DNA from: Acidobacteriota bacterium
GTDB lineage: Bacteria > Acidobacteriota > Vicinamibacteria > Vicinamibacterales > CAVVIG01
Reading direction: 5' to 3'
Assembly: GCA_025463215.1 (NCBI GenBank)
Contig: JAOBWF010000146.1
Coordinates: 1 to 64,000 of the forward strand
DNA length: 64,000 nucleotides
A model generated the notes under the pieces. The model searched no databases. It was not told where the DNA came from and worked only from the letters and a program-made list of their open reading frames with translations. Shown here one piece after another: positions 1 to 64,000 of this stretch (position 1 is the first letter of the stretch; each line of letters opens with the position of its first letter). A program made the translations under genes and the position numbers.

Positions 1-637
1 TGTTCGCGTTGCCGATGGCGGTGCGCACGTCGTCCAGGCTGAGGCCGTTGGCGGCCAGCGCGCGAGGGTTGGCCTGGATGCGCACGGCGGGTCGCTGGCC
101 GCCGCTGATGCTGACGAGGCCCACGCCGGGCAGCTGCGAGATCTTGGGCGCCAGCCGGGTGTCGGCAAGATCCTCGACCTTCGACAGCGGCAGCGCCGTC
201 GACGTCAACGCCAGCGTCAGGATCGGCGTGTCTGCGGGATTGGTCTTGCTGTAGGTCGGCGGCGTCGGCAGGTCGGCGGGCAGATACGTGCCGGACGCGT
301 TGATCGACTGCTGGACTTCCTGTTCCGCGACGTCGATGCTGAGGCTGAGGTCGAACTGCAGGGTAATCACCGAGCTCCCGTCGGAACTGGTCGATGTCAT
401 CTGCTGGAGCCCCGGCACCTGTCCGAATTGACGCTCGAGCGGCGCCGTCACCGACGAGGCCATCACGTCCGGGCTGGCACCCGGATAGAACGTGGTCACC
501 TGGATGGTGGGGTAGTCCACTTCCGGCAACGCCGAGATCGGCAGCAGCCGGTACGCCGCCGCACCCGCGAGCAGGACGCCGATCATCAGCATCGTGGTGG
601 CGACCGGCCGGAGAATGAAGATCCGTGAGGGGTTCAT
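1..637 (-). CDS. RND efflux transporter permease (HAE1/MdtB-like), N-terminal part, truncated by window edge
   Basis: Reverse-strand translation from ATG at 637: [77 protein letters not shown]..., typical RND permease N-terminus; overlaps the upstream OMF stop (ATGA). Not in the ORF track because it runs off the edge. Confidence 0.93.
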
Positions 638-2085
638 GTCGGGAACTGGGAGGCGTTCCAGCCTCCGCCGACCGCCTGGATCAGCAGCACGCTCGCGGTG
701 AGACGGCGCGTCAGCAGCGTGACCGCGGTCACCTCCGCGGTGAGCAGGGTGGCCTGGGCGATGATCACCGTCAGGTAACTCGCGGTGCCGGCGCGGTACT
801 GCGCGTCGGAGATCGCGAGCGCACGATTGGCCGCTTGCACGGTCTGCTGCACCTTGTCCGCTTCGTCCGACAGGATCCGCAGCGCAGCCAGGTTGTCCTC
901 GACCTGCTGCATGGCCGTCAGCACGGTCTGCCGATACGTTGCCACGGTGGCGTCGTAGGCGGCTTGCTGTTCCGCGACGATGCCGCGGCGGCGGCCCGCA
1001 TCGAAGAGCGTCGCCGCGAGCTGCGGCCCCACCGACCAGAAGCGGCTGGGCCACGTGAACCACTGGGCCAGGCTCGTGCCGGCGAACCCGGCGCTGCCGG
1101 TCAGACTCAGGTTCGGGTAGAAGGCCGCCATCGCAATCCCGATCTGTTCGTTGGCGGCGGCCACCTGCCGTTCGGTGCTCGCGATGTCGGGCCGCCGCTC
1201 CAGGAGCTCGGATGGAATTCCCACCGGAACGACCGGCGGCGCATTGATCAACGTCAGCGGCGGAATCGTGACCTCCGCGGGCGCCTGGCCAGTCAGGATG
1301 GCAATGGCGTGTTCGAACGCCGCGCGCTGGACGCCGAGGTCGATCATCTGCGCCTGGACGCCGTACAGCTGCGTCTCGGCCTGTGCGACATCGAGGTCCG
1401 ATGCGACGCCGAAGGTGAAGCGGTTCTGCGTCAGCGTCAGGTATTCGGTGTAGGACGCCGCGGTGCGCGTGAGCACCGCGACTTCTCCGTCGAGACCGTG
1501 CAGGCCGAAGTAGTCCTGCGCGAGCTCGGACTGGAAGAGCAGTCGCGCGTTCCCCACGTTTGCGGCAAGCGATTCGGCCGTCGCGGTACTGGCCGTCACA
1601 CCACGGCGGATGCTGCCCCAGAGGTCAGGCGCCCACGACGCGGTAAAGGGCATCGTGAACACCGTCGGATTCGATCCGTGCGAACTGATTCCCGCGCTGG
1701 TGGAGTTGCCCGTCGTGACCGCGGGATCAGCGGTAATGGTGGGGAACAGCGCGGCTCGGCTCACACGCACGGCGGCCTCGGCCTGGCGGTACAGCGCCTC
1801 GGCCTGCAGGACATTCTGATTCGACACGTCGACCTGCTCCTCGAGCGCGTTCAACGCCGCATCGTCGTACAGTTCCCACCAGCGGCCCTTCGCATACGCG
1901 TCGCGAGGCTGCGATGATTTCCACCCCGCCGCGGCCGCTTCCTGGAAGGGTGCGGGAGGCTGCTCCTTGAACGCCGCAGGTGAGGCGACGGACGGCTGCC
2001 TGTAGTTGGGCCCGATGGCGCATCCGGCCGCCGTCAGCGTCACGACCGTCAGGGCGCTCACGAACAGCGTCGGACGCGTCCTCAT
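634..2085 (-). CDS. Outer membrane efflux lipoprotein, NodT/OprM family
   Basis: [33 protein letters not shown]... lipobox and GPNYRQP motif; tracked ORF 634..2709 has a spuriously early start. ATGA overlap with the adaptor gene. Confidence 0.92.
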
Positions 2086-3299
2086 CACCGGACCGGTTGG
2101 TTGCCCGAATTGGCCGGTGGACTTACCGCGACCCTGGTTCCCTCCTGCAGTTTGTCGACGCCGGTCATGACCACGACATCCCCCGGCGCCAGGCCGGACA
2201 CGACTTCGGAGTCGTCGCCTTCCGTCGTGCCGATGGTGACGGGACGAACCGTGACAGCGGAATCCGCCTTGACGATGTAGACATAGGTCGCCTGCGAATT
2301 GCGCTGCACCGCGGCGGTCGGTACCAGGGTGACGCCGTGCTTTTCCTGGACCAGCAATCGTGCGTTCACGAACTGATTCGGGTACAGCGCGCCCTTCGCG
2401 TTCGCGAACATCGCTCGCAGCTTGATGGTGCCGGTCGTCGGATCGACCTCGTTGTCGAGCGTTGCCAGCCATCCTTGCCCGAGCTTCGTCGTGACGGCGC
2501 GATCGTACGCATCCACTTCGAGCTTCTGTCCCGCGGCGACTTTTCCGAGCACGACCTGCAGTTGATCTTCGGAGATGGTAAAGATGACGCTGATCGGATC
2601 CATCTGCGTGATCACGACCAACCCGTTCGTGTCGGCGGCGTGAACGATGTTTCCGGGGTCCACCAGCCGCAGCCCCACGCGGCCGCTGACCGGCGCGGCG
2701 ATTGTGCAATAGGCGAGATTGACCTTGGCATTTGCAATCTGTCCCTGATCGATCGTCACCACGCCCTCGCTCTGATGCACCGTCGCTTGTTGCGTGGCCA
2801 GCTGTTGCTCCGGCACCGCCTTCAGCGGGACCAGCTGTTGATAGCGGGCGAGGTCGGTCCGCGCGTTCTCGAGCGTCGCCTGGTCCCTGATCAGTTGACC
2901 TTCCGCCTGGGTCAGGGCCGCCTGGAACGGCCGGTCGTCAATCTCCACCAACAGGTCCCCCTTGTGAACCGTGTCGCCTTCGCGATAGCGGACGCTCATC
3001 AGCTGCCCGTCGACAAGGGTGCGGATCGTCACCGTCGCCAGCGGCGTCACGGCGCCGAGGCCGGTGTAAAACACGCCGATGTTTCCGGTGCGGGCGGTCG
3101 CCGCCGTCACCGGCAGCAGTGCCGCGGCGCCAGGCGCCGCGCTACTCGACATGCCGCCGGCCCGTTTCGGCCACAACACATACGCGCAGACCACGAGCAG
3201 CAGCGGAGCCGACACCCACAGCCAGCGCCGCCGGTGACGGTTGATCGGTCTGTGTTCAGGCACGTCCGTTGACGGCGCGATGCCGGCCGTTCCGATCAT
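2085..3299 (-). CDS. RND efflux periplasmic adaptor (HlyD/MFP family, MdtA-like)
   Basis: ORF contains VTIRTLVDGQLMSVRYREGDTVHKGDLLVEIDDRPFQAALTQAEGQL, typical MFP; start chosen at MIGTAGIAPSTDV. Confidence 0.92.
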   Translation of the reverse strand: MIGTAGIAPSTDVPEHRPINRHRRRWLWVSAPLLLVVCAYVLWPKRAGGMSSSAAPGAAALLPVTAATARTGNIGVFYTGLGAVTPLATVTIRTLVDGQLMSVRYREGDTVHKGDLLVEIDDRPFQAALTQAEGQLIRDQATLENARTDLARYQQLVPLKAVPEQQLATQQATVHQSEGVVTIDQGQIANAKVNLAYCTIAAPVSGRVGLRLVDPGNIVHAADTNGLVVITQMDPISVIFTISEDQLQVVLGKVAAGQKLEVDAYDRAVTTKLGQGWLATLDNEVDPTTGTIKLRAMFANAKGALYPNQFVNARLLVQEKHGVTLVPTAAVQRNSQATYVYIVKADSAVTVRPVTIGTTEGDDSEVVSGLAPGDVVVMTGVDKLQEGTRVAVSPPANSGNQPVR

Positions 3300-3855
3300 G
3301 GCGAGAAGCCGCCGCGCAGCTGTATGCCGTCGTGAATGCGTTGTTGAATGCGATGAATGAGGGTCGGCATCGCGCGCGAGAGCGGATACGGGGCGAAGAC
3401 GACCGACACCATGAATCCGGCGTCGCGTGCTGACGTCTGCGTCATCCAATCACCGCCCTTCCCCCCGTGCACCATCTGGACGGGGCAAGGCGAGGGCCAT
3501 CGGCATTGCTGACGAACGCCTGGCACGGCGGCTCGCGTACCTGTGTGGAAACCCGCAACGTTGTGCGCACGGATGTGCGGATCACCGCGGGGCGCCCGAC
3601 GCCTTCGTCGAGTGTGGCGCCGGAAGACGTGCGCGTCTGGCAATTCGGGACGCCGATTGGAGGAACGAAAAGTGGAGGTGGTTGGAGTACGGCGCGGCCG
3701 AGCCTCTAAACGAAGGTGATAGGAGTGAGTCGCCGAGTTCTACTGGTCGTCGGGGTTCTGGGCAGGATTGATCCGGCCATGGATTTCCGGCGTCGCGCGG
3801 CGACGAGGATTCCGACGGAAGGGCCGCGGAAAATCGACGGGCCTCCCGCCTCGCC

Positions 3856-4986
3856 CTACTGTCCGCCCGTCCCCTTCGGACCGCCGACGATGATCAGCCG
3901 CTTGAACTCCGGCAGGTCCCGCATTTTCGCGAACAGTGGATCGACGGCTGCTTGACGCGCGAGATTGGGGTGCAATCGCACGGCCTCGCGCAACGGCACC
4001 AGGGCCTGCAGCGGCCGATCGGCCTGCGAGTAGCGCTGTGCCAGTGCGTAATGTAGAGCGTCGCTGTTCGGCTGGATATCCAGCGCCTTCCGCTGCTCGG
4101 TGATGGCTTCGTCGAACTTTCCCTGGCCTGCGAGCAGGGCGGAATGGTCGGTCAGCCGTCTCGGCACGCCGAGGTTGATGTTCAACAGCCGCCGCAGCTC
4201 CTTGAACGGATCCACCGCGTCATCGATGCGCAGATCCACGATGCGATCGACGACGACGTTCGATCCCGGCGGGACTGGCCGGACGACCAGCAGGCCAGCT
4301 GACTGCATGCCGCGCGTGTCGCCGCCGGCGGACTGTCCGGCATCGAGCGCGTCCATCAATCGCTCGGCCATCGTCCCCGTGCCCTGCTCGTAGGCGCGCG
4401 CCATGTTTTTCAGCACGTCTTCGCTCGCGAGCGTGTTGCCCTGGACCGAGAAATTGGTGCCGGTGATGTGACCCGCATAGCCGCCGAGATGGATCGGATC
4501 GGCGGTGTCGGCGTTGCGATCGATCACGTGCTTACCGGTATAGACCGCTGACCGCCCGGTGGCGTCAATCACCGCCACCTGACGCGTGTCGCGGCCGGGA
4601 TCCTCGTCCGTGATCCGCTTGATGACGTCAGCCGGGCTCAATCCTTGTTTGAGGAGTTCGATCGCCTTTGGCCCATACAGCCGGTTCGCTGCGGCCTGGG
4701 TCGCAACGGCGCCGACGCCGGGAACGGCGTACGGCACCGCGGCACCGGCCGTAAACGCGTGCGACTGGACGGCGACGCCGAAATCCTTCGTCGTCGGATC
4801 GAAGGCGATGATTGAAAACGTGGCGAACCAGCGCGCCGGCTTCGAGGGATCGTCGACGCCGGCATCAATCGTCTGGCCAAAGACACGCGCCGTCCCGACC
4901 AGCGACAACATCAACAACAATACGGTACGGCTCATGGGGGCCCTCAATGTCGCTCCATTGGTCAGCAGGTGGTGACGGTGCTTCAT
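3856..4986 (-). CDS. DUF1028 (Ntn-hydrolase-like) secreted protein with C-terminal TPR-like region
   Basis: FATFSIIAFDPTTKDFGVAVQSHAFTAGAAVPYAVPGVGAVATQA...; alternative start at 4935 (MSRTVLLLMLSLVGTARVFGQ, signal peptide). Confidence 0.85.
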   Translation of the reverse strand: MKHRHHLLTNGATLRAPMSRTVLLLMLSLVGTARVFGQTIDAGVDDPSKPARWFATFSIIAFDPTTKDFGVAVQSHAFTAGAAVPYAVPGVGAVATQAAANRLYGPKAIELLKQGLSPADVIKRITDEDPGRDTRQVAVIDATGRSAVYTGKHVIDRNADTADPIHLGGYAGHITGTNFSVQGNTLASEDVLKNMARAYEQGTGTMAERLMDALDAGQSAGGDTRGMQSAGLLVVRPVPPGSNVVVDRIVDLRIDDAVDPFKELRRLLNINLGVPRRLTDHSALLAGQGKFDEAITEQRKALDIQPNSDALHYALAQRYSQADRPLQALVPLREAVRLHPNLARQAAVDPLFAKMRDLPEFKRLIIVGGPKGTGGQ

Positions 4987-4996
4987 ACTTCCAGCC

Positions 4997-7816
4997 CTAG
5001 AAGAGGAAACGGGCGCTGATCCGGAAGATCCGCGGGGCCGGGATTGCCTCCGCGGTGGCCGCGCCTGTGCCGCTGGGCAGCGGTTTCAGGTAGTTCGGGC
5101 CGTTGGTGTTGACCTGGCTCAGGACGACGTTCGAGTTCAGCATGTTGAAGCCATCGAGCATGCCCTCGATCGAGCGCTTACCCACCTTCACCACTTTGGA
5201 GGCCCGGAGATTCAGCAGCCGCACCGAATCGTACCGGCCGGCATGGCCGTCGACTGTGACGTTGACCAGAGTATTCAACGCGTCGCGCGCCTGCACGACG
5301 CGCGGATAGTATGCGCCGCTCTGCGCGGTATACGTCGCGGAGAGCTTGAGCGCCCACGGCAGTCGGTCGTAGAGGCCACTGAGGTGAAGCTGCTGGTTGG
5401 TTTCAGGCAGCGACCACAGGTACAGGTTCTCGTTCGGATTCTGCGCCGTGTTGTTCTGCCACGTGTGACGATCGAGGGAGTAGGAGATCAGGGCCGACCA
5501 GCCTGTCGAGTACCGTTTGTTGAGCGTCGCCTCGAAAGCCGTGTACCGATCGGTGCGGAGTCCGTTGGTATAGAGGGTGCTCACGACGCCGAAATTCGGA
5601 TACGACCGCGGCACGGAAAAGACATTCACGGTGCTATCGTCGGCCGTGCCGACGATATTGTCGCGTCCCGGATCGACGGCGGTTCGGAGGTCGGTGTAGG
5701 CGGCGTACGGCAGCGCCGTGTTGATGGTCTGACTCAGGTTCGAGTCGGTCTTGCGCACGCCGTTGAGCCGCAGCACGACGTCGCGGCTGAGGCCGAGGTC
5801 GACGCCGCCGGAAAATTCCTCTTCGACGAACGGCTTCGTGTTCGGGTCGATGAGCAGATTACCGGCGCCGCCGGTCACCGACGTCAGATTCGCAGCGACC
5901 GGGACATACGGAATGGTACCGTCCCAGCGCGTGTAGGTCGAGGTCCGGACCGCGGCCGGGTTGACCGAGCCCGCAACCGGACCGCTCGCCGCGGTGATCG
6001 AGGAGCCGGACGCGCCGTAGCGGCCATAGCTGGCCTTGAGCGCGACACGACTGGTCCCGAAGACGTCGTAGATCGCCGACAGCCGCGGCGACCAGGAGTT
6101 ATACGACGGGAAGTCGTGATTTTCGGGATAGAGCAGCTTGGTCGCGAACGGTCCGGTTCCCGGGTTGCCCTGTGCCGGCAGCCACGACGCATAGCGGTCG
6201 AAGCGGATGCCGACGTTCACCGTCAACCGCTGGCGGATCCCGATGTTGTCGTTCAGAAACCAGGAGTTGTACCGGGTGCCGCTATTGGTGCTGTTCGGAT
6301 AGTCCAGCACCTGCACCGAATCCGGGTGCAGGAAATAGTTGGTATCGGTGGTCACGCTCCGGTACTGATAGACCTGCTGATTCGGGTAGCCGGTAAAGTC
6401 GACCAGCGAGGTGCCGCTGTAGCCGAGCGTACCCGACTTGACCTCATGGCTCGCGCCGCGCAGTTCGGTGAACCAGTTCCACGTCCCGTTCCATCCCCAC
6501 CGCACCGGCGTCCGGTCTTGCTGCAGGAACGCGCCGCGCGTCTGGGTCGTCGTCAGATCGACGCGCCGGACATCGGTCGTCCACGGCACGTCTGGCCACC
6601 AGTATCCCGAACGGCTGCCGCTCGCCTCGAGCGTCATCGTCTTGGAAAGGATCTGATTCCAGCGAACGACCGGCCCGATTTGATCGGTACTGTTCTGATT
6701 CTCGGACGCCTCGAGGGTGACGAACGGGCTTGCGCCCCGATACGGCTGATGCTTGCGGCTGATGAGGTCGGACACCTCGAGCTTGCCGTTGCCTGTCGCC
6801 TGATACGTCATCTTGAACGTGCCGCTGTCGATCGTCGTGAAAAACACCGCCTGCTGGCCGGTGCTCTCGCTGACGAACCCGGGAATCAGGAGGCCCGAGT
6901 ACGTCCGCCCGTACGCGCCATAGAACCACAGCTTGTCGTGGACGATCGGACCGCCGAGATCGGCGTGGTAGTCGTTGTACCTGGTGAACTGGTTCGTGCC
7001 CGCCGAGTAGCCGCGGTCGAGCAGCGCCTGATCGACGTTGCTGCCCTGGAACGCGCCCGTCTCGTAGGCGGCGAGATAGGTGCCGTGAAAGGCATTGCTG
7101 CCGGATTTGACCAGGAAGTTCAAGGACAACCCCGGCGTCTGGCCGTCGGCGCCCTTGGCCGCGGTCGCGGCCAGCACCGATTGGTAACTGTCGTAGTCGC
7201 CGAAGTGCTGATCCCACACCGCGCCTTCATAGCGCGCCAGTTCGTCACCGCTGCGGCCGTACGAGTTGGCGCCGGTCGTGGTCGATCCGCCGACGGTATT
7301 GCCGCCGACGTCGAACTGCGTCGAGGTCAGGCCGGGCACCAGCATCGCCAGCCCGCGGATGCCGCGGGCGTATGGCAGATCCTGCAGCTTCTCCTGATCC
7401 CAGTTCGTGGCGATGGTCGTCGCCTTGACATCGATCGCCGGCGTCTGGCTGACGACGGTGACCGATGCCTCGAGACCGGCGACCTCGAGGCGGCCGTTCA
7501 CGGACATCGTGGCGCCGGGCGTGACGGCGACGCGTTCAATCGTCAGGGTGGCGAATCCCGAGAGCGTCAGGGTGACCCGGTATTCGCCCGGGGGCAACAG
7601 CGTGAATTGGTACGCCCCCTGTCCGTCGGTCACCGTGGTCCGCTCGCCGCCGATCATGGCGGGGCTGGTGATTGCCACGGTGACGCCAGGCAGCAGGCCG
7701 CCACTGGCATCGGAGGCGCGACCCGTGATCGTCGCCGTCGTCTGCTGCGCTTCAGCGGTGCACGTCGAGAGCAGCGTCACCAAGATCCATCCAACCAGAC
7801 GTCGCCGTGTTCCCAT
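4997..7816 (-). CDS. TonB-dependent receptor with carboxypeptidase-like regulatory N-terminal domain (Oar-like)
   Basis: MGTRRRLVGWILVTLLSTCTAEAQQTTATITGRASDASGGLLPGVTVAITSPAMIGGERTTVTDGQGAYQFTLLPPGEYRVTLTLSGF..., C-terminal RIFRISARFLF. Confidence 0.9.
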   Translation of the reverse strand: MGTRRRLVGWILVTLLSTCTAEAQQTTATITGRASDASGGLLPGVTVAITSPAMIGGERTTVTDGQGAYQFTLLPPGEYRVTLTLSGFATLTIERVAVTPGATMSVNGRLEVAGLEASVTVVSQTPAIDVKATTIATNWDQEKLQDLPYARGIRGLAMLVPGLTSTQFDVGGNTVGGSTTTGANSYGRSGDELARYEGAVWDQHFGDYDSYQSVLAATAAKGADGQTPGLSLNFLVKSGSNAFHGTYLAAYETGAFQGSNVDQALLDRGYSAGTNQFTRYNDYHADLGGPIVHDKLWFYGAYGRTYSGLLIPGFVSESTGQQAVFFTTIDSGTFKMTYQATGNGKLEVSDLISRKHQPYRGASPFVTLEASENQNSTDQIGPVVRWNQILSKTMTLEASGSRSGYWWPDVPWTTDVRRVDLTTTQTRGAFLQQDRTPVRWGWNGTWNWFTELRGASHEVKSGTLGYSGTSLVDFTGYPNQQVYQYRSVTTDTNYFLHPDSVQVLDYPNSTNSGTRYNSWFLNDNIGIRQRLTVNVGIRFDRYASWLPAQGNPGTGPFATKLLYPENHDFPSYNSWSPRLSAIYDVFGTSRVALKASYGRYGASGSSITAASGPVAGSVNPAAVRTSTYTRWDGTIPYVPVAANLTSVTGGAGNLLIDPNTKPFVEEEFSGGVDLGLSRDVVLRLNGVRKTDSNLSQTINTALPYAAYTDLRTAVDPGRDNIVGTADDSTVNVFSVPRSYPNFGVVSTLYTNGLRTDRYTAFEATLNKRYSTGWSALISYSLDRHTWQNNTAQNPNENLYLWSLPETNQQLHLSGLYDRLPWALKLSATYTAQSGAYYPRVVQARDALNTLVNVTVDGHAGRYDSVRLLNLRASKVVKVGKRSIEGMLDGFNMLNSNVVLSQVNTNGPNYLKPLPSGTGAATAEAIPAPRIFRISARFLF

Positions 7817-8155
7817 AACAGACTCTCCTCGCAATCGTGCAGCTCGAATGTGAAGCGACAGCGACGGTCCTGATGGCTCGATACGTCAGTCGCACTGTAA
7901 TCGATCCGTGCAACACAATCGCCACACTTTTTTTGCATGCCGGACGATTATGCGAACGTTTGTCGCGGAAGACGGACACACACAACGACAAGAACGTCGC
8001 ATTGCCCTGATGCGGCCGACATTTGTGTCGCGAGACATGCAGATCGTTGCTCGCTGAGCCGCATCATCGCGCCGGCCTGCTGCGTGAGCGACGCAACCAA
8101 CGCCGGCAATGCGAGTAGAATCCGTGAACATTTTCAATTTCACCGAGGGGATGCC

Positions 8156-9019
8156 ATGAAAAGAGTGCTGCTCGCAATCATCATCATGCTGACGGTTCAT
8201 TCGCGGGCGTGGGCGACGTGGTCGGTGATCGCGATCGACAAGAAAACCGGGCAGGTCATCGTCGCGTCCGCCACCTGCGTGGCGCAGGCGGGCTTTCCCA
8301 AGCGCCAGCCGATCGGATCGCGTGATCTGATGGACCTGCAGGCGGTGATCGTGCCGGGGGTTGGGGTCGCCGCCTGCCAGGCCGGAGCCGACAACACCCA
8401 CAAGAATCAGATGACCGTGTTCGAGGAGCTCAAGAAGGGTACCGATCCGAAGAAGATCATCGAGATCCTGCGCATGGACCCGGACATCGAGCGGCGGCAG
8501 TTCGGCATCCTCGACATGCAGGGACGGACGGCCGGCCACAACGGCGCCGGCAATTCGAACGCGTCGCTCTACGTGCCCGGTCATGTCGGCGATTTCTATT
8601 TCCAGGTGCAGGGCAACACGCTCTTCAGCGATCAGGTGATGTACGAGGCGGCGCTGGCGTTCACGCGCGCGAAAGGGACGCTGGCCGACCACGTGATGGC
8701 GGCGATGGAAGCGGCGGATGCGAAGGGCGGGGACAAGCGGTGCAACTGCGAGACCGATCCCAAGCCCGCCGCGCCATGCGACGAGAAGACCGCGCACGTC
8801 GCCTACATCGTGATCGCGAACAAAGAAGACCGCACCGAGAAGTCGCACAACCAGGGCACCTACTACGCCTATCTTCGGGTCACCGACGAGGACATCGAAC
8901 GGGGCGAGAACGCGAATCCGGTGAAGACGCTGCGGATGCGCTATGACGCGTGGAAGAAGTCCGGCAGCAAGCCATTCACGACGGTGCCGACGATCGGGTT
9001 GAGCGCAGCGAAGCAGTGA
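8156..9019 (+). CDS. DUF1028 (Ntn-hydrolase-like) secreted protein
   Basis: In-frame ATG at 8156 preceded by GAGGGG; MKRVLLAIIIMLTVHSRAWATWSVIAIDKKTGQVIVASATCVAQAG...; paralogous to the 3856..4986 product. Confidence 0.85.
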   Translation: MKRVLLAIIIMLTVHSRAWATWSVIAIDKKTGQVIVASATCVAQAGFPKRQPIGSRDLMDLQAVIVPGVGVAACQAGADNTHKNQMTVFEELKKGTDPKKIIEILRMDPDIERRQFGILDMQGRTAGHNGAGNSNASLYVPGHVGDFYFQVQGNTLFSDQVMYEAALAFTRAKGTLADHVMAAMEAADAKGGDKRCNCETDPKPAAPCDEKTAHVAYIVIANKEDRTEKSHNQGTYYAYLRVTDEDIERGENANPVKTLRMRYDAWKKSGSKPFTTVPTIGLSAAKQ

Positions 9020-9259
9020 TCGCGGCGCACGAGCGCGGCGTCTCGACGATTACGCTTCGCACGAGTGCGACGGCGGTCCGGCCAAACGCGGGGCCTTGCA
9101 TCGCGGCTGAGTCACTGGTTCGCCATCAACGGCAGGATCCAGAGGCGACGTAAGGAAGTCGGCATCTTCTTGCGGCCACCGTCATCCTCTGCCAAGATCG
9201 CCGACACGGATCGGTGAACACCAGCACCGCGGCGACTCTCTGCCGCTTCAATTCAAAGG

Positions 9260-9766
9260 ATGGGCGAAATGGAACACATCATTGCGCAACTGCTCCAGGA
9301 CTTCGAACATGGCCGCCTGACGCGGCGTCAGTTGATTCAGACGTTGACGCTCGGCGTCACGGCCGCGTCGGCCGTCGCTGCCGCACCGGTCGTCGCCGCT
9401 GAGGGCCAGACGTTCAAGGCCGTCGCCGTGAACCACATCTCGTATCAGGTGGCCGACTATACGAAGACGCGGGAGTTCTATACGAGCCTGCTCGGCATGA
9501 AGGCGACGCAGGACAATGGGAGCCAGTGCTATCTGACCTTTGGCGACCAGGGATCGTGGCTGCTGGCGCGCAACGCGCGGGCAGGGAGCCCGACGCCGAA
9601 AGTCGATCACATCGCGTACACCATCGAGACGTGGAACAAGGACAACGTGAAGGCCGAGCTCGAGCGGCGCGGATTGAATCCTCGAGTCGACACCGAGAAT
9701 AGTTTTCACGTCAAGGATCCTGACGGGTTTGACCTCCAGATCAGTGGCAAGGAGATGAAACCGTAG
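9260..9766 (+). CDS. VOC/glyoxalase-fold protein with Tat-like signal
   Basis: LTRRQLIQTLTLGVTAASAVAAAPVVAAEG followed by VNHISYQVADYTKTREFYTSLLGM...VDHIAYTIE...VKDPDGFDLQI. Confidence 0.82.
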   Translation: MGEMEHIIAQLLQDFEHGRLTRRQLIQTLTLGVTAASAVAAAPVVAAEGQTFKAVAVNHISYQVADYTKTREFYTSLLGMKATQDNGSQCYLTFGDQGSWLLARNARAGSPTPKVDHIAYTIETWNKDNVKAELERRGLNPRVDTENSFHVKDPDGFDLQISGKEMKP

Positions 9767-9932
9767 GCCGCGGCGCAACTCAGGAAAGGGATTTCGATGC
9801 GACGTTGAGCGCATTGGCCTCTCACCCAATATCACTCGATTGACGACCGATCGCATTCGTCGATGCCGGTGTGCGGCGCCTTGGCGCGGTCGCCGACCGC
9901 CCCTCAACTGACGCGAGCCGGCACGTTCGTAT

Positions 9933-10421
9933 TCAGCCGAGGAACTCGTGAACCGCCTCGCGTTGGGCCTTCGGCGCCCGCGCGAGGCCAACGAGCGTCA
10001 GCACCAGCGCGGTGACGATCGTCACGCCGCAGACCTCCAGCAGTCCTGTGACCACCGGGTTCGCCATGCCGCCTGACGGTGGGAAGCTCTGGTTGAGCGT
10101 ATTCATGAGCGGCGACGACTGGCCGGCGAAGGCGGCGAACAGACCGGCCGCGCCGTTGGTCCATGTGCCGATCACCAGCATCCAGAACCAGACCCGCCAC
10201 GCGATGCCGCCGAGTCGAAGCTCGCGGGCGAGTAGTCCGAGCACGATCATCAACACACCGTTAGCGGTGAACTCGATGTGCGCCATGACAATGCCTCGGA
10301 ACCACGGTACGGCGCTGGGCGGGATAAACCCGATGACGCAGCCGAAAAGGACCTGCGCGACGCCGACAAACAAGACCCAACGGCGCAGACGTTCCTTGAG
10401 CGAGTCGACCTCGTCGTGCAT
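9933..10421 (-). CDS. Small four-TM protein, possibly styrene-oxide isomerase / hydroxylaminobenzene mutase-like
   Basis: Start MHDEVDSLKERLRRWVLFVGVAQVLFGCVIGF... HIEFTANGVLMIVLGLLARELRLGGIAWRVWFWMLVIGTWTNGAAGLFAAFAG; hydrophobic pattern resembles HabB/StyC. Confidence 0.6.
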   Translation of the reverse strand: MHDEVDSLKERLRRWVLFVGVAQVLFGCVIGFIPPSAVPWFRGIVMAHIEFTANGVLMIVLGLLARELRLGGIAWRVWFWMLVIGTWTNGAAGLFAAFAGQSSPLMNTLNQSFPPSGGMANPVVTGLLEVCGVTIVTALVLTLVGLARAPKAQREAVHEFLG

Positions 10422-10530
10422 ATGGACTCCTGACGCCGTGAGTATAGCAACGGCATCAGGTGTTCTCGCGGCCTGTTCGCCGGCGCCGGCGGAGCCTTTG
10501 GTCGGCCGCGTTTTTGCAGCGGAGGGGACG

Positions 10531-11094
10531 ATGGATAATATTGTTGTAAGGCTCGGCGCGCTCGCCATCGTGGGCAGCATCGTACTGGTCGGCGGGTCGG
10601 TCGGTGCGCAGCAGCGGCGCACACCTCCGCGGACACAGGCGGCGCGGACGCCTGATGCCATTCAGCAGCGCTATGGCGTGCAGGGCTCGTACGACGGCAC
10701 GATGCTGCACCCGGACGGCCGTCGGAGCGCGGCGGTCCCGGTGACGATGGAGGACGGCCGCACAGGCGAGTTCGTGATTCCAACGGACACTCGCCGCGAC
10801 CCACATCCGGCGTACTACCGTGACGACCAGACCGGTGATCTGCATCCGGTGCGAATCGATCCACACGTCACCCGACAGCAGTTTGTCCAGAACCCGCGGG
10901 CCGTACGCTTTCAGCCGGAGCCCCGGCATACGAATAAGCAGTCATGGGAGAGCGATGCGCTCCTGGTTGGTGGCGGCGCTGGCGGTGGGGCGCTGATTGG
11001 CGCCGCGGCGGGTGGCGCGAAGGGCGCCGGCGTGGGCGCGGTGGCGGGCGGCGTCGCCGGCCTGATTTACGACCTCGTCAAGAACAAGCGCTAA
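10531..11094 (+). CDS. Secreted glycine-zipper-containing hypothetical protein
   Basis: ATG after GGAGGGG; signal peptide; C-terminal GGGAGGGALIGAAAGGAKGAGVGAVAGGVAGLIYD. Confidence 0.7.
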   Translation: MDNIVVRLGALAIVGSIVLVGGSVGAQQRRTPPRTQAARTPDAIQQRYGVQGSYDGTMLHPDGRRSAAVPVTMEDGRTGEFVIPTDTRRDPHPAYYRDDQTGDLHPVRIDPHVTRQQFVQNPRAVRFQPEPRHTNKQSWESDALLVGGGAGGGALIGAAAGGAKGAGVGAVAGGVAGLIYDLVKNKR

Positions 11095-11197
11095 TCAGAT
11101 CGAGCACGCCGGCCACAACGAGCTGTGGGAGCGGGAAGCACAGGCCGACACGCGTTCCATGTCGGGGCCCTGTTTTTCTAGGGTCCGCCCCGGTCCA

Positions 11198-12073
11198 TCA
11201 TTTCCTCGTGGCGAGATATCCGGCACGGGTCCGGACAGTCAGGCGTCCAGGACCCGACACCGCGATACGAATCGCGCGGTAGCTGTCGTCGAGCGCCTGA
11301 TTGAGCGGGGCGTACGCGATCGTGTACTGATTCCGGATCTGCCGCGCGATCTCGAGGGCGACGGGGCCAATCGCGTCGATGTTCGCCGGATAATAGGCCA
11401 TCCCGCCGGTCCGCTCCGCGAGCCGATCCAATTCATGCCGACCCTGTATGACCCGATCCTGCGCGCCGAACAGCCCCACCGCGAAGATGACCGTATCGCG
11501 CTGCAGCGCTTGCTGCTCGATCCGCTCGCGCGTCGCCACACTCGCGTTGTCGATGCCGTCGGTGACGACCAGCAGCACTTTGCGATCGCGCGTACCGTGC
11601 TCGATCAGATAGGTCTGCGCCACGTCGATCGCGTCCCGCATCGCGGTACCGCCGATGGCGTCGACCCGGGCGATGCCCGCTTCGAGCACCCCGACGTCGG
11701 TCGTGAACGGCACGTCGATGCGCGCCTTGTCGTTGAAGTTGAGGACGAAGATTTCGTCCTCGGAGTTGGACGCGCGCGCAAGCGCCAGCGCCGCGGCTTC
11801 CACCTTCGACCGCAGCAGCCGCATGCTGCCGCTGTTGTCGATCAGGACGCCAAGCGAAACCGGGATGTCGTCGCGGCGAAACAGCGTGATGGGTTGCGGT
11901 TTGCCGTTCTCGAACACAGTGAAGGCCGCGCGGTCGAGGGTGGTGATCAGTTCACCAAGGGCGTTCCTGACGGTGGCGTGAACCACGACGAGCCGGGTCT
12001 CCGCGCGAAACGGCGGTTGTTGTGCGAGTATGTCGAGCGACGCCAGCAGCGCGATCGCGGCGAGGATCTTCAC
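11198..12073 (-). CDS. VWA-domain protein (Acidobacterial type)
   Basis: MIDAS-like DNSGSM in VSLGVLIDNSGSMRLLRSKVEAAA; N-terminal FRAETRLVVVHATVRNALGELITTLDRAAFTVFENGKPQ. Confidence 0.88.
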   Translation of the reverse strand: MKILAAIALLASLDILAQQPPFRAETRLVVVHATVRNALGELITTLDRAAFTVFENGKPQPITLFRRDDIPVSLGVLIDNSGSMRLLRSKVEAAALALARASNSEDEIFVLNFNDKARIDVPFTTDVGVLEAGIARVDAIGGTAMRDAIDVAQTYLIEHGTRDRKVLLVVTDGIDNASVATRERIEQQALQRDTVIFAVGLFGAQDRVIQGRHELDRLAERTGGMAYYPANIDAIGPVALEIARQIRNQYTIAYAPLNQALDDSYRAIRIAVSGPGRLTVRTRAGYLATRK

Positions 12074-13485
12074 CGGACCGGAGTGCCGGGGGCCAGACGC
12101 ACCTGAATCGGCGTGTCGGCCGGGAACGTCACCTCGCGCCCCTTGCCGAGCACATTCGTGTAGATCGTGCGAGCGGCCCCGTACACGCCCATCGCGATCC
12201 CGACCGGGCGCGTGATCTGGCTGACCGCCGCGCCGATCAATCCCATCCCGATGAAGCCGCCGACGCCGCGGCTGCCCACACCCGATCCCGCGGTCCTGAT
12301 CGATCCATCGCCGTCCGGGTCGGCGAAACTGTGGCCGTCGCCCTCGAGGGAGCCGTGAAGGGCCAGCAGGGACAGCGCCGGGGCGATGAACCGCGTTTTC
12401 GAGTTCTCGAGCGTCGCGCCCCCCTCATCATCGACGGCGACGCGATCGTCCCGGCTCGCGTCGATCGCATGCAGCGCGCCCAACAGCGGTGCGGACGGCT
12501 GATTCGGCACCTGCACGCGCTGGAACAGGAACCGCAATTCGCCGTTGCGATGGAACCGCCGCGCAGGGGTCGCGCGCGTGATCTCGCCCGTCAGCGTCGT
12601 CCCTTCAGGGAAAATGACGCGGTGATCCGCCGAGAACACCGTCTCCGTAATGATGGCTTCGAACCGTGTACCGCGCGGGGTCTTCGACGAGTCGAGGGTG
12701 GTGGCGAGACGCGCGGTGAGCAAGCTGTCGGGGGCCGGCGCCGTCCCGGCGGCCGCTGCGGCCTCTGGAACCACTCGGCCGAATGAAAGCGGAGACGATA
12801 GCTCGGCGTCGTACACCGTACCCGTGGCGAGATACTGCGGGTGATAGGGCAGTTGCTGCACGGCGGCGTCCGTCAGTCGCCGTATCTGCCCCGGTTGCCT
12901 GATGGATTTGATCGACGCGAATGTATCGCTGACCGTTTGCTTCGCCCCGGCGATGGCGTCAGTCGTCCGCTGCCGCACTTCATTTCGCGCGCGAGAGACC
13001 AGCGTGGGGCTCGCAACGTCGACGTCGGCGGCGGCCGGCTGTTGTGATCCGCCGGCGAACCGTCGGGTCACACGCGGAATCCCGCCCTTCACGATCGTGT
13101 CGATCGGAAGTTCAGGGCCCTCGTCCAGCAGCAGCGTGTCGAATTGGAGTACCGCATGTTTCATCGGCGAGAAGTTGCCGCCGATGTACGCGCGCGCGCG
13201 AACGAACTTCGATCCGCTGTCGATCTGCGCGACGTGACCCCGGACCCGCGTGCCGACGGCAATGACGATGCGATCGTACGCGTAGACCGGCTCGGTCACC
13301 GTCGCCGTCACCGGCTGTCCGACGTGCGTCAACCGGATTCGCCGGTCGAGCGCAACTCGAAGTGGACGTCCGGCGTTCACGATGAGCTCGATTGAAGGGC
13401 GATCGGACTGGGCGGTCGCCGTTCGGGCAATCCCCGCAAGGCCCAGCAGAGCTGTGAGACTGGCAATCAACAGTCTAGGGCGCAC
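12070..13485 (-). CDS. Secreted hypothetical protein, translationally coupled to VWA gene
   Basis: GTG start with upstream GCAGGAGGT; signal peptide VRPRLLIASLTALLGLAGIARTATAQ; 4-bp overlap with VWA gene. Confidence 0.7.
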   Translation of the reverse strand: MRPRLLIASLTALLGLAGIARTATAQSDRPSIELIVNAGRPLRVALDRRIRLTHVGQPVTATVTEPVYAYDRIVIAVGTRVRGHVAQIDSGSKFVRARAYIGGNFSPMKHAVLQFDTLLLDEGPELPIDTIVKGGIPRVTRRFAGGSQQPAAADVDVASPTLVSRARNEVRQRTTDAIAGAKQTVSDTFASIKSIRQPGQIRRLTDAAVQQLPYHPQYLATGTVYDAELSSPLSFGRVVPEAAAAAGTAPAPDSLLTARLATTLDSSKTPRGTRFEAIITETVFSADHRVIFPEGTTLTGEITRATPARRFHRNGELRFLFQRVQVPNQPSAPLLGALHAIDASRDDRVAVDDEGGATLENSKTRFIAPALSLLALHGSLEGDGHSFADPDGDGSIRTAGSGVGSRGVGGFIGMGLIGAAVSQITRPVGIAMGVYGAARTIYTNVLGKGREVTFPADTPIQVRLAPGTPVR

Positions 13486-13549
13486 GGTAGAACCTCCTGC
13501 GGAATGAGCGTTGATCCTACCCCTCCGGCCGCGCGACGACGTAAGGAAA

Positions 13550-15940
13550 TCACGAAGGATGACCAAACAATTCGACGGCGGCCTGTGTCTCACCTTCGAC
13601 AAAATCGATTTCCAGCAGCAGACGCGTGGAGGGCAACGGCGCCGGCGGCACATCAGCGAACCACACGCCGAGGATCGTCGGCGATCCCACCGCCTCGTGT
13701 CGGTCGTGCCATTCGTTGGAGGTCCAGCGGAGCGTGAACGGCGCGCCCGCGATCACGCGGAGTCGGCACCCTCGGCGTATCGACGAGACGGGTCGCTTCT
13801 GGCTCCATATTTCCAACGGCACGCGATCAGCGCGAGTTCCGCGGCTGTAACGCGCTCGCACCGGCTCGACGATGTCGAACACCCGTCGGTCGGCGATCGA
13901 ACGCACGAGCTTGATATATTCGGCATGCGCCCAGACGAGAGGGATGGCCGCGCCGGTCGGGCCGCCGGCAACCAGGCGCTTGTCAGGTAGGTTGCCCTGG
14001 TCCCAGACCTGCTCGGGCAACAGGCCGATGCCGACCGCGAATCCCTGCAGCGCGCGGAGATACGGTTCGGGATCGCGTCCGGCGGCGAGTTCGTAGTGAC
14101 CGCGTTCCCCTGTCAGCAGCGGCCACGGACGTCCCACGCCGGATCCCTTGAACGACGTCCCGTCGACCCGCTGCCCGTAGCCATCGTGATTGTACCGACA
14201 CCAGGCGGGCCCCTGCGGTAGGTCGCGTCGTAACACCGCGTCGACCACTTTCAGCGACTCCACGACGATCGGGTCGAGCGCATCACGAACGCCATACCGC
14301 ACCAGTTCCAGGAAGCCGGCATCGACGATGTCTTTGGCCGGATAGTCGACGCGCCCGTCCGGCGGCTGATTGGCGAGGATCAACGTGCCGGTGTTCGGAT
14401 CTTCGCGACCACCGGTATTCGGGTTGATGCGGATGTAGTGACGCGGCACATCCGGATGGAGGGAGCCCTGCGTCGTGACGGTCCATCGTTCGACGTGCGA
14501 CTCGAGAAAATCCGCATAGTCGCGAACGAAGTCGGCTGTGTGCGCGTCTCCGCTGGCCGCCAGGAGCTCGGCGGCGCAGATCAGTCCGGCGATGGTAATC
14601 GCCAGCGTCGACGGCGAGAGGCCGGCCGCTTCTTCCCACCGCTCCTGCGGAGTGACCGGCCCTTCGCGCATCAGGAATCCGCAGGCGGCGGCGGCCATGG
14701 CGGTGGGATCGAATCCTCCCAGGCCATTCGCCTGTTGCAGGCGCCACGCGAGGACGAGGGGGAAAGCCACTTCGTCGAGTTGCACGCCGTTCCAGTAGGG
14801 ACGTCCATCAATCCAGAAATTCTGGAAGACGCCGCCGTCGGCTCGCTGCGAGATGGCCAAATACACGAGGACGCGGAGCGGGGTCGCCAGATCGCCGACC
14901 GCGAGCAGCGCGGTCGCGGCCTGCACCAGGTCGCGAGTCCACACCAGGTGGTATCCACCCAATTCCTCGTCGCCTTTGCTGCTGCCCCACGGAATGCTGA
15001 GGGCGGCGATCATGGCCCCCGGGTACGATTTGTCCTCGTGCGCCAACAGGAGATTCACGCTGCGTTCGTGGAGCAGGGCGGCGCGCCGGTCGGGCGCATC
15101 GACGGCGAGCGTGAACCGTCGCGAGGTCCGATGCCATTCGTCACGAAAGCGCTGCAGGCTGGCCTCGAATGGCGTGACCAGCGATTGGAACAGCGTGGTG
15201 ATCGCGCGGTGCCGCGTGTCGCCGAACGCGAGCCCCAGCGTGAAGTCGGCACCGCGTGCGAGGTCGATCTGCGCGGTGATCGCGATGTTGCCGTCGTACG
15301 CCGCGTGGTACGTCCAATCGAGCGTGCGATTGTCGTGCAGGTCAGTCCAGCCGTCGTTCACGGCGACGTACCCGCACGAGCGGCGGATCAGCGGCGCCGT
15401 CGCCCCGAGCGCCATCCAGGTGCCGCCTTTGAACGCGACAATGATCGGTCCGCCCTTCGTATCGACGACTTCGGCGTTGTTGTGCCAGCCGCCGATCTCC
15501 AGGTGCGGCGCGCACAGGACGTAGAGCTGCAGACGGTTCAGCACCTCGGGCGCCGCGTCGAGCCGCGTCCGCATGAGCACGCAATCCTGGTGCGGATGAC
15601 CGATGAGGGTCTTCCGGAGGGTGTAACGTGGCTCGTCGGCGACGTTGACAATCTCGAACCCGAGGGAGGCATCGTCCACGCAATCGATGCTGGACGTCGT
15701 GTTGCGCCGTTCATCGTGGAAGAAGGTGGCGCCGTCGGTGATCAGGAATTGGAGATCGCGGATTTGAGGAGTATCGATCGTCGGATAGAAGACTTCGGTA
15801 AGGATCCCGGCGGCGACGGTGTACCAGACGCGACTGGCCGTTGAATAGGCGGTGCCCACCGCCTCCTTGGCGCCACGCGTCCAGCGCGGCGGCATGCCGG
15901 GCCCGCCCGGCGCCGCGTCGGCACATTTCGCCGTGTCCAT
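13550..15940 (-). CDS. Glucan 1,4-alpha-glucosidase (GH15 glucoamylase)
   Basis: MDTAKCADAAPGGPGMPPRWTRGAKEAVGTAYSTASRVWYTVAAGILTEVFYPTIDTPQIRDLQFLITDG...; ...GYHLVWTRDLVQAATALLA. Confidence 0.93.
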   Translation of the reverse strand: MDTAKCADAAPGGPGMPPRWTRGAKEAVGTAYSTASRVWYTVAAGILTEVFYPTIDTPQIRDLQFLITDGATFFHDERRNTTSSIDCVDDASLGFEIVNVADEPRYTLRKTLIGHPHQDCVLMRTRLDAAPEVLNRLQLYVLCAPHLEIGGWHNNAEVVDTKGGPIIVAFKGGTWMALGATAPLIRRSCGYVAVNDGWTDLHDNRTLDWTYHAAYDGNIAITAQIDLARGADFTLGLAFGDTRHRAITTLFQSLVTPFEASLQRFRDEWHRTSRRFTLAVDAPDRRAALLHERSVNLLLAHEDKSYPGAMIAALSIPWGSSKGDEELGGYHLVWTRDLVQAATALLAVGDLATPLRVLVYLAISQRADGGVFQNFWIDGRPYWNGVQLDEVAFPLVLAWRLQQANGLGGFDPTAMAAAACGFLMREGPVTPQERWEEAAGLSPSTLAITIAGLICAAELLAASGDAHTADFVRDYADFLESHVERWTVTTQGSLHPDVPRHYIRINPNTGGREDPNTGTLILANQPPDGRVDYPAKDIVDAGFLELVRYGVRDALDPIVVESLKVVDAVLRRDLPQGPAWCRYNHDGYGQRVDGTSFKGSGVGRPWPLLTGERGHYELAAGRDPEPYLRALQGFAVGIGLLPEQVWDQGNLPDKRLVAGGPTGAAIPLVWAHAEYIKLVRSIADRRVFDIVEPVRARYSRGTRADRVPLEIWSQKRPVSSIRRGCRLRVIAGAPFTLRWTSNEWHDRHEAVGSPTILGVWFADVPPAPLPSTRLLLEIDFVEGETQAAVELFGHPS

Positions 15941-16177
15941 CCTGCGAGTATGCCCTGTAGACAGGTGACGTGCGCATTCTGGTCGTCGATGGAGGCGGCG
16001 CACACGTCAAGGTGCTCGCGACCGCGCAACGGATCCACTCGAGATGCCACCCGGCCCGAAGATGACGCGCGTAGCGGCGGACGTCGGCGGGTGGGGGCTG
16101 CCGACCGCGCCACCCGAGACATGGACGCTCGGACTCGACTGCGCATTCGCGTGGATGGCGGATACCGGGGGGCAGTG

Positions 16178-17839
16178 TCACCGAACCAGCTGAAGAACAT
16201 GCCGGCGCACGACGTATATCTGGCTGGTGGCCTGCCACGACGATTGGGGGACCGTGAGGATCCGCAGCAGGTCTGAACCCGGAAGGAGGCTGTTGCTGAT
16301 CACGTACGGGGGTTGACGGTCTGACGTCACGAACGGGACATCGTACCGGCGATTCGCGCCCGGCGGAAGGTGCTCCGGGTGTGCATACAGACGCCAGCCA
16401 TTCAGTGCGTAGCCTGCGTCAACATCCCACGGTGGGACGCCCGTCCGCTCGAGATCCTCTGCCGCCCGTGCCGCCGTCCCGTTGAAGGCGAGCATGTCGC
16501 GCGTGCCGGTGATGCCGACAGCTGCCCAGACGACGAGCAGCGCGGCGGCATACCGCTGGGCACGATCGTCGCTGTCCACCGCCCGCGCGGCGGCGATGAT
16601 CACCAGCGGGGCGAGGACGAGATAATACCGATCGTTGTAGAGCCACAGCGCATGGATACATGCGATGTGCAACGCTGCGAGTGCGAGAAGGATTGCATCC
16701 CCTCCCCGCCAACCGGATCGACGCACGACGTGCCGTGCCGCGATGGCGGCCAGGGCCCCGACCGCGAGAAGGCCGAGGATCATTACGATCGGCATCATGC
16801 GCACCGACCAGGGGGACGGTACGAGAGCGCCCGCGATCATCGCCCGCGCCGCGATATCCTGCAGGCTCCACGTTTGCCAATTGGGCAGCGGCCGCACGGC
16901 GTAGCCGAGCAGCCAGCTCACGGAGGCGATCGCCAGCGCACCAATGACGGTGCTGGCAGCGCGACGCCAGCGGGTCGCATACGCGAGCAGCAGGGGCGCA
17001 ACCGGAAACGCGGCAATCACCGCCACTTCCACAGTCCATCGCACGTACGAGGTGATCGGGACCATGAACCACCAGCGTAAATAACTGACGCGGATCGCTG
17101 CCCAGTCGAGCGGTGCCAGGACACGCGGCAGGACGATCTGCAGACCGCCGATGAGCACGAGCGTCGCCGCCGCGACCGGCACGACAGCGCGCCGCACCGC
17201 GGGTGGTGCGCCGGAGCGGCGACTCGCCGCCGCGAGTACGGCAAGCGGCAAGACGATCCCGATCGGCCGGATCAGGTAGGCCGCGATCGCGCACCCGCAA
17301 CCTGCCCACAACGCCCACACGCTGTCGCGCCGGATCGCTCTGACATACCAGTACAGCGCCATGGTCGAACAGGCGATGAAGGGCACTTCCGTCATGAAGG
17401 AGAACGACAGCGCGAAATACAGCGGATGGAAGGCGAGCGCAACCGCGCCGATGAGCCCTGTTCTGACCCGGCAGCCGAGCTCGCGCAGCGTCAGGTAAAG
17501 GGACCAGCAACCAAGCGCTGACAGCACGACGGTCGAGGCGCGCAGCACGACGAACGAGAATCCAAGCGCCCGGGCGAAGAGCGCGCCCCAGAGAATCTGC
17601 GTGATCGGGTAGAACGCGCTGATTTCGAGAACGCGCAGTTGCCGCGTCTGCAGAAGGTGTTCGACGCTCCAGGCATACACCCAGTCGTCGATGACCGGCA
17701 CGTTGGCGCGCGGGGCGACGAGCGCCCAGCTGGCGCCGTATATGGCGAGGATGATGACGAGCGCCCATGACCCGTCCCGGGAGCCGCTCCGCGCGAGCGG
17801 CGGCGTGGACCGGCCGTCCTCCTTGAACGTCACGCCCAT
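16178..17839 (-). CDS. Multi-TM glycosyltransferase (GT39/ArnT-like)
   Basis: Many TM segments; NVPVIDDWVYAWSVEHLLQTRQLRVLEISAFYPITQILWGALFARALGFSF. Confidence 0.78.
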   Translation of the reverse strand: MGVTFKEDGRSTPPLARSGSRDGSWALVIILAIYGASWALVAPRANVPVIDDWVYAWSVEHLLQTRQLRVLEISAFYPITQILWGALFARALGFSFVVLRASTVVLSALGCWSLYLTLRELGCRVRTGLIGAVALAFHPLYFALSFSFMTEVPFIACSTMALYWYVRAIRRDSVWALWAGCGCAIAAYLIRPIGIVLPLAVLAAASRRSGAPPAVRRAVVPVAAATLVLIGGLQIVLPRVLAPLDWAAIRVSYLRWWFMVPITSYVRWTVEVAVIAAFPVAPLLLAYATRWRRAASTVIGALAIASVSWLLGYAVRPLPNWQTWSLQDIAARAMIAGALVPSPWSVRMMPIVMILGLLAVGALAAIAARHVVRRSGWRGGDAILLALAALHIACIHALWLYNDRYYLVLAPLVIIAAARAVDSDDRAQRYAAALLVVWAAVGITGTRDMLAFNGTAARAAEDLERTGVPPWDVDAGYALNGWRLYAHPEHLPPGANRRYDVPFVTSDRQPPYVISNSLLPGSDLLRILTVPQSSWQATSQIYVVRRHVLQLVR

Positions 17840-18015
17840 AGTCTAGCGATAGACGCCGGCGAGCGGCTCCGCGCGCCCTACCGCAGCGCCGATGCCCTCG
17901 CAGGCTTCGTTCGGCTTCATCTGAACCGACACCGCGTTCATGGATCGGCGCTTGCTCCGCGCGGAACGCCGGGCGCTGCGCACGGCCGTTCGGATGATCA
18001 AAGGAGAAGCGCACC

Positions 18016-20718
18016 ATGATTCGACACATTGGGTTCCTTTTTCTGGCAATCGTGTGCGCTCTTCAAAGCGGGCGCGTGAGCCGCGCGTTCGCGCCAGTCG
18101 AGCCAAGACCCGCCGCCGCCGTAACAGCCGGGCTCGTCTTCGAGCGCAATCAAGGACAGGCGCCCGATGCATTTCAGCTGATCGGGAGATCGGGCACGTA
18201 CGACATGGCCTTTGCGCAGGAGTACATCGGGTTGGCGTTCAAGGACATGCATCGCCGGACCGCGTCGGTGTCGCTGGTGTTTCAAGGGGCGGAGACCCCG
18301 ACGATCAGCGCCGAGCGACAGCTCGACGGGTACGTGAACTACATACGGGGCCCACGTCCGAACTCGTGGCTCCGCGGCGTTCCCACGTATGAGCGCGTGC
18401 GGTACGCAGGACTCTACGACGGCATCGACGCCGTCTTCTACGGGTCCGATCGACAGCTCGAATACGATCTCGAAGTCGCCCCTCGTGCGGATCCGACGCG
18501 CATCGCGCTCACGTTCCATGGCGCCGATGCGATCGATCTCGACGCCGATGGCTCCCTGGTCGTCACGACGGGGAACCACACATTCACGCAGCGTTCGCCC
18601 GTGGCATATCAGCAGAGTGGGCAACGCCGGCAGCACGTCGCTGCGTCGTACCGCGTCGAATCGGATCGCGTGACCATTGCGCTCGGACCCTATGATCGCG
18701 AACGGCCCCTCGTGATTGACCCGGTGATCGCCTACGCGACGCTCCTCGGTGGCAGCTCGGGGGATACCGTCAGCGCGATCGCGGCGGACCGCAGCGGTCA
18801 TGCCTTTGTGACCGGCTTCACCTGCTCCGTCGACTTTCCGAACACGCACGCGACCACGAAGCTCCCGAACGAGGACCAGGACGACTGCGATCTGTACGTG
18901 ACGAAGATGGCGGCCGATGGACGATCGTTCATCTACTCGACGATCATCGGCGGCAGTAGCTTCGATCAAGGTGCCTCGATTGCGGTCGATCCGACCGGCG
19001 CCGCCTACGTGACCGGGGCGACTTCCTCAGCCGATTTTCCGACGACCGCCGGCGCGCTCGATGCATCCTGCGGCGAGACCGGCCTGTCCACCCGCTGTCC
19101 GGAGCAGGATGCGTTCGTCATCAAACTCAATCCAGCGGGTTCGGCGCTGGTCTACAGCACCTATCTCGGTGGGGCGCGATCGGATGCCGGACTCGGCATC
19201 GCCGTGAATGCCCGCGGCGCCGCCTTCGTCACGGGATGGACCAGCAGTGCGGACTTTCCCACGACACCGACCGCGTTCAGCCGCAGGTTCCAGGCGAGTG
19301 ACGCTTTCTTGACGATTCTGCTGGCCAACGGCGGCCTCTCCTATTCCACATTGATCGGCGGTCGCAACACCGATCAAGCCACCTCGATCGCGGTTGACGG
19401 CGGTGACAATGCCTACATCGCCGGCTGGACCGGCTCGCCCGATTTCCCCATCAAAGGCGGGTTTCAGAAGACGATGACGTTCGTGAACAACGCCGGTTCG
19501 GAAGGATGGGTCGCAAAGTTCGACGCCCGCGGCGTCCTCGCGTTCTCGAGCTATTTCGGCGGCGACCGAGGGGATATCGTGCAGAGCATCGCCGTCCACT
19601 CGAGCGGCATCTACATCGGCGGCTTGACGACCTCGTCGACCATTCCCGGCGCAACCGCTGGCGGTAGCGATACCAACACCGTCGGTTTCGTCTCGCAGAT
19701 CACCGGCAGCGGTTCCAGACTGATTGCCACGCGCGTCCTCGCCGCGCCGCCCGCGGTCCGGGTGGGAGGCGTCGCCATCAGCGGCGGCGTCGCGCACGTC
19801 GTCGGCGATACTTCTTCCGCCGGAGGTTTTCCGACAACGGCCGATGCCCCTCAGCCCATGAATACGAGAGGCACCGCCGTGTTCTACACGACCTGGCCGA
19901 TCGAGCCGTCGGGTGTGATCGCCAGCCGGCCCAGCTTCTCGACCGTGTTCTCGGGCGGCGGTGCATCGTTTGGCGGCCCGGTGACGAGCGACGCGGCGGG
20001 CGGCGTGTTTCTCGGCGGCTTGTTCTTCCCCCCAGGTTTTCCGTACGTCAATGCCGCGCAGGGCCCGGGCTCGACCGCGGCGCATGATTCGGAGGGGGCC
20101 TTCGTGGCGCATTTCGCGGCGAACGATAAATTCACCAGCACCGACGCACGCGACATCGTCCTGTGGGCAGCGGATGCCACGCGGCTCGAAGGTGATTGGA
20201 CGCTGGCGGCCGATCCCGCCGCCGCCGGCGGTCGCCGGTTGTTCGAGCCGGATCGCGGGCAGGTCAAGGTGACGGCGCCGGCCTCTTCACCGATCGACTA
20301 TGCCGAACTGACATTCACGGCGAACGCGGGCGTGCCGTACCGGCTGTGGATCAGAGCCATGGCCCAGAAGAACTCGTTCAACAACGATTCGGTGTGGGTG
20401 CAGTTTTCCGACAGCGTCGATCAGCATGGCCAGCCGCTATGGCGGATCGGCACCGCGTCGGCGACGCCGATCACGCTCGAGGACTGCACGAACTGCGGGC
20501 TCAGCGGGTGGGGCTGGCAGGACAATGGCTTCGGCGTGAGTGTGCTCGGGCCCGTGGTGCGGTTCGCCGCGTCAGGTCCGCACACCATCCGCATACAGCG
20601 GCGCGAAGATGGCATCTCGATCGATCAGGTCCTGCTGTCCAATAACCGCTACCTCAGTGCCGCGCCCGGCACGCCGAAAGATACGACCATCGTGCTGCCC
20701 AAGACGGTGGTGCCGTAA
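18016..20718 (+). CDS. SBBP-repeat beta-propeller protein
   Basis: Repeated YATLLGGSSGDTVSAIAADRSGHAFVTGFT / YSTYLGGARSDAGLGIAVNARGAAFVTGWTSSADFPTT motifs; N-terminal RNQGQ...VRYAGLYDGIDAVFYGSDRQLEYDLEVAP. Confidence 0.9.
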   Translation: MIRHIGFLFLAIVCALQSGRVSRAFAPVEPRPAAAVTAGLVFERNQGQAPDAFQLIGRSGTYDMAFAQEYIGLAFKDMHRRTASVSLVFQGAETPTISAERQLDGYVNYIRGPRPNSWLRGVPTYERVRYAGLYDGIDAVFYGSDRQLEYDLEVAPRADPTRIALTFHGADAIDLDADGSLVVTTGNHTFTQRSPVAYQQSGQRRQHVAASYRVESDRVTIALGPYDRERPLVIDPVIAYATLLGGSSGDTVSAIAADRSGHAFVTGFTCSVDFPNTHATTKLPNEDQDDCDLYVTKMAADGRSFIYSTIIGGSSFDQGASIAVDPTGAAYVTGATSSADFPTTAGALDASCGETGLSTRCPEQDAFVIKLNPAGSALVYSTYLGGARSDAGLGIAVNARGAAFVTGWTSSADFPTTPTAFSRRFQASDAFLTILLANGGLSYSTLIGGRNTDQATSIAVDGGDNAYIAGWTGSPDFPIKGGFQKTMTFVNNAGSEGWVAKFDARGVLAFSSYFGGDRGDIVQSIAVHSSGIYIGGLTTSSTIPGATAGGSDTNTVGFVSQITGSGSRLIATRVLAAPPAVRVGGVAISGGVAHVVGDTSSAGGFPTTADAPQPMNTRGTAVFYTTWPIEPSGVIASRPSFSTVFSGGGASFGGPVTSDAAGGVFLGGLFFPPGFPYVNAAQGPGSTAAHDSEGAFVAHFAANDKFTSTDARDIVLWAADATRLEGDWTLAADPAAAGGRRLFEPDRGQVKVTAPASSPIDYAELTFTANAGVPYRLWIRAMAQKNSFNNDSVWVQFSDSVDQHGQPLWRIGTASATPITLEDCTNCGLSGWGWQDNGFGVSVLGPVVRFAASGPHTIRIQRREDGISIDQVLLSNNRYLSAAPGTPKDTTIVLPKTVVP

Positions 20719-20852
20719 CACTGGACGCCGGACGCCACCGCACGGGTGGCTAGTCACCATCCGGACAGCGACGTTCGGCCCGGAGCGATTCCTGGGAGGG
20801 GTATCGTCCGTCGCGATCACGTTGCTCCAAGGAGGTGAGCTAGGATGTTCTC

Positions 20853-22208
20853 GTGACCGCTGCCGTCGCGATGGGCTTCCTGATTGTTGTCCTGTTTGTT
20901 GCGGCGACGTCGCCGTTATGGGTGGCGGTGACGACCTCCTTCGCTGCGGTGCTCGCCTTCAACTACTTTTTTCTGCCGCCGATCGGAACCCTGACCGTCG
21001 CCGATCCGCAGAACTGGCTGGCGCTGTTCTCGCTTCTGGTGGTCAGCCTCGCGGCCAGCCATCTCTCGGCCGTCGCACGGGCGCGCACGAGCGAGGCGAT
21101 TGCGCGTCGCGACGAGCTCCGCCGCCTGTTCGATCTGAGCCGCGACGTGCTGTTGATCACCGAGCAGCGGGACGCCCACGCGTCGATTGCCAGGTACATT
21201 GCGGCGCGCTTCGAGCTCGATTCGGCGGCGATCTGCCTCCCACAAGGCACCCAATGGACGACGTCGATCGCGGGGGCCACACCAATGTCAGTGGATCCGC
21301 TGGAGCTCTCGGCGGTCTTCCACCGCGCCGCGGATGACCAGGAGCCGGACGCGGCGGCGCAACGGCGCTTCATCCCGCTGCGGCTGGGCGACAAGCCGAT
21401 CGGTGTCCTCGCGGTGGCCGGGCGATCGATTGATCGCGATACGCTGGATGCTGTGGCCGGCGTGGCCGCCCTGGCCATCGACCGTGCCCAGTTTCTCGAC
21501 GATCGGAAAGCCGCGGATCTCGCGCGGCAGAGTGAGGCGTTGAAGTCGGCGCTGCTGGCGTCGCTCGCCCACGATCTGCGAACACCCTTGACGGCGATCC
21601 GGGTTGCCGCGACGAACCTGCAGGCGGCATGGCCGGATGAAAGCGAGCGGCGCGAGCAGAGCGATCTCATCCTGGTCGAGGTCGACCGGTTGACCCGGTT
21701 GTTCCACAACATCCTCGACATGGCCCGCATCGACGCCGGGGCTGTTGCCGAGGAGACCCGCTGGGTCGCGCCATCGGAAATCGTCGCGGCCGCCCGCAGC
21801 AGCGTCGAACCGGCGTTGCGCGGGCGGTCGATCGAGTTCTCCCTGGACTCGGATCGTCTGGTCCGCCTGGATCCGAGGCTGACCGCGGCCGCTCTGTCGC
21901 ACCTGCTCGAGAACGCCGCGCAATATGGGCCGATCCACTCGCCGATCCATGTCACGGCCAGCATCAGCGACCATGGTCTCGCGATCGCGGTTCGCGATCA
22001 CGGTCCGGGGATCCCGAAGCCGGATCTCGCGCACGTGTTCGAGCGCTTCTATCGTGGTGCCAACGTGAAGGATCGCCGTTCGGGTACCGGCATGGGCCTC
22101 GCGATTGCCCGGGGCATGCTCGCGGTGGAGCGCGGCCGGCTGTTCGCCGAGAACTGCGCCGACGGCGGGGCGCGGTTCACCATCGACGTCCCGGCGGAGG
22201 TCAAGTGA
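20853..22208 (+). CDS. Sensor histidine kinase, short KdpD-like (DUF4118-like TM, GAF-like, HisKA, HATPase)
   Basis: FAAVLAFNYFFLPPIGTLTVADPQNWLALFSLLVVSLAASHL; SLAHDLRTPLTAIRVAATNL; RDHGPGIPKPDLAHVFERFYRG. Lacks the N-terminal KdpD/USP region. Confidence 0.88.
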   Translation: MTAAVAMGFLIVVLFVAATSPLWVAVTTSFAAVLAFNYFFLPPIGTLTVADPQNWLALFSLLVVSLAASHLSAVARARTSEAIARRDELRRLFDLSRDVLLITEQRDAHASIARYIAARFELDSAAICLPQGTQWTTSIAGATPMSVDPLELSAVFHRAADDQEPDAAAQRRFIPLRLGDKPIGVLAVAGRSIDRDTLDAVAGVAALAIDRAQFLDDRKAADLARQSEALKSALLASLAHDLRTPLTAIRVAATNLQAAWPDESERREQSDLILVEVDRLTRLFHNILDMARIDAGAVAEETRWVAPSEIVAAARSSVEPALRGRSIEFSLDSDRLVRLDPRLTAAALSHLLENAAQYGPIHSPIHVTASISDHGLAIAVRDHGPGIPKPDLAHVFERFYRGANVKDRRSGTGMGLAIARGMLAVERGRLFAENCADGGARFTIDVPAEVK

Positions 22209-22906
22209 CGCGAACCTCGCGCATCCTGCTGGTCGATGATGACGTGTCAATCCAGCGAGCGGTGGCGCCGCTGCTGCGTTCACGCGGCTACCATGTCGAC
22301 GTCGCCTGCACCGGCGGCGAGGCGGTCGACGCCGTCGTCGCCACGCCGCCGGATCTCATCGTGCTCGATCTTGGCTTGCCGGATCTTGAGGGCGAAGAAG
22401 TGTGCCGGCGGATCCGGGCCCACACGCGGGCGCCGGTCATCATCCTCTCGGCCAGGAGCGGGGAAACGGACAAAGTCGCAGCACTGGACATCGGCGCCGA
22501 CGACTACGTGACCAAGCCGTTCGGTCCGGAGGAACTGCTGGCGCGGATCCGCGTGGCGTTGCGCCGGCTCGCCGAGGCGGGGCAACCAGTCGCCGAACGC
22601 GTGACCGTCGGTGATATCACGATTGATTTCGCTCGCCACCGGGTCGTGCGCGCCGATGAGGATATCCGGCTGACGCCGAAGGAATTCGATCTGCTGGCGC
22701 TGCTGGCGCGCAACGCCGATCGCGTCCTCACCCATCGCGCGATCCTGCAGGCAATCTGGGGCGGCAACGCGGTCGATCAACCCGAGCATCTGTGGGTGCT
22801 GATGGGGCAGCTACGCAAGAAGATCGAGCCGGACCCGGCGACGCCGCGCTACCTGCTCAGTGAGCCCTGGGTCGGCTATCGCCTGGTCTCTTCAGGAACT
22901 CTTTAG
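22205..22906 (+). CDS. kdpE: OmpR-family response regulator, KdpE-like
   Basis: RILLVDDDVSIQRAVAPLLRSRGYHVDVA...LIVLDLGLPDLEGEEVCRRIRAHTRAPVIILSARSGETDKVAALDIGADDYVTKPFGPEELLARIRVALRR; 4-bp overlap with the kinase gene. Confidence 0.85.
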   Translation: MTRTSRILLVDDDVSIQRAVAPLLRSRGYHVDVACTGGEAVDAVVATPPDLIVLDLGLPDLEGEEVCRRIRAHTRAPVIILSARSGETDKVAALDIGADDYVTKPFGPEELLARIRVALRRLAEAGQPVAERVTVGDITIDFARHRVVRADEDIRLTPKEFDLLALLARNADRVLTHRAILQAIWGGNAVDQPEHLWVLMGQLRKKIEPDPATPRYLLSEPWVGYRLVSSGTL

Positions 22907-22951
22907 CCGGCTTTTGTCCCGCTTTTAGTCCCTCGTTCGTAGGCTGTACGA

Positions 22952-25900
22952 ATGAGCACCTCCTCGACCCGCGTCGTCGTCGTCACCTCGGTGATGTTGT
23001 CGTTCATCTCGTTCTGGCGTGCCGCCGCGATCGTGCTGAACGATCTGGGGTCCTCGGCGTATTACGTCGGCGGCATCGCCGAACAGGCCGTCGGGCCCGC
23101 ATCGGCATGGTTCGTCCTCGGCGTCATGCTGTTCTCGTATGCCGTCCGCGCCGTTTACGTCGAATCCTGCGCGATGTTCACGCGCGGCGGCGTGTACCGC
23201 GTCGTCAAGGAGGCGATGGGCGGCACGCTGGCGAAGCTGTCGGTGTCGGCGCTGATGTTCGACTACATCCTGACCGGTCCGATCTCCGGCGTCTCTGCGG
23301 GGCAATACATCGTCGGCCTGGCCGCCCAGACGGCGACCTACTTCGGCTACCCCTGGGCTCCTTCGACGACGGTCGTCAACGGCCTGGCCGCCGCGATCGC
23401 TGCATCGATTACGGTCTACTTCTGGCGCCGCAACACGCGCGGCATTCACGAGTCGTCCGACGATGCGCTGAAGATCATGTATGTGACGACGGTGATGGTC
23501 GTCATGCTGATCGGCTGGGCGGGCCTGACGATCCTGACGCAGCCGGCCGCGCAGCGGCTGCCGCCCGCGCCGATCGTCAGTCACCTGATCTTCAACGCCG
23601 ACGCAGTCGGGTGGATGCCGAAGTTGATCCCGCAGTGGCTGCGAGGCTCACCGGCTGACGGATACGTCTTTGTCCGGAATCCTGGCGCGCTGCTTGGCCT
23701 GATCGGCATCCTGATGGCGTTCGGTCACTCATTTCTGGCCATGTCCGGGGAAGAATCGCTCGCCCAGGTGAACCGAGAGCTGGAGTACCCGAAGCATCGC
23801 AACCTGATGAAGGCGGGAATGGTGATCTTCGTCTACTCGCTGCTCTTCACCTCGGTGGTCTCGTTTTTCGCGTATGCGCTGATCCCCGACGCGGTTCGGC
23901 CGCAGTATTTCAACAATCTGATCAGCGGCATCTCGATCTACCTGATCGGCCCGATGCCTGCGAAGCTGGTGTTTCAGGGCTTCATCGTCATCGTCGGATT
24001 TCTGATGTTGGCGGGCGCCATCAACACTTCGATTATCGGTTCGAACGGCGTCCTCAACCGCGTGTCCGAAGACGGTGTGATGACCGACTGGTTCCGAGCG
24101 CCTCACCGGCGGTTCGGCACGACCCACCGGATGATCAACCTCGTCGTCGTCCTGCAGCTGGCGGCGATCATCGGCTCACGCGGCAACACCTACACTCTCG
24201 GCGAAGCGTACGCGTTCGGCGTGATCTGGTCATTCGCGTTCAAAGGGCTTGCGATGCTGGTGCTGCGGTTCAAGGATCGCTCCCCGCGGCAGTGGAAGGT
24301 GCCGTTCAACCTGCGCGTGGCCGACATGGAGGTCCCGATCGGCCTGGCGGTGATCGCGGTCATTCTGTTCTCGATCGCGGTCATCAACCTGCTGACCAAG
24401 GATGTGGCAACCGTCAGCGGCGTCGCCTTCACGCTGGTGTTCTTCGTGGTGTTCGTCGTCTCGGAGCGGATCAACGAGCGCAAGCGCGGTGACCAGGCGC
24501 ACGTCGAAGTCGACCAGTTCCGGATCCAGCCGCGTGAGATCATCTCCGCTGAGACGGTGGACGTCCGGCCGGGCAGCGCGCTCTGCGTCGTGCGCGACTA
24601 CACGACACTCGGGCAGGTCCGGGCGGCGCTCGACGCCACTCATACCGGAAAACGCGATCTGGTGGTGATGACCGTGCAGCTGATGCACGGCCCAGACGCG
24701 GGCTACGAAGGCATCTCCCAGGAGCAGCTGTTCACGCGGTACGAGCAGGTGTTGTTCTCTCGCGTGACCGCCGTCGCCGAACACGCAGGCAAGCACGTCG
24801 ACCTGCTCGTCGTGCCCGGCGCGAACCTCTATGACGCGATCGCGCAGACCGCCGCGCATCTCGACTCCGCCGACATCTGGGCCGGCCGGTCGTCAGCGAT
24901 CGAGGCGGCCGAACAGGCGCGGCGGATTGGCGAGGCATGGGAGCGGCTACCGAAAAAGCCGAATCGTCCGGTCGCCTTGCATATTGTCGATGCCGAAGGC
25001 TCGGCGGAGGTATTCCCGCTTGGCGCCCATGTTCCGGCCTTGGCGGAGACAGACGTGGCGTTGATCCACGCCCTGTGGCTCGATGCGATAGGGGAGACCG
25101 GGGTCGAGAGCCTGCATCACCAGGAAGTCATCTCGGTGGCGCTCGCGCGGCTCGCGGAAGACATGCAGGGCGCCGGCCGGGCGGCAACGCTCGAGCGGAT
25201 GCGCCGGCTGCAGCGCCGCAGCATCGCTGTCGTGGTGGCCTGCCTGGTGATGACGGCGGCCGCAGCCGCCCAGGAGACCGAGCCGCCGCCAACACCTGAA
25301 CCATTCGCCTTCGCCGACTTCACCTGGCTCACCGGCAATCCACGAACGAAAGAATCGCCGCTCGCCTCAACGGCGTTCACCGGCGAGTTTCGCGCCGACA
25401 CCAACGTCACCTACTCGTTCAATCATCCGCAGGACGATACGATCTCCGGTTCAAGCGAGGTGTTCCGATCCGGCGAGGTGCAGCTTACGCAGCTCGGAAT
25501 CGGCGGCGACTTCCATGTCGACAACGTGCGCGGCCGTCTGATGACGCAGTTCGGCATGTACGCGCAGACGACCCCGCGCAACGACGCCAGCGCCGCGAGA
25601 GGGCAGTGGCAGCTGAATGATGCCTATCGCTACGTGTCGGAGGCTTTCGGCGGCTACCACTGGAATGCGCTGCACGGGGTCAACCTCGACGCCGGCCTCT
25701 TCATGTCCTACATCGGTCTGTACAGCTATTACCAGTTCGACAACTGGTCATACCAGCCGTCGTATGTGTCCTCGAACACGCCGTGGTTCTTCAACGGCGT
25801 CAGAATCCAGATCTTCCCGAGCGACAAGCTCAAGATCGAACCGTGGATCGTCAACGGCTGGCAGTCGTACGGCAAGTTCAACCACGCGCCCGGCCTCGGC

Positions 25901-26530
25901 GGCCAGATCCTGTGGCGGCCGACCGGGCGGCTGTCGCTGGTGGCGAATAACTATTGGGGCACCGATACGGCCGGCAATCCCGATCGGAAGCGCCTGCATA
26001 GCGACGACAGCATTCAGGTGAAATACCGCGACGCACCCGACCGGCGCGTGTCGAAGGCGGCGGTGTCGCTGACCGTCGATGCCGGCTGTGAACGCGGTGG
26101 CGGCGTCACCTGCGGATCGCAATTCTTCGTCGGCTTTATGGCCTATCATCGCCTCTGGTTCGACGCGGATCGCTTCGCCGTGACAATTGGCGGAGGCGCC
26201 ATCCACAACCCCGGGCGCTATCTCGTGCTGATCCCACCAGTCAACGGCGCCAACGCCGTCTCGGGTACGCCGTACTTCACCGCAAATCCTGGCGATCCCT
26301 TCGCCGCGTGGGACGCGTCGATCACCTGGGACTACATGCCCAGCCAGTTCGTCACGTTCCGCCTCGAAGGGAATTATCGCGCCGCGACCGTGCCGTACTT
26401 TTCCGGCAGTGGTGGGGTAACCCCGCCTGGCGGCAACACCGGGGCACCCGGATCGATGGTGCAGGGGTGGGCACCGGACCTTCGCAAATCTGAACACCGT
26501 GTGACCGCGGCGGTGCTCGTCAAGATGTGA
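22952..26530 (+). CDS. 1192-aa continuous ORF: APC-superfamily permease with soluble C-terminal domain (about aa 1-749) followed in frame by signal-peptide-bearing outer-membrane beta-barrel (BBP2/DUF1597-like, about aa 750-1192)
   Basis: N-part: LSFISFWRAAAIVLNDLGSSAYYVGGIAEQAVG... multi-TM permease; C-part: MRRLQRRSIAVVVACLVMTAAAAAQETE then ...FTGEFRADTNVTYSFNHPQDDTISGSSEVFRSGEVQLTQLGIGGDF...WFFNGVRIQIFPSDKLKIEPWIVNGWQSYGKFN. No stop codon between them. Confidence 0.85.
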   Translation: MSTSSTRVVVVTSVMLSFISFWRAAAIVLNDLGSSAYYVGGIAEQAVGPASAWFVLGVMLFSYAVRAVYVESCAMFTRGGVYRVVKEAMGGTLAKLSVSALMFDYILTGPISGVSAGQYIVGLAAQTATYFGYPWAPSTTVVNGLAAAIAASITVYFWRRNTRGIHESSDDALKIMYVTTVMVVMLIGWAGLTILTQPAAQRLPPAPIVSHLIFNADAVGWMPKLIPQWLRGSPADGYVFVRNPGALLGLIGILMAFGHSFLAMSGEESLAQVNRELEYPKHRNLMKAGMVIFVYSLLFTSVVSFFAYALIPDAVRPQYFNNLISGISIYLIGPMPAKLVFQGFIVIVGFLMLAGAINTSIIGSNGVLNRVSEDGVMTDWFRAPHRRFGTTHRMINLVVVLQLAAIIGSRGNTYTLGEAYAFGVIWSFAFKGLAMLVLRFKDRSPRQWKVPFNLRVADMEVPIGLAVIAVILFSIAVINLLTKDVATVSGVAFTLVFFVVFVVSERINERKRGDQAHVEVDQFRIQPREIISAETVDVRPGSALCVVRDYTTLGQVRAALDATHTGKRDLVVMTVQLMHGPDAGYEGISQEQLFTRYEQVLFSRVTAVAEHAGKHVDLLVVPGANLYDAIAQTAAHLDSADIWAGRSSAIEAAEQARRIGEAWERLPKKPNRPVALHIVDAEGSAEVFPLGAHVPALAETDVALIHALWLDAIGETGVESLHHQEVISVALARLAEDMQGAGRAATLERMRRLQRRSIAVVVACLVMTAAAAAQETEPPPTPEPFAFADFTWLTGNPRTKESPLASTAFTGEFRADTNVTYSFNHPQDDTISGSSEVFRSGEVQLTQLGIGGDFHVDNVRGRLMTQFGMYAQTTPRNDASAARGQWQLNDAYRYVSEAFGGYHWNALHGVNLDAGLFMSYIGLYSYYQFDNWSYQPSYVSSNTPWFFNGVRIQIFPSDKLKIEPWIVNGWQSYGKFNHAPGLGGQILWRPTGRLSLVANNYWGTDTAGNPDRKRLHSDDSIQVKYRDAPDRRVSKAAVSLTVDAGCERGGGVTCGSQFFVGFMAYHRLWFDADRFAVTIGGGAIHNPGRYLVLIPPVNGANAVSGTPYFTANPGDPFAAWDASITWDYMPSQFVTFRLEGNYRAATVPYFSGSGGVTPPGGNTGAPGSMVQGWAPDLRKSEHRVTAAVLVKM
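25199..26530 (+). other. Possible internal translation start for the outer-membrane beta-barrel portion
   Basis: In-frame ATG (codon 750 of the 22952 ORF) followed by an Arg-rich n-region, hydrophobic stretch and AAAAAQ signal-peptidase-like site; no strong SD upstream. Confidence 0.5.
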
Positions 26531-26699
26531 CAGTCTGGACTGAGGGAACACTCGCGTTGTCGATCGGCAGGCTCGAGCCGACCGGCGTGGACCGGGTAAT
26601 TACCTAGAAAGCTGTCCTTCGGATGCGTGACTGATGGGGATCGAAGCATCGACCATCACCACCTGGCGATTGCCGCCGGTGTGCTGATCGGGCGCTGAC

Positions 26700-27482
26700 C
26701 TAGAGTCTGAGAAACCGCTCGCGAATGATTCGTGACTGCAGGCGGCTGACTTGCAGTGTCTGTCCGTTCGACAGCAGCGCGACGTGCGTGCCACCGGGCA
26801 TCGCATTCACCTTCGTGATCAGATCGATGTTGGCCAGCGTACCGCGACCGAGTCTGATAAAGCGTGCCGGATCCAGTCTGGCCTCGAGATCCTTCAACCG
26901 ATAGGTAATCGCGTGCCGCTCGTTCTTGATGGTCGACACATACAGGATCTCGCCTTCAGCGACGATTGACGCGATCTGCGTTACCGGGATGATGATGATT
27001 TCGTCGCGGCGCCGGACGGGGATCCGCTCGAGATACGGCCGTCTGGCCGACGACTCGTAGGTCGCAATCGCGTCAGTGAGGCGCGTGCCATGTTCCGCCA
27101 CGATCTCGGCGTGCTCGACCCGTTCCTGCGCCCGGTTCAGTGTCTCCCGAAGGCGGCGTTTGTCGACCGGTTTCAGGAGGTAGTCGACCGCATTGATCTC
27201 GAACGCGCGTACCGCGTACTCGTCGTACGCGGTGACGAACGCAATCAGCGGCATGTCGTGCTTCGTCAGCATCTGAACCACACCGATGCCATCCAGTTCC
27301 GGCATCTGCAGATCGAGCAAGGCCAGGTCGGGACGTTCCCGTTCGATCGCCGCGACCGCCTCTTCGCCCGACTGCGCCTCCGCGACGACGACGACGTCTT
27401 CGAACGAGTGGAGCAGTGCCGCGAGAAACGATCGCGCCGGGCGCTCGTCGTCGGCGATGACGATCCGCAGGCGTGCATTCAT
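26700..27482 (-). CDS. LytTR-family response regulator
   Basis: LRIVIADDERPARSFLAALLHSFEDVVVVAEAQSGEEAVAAI...LLDLQMPELDGIGVV; C-terminal LytTR domain (LYVSTIKNERHAITYRLKDLEARLDPARFIRLGRGTLANIDLI). Confidence 0.93.
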   Translation of the reverse strand: MNARLRIVIADDERPARSFLAALLHSFEDVVVVAEAQSGEEAVAAIERERPDLALLDLQMPELDGIGVVQMLTKHDMPLIAFVTAYDEYAVRAFEINAVDYLLKPVDKRRLRETLNRAQERVEHAEIVAEHGTRLTDAIATYESSARRPYLERIPVRRRDEIIIIPVTQIASIVAEGEILYVSTIKNERHAITYRLKDLEARLDPARFIRLGRGTLANIDLITKVNAMPGGTHVALLSNGQTLQVSRLQSRIIRERFLRL

Positions 27483-29380
27483 GACGTACTCGTGGTCGCG
27501 AGCGCCGCAACGCGGCGGAAGTCGGCCGGCAGGCGAATCTCTACAGAGGTGCCGTCGACTGGACTGCTCGTGATTGACAGGCTCGCCGCGGCTCCGTAAT
27601 GGCAGGCGAGACGTCGCTCGACATTGGCCAGGCCGACCCCGACCGCCCGCCCGCGGCTGAGTTCGCCGGAGGTGACGCCCGGGCCGGTGTCGTGCACCAC
27701 GAGCACGAGCGCGGAATGCGGCAGCGATAAGTCCAGGCGCGCGGTCACGGTGACCTCTCCGCCGCGTAACCGGGATGAGATTCCGTGTTTGACGGCATTC
27801 TCGACGACCGGCTGCAGCAGCAGCGGTGGCACACGCAAGTCCTTGAGGGCCTGCGGGACATCGATCGCGATCCGCAGGCGTTGCTCGAATCGCGCGTGCT
27901 CGATGTCCAGGTACGATTCGATGAGTTCCACCTCGCGTCCGAGCGTCGTCAACTCACCGTCGGAGCGGAAGACGCTGCGCAGCAGCCCGGTCAGGCGCAT
28001 CAGCGTGTCGAAGGCTCGCGGCGGCGCCGTCTGAATGAGGTAGCCGATGGTCGTCAGGGCATTGAACAGAAAATGCGGATTGATCTGCGCGCGCAGAGCC
28101 CGCAGTTCGGCTTCCGTCGCGAGCTTGCCGATTTCCTGTTCGCGCATCTCGCGTGCATAGCGTTCGCGCGCCAATCGAATGGCGTCGATGCGGCGGCCGA
28201 CAAGCGACGTCACCGCTTCGATTGCCGCATGGTCGTCAGAGAGGAGCCGCCGCCCGCCAATCAGATCGCCGATCTCCAGCCGGTAATGTGGCGGTTCGGC
28301 GACTGCGATGTCCACCACGGTAGTGACGTTCGGCATCGGCCCATGGGGATCGCGGGCCGGGCCGGCTGCGTGCTCTCGCCAGCTCACGGCTCGGGCGCTG
28401 AGCGCGGGAGCCAGCCGCCCGCACACATCGTCGAGTAAAACCGCGATGTCTTGATGAAGCTGGATGCGAGTGCCGATCTCCGCTCGCAATCGGAGGTAAT
28501 CGGGCCGGTTGAGGACGATGCTATCGACGAACCATCCGACGCCGTTGCGGATCGCCGGATAGAGCAGTGCCGTGCCGACCCAGAACGTGACGAGGACGCC
28601 GACGTCCCGGGGGTCGCGGAGGGGCACCTCCGGTGAATGGATCGCGCCGATCGCCGCGACGCCCAGGAGCGCCGCGCTGACAAGGGCGAGAAGCGTCAAC
28701 GCGCGTTTCAGGAAAATGTCGGCCAGCGCGAATGGGAAGTCCTGGTAGAGGATGGCGAGCGCAAGCGGCAGCGACGCGTGATGTCCGAGCAACTCGATCG
28801 GCCAGGACGCATCGCCTCTGTGCAACTGGCTCAAGTGCAGCGCCGATACCGCAAAGATTGAGAGTGCAGCCGCCCAGAGCGCACGGCGTGCGCCGGCCTG
28901 CCGCCGGGTCACGGCGGCGAGCGGGATGACCAGCGCGATAAATGAGTACGTCAGCAGGCGCATGCCGAAGGGCGACGGCAGGGGCGCGCCCGACCATGCC
29001 GCGCCGACATGAAAGCCTGCCGCGATCGTGCTGACGAAATACGCGGTCGCGGCGACGAACTGCCTGCCCGTGCCGCGGACGCGAGTGCTATCACGCTCGT
29101 CGCGAAGCACCGAGTGAACGACCACAGCGGGCAGAAACCCAAGCGCCGAAAACCCCGCCGCGACCAGAAGCGTGAACGGCCCCGCAATGCCGACTTTCGG
29201 CAGTTCGTACGCAGGCAAGGCACACAGATTCCAGATCAGGCCAAGCAGCGCGGTACTCAGCAAAAGCGGGTCGATGCGCGACCCTTGGCTGGCACGGCCC
29301 GCCCGGGCGACCATCGCCAGCAGCATCGCGTACAGGACCACGCCGGTGATCAAGCAGACCAGGTTCAGCAGTTCGCCCAT
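27479..29380 (-). CDS. LytS-like sensor histidine kinase (His_kinase family)
   Basis: ELRALRAQINPHFLFNALTTIGYLIQT; N-terminal multi-TM; 4-bp overlap with the LytTR gene. Confidence 0.9.
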   Translation of the reverse strand: MGELLNLVCLITGVVLYAMLLAMVARAGRASQGSRIDPLLLSTALLGLIWNLCALPAYELPKVGIAGPFTLLVAAGFSALGFLPAVVVHSVLRDERDSTRVRGTGRQFVAATAYFVSTIAAGFHVGAAWSGAPLPSPFGMRLLTYSFIALVIPLAAVTRRQAGARRALWAAALSIFAVSALHLSQLHRGDASWPIELLGHHASLPLALAILYQDFPFALADIFLKRALTLLALVSAALLGVAAIGAIHSPEVPLRDPRDVGVLVTFWVGTALLYPAIRNGVGWFVDSIVLNRPDYLRLRAEIGTRIQLHQDIAVLLDDVCGRLAPALSARAVSWREHAAGPARDPHGPMPNVTTVVDIAVAEPPHYRLEIGDLIGGRRLLSDDHAAIEAVTSLVGRRIDAIRLARERYAREMREQEIGKLATEAELRALRAQINPHFLFNALTTIGYLIQTAPPRAFDTLMRLTGLLRSVFRSDGELTTLGREVELIESYLDIEHARFEQRLRIAIDVPQALKDLRVPPLLLQPVVENAVKHGISSRLRGGEVTVTARLDLSLPHSALVLVVHDTGPGVTSGELSRGRAVGVGLANVERRLACHYGAAASLSITSSPVDGTSVEIRLPADFRRVAALATTSTS

Positions 29381-29847
29381 TGCCCTTCTCTTACGCGTCC
29401 ACCCTACGTGTCATCGGCCGTGCGACGGAACCCGAACCGCATCGGCGGTCCTGTTCGCCAGATGAATGGTCGTTCGGGCCGCACGAACGCGGATCCGCAT
29501 TGTAGGCCGAGGCTGCCGGGACTACCACGATGCTCCCTCGCACCCACGTCACGACTCGTGGGGGCCCTGCGGACTGTTCGATGGCGCCGAGCGACCGTTC
29601 ATTCCGTGTCGGTCGCGTGGATCCGTCTGGCTTGCGGGCATTCACGGCGGTAATTGAGGCGTTTCTCTGAAAAGAGCTCCTCTCTTGATCGGCGGTATTT
29701 CGCCATCCTCTCGACGATCGTTGTGCTGGCGTCGAGTGACTGTTGTTGAGGACGGTGATCTGTCCTCGTTTGTCCTACGGTCTCCAGTTACTGCCGAGCC
29801 GATACTTATGCTAGCTCCCACAAACTCGGCAACCGTATGAACGAGCC

Positions 29848-29869
29848 GAGCGCCGTCGACACGGCGCTC
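29848..29869. repeat. Perfect 9-bp inverted repeat with 4-nt loop (GAGCGCCGT CGAC ACGGCGCTC)
   Basis: Read directly in the 677-bp gap upstream of the chemosensory operon; no T-tract follows. Confidence 0.75.
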
Positions 29870-30056
29870 ATGAAGAGGTTCTGAAAGCGAGTGACAGCGC
29901 CATGCTCGCGGATCGATTTGAACGGCAGGCCTACGGCGTTCACGAACGAACACGGACCTCTTGCCGGACGCACAGCGTGCGATTGATCGCTGCGGCGAAC
30001 AATCGCTCGATCGCCTGCGGGCGGACGCGCGAGCCTGGCCCTGAGCCGGGGTCCTA

Positions 30057-30512
30057 ATGGGGGACGGACGCGAGTCGGCGTTGCTGTGCCGGGTGCGAGG
30101 GCTCCTGTGCGCGCTTCCCTTGGAGCACGTCCACGAAACGATGCGGCCGCTGACGATCGAGCCGATCGCCGGCGTGCCGTCCTTCCTTCAGGGGCTCGCG
30201 GTCATCAGAGGGGCGGTCGTCCCGGTCATCGATGCCGCGTTGCTTCTCAGCGGTGAAGCTTCCCAGCCCACGCGATTCGTGACGATCAAGGCCGGGCACC
30301 GGCGCATCGCACTCGCCGTCGATGCCGTGCTCGGCATCAGAACCATTCCGTCAGCGTCGCTCGATGCGCTGCCGCTGCTGTTTCACGATGCCGCCCTCGA
30401 CGCCGTGTCGGCGGTCGGCACCCTCGATTCCGAGCTCATGCTCGTGTTGCGTGGCGCCCGCGTCGTCCCCGAGCACGTCTGGGCCGCGATCGACGCGGAC
30501 GGCTCGGCATGA
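30057..30512 (+). CDS. cheW: CheW-like protein
   Basis: ESALLCRVRGLLCALPLEHVHETMRPLTIEPIAGVPSFLQGLAVIRGAVVPVIDAALLL. Confidence 0.88.
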   Translation: MGDGRESALLCRVRGLLCALPLEHVHETMRPLTIEPIAGVPSFLQGLAVIRGAVVPVIDAALLLSGEASQPTRFVTIKAGHRRIALAVDAVLGIRTIPSASLDALPLLFHDAALDAVSAVGTLDSELMLVLRGARVVPEHVWAAIDADGSA

Positions 30513-32035
30513 CCCCAAGCGTCACCGCCCTTGACACCGAGCGATTTCGCGCCGTTATCGCCGGTCGCCTCGGGCTCCACTTCGATCGGTCGAAGCTGGG
30601 GATGCTGACCGACGTGCTTCGGCGCAGGATGACCGCCTGTGGCCTCTCCGCGCCTAGGTATCTCGCCGGCCTCGAGCGGGACCGCTTCGACGACGACGTC
30701 GGGCCGCTGTCACAGGAGCTGACGGTCGCCGAGACCTATTTCTTCCGGAACACCGATCAATTCCACGCGTTCAGAGACATCGCGTTGCCCGATCGCATGA
30801 GCGCCGACACTGGAGGCCGGCGCCTGCGCATCCTCTCGGCCGGCTGCGCCTCCGGCGAGGAAGCCTACTCCGTCGGGATTTTCCTTCGAGACGCGCTCGA
30901 TTCGTCCTGGGATGCCACCGTCCTCGGTGTGGACGTCAACCCCGCCGTGGTGCGCCAGGCGAAACGCGCGCGCTACTCGACATGGGCGCTGCGCGAGACG
31001 CCGCACGAGGTGCAGCAGCGCTGCTTCAGGCCGGACGGACGCGAGTTCGTGCTCGACGAAGCGATGCGATCAGCCGTGACATTCGAGGCGCGCAATCTTG
31101 CCCAGGACGATTCGCAGTTCTGGAAAGCCGACAGCTACGACGTCGTGTTCTTCCGCAACGTCGTCATGTATTTCACCCATGCGCCGGCGCAGTCCGTTGT
31201 GGCCCGCATCGCTCGGGCGCTCAAACCGGGCGGATATCTCTTCCTCGGACACGCGGAGACGCTGCGAGGACTCTCGGCCGCTTTTCACCTGCGTCACACA
31301 CACGAGACGTTCTACTACCAGCGGAAGGATCAGCTCGAATCCCCGGCGCGCTCGTGGACGACGGGTGCGCAGTCGCCTCGACTCGATCGCGCGGCTGTCG
31401 ACTCTGGCGACACGGCTGATACGTGGGTCGAGGCGATCGGCCGTGCGACCGCCCGCGTCGAGTGTCTGACAGGTTCCGTTCAACCGTCGGCCTCCCTCGT
31501 GGCGGGCTCGACAGCGGCCGAAGCAGCGCCCGCCTGGGATCTCGGCGAGGCATTCGATCTCTTGCGCGAGGAACGGTTCACGGAAGCATCGGAGCTCGTT
31601 CGGCACCTGCCGCCGGAGTCCAGACGCGATCCGGACGTGCTTCTGCTGAGCGCGGTATTGCACACGAACGGCGGACGGTGGAGTGAAGCGGAGCAGGCGT
31701 CCCTTCGCCTGCTCGACCTGGACGAGTTGAGTGCGGGCGCGCACTACCTGCTGGCACTGTGCCGCGAAGGCGCGCTCGATCGATCGGGCGCGCTGCATCA
31801 CGATCATGTGGCTGTGTATCTGGATCCCGGGTTCGCCATGCCTCATCTGCACCTGGGCCTCCTGGCGCGGCGCGCCGGTGACCGCGCGGCCGCGCAGCGG
31901 GCACTCGGACAGGCGTTGCCACTGCTCCAGCGGGAGGATGGCTCTCGCCTGCTCCTGTTTGGCGGCGGATTCAACCGGGAAACACTGGTCGCCTTGTGTC
32001 GGACCGAGCTGGTCGGCTGTGGCGGCCACCCATGA
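30509..32035 (+). CDS. cheR: CheR methyltransferase with C-terminal TPR-like region (WspC-like)
   Basis: ELTVAETYFFRNTDQFHAFRDIALPD...RILSAGCASGEEAYSVGIFLRD...DVVFFRNVVMYFTHAPAQSVVARIARALKPGGYLFLGHAETL. Confidence 0.93.
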   Translation: MTPSVTALDTERFRAVIAGRLGLHFDRSKLGMLTDVLRRRMTACGLSAPRYLAGLERDRFDDDVGPLSQELTVAETYFFRNTDQFHAFRDIALPDRMSADTGGRRLRILSAGCASGEEAYSVGIFLRDALDSSWDATVLGVDVNPAVVRQAKRARYSTWALRETPHEVQQRCFRPDGREFVLDEAMRSAVTFEARNLAQDDSQFWKADSYDVVFFRNVVMYFTHAPAQSVVARIARALKPGGYLFLGHAETLRGLSAAFHLRHTHETFYYQRKDQLESPARSWTTGAQSPRLDRAAVDSGDTADTWVEAIGRATARVECLTGSVQPSASLVAGSTAAEAAPAWDLGEAFDLLREERFTEASELVRHLPPESRRDPDVLLLSAVLHTNGGRWSEAEQASLRLLDLDELSAGAHYLLALCREGALDRSGALHHDHVAVYLDPGFAMPHLHLGLLARRAGDRAAAQRALGQALPLLQREDGSRLLLFGGGFNRETLVALCRTELVGCGGHP

Positions 32036-32556
32036 GCGCCGACGACGACCGCTTCAACGATCTCGCTGTGGCCTTGCGGCGAGAGTTCGACCAATCCTTC
32101 ACGCGTGCCCCGAGCGGCGCAGCGGCGGCTCTCGTGGATCTTCTCGCCGTCGGTCTCGGAGGCGATGAATACGTGCTTCGCCTCACCGACGTGTCCGGTC
32201 TCTTTACCAACAAGACGGTGACATGGTTGCCAAGCGCCGTGGCCGCACTGCTCGGCATCGCAGGGTTTCGCGGCACCGTCCTTCCCGTGTACGACCTCGG
32301 GATGCTGCTGGGGAAGCCGAAGACGGCCGCGCCGCGCTGGCTGGCGGTGGCTGCGGCCGCTCCAGTCGCCTTCGCGTTCGAGGCGTTCCATGGCTTCCTG
32401 CGTGAGCGTCCCGAGGCCATCGTCTCCGAAGCCCGCGAGGGAAGCGGGCGCCATATCCGGGAGATGCTGCTACACGAAGTAACGCGGCCGATCGTTGACC
32501 TGCCATCAGTTCTCGATGTGCTCGTGAACCGCGGCGGATCGACCGGCCTGAGCTGA
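32032..32556 (+). CDS. cheW: CheW-like protein (second)
   Basis: EYVLRLTDVSGLFTNKTVTWLPSAVAALLGIAGFRGTVLPVYDLGMLLG; start at 32032 overlaps the cheR stop. Confidence 0.85.
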   Translation: MSADDDRFNDLAVALRREFDQSFTRAPSGAAAALVDLLAVGLGGDEYVLRLTDVSGLFTNKTVTWLPSAVAALLGIAGFRGTVLPVYDLGMLLGKPKTAAPRWLAVAAAAPVAFAFEAFHGFLRERPEAIVSEAREGSGRHIREMLLHEVTRPIVDLPSVLDVLVNRGGSTGLS

Positions 32557-32577
32557 CGGACTGACAGAGGAGCCGAG

Positions 32578-34041
32578 ATGTGGACATTTGGCAAGAAGGT
32601 GGCGGCTGGATTCGCGATCGCGTTCGCGCTGCTGGCGATGATCGGCGTGGTTGCCTATCGCAGCATCGACTCCTTGACGAGGACGAGCTATCTGGTCGCC
32701 CACACGCACGACGTGTTGGAAGAGAGCGCCAATCTTCTCGGTGACTTGAAAGATGCGGAAACCGGCCAGCGCGGGTTCCTGATTACCGGCGACACCGCGT
32801 TCCTCGAGCCGTATCAAGCCGCGCTGTCGTCCCTTCCCGAACGCGTCAAGGACCTCAGGACTCTGACGGCTGACAATCCGAACCAGCAGCGGCGCATCGA
32901 CGAAGCGGGGCCCATCATTGCCGCGAAGCTGGCCGAGTTGAAACGAACGATCGATCTGCGTCGGACGGCCGGCTTCGATCCCGCGGCAAAGATCGTCGCC
33001 GCCGGCGAGGGCAAAAGCGCGATGGACAACCTGCGCCGGGTGCTCAGCCAGGTGGATTCGGAGGAGCGCGGTCTGCTCAGGGAGCGCGCCGCCGACGTGG
33101 AAGCGGCGGTGCGCGGCGGCACGGTCGCGATCCTCGGAGGTACGCTGATCGCTCTGCTGTTCGTCTCCGCCGTGGCGTGGTACCTGACGCACACGTTGAG
33201 CCGGCAGATCGGCACCGCGGTCGGTCAAGTCCAATCATCGTCGGCAGAATTGCAGGCGGTCGCCACCCAGCAAGCCACCGGATCGAAGGAGCAGTCGACG
33301 GCGATGAGCGAAATCAGCACGACCATCAGCGAGCTGCTCGCGACATCGCGCCAGATCATGCAAAGCGCGCAACGGGTGGCGCAGATCGCCGAGCAGACCG
33401 CCGCCGCGGCGCGGTCGGGTGATCAGACGGTCGGCAGCGCGCACACCGCGATTGCGGCGATCCGTCGCCAGGTGGACTTGATCGTGAGCCACATGCTCGA
33501 GCTCGGCAAGAAGTCGCAGCAGATCGGAGCGGTGTTGGAGATCGTGACGGAGCTCGCCGAGCAGACGAACATTCTCTCCATCAATGCGACGATCGAGGCG
33601 GTTGGAGCCGGGGAAGCCGGTAAACGCTTCGCTGTGGTCGCCGAGGAAATTCGAAAATTGTCCGACCGCGTGGGCGCGTCGGCCAAGCAGATCCGCGGCC
33701 TCATCGAGGACGTCCGCAGCGCCGTCAATACGACGGTGATGGCCACGGAAACCGGCTCCAAGGCCGTTGATGCGGGCTCGAAGCAGTTCGACCATGTCGC
33801 GGTGTCCTTCAAGCAGATCGCGGATCTGGTGATCACCACGACCGATGCGGCGAGAGAAATCGAGCTCTCGACCAAGCAGCAGATGACCGCGGTCGAGCAG
33901 GTGAACGTCGCGATGGGCAATGTCGCGCAGGCATCGAAGGAGACCGAAGCCAGCTCCGGGCAGACCCAGCAGACCGCCGCCGAACTGGCGGTGCTATCGA
34001 AAGACCTGCTCCGTCTGGTGCAGCGGCAGGCGAGTACGTAG
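32578..34041 (+). CDS. Methyl-accepting chemotaxis protein with CHASE3-like sensor domain
   Basis: LKDAETGQRGFLITGDTAFLEPYQAA (CHASE3); MCP tip LAEQTNILSINATIEAVGAGEAGKRFAVVAEEIRKLSDR. Confidence 0.93.
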   Translation: MWTFGKKVAAGFAIAFALLAMIGVVAYRSIDSLTRTSYLVAHTHDVLEESANLLGDLKDAETGQRGFLITGDTAFLEPYQAALSSLPERVKDLRTLTADNPNQQRRIDEAGPIIAAKLAELKRTIDLRRTAGFDPAAKIVAAGEGKSAMDNLRRVLSQVDSEERGLLRERAADVEAAVRGGTVAILGGTLIALLFVSAVAWYLTHTLSRQIGTAVGQVQSSSAELQAVATQQATGSKEQSTAMSEISTTISELLATSRQIMQSAQRVAQIAEQTAAAARSGDQTVGSAHTAIAAIRRQVDLIVSHMLELGKKSQQIGAVLEIVTELAEQTNILSINATIEAVGAGEAGKRFAVVAEEIRKLSDRVGASAKQIRGLIEDVRSAVNTTVMATETGSKAVDAGSKQFDHVAVSFKQIADLVITTTDAAREIELSTKQQMTAVEQVNVAMGNVAQASKETEASSGQTQQTAAELAVLSKDLLRLVQRQAST

Positions 34042-34042
34042 C

Positions 34043-36094
34043 GTGGCCGGGAGTTCTGACAAGTATTTTCGCGTCGAGGCCCGGGAGATCCTGGAGCAAC
34101 TCGGGCGGAGTGCGCTCGATCTCGAGAAGGGCGATTCCGCATCCGACGCCGTCGCGCGGATCCTGCGCCTGGCTCATACGCTCAAAGGGGCGGCACGCGT
34201 CGTCAAGCGGCGCGAGATCGCGGAGCTCGCGCATGCGCTGGAGGATGCGCTGGCCCCGGTCCGGAGCACGGCGGCCGCCATACCGCGCGACCTGGTCGAT
34301 CGCGTGCTCGCGCTCGTCGATCGCATCGGCGATCATGTCGGCCAGCTCACGGCACCCGCATCGGCCGCGGCGCCGTCGCGACCGGACCAGCCGGAGCGGT
34401 CGCTCACGACGTTCCGCCCGGCGACCGACGATCTCGACGCGCTGCTGGCCGGGGTCTTCGAGACGGAGGCTCGCCTCGCAGCGCTGCGGCCCACACTGGC
34501 AGGTGTCGAGCGGGCCGGCCACCTCGCGACGCTCGTGGCCGATCAGCTGGTCCGGTCTCGTGACGGAGAAAGCGAGCGAAGCAGCGGTCAACTCGATCGT
34601 GACCGGACCAGGTCGATGGCCGAACAGCTCCGAGGCACGATCGGTGCGATCGCCCGCGACTTGACGTCGGGCTTCGATCAGCTCGACCGCGAATTCAGCG
34701 AGGTCCGCGAAGGAGTCGAGCGCCTGCGGCTCACCCCTGCCGGATCGCTTTTCACGTTCCTGGAACGGGCGACGCGCGACGCTGCGGCAGCTCTCGGCAA
34801 GCGCGTCATCTTCGACGCGCACGGCGGAGATGTCCGCGTCGACGCCGTCGTTCTCAACGTGGTCCAGGGCGCGCTGTTGCACATCGTCCGGAATGCCGTG
34901 GCTCACGGCATCGAACATCCGGGCGACAGACAGGCCGCCGGCAAGCCGGTCGACGGACGCGTGACGCTCCACGTGTCCCAGCGCGGCCGGCTGGCATCGT
35001 TCACGTGTGCCGACGATGGGCGCGGCATCGACCTCGACGCCGTGCGGCGCATCGCGCAGCGGCGGGGGCTCGTCCTCGACGACCACGTCGCGACCGAGGC
35101 GGAGGATCTGCTGGGCGTGCTCTTGAAGGGCGGCATCAGCACGACACAGACGGTGACCGACGTATCGGGCCGAGGCATCGGACTGGATGTCGTCCGCGAC
35201 GCGGCCGAGCGCCTGGGCGGCACCGTCACCGCGCACACGGAAGCGTCCGCCGGGACGACGATCGAGCTCGTGGTGCCCTTGTCGATCGTCTCGTTTCGGG
35301 CGCTGACCGTCGAAGTGCTCGGCCGACGCGTGGCGATCCCCCTGGATGCGGTGCGAGGGACATTGCGGCTCGTGCCACGCGATATCGTGCGCACCGAACA
35401 GCAGGCGTCGATTCTCTTCGACGGGCACGCGATTCCGCTCGCGTCGCTGCAACAGGTTCTCGATCCCTCGTGTCCGCCAGCGCGAGATCAGGTGTACTCG
35501 GTGATCGTGGTGCAGGGAAACGCGGGCATCGCGGCCTTCAGCGTCGACCGGATCGTGGAGACGGCGCAGATCGTCATGCGTCCGCTGCCGGCTCTGGCCA
35601 GGGCGACAGCCGTCGTGGCCGGCGCGGCACTCGACGCCGTGGGCGTGCCGCAATTGATTCTCGACCCCGACAGCCTCATCGCCGGTGCGCGGCGTGAGGA
35701 CAGGGCCGCGATCGACGCGGCCGTGTCTCGACTGCCGCTCTTGGTCGTCGACGATTCGCTCACGACGCGGATGCTCGAGCAGAGCATCCTCGAGTCGGCC
35801 GGCTACCGCGTCGAGCTGGCGACGTCGGGCGAAGAGGGGCTCGAGAAGGTCCGGGCGGCACGCTATGCACTGATTCTTGTCGACGTGGAAATGCCCGGCA
35901 TGGACGGGTTCACGTTCATCGAACGGATCCGCGCGGACCCCGAGCTGCGCGACATCCCCGCCATCCTCGTTACGTCGCGCAATGCACCGGACGATCTGCA
36001 GCGGGGACGGGATGTCGGCGCCCAGGGATACATGGTCAAGAGTGAATTCGCTCAAGGTGTGCTCCTCGAGCAGATCCGTGCGCTGGTCGGGTGA
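34043..36094 (+). CDS. cheA: Hybrid CheA histidine kinase with C-terminal receiver (WspE-like)
   Basis: Hpt ILRLAHTLKGAARVVKR; HIVRNAVAHGIEHPGDR; CheW-like region; C-terminal REC LLVVDDSLTTRMLEQSILESAGYRVELA...LILVDVEMPGMDGFTF. GTG start in frame with ORF 33920..36094. Confidence 0.92.
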   Translation: MAGSSDKYFRVEAREILEQLGRSALDLEKGDSASDAVARILRLAHTLKGAARVVKRREIAELAHALEDALAPVRSTAAAIPRDLVDRVLALVDRIGDHVGQLTAPASAAAPSRPDQPERSLTTFRPATDDLDALLAGVFETEARLAALRPTLAGVERAGHLATLVADQLVRSRDGESERSSGQLDRDRTRSMAEQLRGTIGAIARDLTSGFDQLDREFSEVREGVERLRLTPAGSLFTFLERATRDAAAALGKRVIFDAHGGDVRVDAVVLNVVQGALLHIVRNAVAHGIEHPGDRQAAGKPVDGRVTLHVSQRGRLASFTCADDGRGIDLDAVRRIAQRRGLVLDDHVATEAEDLLGVLLKGGISTTQTVTDVSGRGIGLDVVRDAAERLGGTVTAHTEASAGTTIELVVPLSIVSFRALTVEVLGRRVAIPLDAVRGTLRLVPRDIVRTEQQASILFDGHAIPLASLQQVLDPSCPPARDQVYSVIVVQGNAGIAAFSVDRIVETAQIVMRPLPALARATAVVAGAALDAVGVPQLILDPDSLIAGARREDRAAIDAAVSRLPLLVVDDSLTTRMLEQSILESAGYRVELATSGEEGLEKVRAARYALILVDVEMPGMDGFTFIERIRADPELRDIPAILVTSRNAPDDLQRGRDVGAQGYMVKSEFAQGVLLEQIRALVG

Positions 36095-37173
36095 TGGCGT
36101 TGATTCGTGTGCTGGTCGTCGACGATTCGTCTACGGTGCGAGCGCGTTTGCGCGAGGTGCTGGCCGCCGATCCCGCATGTGAAGTGGTGGGCGAAGCGGA
36201 AGACGGAAAGCAGGCGATCGAGCTGTGCCGGGCGCTCAGGCCCGATGTGATGACGATGGACATGATGCTGCCGGTGATGACCGGGCTCGCGGCAACCGAG
36301 TACATCATGGCGCACTGTCCGACGCCGATTCTGGTCGTCTCGTCGTCGACGAATCGGGGCGAGTTGTTCAAGACCTACGAGGCGCTCGCCGCGGGTGCCG
36401 TCGACGTACTCGAGAAACCATCGGGCGACGAAGAGGAAGGTGCCTGGGAGCGGCGTTTTCTCGCGGCGGTCAAGATGGTATCGCGGATTTCGGTGATCAT
36501 GCATCCGCGTGCGCGGCTGACGGGTGTCGGACAGCCGCGAGCGATCGCTGGTCCGGCAACGTCGCCGCCCGAGGGGCGGCGCCGGCGCTTCGAGATAGCG
36601 GTCATCGGCGCATCGACGGGAGGGCCCGGCGCAGTCCTCGAGATCCTCCGGTCCCTGCCGGTGCCATATCCGTTGCCGATTCTATTCGTCCTGCACATCG
36701 GTGAACCGTTCGGTGCGGCGTTCGCGGAGTGGCTCGACGCGCAGACCCGGCTGCGCGTGTCCTACGCCCGCGACGGCGTTCTGGTGGAGAGTAGGACCGG
36801 GCAGGTGACCATGGCTCCCCCGGATTCGCATCTCACGGTGAAAGGCGGACGGCTATGGCTGACGCGCGATGCGCCGCGCCACTCCTGCCGCCCCTCGGTG
36901 GACGTGTTGTTCGAATCGATCGCACGCGAGTACGGCGCCGGGGCGCTTGCGGTCCTGCTCACCGGGATGGGGCGCGACGGCGCCGCCGGATTGCTCGACA
37001 TCCGCCGGCGCGGCGGCCTCACCATCGGCCAGGACGAAGCCTCGTCGGTCGTGTACGGAATGCCTCGCGAAGCGATGCTGATCGGAGCCGTGGAGAGGGA
37101 ACTGTCGCTCGCCGAGATCGGCCCCGCTCTCGGCGCCCTGGCCGTGCCTAAAACAGAAGGGTCGCACCCATGA
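36091..37173 (+). CDS. cheB: CheB methylesterase response regulator
   Basis: RVLVVDDSSTVRARLREVLAADPACEVVGEAEDGKQAIEL; VIGASTGGPGAVLEIL; LLTGMGRDGAAGLLDIRRRGGLTIGQDEASSVVYGMPREA. Confidence 0.95.
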   Translation: MMALIRVLVVDDSSTVRARLREVLAADPACEVVGEAEDGKQAIELCRALRPDVMTMDMMLPVMTGLAATEYIMAHCPTPILVVSSSTNRGELFKTYEALAAGAVDVLEKPSGDEEEGAWERRFLAAVKMVSRISVIMHPRARLTGVGQPRAIAGPATSPPEGRRRRFEIAVIGASTGGPGAVLEILRSLPVPYPLPILFVLHIGEPFGAAFAEWLDAQTRLRVSYARDGVLVESRTGQVTMAPPDSHLTVKGGRLWLTRDAPRHSCRPSVDVLFESIAREYGAGALAVLLTGMGRDGAAGLLDIRRRGGLTIGQDEASSVVYGMPREAMLIGAVERELSLAEIGPALGALAVPKTEGSHP

Positions 37174-39161
37174 ATCGCACCGTGCTGATTGTCGACGACA
37201 GCCTCACGGTACGCATGGATCTGGCCGATGCGTTTCGCGCCGCCGGCTTCGATGCCCGTCCGTGCGGCACCGTCGCCGCGGCGCGAGCGGCACTCTCAGC
37301 CGACGTCCCGAGCGTGTTCATTCTCGACGTCCTGCTGCCGGATGGTGATGGCGTCGATCTGCTGCAGGAGATCCGCAGGTCGCCATCCGGTTCGGCGGCG
37401 ATTGTCGTCATGCTCTCGTCAGAGGCGGAGGTCAAGGATCGGATCCGCGGGCTTCAAACCGGCGCGGATGAATACGTGGGCAAGCCGTACGACGTCGTCT
37501 ATCTGGTGGCGAAGGTGCAGGAGCTGCTGCAGGAGCGCCAGGTCTCGACTTCCGGCACGACCATCCTGGTGATCGACGACAGCGCGACATTCAGGAACGT
37601 GCTGGGGACCGCGTTCGAATCGGCCGGGCACCGCGTGGTCATGGCCGCCAGTGGCGAAGAGGGGTTGCGTCTGGCGAGCGCGAGCCGCCCCGACGCGATC
37701 GTGGTCGACGGTGAGCTTCCAGGCATCGACGGTCCCGCCGTGATTCGTCACATTCGATTGGATGCGGCCCTGCGCGATGTGCCCTGCCTCCTGCTGACGG
37801 CGTCCGGCGCTCAGGGCGCCGAACTGCGGGCGCTCGACGCCGGCGCGGACACATTCGTGCGGAAGGAGGAGGACCTCGGCATCATTCTGGCCAAGCTCGC
37901 CGCCGTCCTGCGCCGGACCACGGCGCGAGCGTCGACCGACGAGGACACGAAGAGTCTGCTCGGCCCCAAAAAGATCCTCGCCGTCGACGACAGCGCACCC
38001 TACCTCCAGGAGTTGACGGACGCCCTCCGGGGGGAGGGGTACGACCTGGTGCTCGCGCGATCGGGAGAGGAAGCGATCGAGCTGCTGGCCGTCCAACCGG
38101 TCGACTGCATCCTGCTCGCTCACGTGATGCCGGGCCTTGGCGGCCACGAAACGTGTCGGCGCATCAAGGCTGCGCCGATCGTGCGTGACATCCCGCTGAT
38201 TATGCTGACGATGCTGGAGAACCGCGACGCGACGATTCAGGGGCTCGCCGCGGGTGCCGACGACTGTATTTCGAAAGAGAGCGAGTTCGACGTCCTGAAG
38301 GCCCGGGTGCGCGCGCAGATTCGCCGTAAGCAGTTCGAGGACGAGAACCGGCGCGTCCGTGAAGGAGTACTGCACAAGGAGCTCGAAGCCGCGGCGGCCC
38401 ACGCGGCACGGGAGCTCGCCGAGACCCGGGCGGCTTTGATCGAGGAGTTAGAGGCCAAGAACAAGGAGCTCGATGCTTTCAGCTACTCGGTCTCTCACGA
38501 CTTGCGGGCGCCGCTGCGGCACGTCATCGGCTTCGCGGCGCTGCTCGCACAATCATCTGCCGGGCAGCTGGGCGAACAGCAGCAGCGCTATGTGAAGACC
38601 ATCGGCGAGGCGGCGGCGCGGATGGGACAGCTGATCGACGACCTGCTGGCCTTTTCGAAGCTGGGTGGCGCGGAGATGGCCACGCGATCGATTGACCTCG
38701 GCGCAGTCCTTCATGCCGCGCACCGCGAGGTCACCACGACAGGAGAGCAGAAGGACATCGTCTGGCGAATCGGGACGTTGCCGACGGTCGAGGGTGATCC
38801 CAATCTGCTCCGCCTTGCGTTCGTCAATCTTCTTTCCAATGCGGTCAAATACTCGTCGACGCAGGAGCGGCCGGAAATCGAAGTGGGTGTGGCCGCGGCG
38901 GACGATCGGCGGCAGGTGGTGGTGTTCGTTCGTGATAACGGCGTCGGCTTCGACATGGCGTACGCGCATAAGCTGTTCGGCGTGTTCCAGCGGCTGCACA
39001 CCCACGAGGAGTTCGAAGGAACCGGCATCGGCCTTGCCAACGTGCGACGGATCGTAGCGCGGCACGGTGGCCGCGTCTGGGCCGAAGGCGTCCGAAATGA
39101 GGGCGCCACTTTTTACGTGTCGCTGCCGCTGCCGACAAAAACAGGCGAGACGTTGGAATAG
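37170..39161 (+). CDS. REC-REC-REC-HisKA-HATPase hybrid histidine kinase; third receiver lacks the phospho-acceptor Asp
   Basis: REC1 SVFILDVLLPDGDG; REC2 DAIVVDGELPGIDG; REC3 CILLAHVMPGLGG; kinase SYSVSHDLRAPLRHVIGFAALL and NGVGFDMAYAHKLFGVFQRLHTHEEFEGTGIGLANVRRIVARHGG. Confidence 0.9.
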   Translation: MNRTVLIVDDSLTVRMDLADAFRAAGFDARPCGTVAAARAALSADVPSVFILDVLLPDGDGVDLLQEIRRSPSGSAAIVVMLSSEAEVKDRIRGLQTGADEYVGKPYDVVYLVAKVQELLQERQVSTSGTTILVIDDSATFRNVLGTAFESAGHRVVMAASGEEGLRLASASRPDAIVVDGELPGIDGPAVIRHIRLDAALRDVPCLLLTASGAQGAELRALDAGADTFVRKEEDLGIILAKLAAVLRRTTARASTDEDTKSLLGPKKILAVDDSAPYLQELTDALRGEGYDLVLARSGEEAIELLAVQPVDCILLAHVMPGLGGHETCRRIKAAPIVRDIPLIMLTMLENRDATIQGLAAGADDCISKESEFDVLKARVRAQIRRKQFEDENRRVREGVLHKELEAAAAHAARELAETRAALIEELEAKNKELDAFSYSVSHDLRAPLRHVIGFAALLAQSSAGQLGEQQQRYVKTIGEAAARMGQLIDDLLAFSKLGGAEMATRSIDLGAVLHAAHREVTTTGEQKDIVWRIGTLPTVEGDPNLLRLAFVNLLSNAVKYSSTQERPEIEVGVAAADDRRQVVVFVRDNGVGFDMAYAHKLFGVFQRLHTHEEFEGTGIGLANVRRIVARHGGRVWAEGVRNEGATFYVSLPLPTKTGETLE

Positions 39162-39344
39162 TTTTTCACGGGCAGACCAGCGGCGACGACCAGCGAACAC
39201 CGCTAAGGCCATGTTCACGCGCAACAGTGCGTGACGCACCCTGCCGGTCGCTCCGACATGGTATAGCCAGTCGTGGATCTGCGGTGGTGATCGGCGCTAC
39301 CTCGGCAGGAACATCCCGCGTGCTAGCATTGCCAGACACCGCGA

Positions 39345-40442
39345 ATGAAGAGACGAGAGGTTCTCGACCGCTGGCTGAGCGGCGACTACCTGAAGCAAGC
39401 CATCCATCGCTCGACGATCGCGGCGCTCGCCATTCTCGCGATCGAAGTCATCGGCTACCTGGCCGCCTCCGCGCTGGCGCTTGCGCCGCTCCCGTACGCG
39501 CTGAACCTGGTGGGCGGCATTCTCGCCGGGCACGCCATCGCGATTCTGTTCACCGTCGGCCACGATGCCTGCCATCAGTCGTTCACCCCGTCGATGCGGC
39601 TCAACCGCTGGATCGGCCGCGCCGTGTTCATTCCTTCGCTGCATGCGGTGAGCTTGTGGGTGCTCGGCCACAACAAGATCCACCACGGTGCGACCAACCT
39701 GCGCGGGCGCGACTACGTGTGGGAGCCGATGTCCCCCTCCGACTACGCCGCGGCATCGCCCATGCGCCGCTGGCTGTATCGGTTGTATCGCAGCCGCCTC
39801 GGGTCGCTGCCGTATTACGTGATCGAGATGTGGGGGAAGAAGAACTTCCTGCCGATCGCGCCGGAAGCGCGGCCGGACTGGCGCGACCACGCCTTCGACA
39901 GCGCCTTCGTCATCGTCGGCGGGGCGCTGCACATCTGGGCGATTGTGGCGATCGGCGGCGTCTGGACGCCCGAACGATCACCGTGGCTGGCGATCGTGGC
40001 CGCGTGGCTGGTGCCGTTCCTGGTGTGGAACTGGTTCATGGGCGTGGTCATCTACGCGCACCACACACATCCGCTCGTGCCCTGGTTCGAGCGCGAGGAG
40101 GAGTGGGGCTACCTGGCGTCGCAGGTGCTCGGCACGGTACACGTGCAACTGCCGCGGCCGTGGACGTGGCTGGACAACAACATCATGGAGCACAACGCGC
40201 ACCACGCGCTGCCCGTGATTCCGCTGTACAACCTCCAGCCGGCGCAGCGCCGCATCCGCACCGCCTTTCCCGACATTCACCACCTCTATCTTTCGCCGCC
40301 CGCGTTCTGCCGGGTCGCCGACGCGTGCAAGCTGTACGACTTCACCGCGCGACAATGGGTCGGCTTCGACGCCGCACCGACCGGACCGGTGCTGCTGGTG
40401 GCGGATGACGCCGCCGAGGAACTGACGGCCGCTATCGGGTGA
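39345..40442 (+). CDS. Membrane fatty acid desaturase
   Basis: Three histidine boxes: HDACHQSF, HNKIHH, HNAHH; multi-TM. Confidence 0.9.
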   Translation: MKRREVLDRWLSGDYLKQAIHRSTIAALAILAIEVIGYLAASALALAPLPYALNLVGGILAGHAIAILFTVGHDACHQSFTPSMRLNRWIGRAVFIPSLHAVSLWVLGHNKIHHGATNLRGRDYVWEPMSPSDYAAASPMRRWLYRLYRSRLGSLPYYVIEMWGKKNFLPIAPEARPDWRDHAFDSAFVIVGGALHIWAIVAIGGVWTPERSPWLAIVAAWLVPFLVWNWFMGVVIYAHHTHPLVPWFEREEEWGYLASQVLGTVHVQLPRPWTWLDNNIMEHNAHHALPVIPLYNLQPAQRRIRTAFPDIHHLYLSPPAFCRVADACKLYDFTARQWVGFDAAPTGPVLLVADDAAEELTAAIG

Positions 40443-41241
40443 GCCGCGCGCGCACCTGCCGATCGATCGCTCCCAGCGCCTCGATCTCGGCGCGAACCGC
40501 CTGAGCAATCCGCAGCGAGTGTCTCGGCCCCGGCACGGCGTCGCCATACCCGTCGAGGTTCATCGGCGTGCCGAACGTGATCGTGATCGGCGCCGCGGTG
40601 CGGTTCAGCGTGGTTCGCATCTGCTTCACCAGATCCGCGGCCAATCCGAGGATGAAGACCGGCAGCACCAGCGGCCGCGCGCGCTGGACGATCTCGCCGA
40701 GGCCGGGCTGCGCCGGCAGCAGCGTGTACGGATCGTCGCTGACGCTGCGGCGTCCTTCCGGATGCAGGCCGACGACGGTGCCGGGCCGCCGCAACTCGTC
40801 GACGACGAAGGAGACGGCGTCGCGGTTCAGCGTCCGCCGCGCCGCGTCGCGATAAATCGGCGGATACATGCTGACGCCGGAGAGCAGGGCGTTGAGCAGC
40901 AGCCCGCCCCATCGGTCGTAGATGTGCTCGGTCCGCACCGGAAAGTAGAGCCGCTCGATCCAGGCGCAGCGCCGCAACAGCACGGACGACACGACGTACA
41001 AGTCGCACAAGCTGCGATGGTTGCTCGCGACGATCACGCCGCGATCGGGAGGCAGCGTGTCGAGCACCTCGGCGTTGGTGATGTGGAGGAGACGACGCGT
41101 GCCGGCATGCACGCCGCTCGCTCCGGCGGAGCGGAGATAGGCATGTGACGCGCGCTTCAGCGCCGGACGCGTATTGACCTGCCGCGAAATGGCGCGGATC
41201 AGGCGTTCGGTCGTCGTGAACGGCGCTGCCGCGTCGGTCAT
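40432..41241 (-). CDS. 1-acyl-glycerol-3-phosphate acyltransferase-like (PlsC family)
   Basis: VIVASNHRSLCDLYV (NHxxxxD) and VGLHPEGRRS (PEG). Confidence 0.88.
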   Translation of the reverse strand: MTDAAAPFTTTERLIRAISRQVNTRPALKRASHAYLRSAGASGVHAGTRRLLHITNAEVLDTLPPDRGVIVASNHRSLCDLYVVSSVLLRRCAWIERLYFPVRTEHIYDRWGGLLLNALLSGVSMYPPIYRDAARRTLNRDAVSFVVDELRRPGTVVGLHPEGRRSVSDDPYTLLPAQPGLGEIVQRARPLVLPVFILGLAADLVKQMRTTLNRTAAPITITFGTPMNLDGYGDAVPGPRHSLRIAQAVRAEIEALGAIDRQVRARLTR

Positions 41242-41245
41242 GGCG

Positions 41246-42427
41246 TCACAGCTCGCGCAGCGCGACAACCACCGGAACGCTTGCCGCCCTGATCGCCGGC
41301 AGCAGGCCGCCCAGGAGTCCGAGCACGACGGCGTACGAGAGACCTTGGGCGAGCAGCCGCGGCGTCACCGCGAAGGCGAACGACACCTGACTGAACGCCT
41401 GCAAGTTCATCGTCGAGGTCTGGAAGCCGTCGAACGCGGCCCACGCCAGCGCGCCGCCGACCAGGCCGCCGGCCAGGCTGAGGAGCGCGGCCTCGGCGAG
41501 CACCGACACCACCACCGGCGCGCCGCCGAACCCGAGCGCGCGCAGCGTCGCGATCTCGCGCGTCCGGCTCGCCACCGCGGTGTACATCGTGTTCACCGCT
41601 GCGAACAGGGCGCCGATCCCCATCAGCCCTGCGATGACCAGACCGACGCTGCGGATCATGCGCTCGAGGCCCTGCGACTGCTGCGCGTAGTAGTCGGCCT
41701 GGTGCATCACCATGACGGTCAGGCGCGGATCGGTGGTGAGCGCGTCCTTCAGCGCGTCGAAACGGTCGCGCGACGCCAGCTTGACGCTCACCGACTGGTA
41801 CGAATTGTTGCGATGGTAGACCGGCTGCGCCACCCGCGCGTCGCACCAGATCTCGCCCTCCGAGATCGAGCGGTGGTCCTCGAAGATCCCGACCACCCGC
41901 CACGTGTTCTGTCCCCATCGCACCGTCGATCCGAGATCGAGCCCCGAGTACTGCTGGTTGGCGGCGCGGCCGACGATGATCTCGTTGCGCCCGGGTGTGA
42001 AGTTGCGGCCGGCGACGATCTTCACACGGTCGTGGACCTTGAACGCGATCGGCAGCACGCCGCGCAGCGGCACGCTGGCGTCGATGCCGTTACGGCGCAG
42101 CGGATCGTTGACGATGACGAGCAGCTCGGGCGATGCGAGCGCCTCGCCGGCGTCGCGCATGACCCCCGGCGCCTCCGCGATCGCGCGCACGTGCTCGAGA
42201 TAGAAACCGCTGGTCATCTCGGTGTCGCTGCCGGCGCGCAGCACGAGCACCGTGTCCGGATCGCCTGCTCCCTGCATCGCCGCCTTCAGCCCCTCGGCAA
42301 TCGACAGCACCGCGACGAACACGATGACTACGCCGACGATCCCGAACGCCGCGACCGCCGAGGATCCGATGCGCTGCCGGATCGAGCCCAGGGTGATCGC
42401 GGTGACGGCGAGGATCTGCATCAGCAT
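41246..42427 (-). CDS. ABC transporter permease (MacB/FtsX family)
   Basis: MLMQILAVTAITLGSIRQRIGSSAVAAFGIVGVVIVFVAVLSIAEGLKAAMQ...; NTMYTAVASRTREIATLRALGFGGAPVVVSVLAEAALLSLAGGLVG. Confidence 0.92.
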   Translation of the reverse strand: MLMQILAVTAITLGSIRQRIGSSAVAAFGIVGVVIVFVAVLSIAEGLKAAMQGAGDPDTVLVLRAGSDTEMTSGFYLEHVRAIAEAPGVMRDAGEALASPELLVIVNDPLRRNGIDASVPLRGVLPIAFKVHDRVKIVAGRNFTPGRNEIIVGRAANQQYSGLDLGSTVRWGQNTWRVVGIFEDHRSISEGEIWCDARVAQPVYHRNNSYQSVSVKLASRDRFDALKDALTTDPRLTVMVMHQADYYAQQSQGLERMIRSVGLVIAGLMGIGALFAAVNTMYTAVASRTREIATLRALGFGGAPVVVSVLAEAALLSLAGGLVGGALAWAAFDGFQTSTMNLQAFSQVSFAFAVTPRLLAQGLSYAVVLGLLGGLLPAIRAASVPVVVALREL

Positions 42428-42612
42428 AGGGTGCTCGGGGTTCTCGGGGTTCTCGGGGTTCTCGGAGTGCTCGGGGTGCTCGGGGTTCTCGGGGTGCTCA
42501 GGGTGCTCAGGGTGCTCACGGTGCTCAGGGTGCTCAGGGTGCTCACGGTTCTCAGGGTGCTCGGGGTGCTCGGGGTTCTTAGCGTGCTCTCGGTGTTTGT
42601 GGATCTTGGCAT
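42421..42612 (-). CDS. 63-aa repeat ORF (TPR/TLS tripeptide repeats) exactly between two ABC permease genes
   Basis: TAA stop of the upstream permease is immediately followed by ATG of this ORF; its TGA lies over codons 1-3 of the downstream permease. MPRSTNTESTLRTPSTPSTLRTVSTLSTLSTVSTLSTLSTPRTPSTPSTPRTPRTPRTPSTLC. Confidence 0.4.
   Translation of the reverse strand: MPRSTNTESTLRTPSTPSTLRTVSTLSTLSTVSTLSTLSTPRTPSTPSTPRTPRTPRTPSTLC
42429..42599. repeat. Tandem array of about 19 imperfect 9-bp units (GGGTKCTCR on + strand)
   Basis: gggtgctcg gggttctcg gggttctcg gggttctcg gagtgctcg gggtgctcg gggttctcg gggtgctca x3 cggtgctca gggtgctca x2 cggttctca gggtgctcg x2 gggttctta gcgtgctct cggtgtttg. Confidence 0.95.
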
Positions 42613-43769
42613 TTAGTGCCGCCGCAGCGCGTCGACGATCTTCAGCCGCCGCGCCTGGAGCGCCGGCAGGATGCCGGTTGCCAGGCCGAGCGCCGCGATC
42701 AGGCCGGCGGCGAACGCGAGGTCACGTGCGGGCAGGTAGATCGGCGGCAGCATCCCGTGCGTCGGATCGCCGATCAGTGTGATCGCAGTCCACGACAGCC
42801 CCAGGCCGGCGGCGCCGCCGACCAGGGCGATCAGACACGACTCGGCGAGGACCAGGCCGACGATCTTCGCCTCGCTGAAGCCGAGCGTCTTGAGAATGGC
42901 GAGCTCGCTGGTCCGCTCGCGGATCGCCTGCGCCATCGTGTTGCCGGTGACCAACAGGATGGTGAAGAGCACCGCGCCCGCGATCCCGATCATGATCGTA
43001 CCGATGTCGCCGATCTGGCTGGCGAAGCTCGAGACGAACACCTTCTCCGTCGCCGTCTTCGTTTCCGACGAGGAGTTCGCGAACAGCGCGTCGAGGCGGC
43101 GGGCGACCAGCTCCGCCTGTCGCGGGTCGGCGACGCGGATCACGTACCAGCTCACTTCGTCGTTGCCGTACGCCCCCTTCGGGATGGTCTCGTTCAGATA
43201 CGCGTAGTGGAGGAAGAGTTGCGTCTTGTCGGTGTTCTCGGCGGCGTCGTAGATCGCGTCGATCGTCAGCTCCCACGGCCGGCCGTCGGGGCGGCGGTAG
43301 ATCGTGCCCTGCAGCGGCACGCGGTCGCCGATCTTCCAGCCGAAGCGCCGCGCCGTTTCCACTCCGACCAGTGCGCCGGTGCGGTCGGCCAGCCAGGTCT
43401 TCTCCTGGCCGGCAGGCATCACCAGCTCGGGGTGCACGCGCAGCCAGCTCTCGGGCTCGACCGCCAGGTTGGCGAAGGCGTTCTTCGGATCCTGATAGAC
43501 GCCGCCGAACCAGTTCGCGTGCGTGACGTCGGCGACGCCCGACGCAGTCCGGATCCGCGCCAGATAGCTGATCGGCAGCGAGTTGATCAGCGACACCTTG
43601 TCGAGCATCATCAGCCGCTCGGCGCCGGCGACGGTCACGCCGCCGCTGAACGCGACGCGGATCGCCAGCAGCGTGCCGAGCAGCATGAACGCGACGAGGA
43701 TCGACAGCAGCGTGAAGACCGTCCGCACCTTGCGCCGCAGCAGGTTGGACCAGAGCAGCGGCAGGAACT

Positions 43770-43773
<4 letters not shown>
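42613..43773 (-). CDS. ABC transporter permease (MacB/FtsX family)
   Basis: GTG start: VKFLPLLWSNLLRRKVRTVFTLLSILVAFMLLGTLLAIRVAFSGG...; RERTSELAILKTLGFSEAKIVGLVLAESCLIALVGGAAGLG. Confidence 0.92.
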
Positions 43774-44458
<685 letters not shown>

Positions 44459-44462
<4 letters not shown>

Positions 44463-45679
44463 GCCTCGGTGATCCGATCGCCGTCCTTCAGCGTCGCGGG
44501 ACCGTCGGTCACCACCCGGTCGCCATCGGTGAGCCCGGAGAGCACTTCGACCTGGCCGGCGTCTTCGGTCCCGAGGGTGACCGCCCGCCGCTCGACCTGA
44601 CCGCCGCGGATCACGAAGACGATCGTGCGGCCGGCGTCAATCCGCGCCGCCGACTTCGGCATCACCACATGCGGCGCTGCGGTCCGCACCGGCCCCACTG
44701 TGGCTTCGCTGAGGAACGACACCTTCACGCCCATATCTGGCAGGATGCGCGGATCGAGCTTGTCGAAGCCGATGCGCACCTTCACCGTCGCCTTCTGTCG
44801 ATCGGCGGTGGGCACGACGGCGATGACGTGAGAAGGGATGCGCCAGTCGGGATACGCGTCGAGGATCGCCTCGACCGGTTGTCCGTCGCGGACGCGATTG
44901 ATGTAGCCCTCGTTGACGTCGACCTCGATCTCGAGCGACGCCATGTCGACGATGGTGCAGATGCCGGTGCGGGTGAAGCCGCCGCCGGCCGAGACCGGCG
45001 AGATCATCTCGCCCGGCTGCGCGTCCTTCGACACGGCGATGCCGCTGAACGGCGCGCGCACGACGGTGTCGGTGACGTCGGCCCGCCGCTGCTGCACCTG
45101 CGCGTCCGCGACCGCCATCTGCTCGGTCGTGAAGGCGATCCGCGCCCGGATCGCCTCGACGTTCGCCTCCGCGGCATCGACCTCGGCCCGGCCGATGATC
45201 CCGTCGCCGAACAGCTGCCGCTGCCGGCCGAGGGTGACTTCGGCCTCGTGCAGCCTCGCCGCGTCTTCCGCGGTCGCCTTGCGCGCCGCCGCGAGCTGCG
45301 CTTCCGCATAGGCGAGTGCGGCGTTCGGCTGCGTCGGATCCAGCCGCGCGAGCACCTGTCCCTCGCGCACCGCGTGCCCCTCTTCGACGAACACCTCGAT
45401 CACCTTGCCGGTGATCTTCGAGGACACCGTGGCCCTGCGCCGAGCGGTCACGTAGCCGGATCCGTTGAGCACGACGCCGGACGCATCGGCTGCCGGACCG
45501 GACGCGATGGTGACGGCGGCCGCGCGCACGACCGCGGCGCCCTGGTGCGCCGACCAGTACCAGCCGCCGCCGGCCAGCAGCGCGACCAGGACGAGCAGCC
45601 ACACGCCCGTGCGCGGCCGGTTCACGGCACGCTCCGAGGGGTCAATTTTCAGCGCGGCGAGTTTGCCAAGTTCCGGCAT
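44459..45679 (-). CDS. Periplasmic adaptor (HlyD/MacA-like)
   Basis: GYVTARRRATVSSKITGKVIEVFVEEGHAVREGQVLARLDPTQPNAALAYAEAQLAAARK. Confidence 0.93.
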
Positions 45680-45701
45680 GCAATACGGACGGTAAGTATA
45701 G

Positions 45702-47435
45702 TCAGCGGCCGCACGCGCCGTTGCCGATGCCGAAGATGTTGCTGGGATCGACCGCGCGCTTCGCCGCGCGGATCAACTCGAGCCCGGCGGGCGAGTGCAC
45801 CTGCGGCAGGAACCGCTGCCGGATCTTGCCGACGCCGTGGTGGTGGGACAGCGATCCGCCGTGATCGAGAATCACCTGTCTCAGCGCCTGCTCGATGTCG
45901 TGGAACACGCCGCCAGGGTCGGCGAGGCCGCGGCCTGAAAACGCCATCGTGAAGTAGACGCAGACGCCGGCATGATACGTCTGCGTCACGCGATACGAGA
46001 GATACGGACGACCCGCCACGCCGCGCGCCACTGATTCCGACGCGAGCGCGCGATCGGCGGCGGCGCAGACCTCCTCGATCCGATCCCACGGCACCGAGGT
46101 TTCGAACGACTCGGCGACCAGGCCGTACCGGCTGAAGAAGTCACGCAGGTAGGCGATCGCGAAGGTGAGCGAGTAGCCGCGGCGTCCGTTCTCGGCGCCG
46201 CCCCAGACCGCGCGTGCGCGCCTCGCCAGCCGCCGCAGCGCCCGCTCCTGCCGCGCGACCTCGTGGCGCGTGCCTTCCATTACCACCGTGCACGCCGCCA
46301 GCGTGGTCAGGTCGAAGCCGAGCACCCCGAACAGCCACCGCCGCTGCACAGCGCTCTTCCACGCGTGCAGGCCGCGCGACGCCGGACGCAGCGACTGGCC
46401 GAGCCGGAACTCGCGGCTGTTCACGAGCCGGATGCTCGCCGGCAGGGCCCCTTCGGCGCGCACCGCCTTGAGGAACGCGACCCCATCCGCGAAGCCGCGA
46501 AAGACGAACGATCCGTAGCGGCACTCTTCCGGTTTGGGATGGATGGCAATCAGCGCCTTGGTGATCACGCCGAGGTTGCCTTCGCTGCCAAACAGCAGCG
46601 ACAGCGGCTGCATGCCGGTGGACGCCCGGGCGGCGGGACGCCGCGTCTCGACCGTGCCGGCGGGCGTGACCAGCGTCGCCTCGACGACGATGTCCTCGAT
46701 GTTGCCGTAGCGGTTCTTCTTCATGCCGCTGGCGTTGGTGGCAATCCAGCCGCCGAGCGTCGAGAACTCCATGCTGTCCGGCGTGTGCCCGCAGGTGTAG
46801 CCGAGCGCGCCGAGCGCGTCTTCGAGATCGGCGCCGCTGATGCCCGCTTCGACCAACGCGCAGTTGTTCGCGCGGTCGACGTTCAGCACCCGCTTCATGC
46901 GGCGCATGTCGACCGACACGATCGTGCGCGCCTCGTCTTCCGGGCACAGCAGCGCGCCGCTGACGTTGGTCCCGCCGCCGAACGGCACCAGGCACGCGCC
47001 GTGTTCGATCGCCGCCGCGACGATCGCCCGCACCTCCTCTTCGTCGACCGGCTCGACGACGACGTCGGCGACGCGGGCGAAGCCGCCGCCATAGAGCAGA
47101 CGATCGATCTCGCCGACGGCGAGCTGGCCGTGGCTGTGCGCCAGCCGGGCGACCGGATCGATGGAGCGGCGCTCGGACGGGAGCAGGGACTCGAGTGCCG
47201 CCATCAGCGCCCGATTCAGGCGCGGCGGCGGCACCGCCGGCGCCGACTCCGGCATCGGCGCGCTGGCGTCGACCGGCACGCCGAGCATCTGTTCGACGTA
47301 GGGGATCAGGTACGGCATCGACTGGCCGCTCAGCGGATAGCGCGTGCCGGTCATCCGGACGGATCGCGGGCCGTCGAACTCGAGCTGCGTGTCGGCGTAC
47401 CCCCAGCGATGGGGATGGCGGGTGTCGCTAGCCAT
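45702..47435 (-). CDS. Alkyldihydroxyacetonephosphate synthase (AGPS-like FAD enzyme)
   Basis: MASDTRHPHRWGYADTQLEF...; FAD_binding_4 VVEPVDEEEVRAIVAAAIEHGACLVPFGGGTNVSGAL...YTCGHTPDSMEFSTLGGWIATNASGMKKNRYGNIEDIVVEATLVTPAG. Confidence 0.9.
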   Translation of the reverse strand: MASDTRHPHRWGYADTQLEFDGPRSVRMTGTRYPLSGQSMPYLIPYVEQMLGVPVDASAPMPESAPAVPPPRLNRALMAALESLLPSERRSIDPVARLAHSHGQLAVGEIDRLLYGGGFARVADVVVEPVDEEEVRAIVAAAIEHGACLVPFGGGTNVSGALLCPEDEARTIVSVDMRRMKRVLNVDRANNCALVEAGISGADLEDALGALGYTCGHTPDSMEFSTLGGWIATNASGMKKNRYGNIEDIVVEATLVTPAGTVETRRPAARASTGMQPLSLLFGSEGNLGVITKALIAIHPKPEECRYGSFVFRGFADGVAFLKAVRAEGALPASIRLVNSREFRLGQSLRPASRGLHAWKSAVQRRWLFGVLGFDLTTLAACTVVMEGTRHEVARQERALRRLARRARAVWGGAENGRRGYSLTFAIAYLRDFFSRYGLVAESFETSVPWDRIEEVCAAADRALASESVARGVAGRPYLSYRVTQTYHAGVCVYFTMAFSGRGLADPGGVFHDIEQALRQVILDHGGSLSHHHGVGKIRQRFLPQVHSPAGLELIRAAKRAVDPSNIFGIGNGACGR

Positions 47436-48852
47436 GGCTGCGGACCTCGGCGGCCGCGCGCGCGCCTTCGCGCAGAACGTGGCGGCGCAGTCCGGGAATG
47501 TGCACGTCCTGGATATAAGAGCGCCAGTCGAGCCGCCGCACGTCGAAGTCGAACCCTGCGCGCTGCGGCTCGTCCACATCGTCGAGCAGCCGCTGCGTGT
47601 TCGCGGTGTCGAAGATGGTGCCGACCTTCATGTAGGTCTCGTAGAGGTCGGCCAGGTAGAGCAACCGCTTCATGGTGGTGCTGCGGCGCTCCTCGCCGGC
47701 ATACATCTCGCGGAAACGCTCGTGCGTCGGAAAGGTGAATTGCGGCATCGTAATCGCCCGGCCGCGCCGATCGAGCATCGGGTCACGCGTGAAGTAGTCG
47801 TGCGCGAACTCGTAGATCCGAGCGCCGGTGAGCGGATTGAGCGCGCCGGAGCCGACGGCGTAATAGCTGATCGCGGGGGACTCGGCGACGAGCGGCAGCA
47901 TCGCCAGCATCGCGTTGGCGACGAAATCGACCGGCACCATGTCGTAGACGGTGTCGAGACCGACCGGAAAGTCCGGCATCCGTCCCCGGCCGAACTCGAC
48001 GAACAGCGGATCGCAGACGTTGAGGTTCTCGAGCCAGCCGGGCGCGGGATCGCGCAGGCTGCTCTCGATGATCGTCGGGCGGACAATCGTGGTCGGTACA
48101 TCGCCGCGGTGGCGCGCGAGCATCATCTCGCCGAGCGCTTTGGTATAGGTGTAACTGTCGTGCCAGCCGAGGCTCCTGGCGCGGGTCATCCCAGCTTCGA
48201 CGAGTCGCGCCCGGATCGCGCGCTGGTCCCACTGCTCGGCCTTCGCCTCAGCCGCGACCGAAGAGACGATCTGTTCGATCGCTTCGATTTCGCCCGACAG
48301 GATGTCCCGCGCCAGTGCGGTCTCGAGAATCCTGCCGGTCTGCTGGCCCGCCACGAAGGCGGTCGACACGTGCATGAGTACCGCGTGGCGGCAGTCGCGC
48401 GCGAACTCGGCGACGTGCTGGACGCTGCGCGTGTTGTGCAGAAACGCGTCGTTGATCGGCGCATCGAAGACCACCGACGCCGCGCCGTTGATGATGATGT
48501 CGACCCGCGACGTCAGGACGGTGTATTCGCCATCCTCGAGGCCGAGCCGGGGCTCTGACACGTCGCCGCTGATCGGGATGATCTTGTCGCGCGCAAACGC
48601 GGCCCACCGATCGCCATGCGCTCGCGCCAGCGCGTCGAACGCCGGCGACGTGAGCACTTCGGTCTCGAATCGCGTGAGCGCCGGGATTGACGGCGCCGCC
48701 GCCTCACGTTTCGTCCGGATCAGCAGATAGATGCAGCCGATGTCCGGCGCGCAGCGCAGCAGGCGCTCGACGATGACCTTGCCGAGAAAGCCGGTGCCGC
48801 CGGTCAACAGGACAGTCTTGCCGCGCAGGTGAAGGTGAAGAGGTGTTGGCAT
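47428..48852 (-). CDS. Fatty acyl-CoA reductase (NAD-binding Male-sterility family)
   Basis: MPTPLHLHLRGKTVLLTGGTGFLGKVIVERLLRCAPDIGCIYLLIRTK...; DSYTYTKALGEMM; tracked ORF 47428..49821 has an extended N-terminus. 8-bp overlap with AGPS-like gene. Confidence 0.92.
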   Translation of the reverse strand: MPTPLHLHLRGKTVLLTGGTGFLGKVIVERLLRCAPDIGCIYLLIRTKREAAAPSIPALTRFETEVLTSPAFDALARAHGDRWAAFARDKIIPISGDVSEPRLGLEDGEYTVLTSRVDIIINGAASVVFDAPINDAFLHNTRSVQHVAEFARDCRHAVLMHVSTAFVAGQQTGRILETALARDILSGEIEAIEQIVSSVAAEAKAEQWDQRAIRARLVEAGMTRARSLGWHDSYTYTKALGEMMLARHRGDVPTTIVRPTIIESSLRDPAPGWLENLNVCDPLFVEFGRGRMPDFPVGLDTVYDMVPVDFVANAMLAMLPLVAESPAISYYAVGSGALNPLTGARIYEFAHDYFTRDPMLDRRGRAITMPQFTFPTHERFREMYAGEERRSTTMKRLLYLADLYETYMKVGTIFDTANTQRLLDDVDEPQRAGFDFDVRRLDWRSYIQDVHIPGLRRHVLREGARAAAEVRSHG

Positions 48853-48860
48853 GTCAGGTC

Positions 48861-50141
48861 TCAGGCCAGAGCGTCGAGGGTCCGCAGCCGACGATCTCTC
48901 GCACCGGACAGGACGACCGCGCCTTTGGCGAGGCCGCCGCACATGAACAGGAGCACGATGCCGCGGCCGGGGCCGGTGCCGATCACCGGCCCGAGCCAGC
49001 CGGCGAGCGCGCCGCCCGGCGACATCGCCGGCGTGAAGACATGGTCCGCGAGCGGACCCGCGAGCGCGTAACTCACCGGCAGCGATGCCCAGGTAATGGC
49101 GCGGCGCAGCGCGAACACGCGGCCTTGCGCCTCGACCGGCACGCGCACCTGCCAGACCGCCTGCTCTTCGGCGATCACGCCGGCGAGCCCGAACAGGAAC
49201 ACGAACCCCAGCGCCGCCATCCGCACCGGCGTCGTCGCCGCGGCCGCGGATAGCATCGCGGCCACCAGCATCGCGTCGTAGCGCAGCAGCCGGCGAATGC
49301 CCCCCTCGGGGCGCGCGAGGCCGCTGGCGGTGACCGCGCCCGCCAGCATGCCGAGCCCCATCGCGGCCATCACGAAGCCGAGCGCTTCGGGCCCGGCGAT
49401 GGTCAGCACCAGCGGCGTCGCCAGCGCGATGACGAAGCCGCCCGGAAGATAGCTCGCGATGATGTACGCAGCCAGCCGCAGGAGGCCGTGCTGACGAATG
49501 ACGCTCCAGGCGTCGCGGATGTCGCGCCAGATGCGACCGTCGCGGATCGACGGCGTCGCGATCGGCATCATCACCAGCGACAGCAGTGCGACGACCGACA
49601 TCAACAGGTCGAGGCCGATGACCCCGCCGACGCCGATCACGCCCAGCAGCAGCCCGGCGACCGCCGGAGCGACGACCTGCTGTCCGGCGTAGCCGAACTG
49701 CATCAGCGCCGCCGCGCGGGCGACGTGCTCGGGCGGCGCGAGCAGCGTCACGAGCGCGGTGTAGGCGGGCCAGCGCAGGCAGGTGAGCGCGGCACCGAGC
49801 GTCAGGATCGCGTAGAGCCACGCCGGAGACGCCACGTTCCAGTAGAACGCCGCTTCGAGCGCGACGACGACGAGGACCGCGGCAGCGTCGGCCATGATCA
49901 TCGCGCGGCGGGCGCCGAGCCGGTCCACGGCCCAGCCGATCCCGGGCGCGGCGAGGATGCCGGGAAGAATCGCGCTCACTTCCAGCAGCGCGAACAGCGT
50001 CGCCGAGTGCGTACGTTCATAGACCCAGACCCCGAGCGCGAAGGTGGTCAGGCCGCGGCCGGTCAACGCGAGCGTCTGCGGCGCCCACAGCAGCGTGAAT
50101 CGCCCCCAGCCGCGCGAGACCTCGGTGCCGGTGTCCGTCAA
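48861..50141 (-). CDS. MFS transporter
   Basis: 12-TM pattern; WGRFTLLWAPQTLALTGRGLTTFALGVWVYERTHSATLFALLEVSAILPGILAAPGIGWAVDRLGARRAMI. Confidence 0.88.
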   Translation of the reverse strand: MTDTGTEVSRGWGRFTLLWAPQTLALTGRGLTTFALGVWVYERTHSATLFALLEVSAILPGILAAPGIGWAVDRLGARRAMIMADAAAVLVVVALEAAFYWNVASPAWLYAILTLGAALTCLRWPAYTALVTLLAPPEHVARAAALMQFGYAGQQVVAPAVAGLLLGVIGVGGVIGLDLLMSVVALLSLVMMPIATPSIRDGRIWRDIRDAWSVIRQHGLLRLAAYIIASYLPGGFVIALATPLVLTIAGPEALGFVMAAMGLGMLAGAVTASGLARPEGGIRRLLRYDAMLVAAMLSAAAATTPVRMAALGFVFLFGLAGVIAEEQAVWQVRVPVEAQGRVFALRRAITWASLPVSYALAGPLADHVFTPAMSPGGALAGWLGPVIGTGPGRGIVLLFMCGGLAKGAVVLSGARDRRLRTLDALA

Positions 50142-51448
50142 TGGCCGCAGTCACCGAACCCGAGCGCGCGATCCAGGTACGTTGAACCCAGCTTGCGTGT
50201 GGGATCGACCTGCAGGATCGCATCGCGCCAGGCGTCGTAACGCGCGCCGTAGACCTGCCGCATGTCGGCGGCGGTGATGTGGCGCGTCTGGTTGAGGAAC
50301 GGACTGGCGCCGAGCTCCACCATCATGCGGTTGTAGTCACGGTAGAACGATTCCCACTGCGGCGCCTCGCGCCGGTCGAAGGAGACGGGGTCGATCGCGA
50401 CCCGCTCGTCGGCGTCGAGAAACCTCCGCTCGGGGAAGACGCGGAAGATTTCGATCAGCGAGGAGGCCGGGTAATTGCGGTGCGATCGGCAGAAGTTCGA
50501 GATGCGCGGCACCGCGTCGGCGAAGCGGCCGAACGGCAGGCTCCACGTGATGAAGTCGAGATAGGCGGAGCCGTCGCGCGGATAGTCGGTCAGGTTCTGG
50601 ATGTGCAGCCGGCGTCGTGGCTTCTTGATGATGCCGAGCGGCACGACGGTGCCCAGGACCGCGGCGCGGCTGACGCGCGGCAGGGCGCGCGCGAGCCGGA
50701 CGTACGACGTGTTCGGTCCCTCGAGCAGCATGTCGAAGGGGACCGACGGATCGGCTGGCCGCCGGTTCTCGTGCACGCGCATGATCACGAGGTTGAGTTT
50801 CGGAAAGAGCAGCGTGCGCTGTTCCAGCGCCCGCGCGTGATCAGCGGCATCGTCGAGAAAGCGATCGAGCGGCCGTGCTTCTTCGTGGACGTCGGCGCTG
50901 GCGAGCGGCACGGTCTTCAACCTGGCCTCGGCGACCACGCCGATGCCGCTGTAGCTGTCCCGCAGCAGCGCCAGCGCGTCGTCGTCTCGCCCAGCGTGCA
51001 GTTCGACCAGCTCGCCTGACGGCCGCACGATCTTGACGCTGATCACCGCGCTGCTGACGCCGTTCGCACCCGGGTTGAACGGATGATTGCTGCCCTTGGT
51101 CGGCGCGGTGATGCAGCCGCCGACGCTCGGATTCGCGGTGATCGTGAATCCCGGTAGCTGACGTCCGTGCGCATAGAGCGCGCGGCTCAGGGCGAGGACG
51201 GTAAGGCCGCCGCCGACCACGACAGAATCCGCAGCGGTTTCGACGATCGCGTTCATCGCGCTCATGTCGAGGGCGCGGCGGCCGGCAGGCGCCATCAGCG
51301 CGGTCTTCGACATGCGTCCGCCCATCACGAGCAGCCGATCGGAGGCGCCGCCGATCATCTCCTGCAGATCGCTGATCGTGCGCGGCCGCAGTACCGCGTC
51401 GACGGTCGAGACGACGTTGCCGAGCCAGTTCTGGATCTGTTCGGGCAC
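50138..51448 (-). CDS. FAD-linked oxidoreductase (FAD_binding_4, ALO/DHCR24-like)
   Basis: GTG start; VDAVLRPRTISDLQEMIGGASDRLLVMGGRMSKTALM...HGRQLPGFTITANPSVGGCITAPTKGSNHPFNPGANGVSSAVISVKIV. Confidence 0.82.
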   Translation of the reverse strand: MPEQIQNWLGNVVSTVDAVLRPRTISDLQEMIGGASDRLLVMGGRMSKTALMAPAGRRALDMSAMNAIVETAADSVVVGGGLTVLALSRALYAHGRQLPGFTITANPSVGGCITAPTKGSNHPFNPGANGVSSAVISVKIVRPSGELVELHAGRDDDALALLRDSYSGIGVVAEARLKTVPLASADVHEEARPLDRFLDDAADHARALEQRTLLFPKLNLVIMRVHENRRPADPSVPFDMLLEGPNTSYVRLARALPRVSRAAVLGTVVPLGIIKKPRRRLHIQNLTDYPRDGSAYLDFITWSLPFGRFADAVPRISNFCRSHRNYPASSLIEIFRVFPERRFLDADERVAIDPVSFDRREAPQWESFYRDYNRMMVELGASPFLNQTRHITAADMRQVYGARYDAWRDAILQVDPTRKLGSTYLDRALGFGDCGH

Positions 51449-51449
51449 G

Positions 51450-52661
51450 CTAGTCGCCGGATTCCGGCGTCGCGACCCGTCGCATCCCGCCCAGCTTCGC
51501 GTAGTCCCACGATTCAGAGTTCTTGTAGACGACGCCGCTGAAGAGTCCGTCGTAGAGCAGCGCGCACGACGCGGGTTGGAGCAGGTCGATGGCCGGGGCG
51601 CGAAGGGGCGCGAGGTCGGGCGCGACCATCGCCTCCGCGGCCGCGAGGTGATAGCAGGGGATCGCCGGCGACAGATGGTGGAGCGAGTGATAGTTCGACA
51701 GGCCGTGACCGAGCCAGCGGACGAACGCACCGCAGTGGATGTCGGAGACGTTGAGCGCGTCGGCCATGTCCGCGCGGCGCGCGGAGGTCCAGTACACCTG
51801 GTTCGGTGTCATGTGGGTGGCGAACACGTGGAACGTGAACGAATGGCCGATGACCAGCGCGATCACGAACAGCAGCATCAGCCGCGGCGACCACGCGTAG
51901 AGCAGCGCGAGGAAGACGATCGACGCCACGGTGGCCGGCCACGACTCGGCCCGGCGGAAGTCACGCCGCGCGACCGAGAATTCCCCGCTGAAGAAGAGCA
52001 CCGCCGGTCCCATGAACAACGGCAGGATCGACAGATACGCAAGCTGACGCACGCGCAGCGGCAGCCGCACCGCCCACGCGCCGAAGCGCAGCGGCGGCCG
52101 CAGCGGCGCCGGGCACAGGTCCAGCGAGCAGTGATCCGGGTGGGTGGTTGCTTCCTTGTGTTCGACGCCGAAGCGCTTCGGATCGGCGGTCGACTGGCTG
52201 TGACGATGATGATCCAGGTGCGATCGGCGGAAGCCGGCGTACTCCATCAGGAGGAACGGCGCGAGCAGATGGCCGAAGAGGTCGTTGACGCGCTTCGAGG
52301 GCAGGAACGAGCCGTGCGCGAGATCGTGCAGGATCGCGACCCCGCCGTAGAGGCCGAGGCCGGCGATCATCACGAGCGGCACCGCGGTCCAGCCCCAACC
52401 GGCGTTCCACAGACCGGTGGCCGCCAGCAGCGGCGCGACGATGAAGAGCACGGTCCGAGCGGTGGCGAGCGCGGCGCGGCCGACGGCGGGCGTGAACGTC
52501 AGCTGCCGCGCGCGCGCGAGGCGCTGCACGGCAGCGAGTGCCTTCTGCTCGAGCTCTGGGCCCCAGCCGCCGGCGTCCAATGCGTGCAGCACGCCCTGAC
52601 GGTAGAGCTTCGAACTGTTGACGATACCCGGATCGGATACAGATGCAGCCGTCGTAATCAA
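51450..52661 (-). CDS. Membrane fatty acid desaturase
   Basis: Histidine boxes HDLAHGSF, HLDHHRH, NYHSLHH; multi-TM. Confidence 0.9.
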   Translation of the reverse strand: MITTAASVSDPGIVNSSKLYRQGVLHALDAGGWGPELEQKALAAVQRLARARQLTFTPAVGRAALATARTVLFIVAPLLAATGLWNAGWGWTAVPLVMIAGLGLYGGVAILHDLAHGSFLPSKRVNDLFGHLLAPFLLMEYAGFRRSHLDHHRHSQSTADPKRFGVEHKEATTHPDHCSLDLCPAPLRPPLRFGAWAVRLPLRVRQLAYLSILPLFMGPAVLFFSGEFSVARRDFRRAESWPATVASIVFLALLYAWSPRLMLLFVIALVIGHSFTFHVFATHMTPNQVYWTSARRADMADALNVSDIHCGAFVRWLGHGLSNYHSLHHLSPAIPCYHLAAAEAMVAPDLAPLRAPAIDLLQPASCALLYDGLFSGVVYKNSESWDYAKLGGMRRVATPESGD

Positions 52662-52736
52662 CGTCTCAACACTCTTCGAGGGGGGAGACGAGGATTATAC
52701 GCGAGACTCTGCCGTTTTAGTCGCCGCCAGCGCTGC

Positions 52737-52749
52737 GACAAAAATTGTC
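52737..52749. promoter_or_regulatory. Inverted repeat GACAA-AAA-TTGTC next to a TACAAT -10-like hexamer (52764-52769) in a divergent intergenic region
   Basis: Read directly; lies between the divergent desaturase (-) and PlsC (+) starts. Confidence 0.4.
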
Positions 52750-52811
52750 AGCGACGCATCGGCTACAATTCAGACGCCAGCGCGCGCCAATGCCGCGGAC
52801 GGCAGAAGCGC

Positions 52812-53549
52812 ATGACGACTGAAGCGGGCAACCAGCAACATCCGAAGACAATCGAGTCGCGCGACGGGCGACTGCCTCGCCGCGCCTTCGAGTATTTCTC
52901 GCGAGCGGTGTTTCGGATCTATGCACCGCTCGAAGTTATGCCGGGTGAGCCGCTCCCTTCTGAACCTTTTCTTCTCTGCAGCAATCATTCGAGTCACCTC
53001 GACAGTGCGGTGCTGATGGTCGCCGCCGACCGGTCGTTCGAATCGTTCCGGCTGCTCGCCGCGGCCGATTATTTCGACCCGCTCTCGACCACCGGCCGTC
53101 TCACCCGCGCGGTCCTGAACATCGTCGCGATCGATCGCGCCGGCGAGCATTCCGCCCGATTGCGGCGGACTATCGCGGAGTGCCGCGAGCTCATCCGTTC
53201 GCAACAGGTCAGTTTGATCGCCTTTCCGGAAGGGACGCGGTCGACCGGCGGCGTCATGCTGCCGTTCAAGCGCGGTGCGGCATTCCTCGCCTTGGCGCTC
53301 GGCGTCCCGGTGGTGCCGGCATACATCGACGGCGCGCGCCGATCGCTGCCGAAGGGATCGTGGATTCCGAAGCCGACGCGGATCCGGGTGCAGTTCGGGC
53401 CCACCATCCGTCCGGAGGAGTGGGGCGCGATTCACGGTCAGAAGGCGCGGAACGACTACGTCAGCCGCGAACTCGAACGGCGGATCGCGGACCTGGCGCG
53501 TGCCGCTACACGCGGTGCCAGGGCAGGTTCTTCCGGAAGTTCTTCGTAG
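52812..53549 (+). CDS. Lysophospholipid acyltransferase (PlsC family)
   Basis: LLCSNHSSHLDSAVLM (NHxxxxD) and LIAFPEGTRSTGG; start MTTEAGNQQHP at 52812 within ORF 51264..53549. Confidence 0.9.
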   Translation: MTTEAGNQQHPKTIESRDGRLPRRAFEYFSRAVFRIYAPLEVMPGEPLPSEPFLLCSNHSSHLDSAVLMVAADRSFESFRLLAAADYFDPLSTTGRLTRAVLNIVAIDRAGEHSARLRRTIAECRELIRSQQVSLIAFPEGTRSTGGVMLPFKRGAAFLALALGVPVVPAYIDGARRSLPKGSWIPKPTRIRVQFGPTIRPEEWGAIHGQKARNDYVSRELERRIADLARAATRGARAGSSGSSS

Positions 53550-54258
53550 AGAGGACCTGGAATACGCCGCTCGCGAGATAGGCAGCGAAGAACACCGACA
53601 CGGCCACCGCGACGTTGTGAGCCGCGTAGGCGATCGCCGCGAGGACGAGGAACGGCCACTTCGCGCGCGCCATCCAGGCGGCGAGCCGCGGGGTGTCGCG
53701 GTATCGGATCTGCGACATCATCAGCGGCGCGGTGACGGCGGCGAACAGAATCGGCAGCCACGCCAGCGCCGGCGGGCCGGTGATCGCCGCCAGGATGCTC
53801 GCGGCGACCGACATCGCGGCAACCGGCGAGGGGACGCCCTGGAATGATGTCCGCTCCTCGGAGGCGTGGCCGACCGCGCCCACGGTGTATCGGCGCAGCC
53901 GCACGATCGCGCAGCCGTAAAAACAGACGCCGGCGATGGCGCTGACGATCAGGGTGGAGCGGTCGGCGCGCGCGCCGTACGCGGTGAGCAGCGCCGCCGG
54001 TAACGCCGCGAACGAGCTCGTGTCGCACAGGCTGTCGAGCACGGCCCCCTCGGCGGGCGAACGCGTCAGGCCGCGCGCGGCGAGGCCGTCGACTGAATCG
54101 AAGCCCCAGCCGATGAAGACGAACAGGCAGGCCACCGCCAGCGCGCGCGGGTCGTGCCACGTGAGCATGACGATCACGCCGACGACGCCGCTCGCACCGT
54201 TGCCGAGCGACAGGCCGTCGGCGAGCACTGCCCGGTAACTGATTCGGGTGTTGTCCAT
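53506..54258 (-). CDS. CDP-alcohol phosphatidyltransferase family protein
   Basis: Complete CDP-OH-P motif DSVDGLAARGLTRSPAEGAVLDSLCD (Dx2DGx2ARx8Gx3Dx3D); multi-TM. Confidence 0.93.
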   Translation of the reverse strand: MDNTRISYRAVLADGLSLGNGASGVVGVIVMLTWHDPRALAVACLFVFIGWGFDSVDGLAARGLTRSPAEGAVLDSLCDTSSFAALPAALLTAYGARADRSTLIVSAIAGVCFYGCAIVRLRRYTVGAVGHASEERTSFQGVPSPVAAMSVAASILAAITGPPALAWLPILFAAVTAPLMMSQIRYRDTPRLAAWMARAKWPFLVLAAIAYAAHNVAVAVSVFFAAYLASGVFQVLSTKNFRKNLPWHRV

Positions 54259-54483
54259 GATCGTCGGCGCAAGGCTCCGGCGGAGATCTTACTTGGGTCT
54301 CGTCTGCGGGAGCGAGCGGTGCTCGCCGGGCCGACACCCGCCGCGTCCGCGCGGTAATTCAGGCGAAGACGAAGACGGCGAACGTAACGGCCGGACGCTA
54401 AATGGAATCGCCTGTTGAAGGCGGAGGACATCAGTACCGTGTCACGGTGACTTCCGGCCGTCCGCGGAGGGCTCAGATCAAAT

Positions 54484-55701
54484 CTACCGCAGCGCCCTCC
54501 GCACCGCGTCAAGGAGCTCGGCCTTGGCTGAGTTGATATCCTCCCCCGTAGCCTGCGGCGTCGCGCCGTTCGTGATCACGATGAGATGCCGGGCCGGGAT
54601 GAACCGGATCGACTGGCCGAAAATGCCGACCGCCTCATAGCCGTCCGGGCGCGGCCACCAGAAGTAACCATATGGCACGGGGCCAGATGGGTTGACCTGG
54701 TTCACGGTGGCCGCCGCCAACCAGCCGTCGGGCAAGATCGAACGGCCCCGCACGTTGGCGCCGCCGGCAATGAAGAGAGCCAGACGCCCGTAATCGCGCA
54801 GGGTCATGCCGATGCAGCAACCGCCCCGCTCCAGACCGCCGCGATCGACCATCCAGACCGCGTCGCTCTCCATACCCAGGGGCTGCCAGATCTTGCGGGA
54901 GAGGTATTTCGAGATCGGCTCGTGGACGGCGCGGCCGAGGAGAATGCCGGCGAGGTCAGTCTCGCCCGTCTTGTAGCTCCAGTGCGTTCCCGGCAGCGCC
55001 TCGCGCGGCAGGCGACGCATGTAGCTGACGAGCGGCTCGACGTCCGGCTCGCCGACCCAATTGGAGGAGACGGCGACGTCCGATTTCGGATCGGTGTAGT
55101 CCTCGTTCCATTTGACCCCCGACGTCATCGTGAGCAGCTGGCGGACGGTGACGCCATCGTAGGCGCTGCTCGTCATCTCCGGCACGTACGCGGTGACCAG
55201 ATCGTCCACGCCGTTGAGATATCCATCCTGAATCGCCGCACCGATGAGGACCGAGGTGATCGATTTGGTGACGGAGAACGTGTCCCAACGGTCGCTGGGT
55301 TGACGGCCGAGGGCGTAGCGCTCCATCACTACCTCGCCATCCTGGATGACCAGCACGCCGGTCAGATGGGCGGCGGCCATGAAGTCGCCGGTCGCGTAGG
55401 TGTGGCCCTTCCAGGTCACATCGGGCGCGATCTGCCGCGCCGCCTTCGGCAGCGGCGAGACGCGTCCGCCGCGCTTGACCTGAGCGACGGGAAACAATTT
55501 GTCCAGGTGGCCGAAGATCGAGAGCTCCTGTTCCGGCGTCAGGGTCAACATGATCCCCGGATCGGTGTAGGGCAGCGGCTTCGCCGCTGTGGCGCATCCA
55601 AGGCTCCCCACCACGGCGAAGGCGGCCCAACCGGCCAGCGCCACGCGACACGCCGTCATCGATGTTGACACCCGCCCATTATCGCGCGCACGACCGGTCA
55701 A
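54484..55701 (-). CDS. Serine hydrolase, class C beta-lactamase / 6-aminohexanoate-dimer hydrolase-like
   Basis: SVTKSITSVLIGAAIQDGYLNGVDDLVTAYVPEM (SxxK); WSYKTGETDLAGILLG; RLALFIAGG. Confidence 0.88.
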   Translation of the reverse strand: MTGRARDNGRVSTSMTACRVALAGWAAFAVVGSLGCATAAKPLPYTDPGIMLTLTPEQELSIFGHLDKLFPVAQVKRGGRVSPLPKAARQIAPDVTWKGHTYATGDFMAAAHLTGVLVIQDGEVVMERYALGRQPSDRWDTFSVTKSITSVLIGAAIQDGYLNGVDDLVTAYVPEMTSSAYDGVTVRQLLTMTSGVKWNEDYTDPKSDVAVSSNWVGEPDVEPLVSYMRRLPREALPGTHWSYKTGETDLAGILLGRAVHEPISKYLSRKIWQPLGMESDAVWMVDRGGLERGGCCIGMTLRDYGRLALFIAGGANVRGRSILPDGWLAAATVNQVNPSGPVPYGYFWWPRPDGYEAVGIFGQSIRFIPARHLIVITNGATPQATGEDINSAKAELLDAVRRALR

Positions 55702-56016
55702 TCAGAGGGATCGATCTGACGGCCTCACGGTTGTTCTTCGATCGGCGTCCCTCCGGGACTGACCAGGGCCGATCGCGCTTGCCGCGATACGCATTACCGA
55801 GCGCGGTGTTATGCATGTCGGTCTGATGCGGGTTCCCCGAGGCTCGCCGCATCTCACAAGCCCCGGTAACGGGCAGGTTAAGCACACTCCGCGACGCAGC
55901 GGGTCTGGCGCTATGCTGCGACCCTCGCAGTGGGCTGCGGTATGCGGTCGTGCGCTACCATCAGTTTTTCTCCACGTGCGGCACGCACGGGGACCAGCAG
56001 TGAGGCAGGGAAGGCT

Positions 56017-56451
56017 ATGACGCTTAAACGGATGGACAACGTCCTCATCGTTGTTGACGACCTCGAAGCCGCCAAGGCGTTCTTCATCGAACTGGGGCTC
56101 AGGCTCGAGGGCGAGTCGACAGTCGAAGGGCCTGCGGTCGGGAGCTTGATCGGCCTCAAGGATGTCCGGGCCACCCTCGCGATGATGCGGACACCCGATG
56201 GGCAGGGCATTGAGCTGGACAAGTTTCACACACCCAACGCGATCAGGTTTGGGCCCGTGGACGCGCCGGTGAACACGATGGGCATCCGACGCGTCATGTT
56301 CGCCGTCGAGGACATCGGCGCTGTCGTTGCGCGCATGCGCGCCCACGGGGCCGAGCTCATTGGCGAAATGCAGTACGAGGACACGTATCGGCTAGCCTAT
56401 ATCCGCGGGCCTGAGGGCATCATTATCGGGCTTGCTGAGCAACTCCGCTAA
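56017..56451 (+). CDS. VOC-family protein
   Basis: MTLKRMDNVLIVVDDLEAAKAFFIELGLRLEGE...RRVMFAVEDIGAVVARMRAHGAELIGEMQYEDTYRLAYIRGPEGIIIGLAEQL. Confidence 0.9.
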   Translation: MTLKRMDNVLIVVDDLEAAKAFFIELGLRLEGESTVEGPAVGSLIGLKDVRATLAMMRTPDGQGIELDKFHTPNAIRFGPVDAPVNTMGIRRVMFAVEDIGAVVARMRAHGAELIGEMQYEDTYRLAYIRGPEGIIIGLAEQLR

Positions 56452-56590
56452 CGCTACCGGGCAGCAATCGAGACCCGGGTCGGCAACGACGAACGAGCGG
56501 ACATAACCGCTCCCCGTACATAAGGGTGCTTGTGTTCGGAAAGACACACGCGCACGAGCTGCTTCACCGCCGCGGCGTCGGAACGTGCTC

Positions 56591-56665
56591 TTATCCCGCG
56601 CGGAGCGCCGTAAGCGGATCCACCTTCGCCGCCCGCCGCACTGGCACGAGGCACGCCATCGTTGG
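56591..56665 (-). pseudogene. C-terminal remnant of a MacB/ADOP-type permease
   Basis: Reverse-strand TMACLVPVRRAAKVDPLTALRAG* matches the usual PARRAAxVDPxxALR C-terminus; no intact upstream portion. Confidence 0.6.
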
Positions 56666-56828
56666 TAGTTCTTGCTTTAGCGCGACAAACGATCGATCTG
56701 CCGCTGTGTCTCCGGGCGCGTGTCGGTCGCCGCGCACCTTCGTCTCACGAGTAGACACATCGAACGGGTCTAGGAACACGTAGCCCCTTGTCGCGAGCGG
56801 CATCGTCGTGGCGCGGCACGCGCCATAC

Positions 56829-59279
56829 TCAGTCGGAACGCAGGCTCCGCACCGGATCGATGCGGCTCGCCTTGAGCGCCGGAATCACCGTCGACCCCAG
56901 CGCGATCGCGGCGGCGATCGCGGCGGCGGTCACGAGAATGGCCGGATCGGCGGCTCGCATCTCGAACACGCTACTCGCGACGAGGCGTCCGCCGGCGTAG
57001 GCCGCGGCGAGTCCGAGCGTCAAGCCAGCCAGCGCGAGACGCTGGCCCTCGGACATGACCAGCCAGAACACCTGACGTCCCGAGGCGCCGAGCGCGATCC
57101 GTGTCGCAATCTCACCGCTCCGCTGTGCGACGCTGTCCGCAATGACGCCGTAGATGCCGATCGCGGCCAGTGCCAGGGCCGTCGCTCCGAAGATGAGCAT
57201 CAGCGTGACGCCGAGCTGCTGCCGGCTCAACGTCTCGGCGAGGATAGCGTCGCCCGTGGTGAAGTTGGCGACGATCTGCGGGTCGAAGCGTTCCAACTCG
57301 GCCCGGATGCTCGACACCATCCGTTCGGGGCGGCCGTCTCGCGTCGCGACGACGGCCGATGTCCGAAGAAACGGGAACGGCGCCTGGGCTTGCGACAGAT
57401 AAAACGTCGGTTCGGCTGCTTCGGCCAGCGATGTATAGCGGGCGTCTTGGACCACCCCGACGATTCGGGTCATCCTCTTGCGATCGACGGTCGGATATCC
57501 GTAGGCGAACGACCCGACGAGCGGATCGGACGTTGGATAATACCGGCGGACAAAGGCGCGGTTGACGACTGCGACGGGCTCGGCGCCTTTGCGATCGTCT
57601 ACGGTGAACGGACGGCCTGCCACCACCTTGATGCCGAGCGCTTCGAAGAATCCCGCCGAGACGAAGCGGGAATGCGCGCCCCGCACCTGGGTCGGATCCG
57701 GAGGTTCGTCACGCAGTTCGATGTTCTGGGCGCCGTCACGGTCGGGACGCAGCGGCAGCGTGGACGCCGCGCCCACCGGCGCACCGCCGGATGCGGCCCG
57801 CACACGATTCAACATCTCCGACGACCAGGCGAGGGCCGCGTCTGGCTGCGCGAACGAGCGCGTCGTCCGCACGTCGATGACCAGGCGACCCCGTGCGTCG
57901 AATCCCGGGTCAATGGATCGGAGGCGCGTGAAGCTTTGGACGAGCCACCCGGCGCCGGCGACCAGGGCGATTGCGAGCGCGATCTCGAGCACGATCATGA
58001 CGGACATGATGCGTGACGTTCCGCGGCTCGCCGTGGCGCTCCGTCCGCTCTCATTCAGCAGTGTTCTGATATCCGCGCGCGCCAGCCGCCAGGCCGGCGC
58101 CATTCCCGTCGTGAGACCGGTCAAGAGGAGGATGACGAGGGTGAAGACGAGGACGCGGACGTCGAATGGCACGGTGTCGAGCCGCGGCAGGCGCGACGCG
58201 CCGAGGACGAGCAGGAGCCGCACCGCGACGGCGGCGACGAGCAGGCCGGCGAGCGCCCCGGCCGTCGCCAGCACCATCGACTCGGTCAGCAGCTGGCGGA
58301 CGACTCGCGCATGGCTGGCGCCGAGCGCCGCACGGACGGTGATCTCCCGCGTCCGCGCCATCCCGCGCGCCAGCATAAGGTTGGTGACGTTGACACAGGC
58401 GAGCGCGAGCAGCAATACCGTGGCGCCGAATGCGATGAGCAGGGTGGGGCCGAGATCGCCGACCAGCGACGACAGGAGCGAGCGGACCACGTACTCGCGA
58501 CCGACGTCGCTCGGAATCGTGCGCGCCAGGCCGTCTATCGCCACCGCCGCCGCGCCGCGCAGCGTCTCGATGGTCACGCCAGGACGCAACCGGACGACGG
58601 TCTGGAAATTGTGGGCAACGCCCTGCGGATCGGTCCGCAGGTTGAACCAGAAATCGGTGCCGGTCGGCAGGTCGAGCGCCGCCGGGCCGACGCCGGCGAT
58701 CGTCACCGTCGCTTGCAGTTCGGCGATGCGAATCATCCGTCCGACAACCCCTGGATCGCGGCCAAAGAGATGGGCCCACGCACGATCCGAGACGACGACC
58801 GCAAACGGCGCGTCCCGGCCGCCGACGACGTGGTCCGCATGCGTGAACGATCGCCCGAGGGACGGCGGCAATCCCAGCACGTCGAAGAACCCTTCCGTCA
58901 CGCCGCTCAACAGGACAGCGGCCGGCGTCCCGTCGTTCCGCATGAACGTCGCTTCGAACGGCTGGTTCGTCAGGCCGGCGGCGCCCACGACGATTGAGCC
59001 CAAGCCGTTCAAGGCACCGATCTCGACGCTCGACAGGAGTCCAGTGGTGACGCGGCCGTCAATGAGACGCGTGTGGACGTCGACGAGCTGGTCGGCATGA
59101 GGAAAGGGCAGCGGCCGAAGCAGCGTGGCATTGACGGTGCTGAAGATGGCCGTTGAGGCGCCGATGCCGATCGCGAGCGTGGCGATCGCGACGCAGGAGA
59201 AGAGCGGCGCCTTTCGGAGCTGCCGACAGGCGTACTGAAGGTCAGTCAGGAACGCGTCCACTGGTTGCCACCTCGTCAA
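56829..59279 (-). CDS. ADOP-type ABC permease (acidobacterial duplicated orphan permease)
   Basis: LQYACRQLRKAPLFSCVAIATLAIGIGASTAIFSTVNATLLRPLPFPHADQLVDV; duplicated FtsX domains; VIPALKASRIDPVRSLRSD end. Confidence 0.93.
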   Translation of the reverse strand: MTRWQPVDAFLTDLQYACRQLRKAPLFSCVAIATLAIGIGASTAIFSTVNATLLRPLPFPHADQLVDVHTRLIDGRVTTGLLSSVEIGALNGLGSIVVGAAGLTNQPFEATFMRNDGTPAAVLLSGVTEGFFDVLGLPPSLGRSFTHADHVVGGRDAPFAVVVSDRAWAHLFGRDPGVVGRMIRIAELQATVTIAGVGPAALDLPTGTDFWFNLRTDPQGVAHNFQTVVRLRPGVTIETLRGAAAVAIDGLARTIPSDVGREYVVRSLLSSLVGDLGPTLLIAFGATVLLLALACVNVTNLMLARGMARTREITVRAALGASHARVVRQLLTESMVLATAGALAGLLVAAVAVRLLLVLGASRLPRLDTVPFDVRVLVFTLVILLLTGLTTGMAPAWRLARADIRTLLNESGRSATASRGTSRIMSVMIVLEIALAIALVAGAGWLVQSFTRLRSIDPGFDARGRLVIDVRTTRSFAQPDAALAWSSEMLNRVRAASGGAPVGAASTLPLRPDRDGAQNIELRDEPPDPTQVRGAHSRFVSAGFFEALGIKVVAGRPFTVDDRKGAEPVAVVNRAFVRRYYPTSDPLVGSFAYGYPTVDRKRMTRIVGVVQDARYTSLAEAAEPTFYLSQAQAPFPFLRTSAVVATRDGRPERMVSSIRAELERFDPQIVANFTTGDAILAETLSRQQLGVTLMLIFGATALALAAIGIYGVIADSVAQRSGEIATRIALGASGRQVFWLVMSEGQRLALAGLTLGLAAAYAGGRLVASSVFEMRAADPAILVTAAAIAAAIALGSTVIPALKASRIDPVRSLRSD

Positions 59280-59457
59280 AGGTTCCGCCGCCGCCTTATC
59301 CTATTCCGTGGGATCGGCCAAAAGAATGCGACTTCTAGGAGTTGCGATGGTTTGCGGGGGGCATGCGCCGATGGACATTCGGAGCGGGAGCGTGTGCTGG
59401 AATCGTCCCCGACGGGACGGCAGTTTACTTCGCGGTCGCACTCGCCCGTATGTTCCA

Positions 59458-59479
59458 ACATGCTATTTATATAGCATGT
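59458..59479. promoter_or_regulatory. Perfect 9-bp inverted repeat ACATGCTAT-TTAT-ATAGCATGT in AT-rich island
   Basis: Read directly; about 180 bp upstream of the ADOP start, followed by GTTAT-GAAA-ATAAC mini hairpin at 59482-59495. Confidence 0.6.
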
Positions 59480-59519
59480 GCGTTATGAAAATAACAGAAC
59501 CCCTGGATTGACGTGAAAA

Positions 59520-59651
59520 GAGGCGACGGCGGCGCGCATCGGCGCTGGTGCTGCTGCGTACCATCAGCCCGACTTTCGTCCACGGATCCACGTTCTGGAC
59601 GCCGGTGACCCGCGCCGTCAGTTCGAACCAGTTCTCGCCAGACGTCGACAT
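59520..59651 (-). pseudogene. Fragment resembling DUF1349-like beta-sandwich domain
   Basis: Reverse-strand GENWFELTARVTGVQNVDPWTKVGLMVRSSTSADARR resembles the 'ARVxSxQNxxxWTKAGxMxRxS' motif; no full-length ORF. Confidence 0.45.
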
Positions 59652-59770
59652 CCACGCCGAGTGAAATGTTGGATCGCCAGCTCGTCACCGCGCAAAGCGT
59701 GCGACGACTGGCGGCATCACTGCGCAGGACGTGACGGGCTCGAAGCCACTACGACGTCAGTCGGGACGAA

Positions 59771-60604
59771 TCATGGGTAACGCTCGTCCGAGCTCTCCGC
59801 CGTCAGGTGCTGCCGCAAAAACCGCAGTGTCTGGCGAATGATGTCGCGCGATGTTCGGCTGTCGTCGAAGAGATCAAAGGCGTGCGGGCCTTCGGCATGG
59901 TTCACGAAGGTAATCGGGAGATTCTCGATAAGCGCGTGACGCATGAAGCTGTCGATGGAGGCATTCATCGCCGGAAACTGGTCGCGTCCAGCCCGCGTGA
60001 TGAGCAGCGGCACATCGCGTCGAAGATCCCGAACAGTGCGGCCGGCGCCGGGGTTTGCGAAGCCAAACTGCCGCGCCGCGTCGGCGACGTCTGTCGCGCC
60101 ATCGAGATCGAGCAGACATCCGCAGCCGAACACCGCACAGGCCGGTGCTCGGCTGGCGTCCTGCATGATGGTTGTAAGGGCTGTCGGCACATTTCCAGAC
60201 ACGGCGATGATCCCGACCCGTGCCGGATCGATCCGCAACGATCGAGCGCATTCGTGAATGTGCTCGAAGACGGCCTCGAGATCCGCGACGGGGTCACGGT
60301 TCGTGTAAGCGATTGCCACCATGCCCGACCGCGCGATCAGCTGGCACATCGAGATCGTCCAGCCGATCTCCTTGTAGGTCAAGGTGGTCGGACGCGGTTC
60401 CATCGTCCCGGGGTAGCCTGCGACGATGATCACCGCGGGCCAGCGACGATCGTGCGTTTCGTCGGCCGGGCAGTAGACGTCCATGCGAAGACGACTCTCC
60501 GGCGGGCCGTACGCGACGTCGCGTTGCACGGTCACGGTGTCCATTCCGTCCAACTGCAGGCACACTCGGCGTGTGAAGATGTCACCCGGCGGCGATTGAG
60601 CCAT
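59771..60604 (-). CDS. Alpha/beta hydrolase (dienelactone hydrolase-like)
   Basis: Start MAQSPPGDIFTRRVCLQLDG; DVAYGPPESRLRMDVYCPADETHDRRWPAVIIVAGYPG; IAVSGNVPTALT; HAEGPHAFDLFDD. Confidence 0.8.
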   Translation of the reverse strand: MAQSPPGDIFTRRVCLQLDGMDTVTVQRDVAYGPPESRLRMDVYCPADETHDRRWPAVIIVAGYPGTMEPRPTTLTYKEIGWTISMCQLIARSGMVAIAYTNRDPVADLEAVFEHIHECARSLRIDPARVGIIAVSGNVPTALTTIMQDASRAPACAVFGCGCLLDLDGATDVADAARQFGFANPGAGRTVRDLRRDVPLLITRAGRDQFPAMNASIDSFMRHALIENLPITFVNHAEGPHAFDLFDDSRTSRDIIRQTLRFLRQHLTAESSDERYP

Positions 60605-60931
60605 CGACCCTCCCAAAAGCGAACGGTGGTTTAGCGAATCGACCTCGAGGCCGCCAGTGTGATGCCTCTTGTGGACCTTGTGTCCACTGGCGATAATGAA
60701 ATCTACTTGCCCGGCAAGCCCTCCCAGCCCCTTTACTGTCAGCCGTTCGGCCCGCACAATCTTGGCGCCGCGCCACCGTAGTCGGAACTGGAGTTCCCAC
60801 GTGCCGATAGTAATGACGAACACCCACGAGATCGTGCCGAAAGAGGCGCGCCCGACGGCCCCACTTGCATCGCAGCGCGACCACGCTGGCAGTCATGACC
60901 TGATTGTCAGGACCTACGCCGTCTGACACCA

Positions 60932-62512
60932 ATGAAGGAAGCGGGTGATTTGTGGCGTCCGCTGCGGACGCCGATCTTCCGTCAGCTGCTCCTTGCAGAC
61001 GTCGTGTCGGATATCGGCACGTTCATGCAGGGCGTCGGGTCGGCATGGTTGATGGTGTCGATCGGCGCGAGCCCGCTTTTCGTCGCACTGACGCAGACCG
61101 CATCGACGCTTCCCTTCTTCCTCTTCGCGCTTCCGGCCGGCGCGATCGGCGACATCGTCGATCGTCGGTCACTCATTTTGTACGCCGAGATATGGATGCT
61201 CTGCGTCGCGATGGCAATCGCGGTGACGACGATCGGGGGGCTGATGACGCCGTGGATGCTGCTGGCGATGACGTTCGCGTTGTCTGCCGGGGATGCGGTG
61301 GAATCACCGACCTGGCGGGCGGTGCTGCCGGAACTCGTGCGCACGGAAGATCTGCCGGCGGCGTCTGCGCTCAATGGCATCGAATTCAACATCGCCCGGG
61401 CCGTCGGACCAGCACTCGCCGGCGCGTTGATCGCCGCGGCGGGCGTGGGTGCTGCGTTCCTCGTCAACGTCGTCTCGTTCTTCGGCGTCATCGTCGTCGT
61501 TGCGCGATGGAAGCGCCCCTCGCGGGCGCGAACCGCGCCGCCGGAAACGCTGCCGGGGGCGACGGTCGCCGCGATCCGGTACGTTCGCAACGTCCCGGCC
61601 ACGCGCGGCCTGATGCTTCGGTCGGGTGTGGTGATGTTCTTCGCCAGCGCGCCGTTCGCCCTGCTACCGGCGATCGCCCGCGGCGTGAGCGGGAGCGCGA
61701 TTGGCTACGGCGTACTGCTCGGGTGCTTCGGCGTGGGCGCGGTCGGCGGTGCGCTGATCATGCAGTGGGGCCGGACACGAGCGTCGAATGAAGCCATCGT
61801 GTCGACAGCGGTCGTCATCCTCGGGTGCACGATCGTGGCGCTCGCCGGCGTGCACAACCTGCCCGGCCTGATGGCCGTGATGCTCGTCAGCGGGGGAGCG
61901 TGGATTGCGTTCATCTCGCTCGCCAACGCGCTCGTCCAGACGATGGCGCCGGACTGGGTTCGTGCACGCGTGCTGGCGATCTTCATGCTCATCACGCAGG
62001 GAGGATTGGCGGCGGGCAGTGCGATATGGGGCACGCTCGCGGCTCGCGCGAGCATCGACACGGCGCTTGTGTGCGCCGGCCTCGGCACGATCGCGACGAC
62101 GGCGCTGGGACTGTGGATGCGGCTGCCCGACGGCGCCGGCGACGTCAGTCCATGGAACCACTGGCGCATGCCGGCAATCGGCCCGAACGTCGTGCCCGGA
62201 CTCGAGGACGGGCCGGTACTCGTGACTGTCGAATACCGCGTCGACGAAGAGCACGCCAGTGCATTCCTCCTCGCGATGCGGAACTACGAGCGCGTCAGGC
62301 GCCGCGATGGGGCGTCACGGTGGGATCTGTATCGCGATCTCGAACAGGCCGGCGTGTACCTCGAGACATTCATCGTCGTGTCCTGGGCGGAACACCTGCG
62401 TCAACACGAGCGGCTGACGCGAGGCGATCGCGATCTCGAACAGCTGATCGCGTCTCACGCACGGGGAGAACCGATCGTGCGTCATCTCATTCAGGCCGAA
62501 TCCAGGGAATGA
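60932..62512 (+). CDS. MFS transporter (MFS_3/EntS-like) with C-terminal ABM-like domain
   Basis: LRTPIFRQLLLADVVSDIGTFMQGVGSAWLMVSIGASPLFVALTQTASTLPFFLFALPAGAIGDIVDRR; C-terminal VTVEYRVDEEHASAFLLAMRNYERVRRRDGASRWDLYRDLE. Confidence 0.92.
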   Translation: MKEAGDLWRPLRTPIFRQLLLADVVSDIGTFMQGVGSAWLMVSIGASPLFVALTQTASTLPFFLFALPAGAIGDIVDRRSLILYAEIWMLCVAMAIAVTTIGGLMTPWMLLAMTFALSAGDAVESPTWRAVLPELVRTEDLPAASALNGIEFNIARAVGPALAGALIAAAGVGAAFLVNVVSFFGVIVVVARWKRPSRARTAPPETLPGATVAAIRYVRNVPATRGLMLRSGVVMFFASAPFALLPAIARGVSGSAIGYGVLLGCFGVGAVGGALIMQWGRTRASNEAIVSTAVVILGCTIVALAGVHNLPGLMAVMLVSGGAWIAFISLANALVQTMAPDWVRARVLAIFMLITQGGLAAGSAIWGTLAARASIDTALVCAGLGTIATTALGLWMRLPDGAGDVSPWNHWRMPAIGPNVVPGLEDGPVLVTVEYRVDEEHASAFLLAMRNYERVRRRDGASRWDLYRDLEQAGVYLETFIVVSWAEHLRQHERLTRGDRDLEQLIASHARGEPIVRHLIQAESRE

Positions 62513-62724
62513 ACGAGAACAGCGGGAGCAAGGCAGCCGCGTAACCCATTGCGGACCTGGCGGATGACTCGCGGAGCATTCCGGGGGGCTGTTCGCGTTT
62601 GGGCGGCGGTAGAAAGTGCGCGCATCGATCATGACGCGACAGGGTTGAAGCTGGCCGGACTGGACGATGATCGTCGACAGGATCGCGGAGCCTCAGGGTA
62701 GACTTTCGGCTATCTAAACCGATC

Positions 62725-64000
62725 ATGCTCCGCGATGCCCCGCCCATCCGCTCCGAGGATCTCGATCCGCCGCGCTACGTCATCGTGTCCGCGCGCGTCA
62801 GCCCGATGGTGGAACTGGCACGCTGGCTGTTCGAACGCCATCGCATTCCGTACGAGGAAGAAGGGCACGCGCCGTTGCTGCACGTGCCGTTCACGCTGTG
62901 GCGGCGCGGCGGCGTCGAGGTCCCGGTCGTCGTGAGCGCCGCGCAGACGTGGAAAGGTGCCCGCGAGACGCTGCATGGACTCGACAGCCGGCTGCGCGCC
63001 GGCGAACGGCTCTTCGGTGAAGAGCCCGCCGAGCGGGAGCGCAACATCGCATTCGTCGAGCAGTTGTTGAACCGCCTGCTGGTCCAAGTCCGTCGGTTCG
63101 CGTACTTTCACCTGCTGCCACTCCGGCGCGTCGTCTTTCCAGTGGTGGTGGACGGCATCCCGGATTGGGAGCGCGCGGCGATTGCCATGGCGTTCCCGCT
63201 GTGGCGCCGTCTGATGGGGCGCGCACTCGATTTCAGCGACGGCGCCATCGCGGACGCGCGGCCGAAGATTGAAGAGGCGTTCACGATTGTCGAGGCGGAG
63301 CTCGCGGCGCGCGGCACGCCGTTTCTCGGTGGTGACACACCGAACGCGCTCGACATCATTTTTTCCGCCCTGGTCGCGCCGCTGACGCTGCCGCACGGCT
63401 ACGGATCGAAGCTGCCGGCGCTCGACGCGCTGCCGCCCGAGCTGCGACAGTTCGTGGATTCGCTGCGCGCACGCCGGGCCGGGCAGCTCGTGTTCGATAC
63501 CTACGCCGCCGCACGGCCGTTGCCACAGGCGCGTCTGAAACGCCCGCGCCGCGGCCGCAGCCTGGCGCAGCGCCTCTTCGGTCCCGCCGCGTTTCGCGCG
63601 GCCGCCCGCGCCGCGGTCGCCTGGGGCGCTCCAATCGTCGTCAAGCGCTTCGCGCTGGTGTCGCGCTGGGCCGACGTGCAGCAGGTGCTCGAGCACGATC
63701 TGGCCTATCGCATCGCGCCGATCAACGGGCCGAACTTCCACACCATCAGCGGCGCGTTCGTGCTCGGTCTCGATCGCGGCGCGCAGTTCGCGCGCGAGCG
63801 ACGGCACATGTACGACGCGGTGTCGCGGATCGACCTCGAGGATCTGCGCGCGCAGATCAGAGGCGAAGCCGACCGGATCATCGCGGACGCGCTTGGGGCC
63901 GGCGACCGCCTCGACGTCGCCCACGGCTACGCCCATCCGGTCGCAGCGCGCACCGGCGCGTCGCTGTTCGGCATCGCCGGTCCGACCGAGGCGGATCTCA
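62725..64000 (+). CDS. GST-like domain fused to cytochrome P450 N-terminal region, truncated by window edge
   Basis: Hand translation from ATG 62725: MLRDAPPIRSEDLDPPRYVIVSARVSPMVELARWLFERHRIPYEEEGHAPLLHVPFTLWRRGGVEVPVVVS... FLGGDTPNALDIIFSALVAPLTLPHGY... RFALVSRWADVQQVLEHDLAYRIAPINGPNFHTISGAFVLGLDRGAQFARERRHMYDAVSRIDLEDLR. Open to the window end. Confidence 0.75.
   Translation, partial: MLRDAPPIRSEDLDPPRYVIVSARVSPMVELARWLFERHRIPYEEEGHAPLLHVPFTLWRRGGVEVPVVVSAAQTWKGARETLHGLDSRLRAGERLFGEEPAERERNIAFVEQLLNRLLVQVRRFAYFHLLPLRRVVFPVVVDGIPDWERAAIAMAFPLWRRLMGRALDFSDGAIADARPKIEEAFTIVEAELAARGTPFLGGDTPNALDIIFSALVAPLTLPHGYGSKLPALDALPPELRQFVDSLRARRAGQLVFDTYAAARPLPQARLKRPRRGRSLAQRLFGPAAFRAAARAAVAWGAPIVVKRFALVSRWADVQQVLEHDLAYRIAPINGPNFHTISGAFVLGLDRGAQFARERRHMYDAVSRIDLEDLRAQIRGEADRIIADALGAGDRLDVAHGYAHPVAARTGASLFGIAGPTEADL

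Follow-up and report, generated by a model that had tools for sequence, protein, structure and literature searches.

A single open reading frame joining a permease to a BBP2 porin through an internal signal peptide in an Acidobacteriota genome

Results

An uninterrupted reading frame and its neighbourhood

The window (the whole 64,000-nucleotide stretch of Acidobacteriota DNA that was analysed) carries an ORF in which a permease is followed in frame by a signal peptide and a porin. The features of the locus are as follows.

20853-22208, + strand: DUF4118-HisKA sensor kinase, KdpD-like C-terminal part, upstream of the ORF (Pfam)
22205-22906, + strand: OmpR/KdpE-type response regulator, upstream of the ORF (Pfam Response_reg and Trans_reg_C)
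22952-26530, + strand: single 1192-codon ORF, permease, internal signal peptide and porin (ORF reading, Pfam)
22952-24493, + strand: residues 1-514, 12-TM permease core, AA_permease_2/KimA-like (Pfam, AF2, PDB fold match)
24494-25198, + strand: residues 515-749, cytosolic alpha/beta C-terminal domain and helical tail (AF2 secondary structure, invariant H722 H723, tail alignment)
25199-25270, + strand: residues 750-773, internal Sec signal peptide, predicted cut A773/Q774 (sequence, hydrophobicity)
25376-26527, + strand: residues 809-1192, BBP2/OmpL-like 16-strand beta-barrel porin (Pfam, relatives, model)

A preliminary description had claimed 1192 stop-free codons at this position, and the frame indeed starts with ATG and encodes 1192 aa without an internal stop. 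The proposed union of a permease with a beta-barrel was confirmed by Pfam, which places AA_permease_2 and BBP2 in one ORF. The soluble C-terminal domain ascribed to the permease appears as an alpha/beta domain in the AlphaFold2 (AF2) model, and codon 750 (25199) is, as described, an ATG opening MRRLQRRSIAVVVACLVMTAAAAAQ, a Sec signal by its sequence. NCBIfam gave no match, and an IMG/VR scan returned no relatives.

GC content by codon position is coding-like through residues 691-830, that is, across the joint. The dN/dS ratio is about 0.12-0.3 in the permease half and the porin half alike (permease half versus G019, G005 and G164: dN 0.09-0.24, dS 0.8-0.9; porin half versus G023 and G055: dN 0.15-0.16, dS 0.9-1.0). 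By these values both halves are constrained genes whose products are maintained under purifying selection, which argues that the open continuity is not that of a chance open frame.

With a sensor kinase and a KdpE-type regulator upstream, the unit containing the fusion ORF looks like a two-component-regulated ion-uptake cluster. Elsewhere in the window, 18016-20718 encodes a protein of 900 aa that looks secreted and has DUF7948 and SBBP beta-propeller repeats. A LytTR regulator is paired with a His_kinase at 26700-29380, on the minus strand and facing the fusion ORF in convergent orientation.

The permease half

Pfam matches AA_permease_2 at residues 19-500 (E 8e-43), a score that exceeds the cut-off by far. 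Modelled by AF2 from 40 sequences (mean pLDDT 83), residues 1-757 display 12 long membrane helices by our own count, then the alpha/beta domain and a helical tail; the pair H722 H723 is invariant among permease homologs. The best PDB fold match (Foldseek) is KimA (8b70/6s3k; E 7e-15, probability 1.0), the K+ importer of B. subtilis, with the cation-chloride cotransporters next among solved structures. In both, as in the window permease, a 12-TM APC-type fold precedes a cytosolic alpha/beta domain, but identity in the fold alignment is just 16-18%, and the window permease has a longer C-terminal domain and is joined to a porin. Hence the fold of KimA/KUP-like transporters, cytosolic domain included, was found (AF2, Foldseek), while sequence similarity to solved members was not (phmmer of the permease against PDB, no match at E <= 0.01); we therefore call the protein KimA-like in fold and do not assign it as KimA. 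Judging by the modelled fold, its substrate is presumably a potassium-type cation.

Permease homologs of 33% identity continue in frame into an entire MgtE Mg2+ transporter (MgtE_N, CBS and MgtE) in eight genomes, at L015 1465-5022 (G018), L028 145-4248 (G019) and also in L016, L017, L018, L029, L030 and L047. These open frames of ~1180 aa were considered as porin fusions and rejected, the added half being MgtE. The extension is constant at 469 aa in seven of the eight genomes, and the permease half had no Pfam match at E 1e-3 in the two that were scanned. Permease-MgtE fusions stem from the same bacterial family and extend the same permease family in frame past the same tail; the added half, however, is an inner-membrane Mg2+ transporter without signal peptide or topology problem.

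The porin half

The BBP2 porin family (PF07642) matches residues 816-1154 (E 1e-40, 140 bits versus a curated cut-off of 26.2), and the porin half is 64-80% identical to 35 relatives. Its model has 16 strands at low confidence (mean pLDDT 61) and matches general porins; by sequence, the comparison with PDB yielded a single spurious match (E 0.59). The full-length PF07642 match, the even-stranded barrel of the model and a cleavable Sec signal, read from the sequence, are shared with BBP2/OmpL-like porins. In contrast to ordinary members of that group, the window porin lacks a stop ahead of its signal peptide and has a permease in frame upstream.

The continuous ORF alone would permit an uncut trans-envelope protein in which inner-membrane permease and outer-membrane porin are tied together physically. 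Such a protein is highly improbable: the stretch from the cut site to the first barrel strand has just ~35 residues, perhaps 12 nm when fully extended and too short for the usual periplasm, a clean AAA/Q signal peptidase site is present, and permease and porin are separate genes in all relatives.

The joint and the internal signal

The signal comprises an n-region RRLQRR, a hydrophobic core of 17 residues (2.64 KD over 15) and the AAA/Q site. Stand-alone permease homologs stop 31-77 aa past the HH motif; in the window, M750 follows this motif after 28 aa and the hydrophobic core begins after 35, and no spacer remains. The window tail GAGRAATLERMRRLQRR aligns with stand-alone tails such as GARRDEAVNRLRRQMRP-stop. 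In a same-family tail profile, 17 window-tail residues score well above shuffles (p = 0.0006), and the seven residues from Met750 onward alone are not significant (p = 0.2). From these alignments, the conserved permease tail reaches the signal's n-region with its charged residues, or overlaps it by a few codons, with no intergenic DNA left. This n-region either closes the permease tail or is where the porin itself begins.

Ahead of ATG 25199 lies a modest SD-like GAGCGG, whose anti-SD pairing (-4.8 kcal/mol) is stronger than that at 84% of internal ATGs; this ATG is a possible internal start, used instead of or besides the precursor. These features would suit a stop codon lost naturally from between two tightly coupled genes, after which the porin would still be made from ATG 25199 and read-through from the permease would be incidental and near neutral. 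A single substitution at E748 (GAG/TAG) would suffice, and the spacing between M750 and the hydrophobic core is about that seen for the start Met of the stand-alone G023 porin (MKTFTSPIAIAL...). However, the permease would then have ended at most 28 aa past HH, and no relative with a sequenced stop has fewer than 31; the SD falls short of that at the G023 porin (-4.8 versus -8.0), and no promoter-like site was found ahead of 25199. We consider this course of events unlikely. An Rfam scan around the locus gave no match.

Search for the joint in relatives

Homologues with the same in-frame junction, whose search the preliminary description had proposed, were sought in overlapping sets of 27 family, 162 order and 193 class genomes and a phylum sample of 396 genomes. 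Permease and porin are common there, yet never form one ORF, nor do they in any of 42 porin loci from a GTDB scan. Where the two genes lie close together, in L049/G055 and G043, they are divergently oriented. A stop before the signal in relatives had been named at the outset as evidence against the joint, and every homolog with a sequenced 3' end has one, so the fusion is not conserved. On present data it appears private to this genome.

Two sets of candidates were rejected: a 1218-aa frame (G383:C121), whose extra length lies upstream and which has no porin downstream, and porin relatives from other Acidobacteriota with long open frames, which in those examined contain a signal and a coiled coil but no permease.

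The contigs of the closest orthologs, G019 (80-84%) and G005 (81-87%), end before the joint, and the orthologs of G014, G013 and G022:C562 also meet contig edges inside the permease. Five orthologous permease genes from different MAGs (L003, L026, L025, L014 and L027) run off contig ends, two of them after chimeric-looking ends. Because the orthologous contigs of G019, G005, G014, G013 and G022 all end in this gene, the region seems to assemble badly. The source is a single MAG (87.9% complete, 7.19% contaminated), the sole genome with a permease-porin fusion among those searched. An assembly, sequencing or strain-mixture artefact would account for both observations, the true chromosome then having a stop, and perhaps a spacer, between two ordinary genes. 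But a random misjoin would rarely bring two homologies together in frame while leaving tail and signal complete and the coding bias continuous, and similar in-frame joints occur in three other genera (see below). An artefact has, in our estimate, a minor share of the probability, about equal to that of a stop loss with internal initiation.

In G022, the frame of a C262-type permease paralog closes with ...DRLKR-TAG. No more than ~50 nt downstream lies a remnant of the same porin with an internal deletion, and after it a dUTPase gene. This order, a stop and then the porin remnant, suggests that separate tandem permease and porin genes are the likely ancestral state. The remnant lies in L117 (G022:C399), near 5300-5520, between the paralog and the dUTPase gene, versus the window's own genome, where paralog C262 is directly followed by the dUTPase gene.

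In-frame joints of a cytosolic domain with a porin

Downstream of another permease of the family, G017 has a 516-aa ORF in which a USP-like cytosolic domain is followed by the internal signal GRRIALGAAAALAILLSCAHVVFAQ and then by a BBP2 porin; the label USP-like is our own reading of the sequence pattern, for which Pfam has no match. The same architecture occurs in G023, 61% identical to the G017 ORF over its whole length, and, more distantly related, in G011, so that three other genera of the window's family have such ORFs. Their positions are:

L110 1307-2857, - strand: USP-like domain, signal and BBP2 porin in one ORF
L031 8312-9880, + strand: USP-like domain, signal and BBP2 porin in one ORF
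L186 from 1501, + strand: USP-like domain, signal and BBP2 porin in one ORF

In G008, G043 and G085, the USP-like gene ends with a stop ahead of the porin. G017 and G011 have no ATG between USP domain and signal, just GTG codons ~13 residues or more upstream, and in G023 an ATG at the signal would leave a short signal without positive charge. The GTG codons could be starts, and the USP-signal-porin ORFs are accordingly not proof of a precursor. Like the window ORF, these ORFs (G017:C99, G023:C104 and G011:C152) combine a cytosolic domain, an internal signal and a BBP2 porin in frame, in the same family and in ion-transport clusters. They differ in that the partner is a ~150-aa soluble domain and not a permease, and their porins are just ~25-30% alike to the window porin. 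Such joints in three other genera lower the chance of an error at the window joint.

Discussion

We tentatively favour, at close to an even chance, a real in-frame gene fusion whose translation product would be a precursor processed by signal peptidase I. Each half is complete and under constraint, and the coding periodicity carries on over the joint. The permease tail fits stand-alone relatives up to the n-region, the tandem order seems ancestral from the G022 paralog, and the USP-signal-porin ORFs of G017, G023 and G011 offer a parallel. On the other side, the joint comes from one MAG, appears in no homolog with a sequenced 3' end, lies beyond the contig ends of the closest orthologs, and has a tail match that loses significance from Met750 onward. 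We infer both the authenticity of the joint and cleavage of the precursor by signal peptidase. That the joint is real is probable; about two thirds of this belief goes to a cut precursor and the rest to internal initiation with a lost stop. Of the three options first offered, the signal-peptidase polyprotein thus gains support from the analogs in three genera, a lost stop with an internal start keeps that smaller share, and a sequence error retains some probability as the closest orthologs end before the joint.

FbcH of Bradyrhizobium japonicum, a cytochrome b/c1 polyprotein whose internal signal is cut by signal peptidase, is a precedent for the principle. As in FbcH, an inner-membrane multi-TM protein, an internal signal with an AxA site and an exported domain follow each other in one ORF. 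However, both FbcH products belong to one inner-membrane complex, while the second product of the window ORF is an outer-membrane barrel, and conservation of the fusion among orthologs was not found in class or phylum, the closest orthologs ending at contig edges.

For the cut precursor we envisage the following course. An ancestral tandem pair, a KimA-like cation permease and then a BBP2 porin, would have lost the stop and the spacer between them, and the ribosome would read the whole ORF as one precursor. The permease would insert in the inner membrane with its C-terminal domain in the cytosol; 12 membrane helices put its C-terminus there, so the N-in orientation of the internal signal fits. 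Residues 750-773 would act as an internal start-transfer signal, with RRLQRR inside and the hydrophobic core across the membrane. A cut by signal peptidase I near A773/Q774 would free the porin, which would pass to the periplasm and on to the Bam machinery, and the permease would stay in the inner membrane with a short membrane-anchored tail. Part of the porin may also start at ATG 25199.

More broadly, porins of ion-uptake clusters in this family might repeatedly be made as the C-terminal part of precursors with a cytosolic or inner-membrane N-terminal partner, the internal signal yielding equal amounts of permease and porin from a two-membrane polyprotein; this generalization, drawn from the window and its analogs, we hold to be rather doubtful.

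If the joint were an error, the locus would hold two ordinary genes. The recurring USP-signal-porin ORFs make the polyprotein idea testable beyond one MAG. If real, the fusion would, to our knowledge, be a bacterial polyprotein whose products go to two different membranes. It would then be a test of whether the outer-membrane assembly pathway can be fed by an internal signal placed deep in a multi-TM protein, and permease and porin would be supplied at a fixed 1:1 ratio for one substrate route.
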